Shown piece after piece: positions 1 through 11,180 of a stretch of 11,180 bases of DNA. Under the pieces are notes generated by a model. It searched no databases. It was not told the origin of the DNA and saw only the letters and a program-made list of their open reading frames with translations. The stretch's first letter is position 1; each line of letters starts with the position of its first letter. This DNA is from Candidatus Acidulodesulfobacterium acidiphilum. GTDB lineage: Bacteria; SZUA-79; Acidulodesulfobacterales; Acidulodesulfobacteraceae. The stretch is taken from positions 1 through 11,180 of the forward strand of contig SHMQ01000018.1 of NCBI GenBank assembly GCA_008534395.1. The letters are read 5' to 3'. The position numbers were made by a program, and so were the translations under genes.

Positions 1-155
1 TAAAAAAAGAATAGAGATAATAAAAAGAGTAAAAGAAAAGATAATAGAATTCGGGGCGGTATTCGAAAGGTGGTAGATATATTTTTTTGTTTATATTTTA
101 ATTAAAGAATAAAAATACATATTAATACTTGTTAAATTAACCAAGGATAACAAGA

Positions 156-1493
156 ATGTGTCCAAATAAAGCCGAATCGCAAACAGTCGAATTCAAAGAA
201 AGCTGGCGGGATGAAAACCTAAAGTCCCTATGCGCCTTTGCGAATACCGAAGGCGGGCGGCTTATAGTCGGCATAGATAACGACGGTAATGTCGTAGGCA
301 TTAAAAATTCTAAAAAGCTCCTCGAAGATTTACCCAATAAAATAAACGATATTTTGGGAATAGTTCCCGATATTAAGCTGTCGAGAAAACAGAATAAAGA
401 GATTATAACCATAAAAACTGATTATTCATATGCGCCGGTATCGTATCATGGAAAATTTTATATAAGAAGCGGCAGTACTAATCAGGAATTAAAAGGAAAA
501 GAACTTACTAAATTTATGCTTTCTAAATCAGGAAAAGATTGGGAAGAATATATAGAATCAAACAGTTCCGGCGACGATATTAACGCTGAAACCGTTGAAA
601 TGTTTAAAAGAAGTGCGGCTAAAAGGTTATCCTTAATAAAGCAGGAAAAGGATAATCATGTGCTTCTCGAAAAATTAAATTTAATAGAGGACGGCAAATT
701 AAAGCGGGCGGGGATTTTACTGTTCGGCAAAAATCCAAAAAAATATTTTACCGGAGCATATATAAAAGTCGGCAAATTTTTATCGGATACTGACGTTATA
801 AGTTCCGATGATATTTTGGGCAATCTTTTTGAGCAGGTAGAAAAGACCTTAGAATTATTAAAATCTAAGTATCTCGTTTCTGTGATAGGCTATAAAGGCC
901 TATACAGAAACGAAACCCTTGAATATCCCGAAGAAGCATTGAGGGAAGCGGTAACCAATGCCGTCGTGCATAGAGATTATGTCGGGGCGCATACACAGAT
1001 AAAGGTATATCCGGATAGATTAGTTTTATGGAATGAAGGCGGACTTCCTTCGGGAATGAAAATCGACGATTTAAAAAAATCTCATGCCTCAAAACCGCGA
1101 AACGAATTAATCGCCGACGTATTTTTTAAAGCCGGTTTAATAGAAACATGGGGAAGAGGAACGGTTAAAATAATCGAAGAATGTAAAAAAGCCGGACTGC
1201 CTGAACCGGAATTTAAAGAAGAATTCGGCGGCTTTTCAGTATATTTTTATAAGAAAACGGATTTTTATTCCGAAGATAATTTAAAAAAATTAGGATTAAA
1301 TCAGAGGCAGATAAAATTAGCCTTTTACATAAAAGAAAATAAAAGCGCAAATTTATCTTCCCTCGAAGGCATAATGCCGGATGTTTCAAGAAAAACCCTT
1401 TACAGAGATTTGCGGGAACTTGTGGACAAGAATGTCCTGAAAGCGACCGGCGCTAAGAAGCTAAGAATGTATAAGCCGATAAACCTAAAATAA
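156..1493 (+). CDS. AlbA_2-domain ATP-binding protein, putative transcriptional regulator (COG2865 type)
   Basis: A 445-residue protein with three recognisable parts. Residues 8-122 form an AlbA_2 (Schlafen-AlbA-like, putative nucleic-acid-binding) domain, marked by QTVEFKES, the AFANTEGGRLIVGI stretch and YIRSGSTNQ. Residues about 258-365 form a GHKL-type ATPase (HATPase_c_4): the N-box is EAVTNAVVHRDY (264-275), followed by the glycine-rich NEGGLPSG (293-300) and WGRGTVKI (332-339). Residues about 378-440 look like a winged helix (SRKTLYRDLRELVDKNVL). Proteins of this build are usually annotated as regulators; targets are unknown. The ATG at 156 is preceded by only a weak AAGGAT (143-148), but it leads directly into the domain. 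The gene stands alone, next to an integrase remnant and a tRNA-like fragment, so it may be cargo of a lost mobile element (inference). The family call is firm, the role is not. Confidence 0.85.
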   Translation: MCPNKAESQTVEFKESWRDENLKSLCAFANTEGGRLIVGIDNDGNVVGIKNSKKLLEDLPNKINDILGIVPDIKLSRKQNKEIITIKTDYSYAPVSYHGKFYIRSGSTNQELKGKELTKFMLSKSGKDWEEYIESNSSGDDINAETVEMFKRSAAKRLSLIKQEKDNHVLLEKLNLIEDGKLKRAGILLFGKNPKKYFTGAYIKVGKFLSDTDVISSDDILGNLFEQVEKTLELLKSKYLVSVIGYKGLYRNETLEYPEEALREAVTNAVVHRDYVGAHTQIKVYPDRLVLWNEGGLPSGMKIDDLKKSHASKPRNELIADVFFKAGLIETWGRGTVKIIEECKKAGLPEPEFKEEFGGFSVYFYKKTDFYSEDNLKKLGLNQRQIKLAFYIKENKSANLSSLEGIMPDVSRKTLYRDLRELVDKNVLKATGAKKLRMYKPINLK

Positions 1494-1497
1494 TTCG

Positions 1498-1552
1498 TTA
1501 TCGGACATTTATCGGACATTTATCGGACATTTATCGGACATTTATCGGACAT
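1498..1552 (+). repeat. Five perfect tandem copies of an 11-bp unit
   Basis: The unit TTATCGGACAT is repeated five times head to tail with no mismatch, starting 4 bases after the stop of the AlbA_2 gene. Because 11 is not a multiple of 3, all + strand frames give the same 11-residue cycle (LSDIYRTFIGH), and none contains a stop. Reading through the TAA at 1491 would add 24 residues across the array, to a TAA at 1566. One copy per about one helical turn resembles an iteron-like protein-binding array. A slippage-prone minisatellite is equally possible. Confidence 0.95.
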
Positions 1553-1653
1553 TTTGCTGAAAGTTTAATACCTTAACATCTTTACATCAGGGCTTAAACA
1601 TAGGGCTTTATGGTTTGCAGATATTCTACTTCTTTATAATAAATAACGAAGCT

Positions 1654-1743
1654 CGACGAAACTCTTAATCTTTAAAATGGGACGACGTGGATTTAAAGAA
1701 CGATGTTATAGGGACTAAAACCAAGTATGATAGATTAATCTGA
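1654..1743 (+). pseudogene. Remnant of a tyrosine recombinase (phage-type integrase)
   Basis: Frame 1654 reads RRNS, a stop, SLKWDDVDLKNDVI and then GTKTKYDRLI before a TGA. This matches the recombinase catalytic-domain signature RRGE-(I/L)-L-x-L-x-W-x-D-(I/V)-D-L followed by TKTxxxR, with residues missing around the RRGE box and between the two motifs. The downstream bases look like the continuation in another frame (roughly NVY and then IKKVSDLFLF), which suggests further frameshifts. No HxxR or catalytic tyrosine segment could be found, so this is a decayed fragment. It lies between the AlbA_2 gene and a tRNA-like 3' half, as expected for an integrase beside its attachment site. The match is by eye only. 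Confidence 0.55.
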
Positions 1744-1794
1744 ACGTGTATCAAAAAAGTATCTGATTTATTTCTTTTCATGCTCACGTCTGTA

Positions 1795-1826
1795 TTTGCC
1801 GTGGTGTGGGTTTAGAATATTATAAA
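1795..1826 (+). repeat. Imperfect direct repeat, copy 1
   Basis: Begins TTTGCCGTGGTGTGGG and continues with TTTAGAATATTATAAA. The same series recurs at 1983-2020 with an extra GATTTGG-like insertion and two substitutions. It lies just upstream of the tRNA-Gly-like fragment. Its function is unknown. Confidence 0.7.
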
Positions 1827-1850
1827 ATAAATAAATCTCCCCTTTATCTA

Positions 1851-1895
1851 AAGCTTGGTGTTGCTGGTTCGAACTCCGCCCCGTTGCCCGCTCCA
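1851..1895 (+). pseudogene. tRNA-Gly-like 3' half (degenerate, possible attachment-site remnant)
   Basis: The stretch ends GCCCGCTCCA, the usual 3' end of bacterial tRNA-Gly. It carries a T-loop-like GGTTCGAAC at 1866-1874 and AAGCTTGG resembling the 3' strand of an anticodon arm. The T stem (GCTGG against TCCGC) has a mismatch, and about five extra bases (around CCCGT) separate it from the acceptor strand. I see no 5' half upstream, so no functional tRNA is encoded. A 3' tRNA half next to integrase debris is the typical trace of tRNA-targeted integration. It could also be chance similarity. Confidence 0.45.
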
Positions 1896-1982
1896 TTAAA
1901 AACCTTGATTAATACTGCATTGAAAGCAATTTTAACATTTCAATATCTTATCTTAACTAAAATTTGCTATTTTTAACTATAT

Positions 1983-2020
1983 TTTGCCGTGGTCTGGATT
2001 TGGGTTTAAAATATTATAAA
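1983..2020 (+). repeat. Imperfect direct repeat, copy 2
   Basis: Reads TTTGCCGTGGTCTGGATTTG and then GGTTTAAAATATTATAAA; compare copy 1 at 1795-1826. The copies are about 188 bases apart and flank the tRNA-Gly-like fragment. Copy 2 ends about 20 bases before the predicted promoter of the HIT gene. Confidence 0.7.
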
Positions 2021-2039
2021 TTCTTTTCATAAAATTTTA

Positions 2040-2068
2040 TTGTTTAAATTTCATAAATTATTTATAAT
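2040..2068 (+). promoter_or_regulatory. Predicted sigma70-type promoter of the HIT gene
   Basis: A consensus TATAAT at 2063-2068 lies 17 bases after TTGTTT (2040-2045). The expected transcription start is about 2075-2076, one or two bases before the ATG at 2077. This would give a leaderless or nearly leaderless mRNA, in keeping with the absence of any ribosome-binding sequence there. The AT-rich surroundings make chance matches likely. Confidence 0.45.
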
Positions 2069-2076
2069 AAAAAATT

Positions 2077-2475
2077 ATGAAATTTAAAGAGAACTGCATT
2101 TTTTGCAAAATAGCGAATAAACGGATACCTGCAGAAATAATCGAAGAAACCGAAGATTTTGTAGTAATAAAAGATATAAATCCGATAGCCCCTATACATC
2201 TTTTGATAATCTCCAAGTCGCACTACGACAGCGTTTTAGATGTCGAATGTAAAGACGGAGCCGATAAAAGCGGCATTACCGCCGATAACGGCGACATGGA
2301 AGACCGATTAGGCAGTGAACTTTTTGGGATATTAACCTCGCTTGCCAAGAAATTCAACGTTGAGAATAAAGGTTTCAGGACGGTTATTAATACCAAAGAA
2401 GACGGCGGTCAGACCGTCAACCATTTGCATGTTCATTTTTTGGCGGGCAGAGGATTCGGCTGGCCTCCGGGTTAA
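2077..2475 (+). CDS. HIT-family nucleotide hydrolase/transferase (HINT-like)
   Basis: The 132-residue protein starts with CIFCKIANKRIPAEII, has the central APIHLLIISKSH strand and ends with GGQTVNHLHVHFLAGRGFGW. The histidine triad HLHVH sits at about 117-121. These are the marks of the bacterial HINT branch, which hydrolyses purine nucleoside phosphoramidates and related adenylates in the cytosol. CxxC at the N terminus matches the zinc-site cysteines of many members. Between helix and strand, about residues 56-76 (CKDGADKSGITADNGDMEDR) form a hydrophilic loop longer than in ordinary HINT proteins, which are nearer 110-115 residues. No Shine-Dalgarno sequence precedes the ATG, but a promoter lies almost on top of it. 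It appears to be a single-gene unit. The exact substrate cannot be read from sequence. Confidence 0.93.
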   Translation: MKFKENCIFCKIANKRIPAEIIEETEDFVVIKDINPIAPIHLLIISKSHYDSVLDVECKDGADKSGITADNGDMEDRLGSELFGILTSLAKKFNVENKGFRTVINTKEDGGQTVNHLHVHFLAGRGFGWPPG

Positions 2476-2553
2476 TCTACGTTAATCGTTAATCGTGGTT
2501 AATTTTTATAAGTTGGATTATATTAAGTGCATTATATTATCTGGATTATATTA
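2471..2553 (+). repeat. Short AT-rich direct repeats after the HIT gene
   Basis: GTTAATC recurs at 2471-2477, 2481-2487 and 2488-2494, overlapping the HIT stop codon. GGATTATATTA occurs at 2515-2525 and again, 28 bases on, at 2543-2553. No GC-rich stem followed by a T-run was found in the 2476-2738 gap, so I cannot call a terminator there. The repeats may be mere low complexity. Confidence 0.5.
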
Positions 2554-2594
2554 GCTTGATTAATTTAAATTTAGCTTAATAAAATATAAAAGCT

Positions 2595-2624
2595 TTGCAA
2601 CTTTGCAGTTTTACGCTTTATGAT
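2595..2624 (+). promoter_or_regulatory. Possible promoter for the polyamine genes
   Basis: TTGCAA (2595-2600) and TATGAT (2619-2624) are separated by 18 bases, in the gap upstream of speE. A second TATGAT follows at 2630-2635. The match is only fair and the region is AT-rich. Confidence 0.25.
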
Positions 2625-2738
2625 ACTTTATGATTTATGTTTTAAAGCTTTTTATTAAATTAATCCGATTAATTTTAGAATTTTAAAAAAATATTAAAAT
2701 AATAAAACTTGAAACATTAAAACAAATGGGAAAAATTA

Positions 2739-3602
2739 ATGGAAACTTGGTTTTTTGAGAATCAGACCGGCAATTTTGGAATAAAAATTAGGGTTGAATC
2801 TATATTGTTTCATGAATTTTCGGATTATCAGGAGATTGCGGTTTACGATACTTTGGAATTTGGCAGGGTGCTTGTTTTAGATAAGGCGGTTATGTTTTCG
2901 GATAAAAACGAGTTTGTATATCATGAAATGCTTGGTCTTGTCCCTTTATTTTCGCATAAAAAACCTGAAAGAATTCTTATAATAGGCGGCGGCGACGGCG
3001 GCGTAGTCAGGGAATGCCTCAAAAATCCTTTCGTTAAACACATAGACCTTGTTGAAATAGATAAAAAAGTAATCGACGTTTCCAAAAAATTTTTTCCTGA
3101 AATCGCCTGCAAACTTGACGACAAAAGGGTAAGAATACTGGCGGAAGACGGAATAGCATTTGTAAAAAGAGTTAATTCCGGCGGCAGGGAAGACGAAAAG
3201 TACGATGTTATACTTATAGATTCTACCGACCCCGTCGGTCCGGCTGAAGGGTTGTTTAGGCGCGATTTTTACGAAGCTGCTTCCGGTTCTCTGAAAACCG
3301 ACGGAATATTTGCGGCGCAGACGGAATCTCCATTTTTTAATAAAAATTTAATTAAAGACGTAGGAAAAATTATAAGGGAAATTTATGAAAAATCATCGCT
3401 TTATCTGGCTTCTATACCGGTTTATCCCAGCGGTTTATGGAGTTTTACGGCAGGCTCCAAAAAATATGATACTAAAGTTATAAACGAAAGTTACGATAAT
3501 TTTGATTTTGCGGGTCTTGAGACTGATTTAAAATACTATTCCCGCGAAATACATTCCGCCTCTTTCATTTTACCTAACTTTATAAAGGAGATATTAAAAT
3601 AA
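2739..3602 (+). CDS. speE: Spermidine synthase (polyamine aminopropyltransferase)
   Basis: Transfers the aminopropyl group of decarboxylated SAM to putrescine (or a related amine), giving spermidine. The 287-residue length is normal for SpeE. Visible landmarks are the N-terminal beta domain with the YDTLEFGRVLVLD strand (36-48), YHEM (61-64), the glycine-rich cofactor loop GGGDGGVVRE (83-92), the acidic LVEID (104-108), AEDG (136-139) and the catalytic loop DSTDPVGPAEGLF (161-173), where D161 is the expected catalytic aspartate. A GGG 8 bases before the ATG is a weak ribosome site. speB follows after 9 bases, indicating one transcript. No SAM decarboxylase (speD) lies in the window, so the donor must be made elsewhere. 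In Thermus the homologous enzyme acts on agmatine, so substrate order is open. Confidence 0.95.
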   Translation: METWFFENQTGNFGIKIRVESILFHEFSDYQEIAVYDTLEFGRVLVLDKAVMFSDKNEFVYHEMLGLVPLFSHKKPERILIIGGGDGGVVRECLKNPFVKHIDLVEIDKKVIDVSKKFFPEIACKLDDKRVRILAEDGIAFVKRVNSGGREDEKYDVILIDSTDPVGPAEGLFRRDFYEAASGSLKTDGIFAAQTESPFFNKNLIKDVGKIIREIYEKSSLYLASIPVYPSGLWSFTAGSKKYDTKVINESYDNFDFAGLETDLKYYSREIHSASFILPNFIKEILK

Positions 3603-3611
3603 AAAAATTAT

Positions 3612-4490
3612 ATGATAGAAACCAACTTATCGAAAACTTCTTCATTTTTTAATTCGGCGGATTCTTATGAAAAGTCAGACTTAATTCTTCTCGGCGTTCC
3701 TATGGATTATACCGCAAGCAATATTCCCGGTTCAAGGTTTGCTCCTAAAAGAGTAAGGGAGTTGTCTTATACGTTAGAAAATTACAGTCCTTTTTTTGAC
3801 GATTTCATAGACGAAAAGTTTTATGACGCGGGAGATATAGTTCTGCCATGGGGCAATACCGATAAAAGCATTAAATTTATAGGAGAAACTGCAAAAGGAA
3901 TTCTATCCGACGGAAAAAAAATAGTAAGTATCGGAGGCGACCATTTGATTACTTATCCGGTAGTAAAAGAGTATGCCGAAAAATATAAAGATTTAGTGGT
4001 TCTGCAGTTTGACGCCCATACCGATTTAAGGGAAGAGTGGAATAACGAAAAATATTCGCACGCCACGGTTCTAAAACTTATTCACGATATTATCAAAAAA
4101 GGCAACCTTTATCAGTTCGGAATTCGTTCAGGCTCTAAAGAAGAATTCGATTTTGCTAAAAAACATTGCCATATATATAAAAACGACGTTTACGAACCTC
4201 TAAAAAAAGTTTTGGGCAATTTGTCTAATAAAGACGTTTATATTACTATAGATATAGACGTTCTAGACCCGGCGTTTGCGCCTGGAACCGGATACATAGA
4301 AGCCGGCGGAATATCGTCTAAAGAGCTTTTGGATTCCGTATCCCTTCTGCTGTCGGAATCAAATGTAAATATAGTAGGGGCGGACGTGGTAGAAGTTTGT
4401 CCTCCTACCGATAATTCGGACAGGACTTCGGCTATTGCGGCAAAACTTTTGAGGGAAATAATTATCGGAATGGCTAAAAATAAAAAATGA
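3612..4490 (+). CDS. speB: Agmatinase / ureohydrolase-family protein
   Basis: A binuclear manganese ureohydrolase of 292 residues, expected to split agmatine into putrescine and urea. The metal ligands are all present: GGDH (108-111, H111), DAHTD (134-138) and DIDVLDP (214-220), followed by the APGTG loop and the C-terminal EVCPPTDNSDRTS (261-273). The usual histidine after the DAHTD strand appears as SHAT (149-152). Agmatinase is preferred over arginase or formiminoglutamase because pdaD, an agmatine-forming enzyme, lies next to it and speE precedes it. An AAGGAG lies inside the end of speE (3585-3590), but 21 bases from the ATG, farther than usual; translational coupling to speE may matter. 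In a Thermus-like route the same fold would hydrolyse aminopropylagmatine instead. Confidence 0.9.
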   Translation: MIETNLSKTSSFFNSADSYEKSDLILLGVPMDYTASNIPGSRFAPKRVRELSYTLENYSPFFDDFIDEKFYDAGDIVLPWGNTDKSIKFIGETAKGILSDGKKIVSIGGDHLITYPVVKEYAEKYKDLVVLQFDAHTDLREEWNNEKYSHATVLKLIHDIIKKGNLYQFGIRSGSKEEFDFAKKHCHIYKNDVYEPLKKVLGNLSNKDVYITIDIDVLDPAFAPGTGYIEAGGISSKELLDSVSLLLSESNVNIVGADVVEVCPPTDNSDRTSAIAAKLLREIIIGMAKNKK

Positions 4491-4595
4491 AATAAAAATA
4501 AAAAATCAACGGACAAATAAATTTAAGCAATAAATATTAAATAAGGCAAATTATTATACATTATTAAACAAACAAGTAAAACGGAGGTAATAACA

Positions 4596-5069
4596 GTGTT
4601 TGAAACACCCGATATATATACTCTGGCGGCAGGTACGTCGGAGGGAACTTCAAAATTGGGGGCATTCGATAATGCCATTTTAAAAGCGGGAGTCGGCAAT
4701 ACCAATTTAATAAAACTCAGTTCTATTCTTCCGCCGAAAGCGGTTTATAAAGAAAAAATAGTATATCCGAGAGGAGTGTTGGTTCCTATAGCATACGGCG
4801 CTATTACCAGCGATAAAAAAGGAGAAACAATTGCCGCCGCTGTGGCGATAGCCGTTTCCGTAGAAGACGGATTCGGAGTTATAATGGAATTTTCCGGCGT
4901 AACTTCAGCTAAAAATGCCGAGGAAACCGTTAGAAAGATGGCGGAAGACGCAATGAAGCACAGGAATATAGGAATTAAAGAGATAGTTTCTAAAAGCTCG
5001 GAGCATACCGTAGAAAATTTTGGATGCGCATTTGCTTCGGTTCCTATGTGGTATTCCAAACTGATATGA
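4596..5069 (+). CDS. pdaD: Pyruvoyl-dependent arginine decarboxylase
   Basis: A 157-residue proenzyme of the PvlArgDC family, which makes agmatine and CO2 from arginine with a self-generated pyruvoyl cofactor. The cleavage motif KLSSILPP lies at 40-47. By homology the chain is cut between S42 and S43, so S43 becomes the pyruvoyl group at the start of the large subunit. The preceding GVGNTNLIK (32-40) and E98 in the VIMEFSG stretch fit the family's active site. The GTG start is supported by GGAGG at 4583-4587, 8 bases upstream. It follows speB by 105 bases and supplies that enzyme's substrate. The family is most familiar in archaea, with scattered bacterial members; it is unrelated to the PLP-dependent SpeA. 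Confidence 0.95.
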   Translation: MFETPDIYTLAAGTSEGTSKLGAFDNAILKAGVGNTNLIKLSSILPPKAVYKEKIVYPRGVLVPIAYGAITSDKKGETIAAAVAIAVSVEDGFGVIMEFSGVTSAKNAEETVRKMAEDAMKHRNIGIKEIVSKSSEHTVENFGCAFASVPMWYSKLI

Positions 5070-5161
5070 TATAATAAGTTCGCATACATAATGCTTTGTT
5101 CTTTCGTCGATTAATTATATTCGATTAAGCATCTTAAGATAATTAAACAATGGGGGATTAA

Positions 5162-5223
5162 GGCGCGGCAAAATCGGCACTTCGCGTTTGTTTGAACGCG
5201 CGTTGCCGGCATATGTCCGCGCC
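5162..5223 (+). promoter_or_regulatory. Nested three-tier hairpin over the start region of the UPF0104 gene
   Basis: Three perfect inverted repeats sit inside one another. The outer stem is GGCGCGG (5162-5168) with CCGCGCC (5217-5223). The middle is CGGCA (5175-5179) with TGCCG (5204-5208). The inner is CGCGTT (5183-5188) with AACGCG (5195-5200), closing a 6-base loop TGTTTG. This is 18 base pairs in 62 nucleotides, and it is GC-rich in AT-rich surroundings. The TTG at 5188 falls in the inner stem and loop. It is followed by A-rich sequence rather than a T-run, so it is not an ordinary terminator on the + strand. A translational control element is my reading. Confidence 0.6.
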
Positions 5224-6258
5224 TTAAAAAAAACAGTGAATAAAACCTTTATAATTTCGACGTTTTTCGGTTTAATATTTGTCGTCGTTTTAGTAGTTTT
5301 AGTAGGTCCTAAAAATATAATTCAGATGATTGACCGCCTGAATTATGTCGATTTTATTATTTTATTTTTTCTTTCTTATCTTGCGCTTTTTTTGTCGGCT
5401 CTTTCATTTAATAACGCTTTAAACGTATACGATTCTAAAATAGGTTTAATAGATATTTTAAATATAAAGCTTATAGGATACAGCGCGAATTATATAGCGC
5501 CTTCAGGTATTTTTGCGGGTTTTATAGGCGGAGACGCCATAATGGCGCTGATGATTAAAAAAAAGACGTCGCTTGATTTTAAAAGGGGTTTTTCCGCCGG
5601 TCTTGCCGCAAAGGTTATAGAATTTGCAATATTTCTTTTATTTATTTATCTTGGGCTTATATTAGGGTTTAAGTACTTTTATCTGCCGCCGGAAATATGG
5701 TATTTGCTGTTAATTGCGGCGATATTCGTAGGAGTCGTAACCCTTATTTTTTTAATAAATCCGATAATAGACAACAGATTTTTTACAAAATTTTTAAAAT
5801 ATTTGACGAGATATAAGGTATTAAACAAAGTAATTTTTAAAATACTAAAACATATAAATAATTTTGAAAAAGAACTGCATCTTTTTTACGTTAAAGGTAA
5901 AAAGTATCTATTTTTAAGTCTTTTTTTAAGCATTATAGAAACTGCCGTCCTTATATTTCAAATATGGCTTTTAGTTCATTATCTTGGCGTAAATATGGGA
6001 TTTTCTAAAACGTTATTGGTATTTTCAGTATCCATGCTGGTATTTGCTCTTCCTCTTGCGCCCGGTTCGGCGGGAACATACGAACTTTCGCAGGTCGGTC
6101 TTTTCGATTTGCTCGGACTCGGTTCAGACGTCGGACTTGCTTTTAGTTTGATAATGAGAGCTATTAATATACTTATGTTGGCTATATCTTTTTTTCTAGT
6201 GCCTCATTACGGTTTTCATTTTTTTAAGAAAAAGGAAGAAGAAAAGGAGACAGTTTGA
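5188..6258 (+). CDS. UPF0104 / lysylphosphatidylglycerol-synthase-TM-like integral membrane protein (flippase-like)
   Basis: About 356 residues with roughly eight hydrophobic segments (near 21-40, 54-74, 87-110, 143-164, 170-190, 240-263, 273-292 and 317-340) and a basic-acidic tail KKKEEEKETV. Family marks are the APSGIFAGFIGGDA segment (105-117), GLAAKVIEF (138-146) and PLAPGSAGTYEL (289-300), the counterpart of the usual P-x-PGGLGxxE motif. Members resemble the flippase half of MprF; several are thought to move lipids or lipid-linked sugars, but function is often unproven. The start is uncertain: TTG 5188 has no ribosome site and lies in a hairpin; in-frame TTG 5203 and GTG 5236 are alternatives, and the frame stays open back to 5143. 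The stop overlaps the start of the next glycosyltransferase gene, so the two are coupled. Confidence 0.82.
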   Translation: MFERALPAYVRALKKTVNKTFIISTFFGLIFVVVLVVLVGPKNIIQMIDRLNYVDFIILFFLSYLALFLSALSFNNALNVYDSKIGLIDILNIKLIGYSANYIAPSGIFAGFIGGDAIMALMIKKKTSLDFKRGFSAGLAAKVIEFAIFLLFIYLGLILGFKYFYLPPEIWYLLLIAAIFVGVVTLIFLINPIIDNRFFTKFLKYLTRYKVLNKVIFKILKHINNFEKELHLFYVKGKKYLFLSLFLSIIETAVLIFQIWLLVHYLGVNMGFSKTLLVFSVSMLVFALPLAPGSAGTYELSQVGLFDLLGLGSDVGLAFSLIMRAINILMLAISFFLVPHYGFHFFKKKEEEKETV

Positions 6259-7322
6259 AAATAATATATTCTCTATGCAGTTGGGGGCTCGGTCATGCTA
6301 CGAGGGGGCTTCCCGTTATAAGGCGTCTCGTAAAAGACGGTCATGAAGTAATTATTTATACTTCTGGAAGAAGCCTTGAACTGCTTAAATCCGAAATAGG
6401 AAATAACGCAAGATATATTCCTTCCGTTCCTTATCCTTCGCCGTATTCCGATAAAATAGGGTTTGCATTCAGGTTTCTTAAAACTGCTCCTAAAATATTG
6501 GCACTTATTAAAGAAGAAGAAAAAGACGTTGCCAAGATAGCGCAGGAAAACAAAATAGATATTATAATTTCGGATTCTCGGTTCGGTTCCCACTGCAAGT
6601 TTGCGCCGTCGTATCTTCTGTTTCATCAGCTCAGGTTTATCGCACCTTTAAGGCTTCTTCCCGCAGAGATGTTTACGGAATATTATAATCATTTTTTACA
6701 GGATAAATTTGAAAAAATAATAGTTCCGGATTATGAGGATAATTCCCTTTCAGGCGATTTATCCCATAATTTGAGATATTTTAAAAAAGAAAAAGTTGAA
6801 TATATAGGCATACTTTCGGACTTTGAAAAAATACAGACGGACGAAGATATAGACTATCTTTTTTCTATCTCAGGCCCTGAACCTACAAGAACTATTCTAG
6901 AAGAAAAACTTTTTTCGCAGATAGACTTACTCAAAGGCAATATAGCCGTTTCGCTTGGAAAACCGGGGAAGTTTACGAAAGAAACCGTCAAAAATGCCGT
7001 AGTGTATTCTTTTCTCGAAAAAAAGAGAAGAGACGAACTTATGAACAGGGCTAAAATGGTTGTTTCCAGATCGGGCTACACGACTATTATGGACGTAGCG
7101 GAAATAGAAAAAAAAGCTTTTTTTATTCCTACGCCCGGACAGACGGAACAGCTTTATCTTGCAAGCCATTTGAAAAAGACCGGCTTATATTATTCGGTAA
7201 AGCAAAATAAATTAAAGATTGACATTGATACCGAAGAAGCTTTAAAATATAAAGGTTTTACGCCGCCTTGGAGAACCGGCGAAAGCGTCGGCAGATTTCT
7301 TAAGGCGATAGGCATTAACTAG
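6255..7322 (+). CDS. MJ1255-type glycosyltransferase (GT-B fold, MurG-like)
   Basis: A 355-residue GT-B glycosyltransferase resembling the MJ1255 family (TIGR00661). The N-terminal domain opens with the glycine-rich WGLGHATRGLP (10-20) and contains IISDSRFG (104-111) and SYLLFHQLRF (119-128). The C-terminal nucleotide-sugar domain shows FSISGPEPTRT (203-213), VSLGKPG (232-238), SRSGYTTIMD (271-280) and PTPGQTEQ (292-299), equivalent to the donor-site motifs of MurG. Donor and acceptor are unknown; a lipid-linked acceptor is likely from the company it keeps. The TTG start overlaps the upstream TGA (TTGA), and AAGGAG at 6244-6249 lies 5 bases before it, which settles the start. This is a clear case of translational coupling to the UPF0104 membrane protein. 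Confidence 0.88.
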   Translation: MKIIYSLCSWGLGHATRGLPVIRRLVKDGHEVIIYTSGRSLELLKSEIGNNARYIPSVPYPSPYSDKIGFAFRFLKTAPKILALIKEEEKDVAKIAQENKIDIIISDSRFGSHCKFAPSYLLFHQLRFIAPLRLLPAEMFTEYYNHFLQDKFEKIIVPDYEDNSLSGDLSHNLRYFKKEKVEYIGILSDFEKIQTDEDIDYLFSISGPEPTRTILEEKLFSQIDLLKGNIAVSLGKPGKFTKETVKNAVVYSFLEKKRRDELMNRAKMVVSRSGYTTIMDVAEIEKKAFFIPTPGQTEQLYLASHLKKTGLYYSVKQNKLKIDIDTEEALKYKGFTPPWRTGESVGRFLKAIGIN

Positions 7323-7385
7323 TTTTATTTTAAATATATATTCGCATTATTTTAATTTATTTTTTAATTTAAATTTTCAAACTAA

Positions 7386-8132
7386 ATGGTTTCTATAATA
7401 ATACCTGCTCACGAAGAAGAAAAATACATAGGAATTTCCATAGAAAGGCTTTTAAGCCAGAGCGGGACCGTTTTTTTGAAAAAAGACGAAAAAAACGGCT
7501 TAAAATTAACCGGTTCTGATAATTTAGAGAATTCCGGAAAAGTTTTATGCGAATTGACCGTCGTGGTAACTCACGGCAAAGACGATACCGAGGGCGTCGT
7601 TTCAAAATACAAAGAAGCCGGCGTTAATCTTGTATCCGGAAATTTCAGCGGAGTATCGGAGGCGAGAAACATAGGCGCAGCCGCTTCCGCCGGCGACGTT
7701 TTCTTGTTTTTAGACGCAGACACTCTTTTAAGCGACGGTTTTATAAAAAGACTCGACGACTTTAAAAATCAGACCGATTTTATCGGAACGTCTAAGCTCC
7801 TGCCCGATATTAATACGTTTAAAGCGCGTATTTTTATGTTCGGCAATAATATAGCCCATATAATAACCAAAACCTCTATGGCTTTAATATTCTGTCACAG
7901 GGACGTCTATAAAAAAGTCGGCGGTTTCGACGAAAGGATGCAGGCAGGCGAAGACCTTAAATTTATAAATTTAGCGGTAAAAAACAAATTCGGCAGTTTT
8001 AAATATTTGGGAGATATAAGCGCCGTTACGTCGATGAGAAGATTTGAAATTAACGGATATTTCAAAACCGCCATAGAATGGATGGGCGGATATTTTTTTA
8101 AACCGCCGGAACATTACGACGTTGTTAGATAA
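7386..8132 (+). CDS. Family 2 glycosyltransferase
   Basis: A 248-residue GT-A enzyme. The first strand is VSIIIPAHEEEKYI (2-15), then SGVSEARNIGAAAS (88-101), the metal-binding DAD in FLFLDADTLL (106-115), and the GGFDERMQAGEDLKF block (179-193) with the likely catalytic ED at 189-190. A moderately hydrophobic stretch at 148-170 may associate with the membrane. Compared with ordinary members, residues about 28-55 form an extra hydrophilic loop between the first helix and second strand. The ATG has no visible Shine-Dalgarno sequence; the upstream 63-base gap is almost pure A/T. It is followed 4 bases later by another GT2 gene. Donor sugar and product are unknown. Confidence 0.88.
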   Translation: MVSIIIPAHEEEKYIGISIERLLSQSGTVFLKKDEKNGLKLTGSDNLENSGKVLCELTVVVTHGKDDTEGVVSKYKEAGVNLVSGNFSGVSEARNIGAAASAGDVFLFLDADTLLSDGFIKRLDDFKNQTDFIGTSKLLPDINTFKARIFMFGNNIAHIITKTSMALIFCHRDVYKKVGGFDERMQAGEDLKFINLAVKNKFGSFKYLGDISAVTSMRRFEINGYFKTAIEWMGGYFFKPPEHYDVVR

Positions 8133-8136
8133 CTAT

Positions 8137-8991
8137 ATGAAAGTATTAGTAGCTATACCGACTTATAACGAAAAAGAAAATATAAGCCGGATGTTAAATT
8201 CCGTTTTAAGTATCAACGAAACGATAAAAACTGCAACCAATTCCAATACCTTACCTTTAGACGTTAACGTTTTAATAATAGACGACAATTCCCCAGACGG
8301 CACCGCAAAAATCGTTAAAGAATATATTAGTTCGCGCAAGCGGCTAAGCGCAAATGCTGAAGTCAATCCAAACATAAATATAAACGAAAGCGTAGATAAA
8401 AATACGAACTTAATTCCAAGCAATGCCGTAAATAACGAAGAAAGAGTTTTTATTATAGAACGCGAGAAAAAACTCGGACTTGGAACGGCTTATGTAGCGG
8501 CGTTTAATTTTGCTTTAGACAACGGTTACGACTACGTCGTTACCATAGATTGCGATTTTTCGCACAATCCTGAAGAAATTGCCGGATTTATCAGCCTTGC
8601 GCAATCCGAAAAATGCGGGATGATAGTCGGTTCGCGTTATTTCGGCGGAGTACGGGTAATTAACTGGAGTATGAAAAGACTATTAATTTCATATTTTGCA
8701 AATATTTATGCAAAATTTATTACCGGCGTTAAAATCACCGATTTGACCGGCGGTTTTAATATGTACGACGTAAACTGCCTGAAAAAAATAAATTTGGACG
8801 GAATAAGTTCGAGAGGTTATGCTTTTCAGATAGAAATGAAATACAGGATGATTAAAGAAGGCAAATGCAGTTTTAAAGAATACCCAATAATCTTTTACGA
8901 ACGAACCTACGGAAAATCAAAAATGTCTAAAGGCATTATTTTTGAAGCTTTTTTTAAAGTCATAAAACTTAGGCTCGGGCTTTTTAAATAG
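8137..8991 (+). CDS. Polyprenol-phosphate mannosyltransferase-like GT2 (Dpm1 type)
   Basis: A 284-residue enzyme resembling dolichol/polyprenol-phosphate mannosyl- or glucosyltransferases, which charge a polyprenyl phosphate with a sugar for use in the envelope. Motifs are VAIPTYNEKENI (5-16), LIIDDNSPDGTAKIV (46-60), KKLGLGTAYVAAF (111-123), the DxD in TIDCDFSHNP (136-145), VGSRYFGG (164-171) and LTGGFNMY (203-210). The C-terminal YERTYGKSKMS segment is also typical. I start at ATG 8137, where the protein begins directly with the first beta strand; the in-frame TTG at 8122 would overlap the preceding gene and add five residues without a ribosome site. Residues about 66-103 are a long Asn-rich insertion absent from usual members. 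No transmembrane tail follows, as in single-domain forms. Confidence 0.9.
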   Translation: MKVLVAIPTYNEKENISRMLNSVLSINETIKTATNSNTLPLDVNVLIIDDNSPDGTAKIVKEYISSRKRLSANAEVNPNININESVDKNTNLIPSNAVNNEERVFIIEREKKLGLGTAYVAAFNFALDNGYDYVVTIDCDFSHNPEEIAGFISLAQSEKCGMIVGSRYFGGVRVINWSMKRLLISYFANIYAKFITGVKITDLTGGFNMYDVNCLKKINLDGISSRGYAFQIEMKYRMIKEGKCSFKEYPIIFYERTYGKSKMSKGIIFEAFFKVIKLRLGLFK

Positions 8992-9001
8992 TCCGTAAAT
9001 A

Positions 9002-9026
9002 ATACTTGACTAATTTAGTCAAGTAT
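9002..9026 (+). promoter_or_regulatory. IscR type-1-like operator (Rrf2-family palindrome)
   Basis: A perfect palindrome with arms ATACTTGACTA (9002-9012) and TAGTCAAGTAT (9016-9026) around a 3-base centre. Every position agrees with the IscR type-1 consensus as I remember it (half-site ATASYYGACTR, then W-rich centre, then YAGTCRRSTAT). IscR with a [2Fe-2S] cluster represses iron-sulfur assembly genes from such sites in Escherichia coli. The site overlaps the -35 box of the promoter in front of iscU. No iscR-like gene lies in the window, so the regulator must be encoded elsewhere. Confidence 0.82.
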
Positions 9027-9034
9027 GTTTTAAT
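9006..9034 (+). promoter_or_regulatory. Promoter of the iron-sulfur operon
   Basis: TTGACT (9006-9011) and TTTAAT (9029-9034) each match the sigma70 consensus in five of six positions, with an ideal 17-base spacer. The -35 box lies inside the IscR-like palindrome, so bound regulator would block polymerase. The expected start near 9041 leaves a leader of about 68 bases before iscU. Confidence 0.75.
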
Positions 9035-9108
9035 CAATATATAAATAAAAACATTTAAAATTATTAATATAAAATATAAATAAATTATAAATAAATCGGA
9101 GGTATATT

Positions 9109-9555
9109 ATGCCCGTATATTCGGAAAAAGTAATGGATCACTTTCAGAATCCAAGAAACGTAGGAGAAATAGAAAACGCCGACGGCGTAGGCGAACTCGG
9201 AAATCCTACTTGCGGCGATATAATGAAAATATATATTAAAGTCAAGGACGACAAGATTGAAGACGTCAAATTTAAAACTTTCGGTTGCGGAGCGGCTATA
9301 GCAACCAGTTCCATGGTAACGGAATTGGTAAAAGGCAAGACTCTCGAAGAAGCCGAAAAAATATCCAATGAAGCCGTAGCAGAAGCTTTGGACGGGCTTC
9401 CTCCGGTAAAGATGCACTGTTCAAATCTCGCCGCCGATGCGCTTCATCTTGCTATAGAAGATTATAAAGCCAGAAAAGAGGGCAAAGGACCTATAGGCAG
9501 GGTTGAAACGCCGGAACACGACGAAGACGAACACGACCTGCTTGAACAGGCGTAA
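9109..9555 (+). CDS. iscU: Iron-sulfur cluster scaffold protein, IscU/NifU N-terminal type
   Basis: A 148-residue scaffold on which [2Fe-2S] clusters are assembled. The three ligand cysteines are present: C35 in GNPTCGD, C60 in FGCGAAIA and C104 in KMHCSN. D37, the residue that makes clusters labile and transferable, is also kept. LPPVK (97-101), the motif recognised by the HscA chaperone in proteobacteria, is intact although no hscA is nearby. The tail after about residue 125 is longer than in Escherichia coli IscU and highly acidic (EHDEDEHD), with no NifU-type C-terminal Nfu domain. The ATG has a good GGAGG at 9098-9102, 6 bases upstream. It is first in the operon behind the IscR-like site, with a TusA-like protein and an IscS homologue following. 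Confidence 0.95.
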   Translation: MPVYSEKVMDHFQNPRNVGEIENADGVGELGNPTCGDIMKIYIKVKDDKIEDVKFKTFGCGAAIATSSMVTELVKGKTLEEAEKISNEAVAEALDGLPPVKMHCSNLAADALHLAIEDYKARKEGKGPIGRVETPEHDEDEHDLLEQA

Positions 9556-9627
9556 AACATAAAAATAGGAACCGTTTGTAAATTTTAAGCGTCAGGTAAT
9601 ATTATATATACGGGTGGTATAATAATT

Positions 9628-9852
9628 ATGGATTACGATTACGAACTCGATACTTTCGGTTTGATGTGTCCAATGCCGATTATGGAAGTTGCCGAGGAGT
9701 TTAAAAAAATACCGGACGGTTCGGTATTAAAAGTCACGGCGTCCGACGAAGGTATCATAGAAGATTTAAAGAGTTACTGCAAAAAAACAGGGCATGAATT
9801 TCTGTCCTACGAAATTAATTTGCCCGAATACGTAGTTTATGTTAAAAAATAA
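9628..9852 (+). CDS. TusA/SirA-like sulfur carrier protein
   Basis: A 74-residue protein of the TusA/SirA/YedF fold. The signature LDTFGLMCPMPIMEV puts the persulfide-carrying cysteine at C14 in CPMP (14-17), followed by the usual ASDEGIIEDLKSYCKKTGHE helix region. In the best-known system TusA takes sulfane sulfur from IscS and passes it on for tRNA thiolation; relatives serve sulfur oxidation and other relays. Here it sits between iscU and the IscS homologue, 72 bases after the first and 84 before the second. Given that the IscS partner seems to lack its PLP lysine, this protein may instead bring sulfur from another source (inference). GGGTGGT (9612-9618) precedes the ATG as a moderate ribosome site. 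A second cysteine (C50) is not part of the family motif. Confidence 0.9.
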   Translation: MDYDYELDTFGLMCPMPIMEVAEEFKKIPDGSVLKVTASDEGIIEDLKSYCKKTGHEFLSYEINLPEYVVYVKK

Positions 9853-9936
9853 AGACGATAAGATAATATAAATAAAAAAATATCATAATATAATAATAAT
9901 ATAGTTTGCTGCATATTTTTAAATTTGGAGGCAAAA

Positions 9937-11121
9937 GTGAAAATAATAAATTTCGACCATTTTGCTGCTACGAAAATGAGGCAGGAAGTAAAAGATGCAA
10001 TGGAGCCTTACTTTATGTCCGAATACGGCAATCCTCAAAGCATTCACACCTTAGGCGACGAACCGAGGGAAGCATTATCTAAAGCCAGACTGCAGGCCGC
10101 CGAACTTTTAAATGCTTCAAGCAATGAAGTCATATTTACGGGGAGCGGTTCCGAATCGAACAACCTTGCAATAAAAGGAACGGCTTTCGCGAAAATGGAT
10201 AAAGGCAAACATATAGTCGTTTCTAAAATAGAACATTTCAGCGTTTTAAATTCCGTTAAATCTTTAGCAAAACTGGGTTTCGAGTTCACCGAAGTTCCCG
10301 TCGACAAATACGGTTCGGTCGATCCGCAGGAAGTTAAAAACGCTTTAAGAAAAGATACGATATTAGTAAGTATCGGACAGGCATCTAACGAGATAGGAAC
10401 TATTCAGGATATCAAGGAAATTTCAAAAATAGTCCATGAGAACTCCGCTGCGTATATGCATACAGACGCAAATACTTCATGCGGTTTTACCGAAACCGAC
10501 GTTAAGGAACTCGGCGTAGATATGCTTTCTGCCGCACCGCACAGATTTTACGGACCCAAAGGCGTCGGTCTTTTTTATCTTAAAAAAGGAATACGCATAA
10601 TGCCTCTTATAGACGGGGGAATTCAGGAATTCGGCCGCAGGGCGGGTACAGAAAACGTGCCGGCCATTGCCGGAGCGGGAGTCGCATGCGAACTTGCCAA
10701 AAAAGAGCTGAAGGACAGGACGTCTTATCTTCTGCCGATTCAAAAAACCATCAAAGAAGGCGTGCTTAACAGCCTTGACGAAGTTTATTTAAACGGTCAT
10801 CCGGAAAAAAGACTTCCAAACAATCTCAATTTTGTCGTAAAATACATAGAGGGCGAGTCGATGCTTATGTGGCTCAACAATAATGGGATTATGGTCGCTA
10901 GCGGTTCTGCATGCACGTCTAAAATATTAAAATCTTCGCACGTATTAAGCGCAATCGGAGTCGACGCCGCTCTTGCTCAAGGCTCTCTTTTAATATCCCT
11001 CGGCGAGGACAATACCATAGAAGATGCGCAATATTTCGTAAAAGAACTTCCCTCCGTAGTTGAAAAATTAAGGAAAATGTCTCCTCTTTACGAAGAAGTT
11101 ATGAGACAGAATAAAAAGTAA
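9937..11121 (+). CDS. iscS: IscS/NifS cysteine desulfurase homologue lacking the PLP lysine
   Basis: A 394-residue fold-type I PLP-enzyme homologue of the IscS family, full length and undamaged. Kept features are FAATKM near the N terminus, SGSESNNLAIKG, H100 in EHFSV (which would stack on PLP), SNEIGTIQD, D177 in HTDA, GRRAGTENV and the loop cysteine C326 in SGSACTS. The Schiff-base lysine is not kept: the usual H-K-x-x-GPKG reads PHRFYGPKG, giving R203 (codon AGA at 10543-10545). The glutamine that follows HTDA is T180, and the arginine of the S-x-R-x-S-x-G motif is L352. Cysteine desulfurase activity is therefore unlikely. Archaeoglobus fulgidus IscS is a known lysine-less relative proposed to donate a cysteine ligand to IscU. 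GGAGG at 9927-9931 selects GTG 9937 over an in-frame TTG at 9925. Confidence 0.92.
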   Translation: MKIINFDHFAATKMRQEVKDAMEPYFMSEYGNPQSIHTLGDEPREALSKARLQAAELLNASSNEVIFTGSGSESNNLAIKGTAFAKMDKGKHIVVSKIEHFSVLNSVKSLAKLGFEFTEVPVDKYGSVDPQEVKNALRKDTILVSIGQASNEIGTIQDIKEISKIVHENSAAYMHTDANTSCGFTETDVKELGVDMLSAAPHRFYGPKGVGLFYLKKGIRIMPLIDGGIQEFGRRAGTENVPAIAGAGVACELAKKELKDRTSYLLPIQKTIKEGVLNSLDEVYLNGHPEKRLPNNLNFVVKYIEGESMLMWLNNNGIMVASGSACTSKILKSSHVLSAIGVDAALAQGSLLISLGEDNTIEDAQYFVKELPSVVEKLRKMSPLYEEVMRQNKK

Positions 11122-11128
11122 AATATTG

Positions 11129-11134
11129 TATAAT
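11129..11134 (+). promoter_or_regulatory. Candidate -10 element of the tRNA-Val gene
   Basis: A consensus TATAAT lies 5 bases before the first base of the tRNA, in the 18-base gap after iscS. No convincing -35 box is visible at the right distance inside the end of iscS. If used, transcription would begin at or very near the mature 5' end of the tRNA. Confidence 0.4.
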
Positions 11135-11139
11135 AAACA

Positions 11140-11180
11140 GGGCGCGTAACTCAGGGGTAGAGTGTTACCTTCACACGGTA
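11140..11180 (+). tRNA. tRNA-Val(CAC), 5' part, cut by the window end
   Basis: The acceptor 5' strand GGGCGCG, bases T-A, the D stem ACTC/GAGT around an AGGGGTA loop, one base, and the anticodon stem TTACC with loop TTCACAC and the returning GGTA are all in order. Positions 34-36 read CAC, which decodes the valine codon GUG. The sequence stops within the 3' anticodon stem, so T arm and acceptor pairing cannot be checked. It reads in the same direction as iscS. Confidence 0.88.

Follow-up and report, generated by a model that had tools for sequence, protein, structure and literature searches.

Cysteine desulfurases are regarded as the standard sulfur source in ISC-type Fe–S assembly. In E. coli, IscS is an active desulfurase with K206, Q183, and R354 and binds both IscU and TusA; the two sites are adjacent, partly overlap, and reach Cys328 (PMC11302665). 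IscS of Archaeoglobus fulgidus (PDB 4eb5, 4eb7, and 4hvk; 4r5f is a D-to-K variant) has, according to studies cited in PMC7585200, no lysine and is inactive as a desulfurase, and one of its cysteines ligates the IscU-bound cluster; the essential lysine is also reported missing from Methanosarcina acetivorans IscS1 (PMC7585200). The archaeal minimal Fe–S system SMS (SmsCB) assembles clusters with no cysteine desulfurase in the complex and can use sulfide (PMC12192291).

The window, i.e., the whole analyzed stretch of 11,180 nucleotides from Candidatus Acidulodesulfobacterium acidiphilum, ends with a gene for a full-length IscS/NifS homologue, preceded by iscU and then tusA (Table 1). Class V aminotransferase homology spans the full length of this protein (PF00266, 231 bits in a search of its own genome), and its TIGR03402 score of 445 bits is below the equivalog cut-off of 530.75. 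Alignment with E. coli IscS (sequence taken from its genome record; 39.1% identity; same fold, IscU partner, and loop cysteine) shows the changes K206 to R203, Q183 to T180, S203 to A200, and R354 to L352, while H104 (H100), D180 (D177), N155 (N151), and C328 (C326) are retained. The lysine site reads S-A-A-P-H-R-F-Y-G-P-K-G, with CAC AGA at 10540–10545. The original prediction of an arginine replacing the PLP lysine, together with loss of the glutamine after HTDA and of the SxRxS arginine, and with C326, H100, and D177 kept in an undamaged 394-codon frame, is borne out on each of these points.

Table 1. Features of the iscU-tusA-iscS locus (window coordinates).
Feature	Position	Strand	Basis or remark
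Perfect 25-bp palindrome ATACTTGACTAATTTAGTCAAGTAT, IscR/Rrf2-type operator candidate	9002..9026	+	chance expectation and family conservation
iscU, NifU_N scaffold; C-G-D, GCG, and HCS ligand motifs and LPPVK intact	9109..9555	+	above NifU_clost TIGR03419 cut-off
tusA, CPMP sulfur-carrier motif	9628..9852	+	in cluster in 26/27 family loci
Lys-less iscS homologue, 394 aa, GTG start	9937..11121	+	ORF, profile match, and homology to solved structures
ACT, Thr180, replaces E. coli Q183	10474..10476	+	alignment
AGA, Arg203, replaces PLP Schiff-base lysine (E. coli K206)	10543..10545	+	alignment to E. coli IscS
Cys326 of ASGSACTS, persulfide/cluster-ligand cysteine, invariant	10912..10914	+	alignment and family fixation
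TTA, Leu352, replaces Arg of SxRxS (E. coli R354)	10990..10992	+	alignment and family fixation

The A. fulgidus protein (sequence identical, letter for letter, to PDB 4eb5) is 46.6% identical to window IscS. In both, the PLP lysine and SxRxS arginine are missing and the loop cysteine remains, so the likeness in the original prediction holds; A. fulgidus IscS differs in being archaeal and in having Asp, rather than Arg, at the lysine site. M. acetivorans IscS1, compared here through the published report, shares the missing lysine and is likewise archaeal. SMS is alike in lacking its own desulfurase, but consists of unrelated SufBC-type proteins, and no SufB-type homologue is found in 30 genomes of Ca. 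Acidulodesulfobacterales. An AlphaFold2 model of window IscS, made with 13 family sequences, reached a pLDDT of 41.7 and was set aside; homology to solved structures is clear regardless. Given the loss of lysine, arginine, and glutamine, established chemistry makes cysteine desulfuration by window IscS very unlikely; PLP may still be bound non-covalently, since the pocket residues H100, D177, and N151 are kept.

The family (Ca. Acidulodesulfobacterales, bacteria of acid mines) is represented by 27 full-length orthologues (window included), 79–97% identical to window IscS. None of the 27 has the PLP lysine or the SxRxS arginine, and all have the loop cysteine: Arg occupies the lysine site (AGA in 16, AGG in 11), Leu is at position 352 (five codons used), and Cys326 is retained. 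Pairwise dN/dS of the family iscS genes is 0.03–0.09 (pairs with unsaturated dS). The arginine is thus not a lone change among lysine-bearing relatives, and its fixation together with the low dN/dS agrees with the earlier suggestion that the gene is selected for a role other than desulfuration and is not decaying. A sequencing error or a decaying pseudogene as the explanation of the missing lysine was considered and can be rejected: nothing found speaks for it, the same residue recurs in 27 separate genome assemblies and is encoded by two codons, the frames are open, and dN/dS is low.

A search of 385 genomes with a Lys-less relative as query, in which about 70 homologues were read, finds Lys-less IscS also in 18 genomes of 14 families, all outside the phylum of the window; the lysine site there is occupied by Q, T, H, S, G, V, or R. 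Among 80 sequences, the SxRxS arginine is absent from 25/25 Lys-less rows and present in 53/55 Lys-bearing rows, the Gln of HTDAxQ is lost in 20/25 and 0/55, respectively, and the loop Cys is present in all 80. The reservation that the glutamine and arginine changes might be general to the subfamily is therefore not upheld: loss of Arg is tied to loss of Lys, and loss of Gln mostly so. The five columns most relaxed in Lys-less compared with Lys-bearing sequences are Q183, M151, N155, K206, and H205, i.e., PLP/substrate positions and the neighboring M151; in the bacterial Lys-less set C328 is kept in 19/19, and S326, L333, and L380 are invariant.

In the tree, one clade unites all 24 bacterial Lys-less rows with two rows that bear the lysine but lack the arginine, and dropping 35 active-site columns as a check against circularity leaves this unchanged. 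These two rows (L099 and L136, genomes G392 and G126) keep the lysine, have lost the SxRxS arginine, and have an altered cysteine loop, SPGSTCTF; this sister lineage is a possible intermediate stage. The best trees place A. fulgidus IscS among Lys-bearing rows, although a single Lys-less clade including it is not rejected (AU p = 0.30). Being part of a broad bacterial Lys-less clade, window IscS is not an isolated bacterial instance. The idea that it might be a separate instance holds for the Lys-to-Arg state, but probably not for the lysine loss. The lysine loss was already known in A. fulgidus IscS and reported for M. acetivorans IscS1; the open-access literature yielded no description of the bacterial clade or of its link with TusA/DsrE (subscription papers lay outside the search), hence this part is apparently undescribed so far, its novelty being unproven.

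The family loci show two gene orders, iscU-tusA-iscS and iscS-iscU-tusA. The palindrome lies upstream of iscU in the former and of iscS in the latter; allowing 0–2 mismatches, 24/27 family loci have it ahead of the leading gene, and of the other three, two are contig ends. The chance expectation for a match to its core in the window is 0.01, and the perfect palindrome, as a predicted operator, supports the proposed control of the operon by IscR. In the sole locus without tusA, the cluster runs into the end of a contig. That three genes and one operator have stayed together despite rearrangement points to a single functional unit. As a module, the locus has an IscU-type scaffold gene adjoining an iscS homologue, this partner lacking the complete set of catalytic residues; no accessory genes HscA, HscB, Fdx, or IscA are seen within the 11,180 nucleotides. 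A separate case is genome G015 (L059/L018), where tusA and Lys-less iscS occur without iscU and without the upstream palindrome, though the contig continues; this genome, 86% complete, has no NifU_N match, reflecting either a real loss or an assembly join. In the metatranscriptome of Ca. Acidulodesulfobacterales, nifU and iscS/nifS, whichever nifS is meant, are among the top transcripts (PMC6776010); the nifU is probably the iscU gene of this operon. Elsewhere in the window, spermidine synthase-like, agmatinase-like, and pyruvoyl arginine decarboxylase-like genes stand in a row at 2739–5069, an apparent polyamine cluster judged from sequence alone, and at 11141–11180 the window breaks off within an apparent tRNA gene, truncated where the contig stops (ARAGORN reports no tRNA in the window).

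We also compared same-strand neighbors within 1.6 kb of 19 Lys-less and 33 Lys-bearing homologues. TusA neighbors are seen for 10/19 vs. 0/33 (Fisher p 6e-6), DsrE-like neighbors for 9/19 vs. 0/33 (p 3e-5), and IscU neighbors for 12/19 vs. 13/33 (not significant), these p-values overstating independence because most Lys-less rows belong to a single clade. The DrsE_2 and TusA assignments are confirmed by Pfam in the neighbor examples scanned. IscU pairing of Lys-less iscS is common, not universal: several Lys-less relatives have IscU and no TusA within 1.6 kb, and in branches f86, f92, and f108 DsrE and TusA adjoin the Lys-less gene with IscU elsewhere, so the role may differ between branches. 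The TusA tree, based on a short sequence and poorly resolved, lends no support either way to co-inheritance of the operon TusA with the other clade members. Among individual loci, L175–L177 (three genomes, two families) share the order NifU-C (Nfu-like), DsrE-like, Lys-less iscS, iscU, tusA, and a further gene, which in L175 is radical SAM by Pfam; in another Lys-less iscS cluster, a gene for a haem-NO-binding (HNOB) protein lies between dsrE-like and tusA (L181:4867-5385).

The genome of the window, listed as 100% complete, encodes a single NifU_N domain protein, the iscU product. NifU_N matches are found in 26/29 other family genomes, one each, except for one genome with the match split over two contigs; the three genomes without a match are listed as 59, 86, and 91% complete. 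SUFBD (the SufB/SufD homologue) has no match in 30 family genomes and matches in 14/14 control genomes. Because NifU_N is single in each genome where it is found and SUFBD has no match, the iscU operon encodes the only Fe–S scaffold of ISC or SUF type detected in the family. The genome has eight TusA-like matches and four to DrsE_2; the DrsE_2 matches all lie outside the iscU-tusA-iscS operon. A search for a second, lysine-bearing desulfurase finds one on contig C6 with Lys, Arg, and Cys kept, in a cysE-Rrf2-nifS-mnmA cluster; 20/20 further family genomes examined have such a desulfurase in the same cluster (mnmA unseen in three stretches). The Rrf2 protein of this cluster resembles IscR, with a score below the equivalog cut-off.

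Our preferred reading, to which we assign a probability of about 0.55, is that IscS here is not a desulfurase but a docking partner of IscU, whose Cys326 ligates the cluster and/or relays persulfide; the sulfur would most likely come from the co-encoded TusA, possibly along with sulfide. Window IscS would have lost the desulfurase chemistry (no PLP aldimine, no activity) and kept the fold, the IscU docking, and the mobile-loop cysteine, acting in assembly together with the one IscU that is detected in the cell; Cys326 would ligate the cluster and/or be a persulfide way-station. Since this scaffold is paired with an IscS missing the residues for taking sulfur from cysteine, sulfur probably enters by another route, from outside the IscS active site. 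TusA, the most likely source, could take its sulfur from the Lys-bearing C6 desulfurase or from dissimilatory sulfur metabolism. The chief alternative, free sulfide, may act alongside and does not exclude TusA. The reading as a whole is favored because the E. coli IscU and TusA sites reach Cys328 and because of the A. fulgidus precedent. The proposed direction is opposite to that in E. coli, where sulfur goes from IscS to TusA. The original prediction had taken the operon's TusA as a hint of where the sulfur comes from, and this is supported.

If the protein worked as in A. fulgidus, Lys-less IscS would only give a cysteine ligand to the IscU cluster, the sulfur being free sulfide and TusA serving another purpose. 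The same residue losses in A. fulgidus IscS, the prediction that these organisms are sulfate reducers and sulfide oxidisers (PMC6776010), and the use of sulfide by SMS (PMC12192291) are in line with this; however, it leaves unexplained why tusA has stayed in the cluster despite rearrangement and why tusA/dsrE genes accompany Lys-less, not Lys-bearing, homologues, and on the whole it seems unlikely. Direct loading of IscU by the Lys-bearing desulfurase, with the Lys-less protein as a regulator or docking platform, would draw on an enzyme intact in every further family genome examined; but its gene is beside iscU in no stretch seen, it is only about 36% identical to Lys-less IscS, the palindrome of the iscU operon is absent from its cluster, and adjacency to mnmA suggests a role in tRNA thiolation, which together make this improbable. 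Still less can be said for a weak PLP enzyme with Arg in place of Lys and PLP held non-covalently: the retained H100, D177, and N151 would suit it, but a Schiff base is impossible with Arg, the substrate Arg and Gln are lost as well, and in sister lineages the site is occupied by Q, T, H, S, G, or V, so that we regard it as highly improbable.

A non-desulfurase IscS supplied by TusA may have a wider counterpart. More tentatively, at somewhat less than even odds, throughout a broad bacterial clade the desulfurase-dead IscS would be an acceptor in a TusA/DsrE relay, with IscU clusters built from dissimilatory or inorganic sulfane sulfur, not from cysteine, and this would be the only general Fe–S system in Ca. 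Acidulodesulfobacterales. Automatic annotation as "cysteine desulfurase" is probably wrong for the Lys-less clade. The system offers an experimental handle on whether TusA/DsrE or sulfide can feed Fe–S clusters. In a whole bacterial family, the one IscU detected goes together with a predicted desulfurase-dead IscS and with a sulfur carrier. The lesion recurs in many bacterial families, which would make a testable, widespread design out of a few archaeal precedents.
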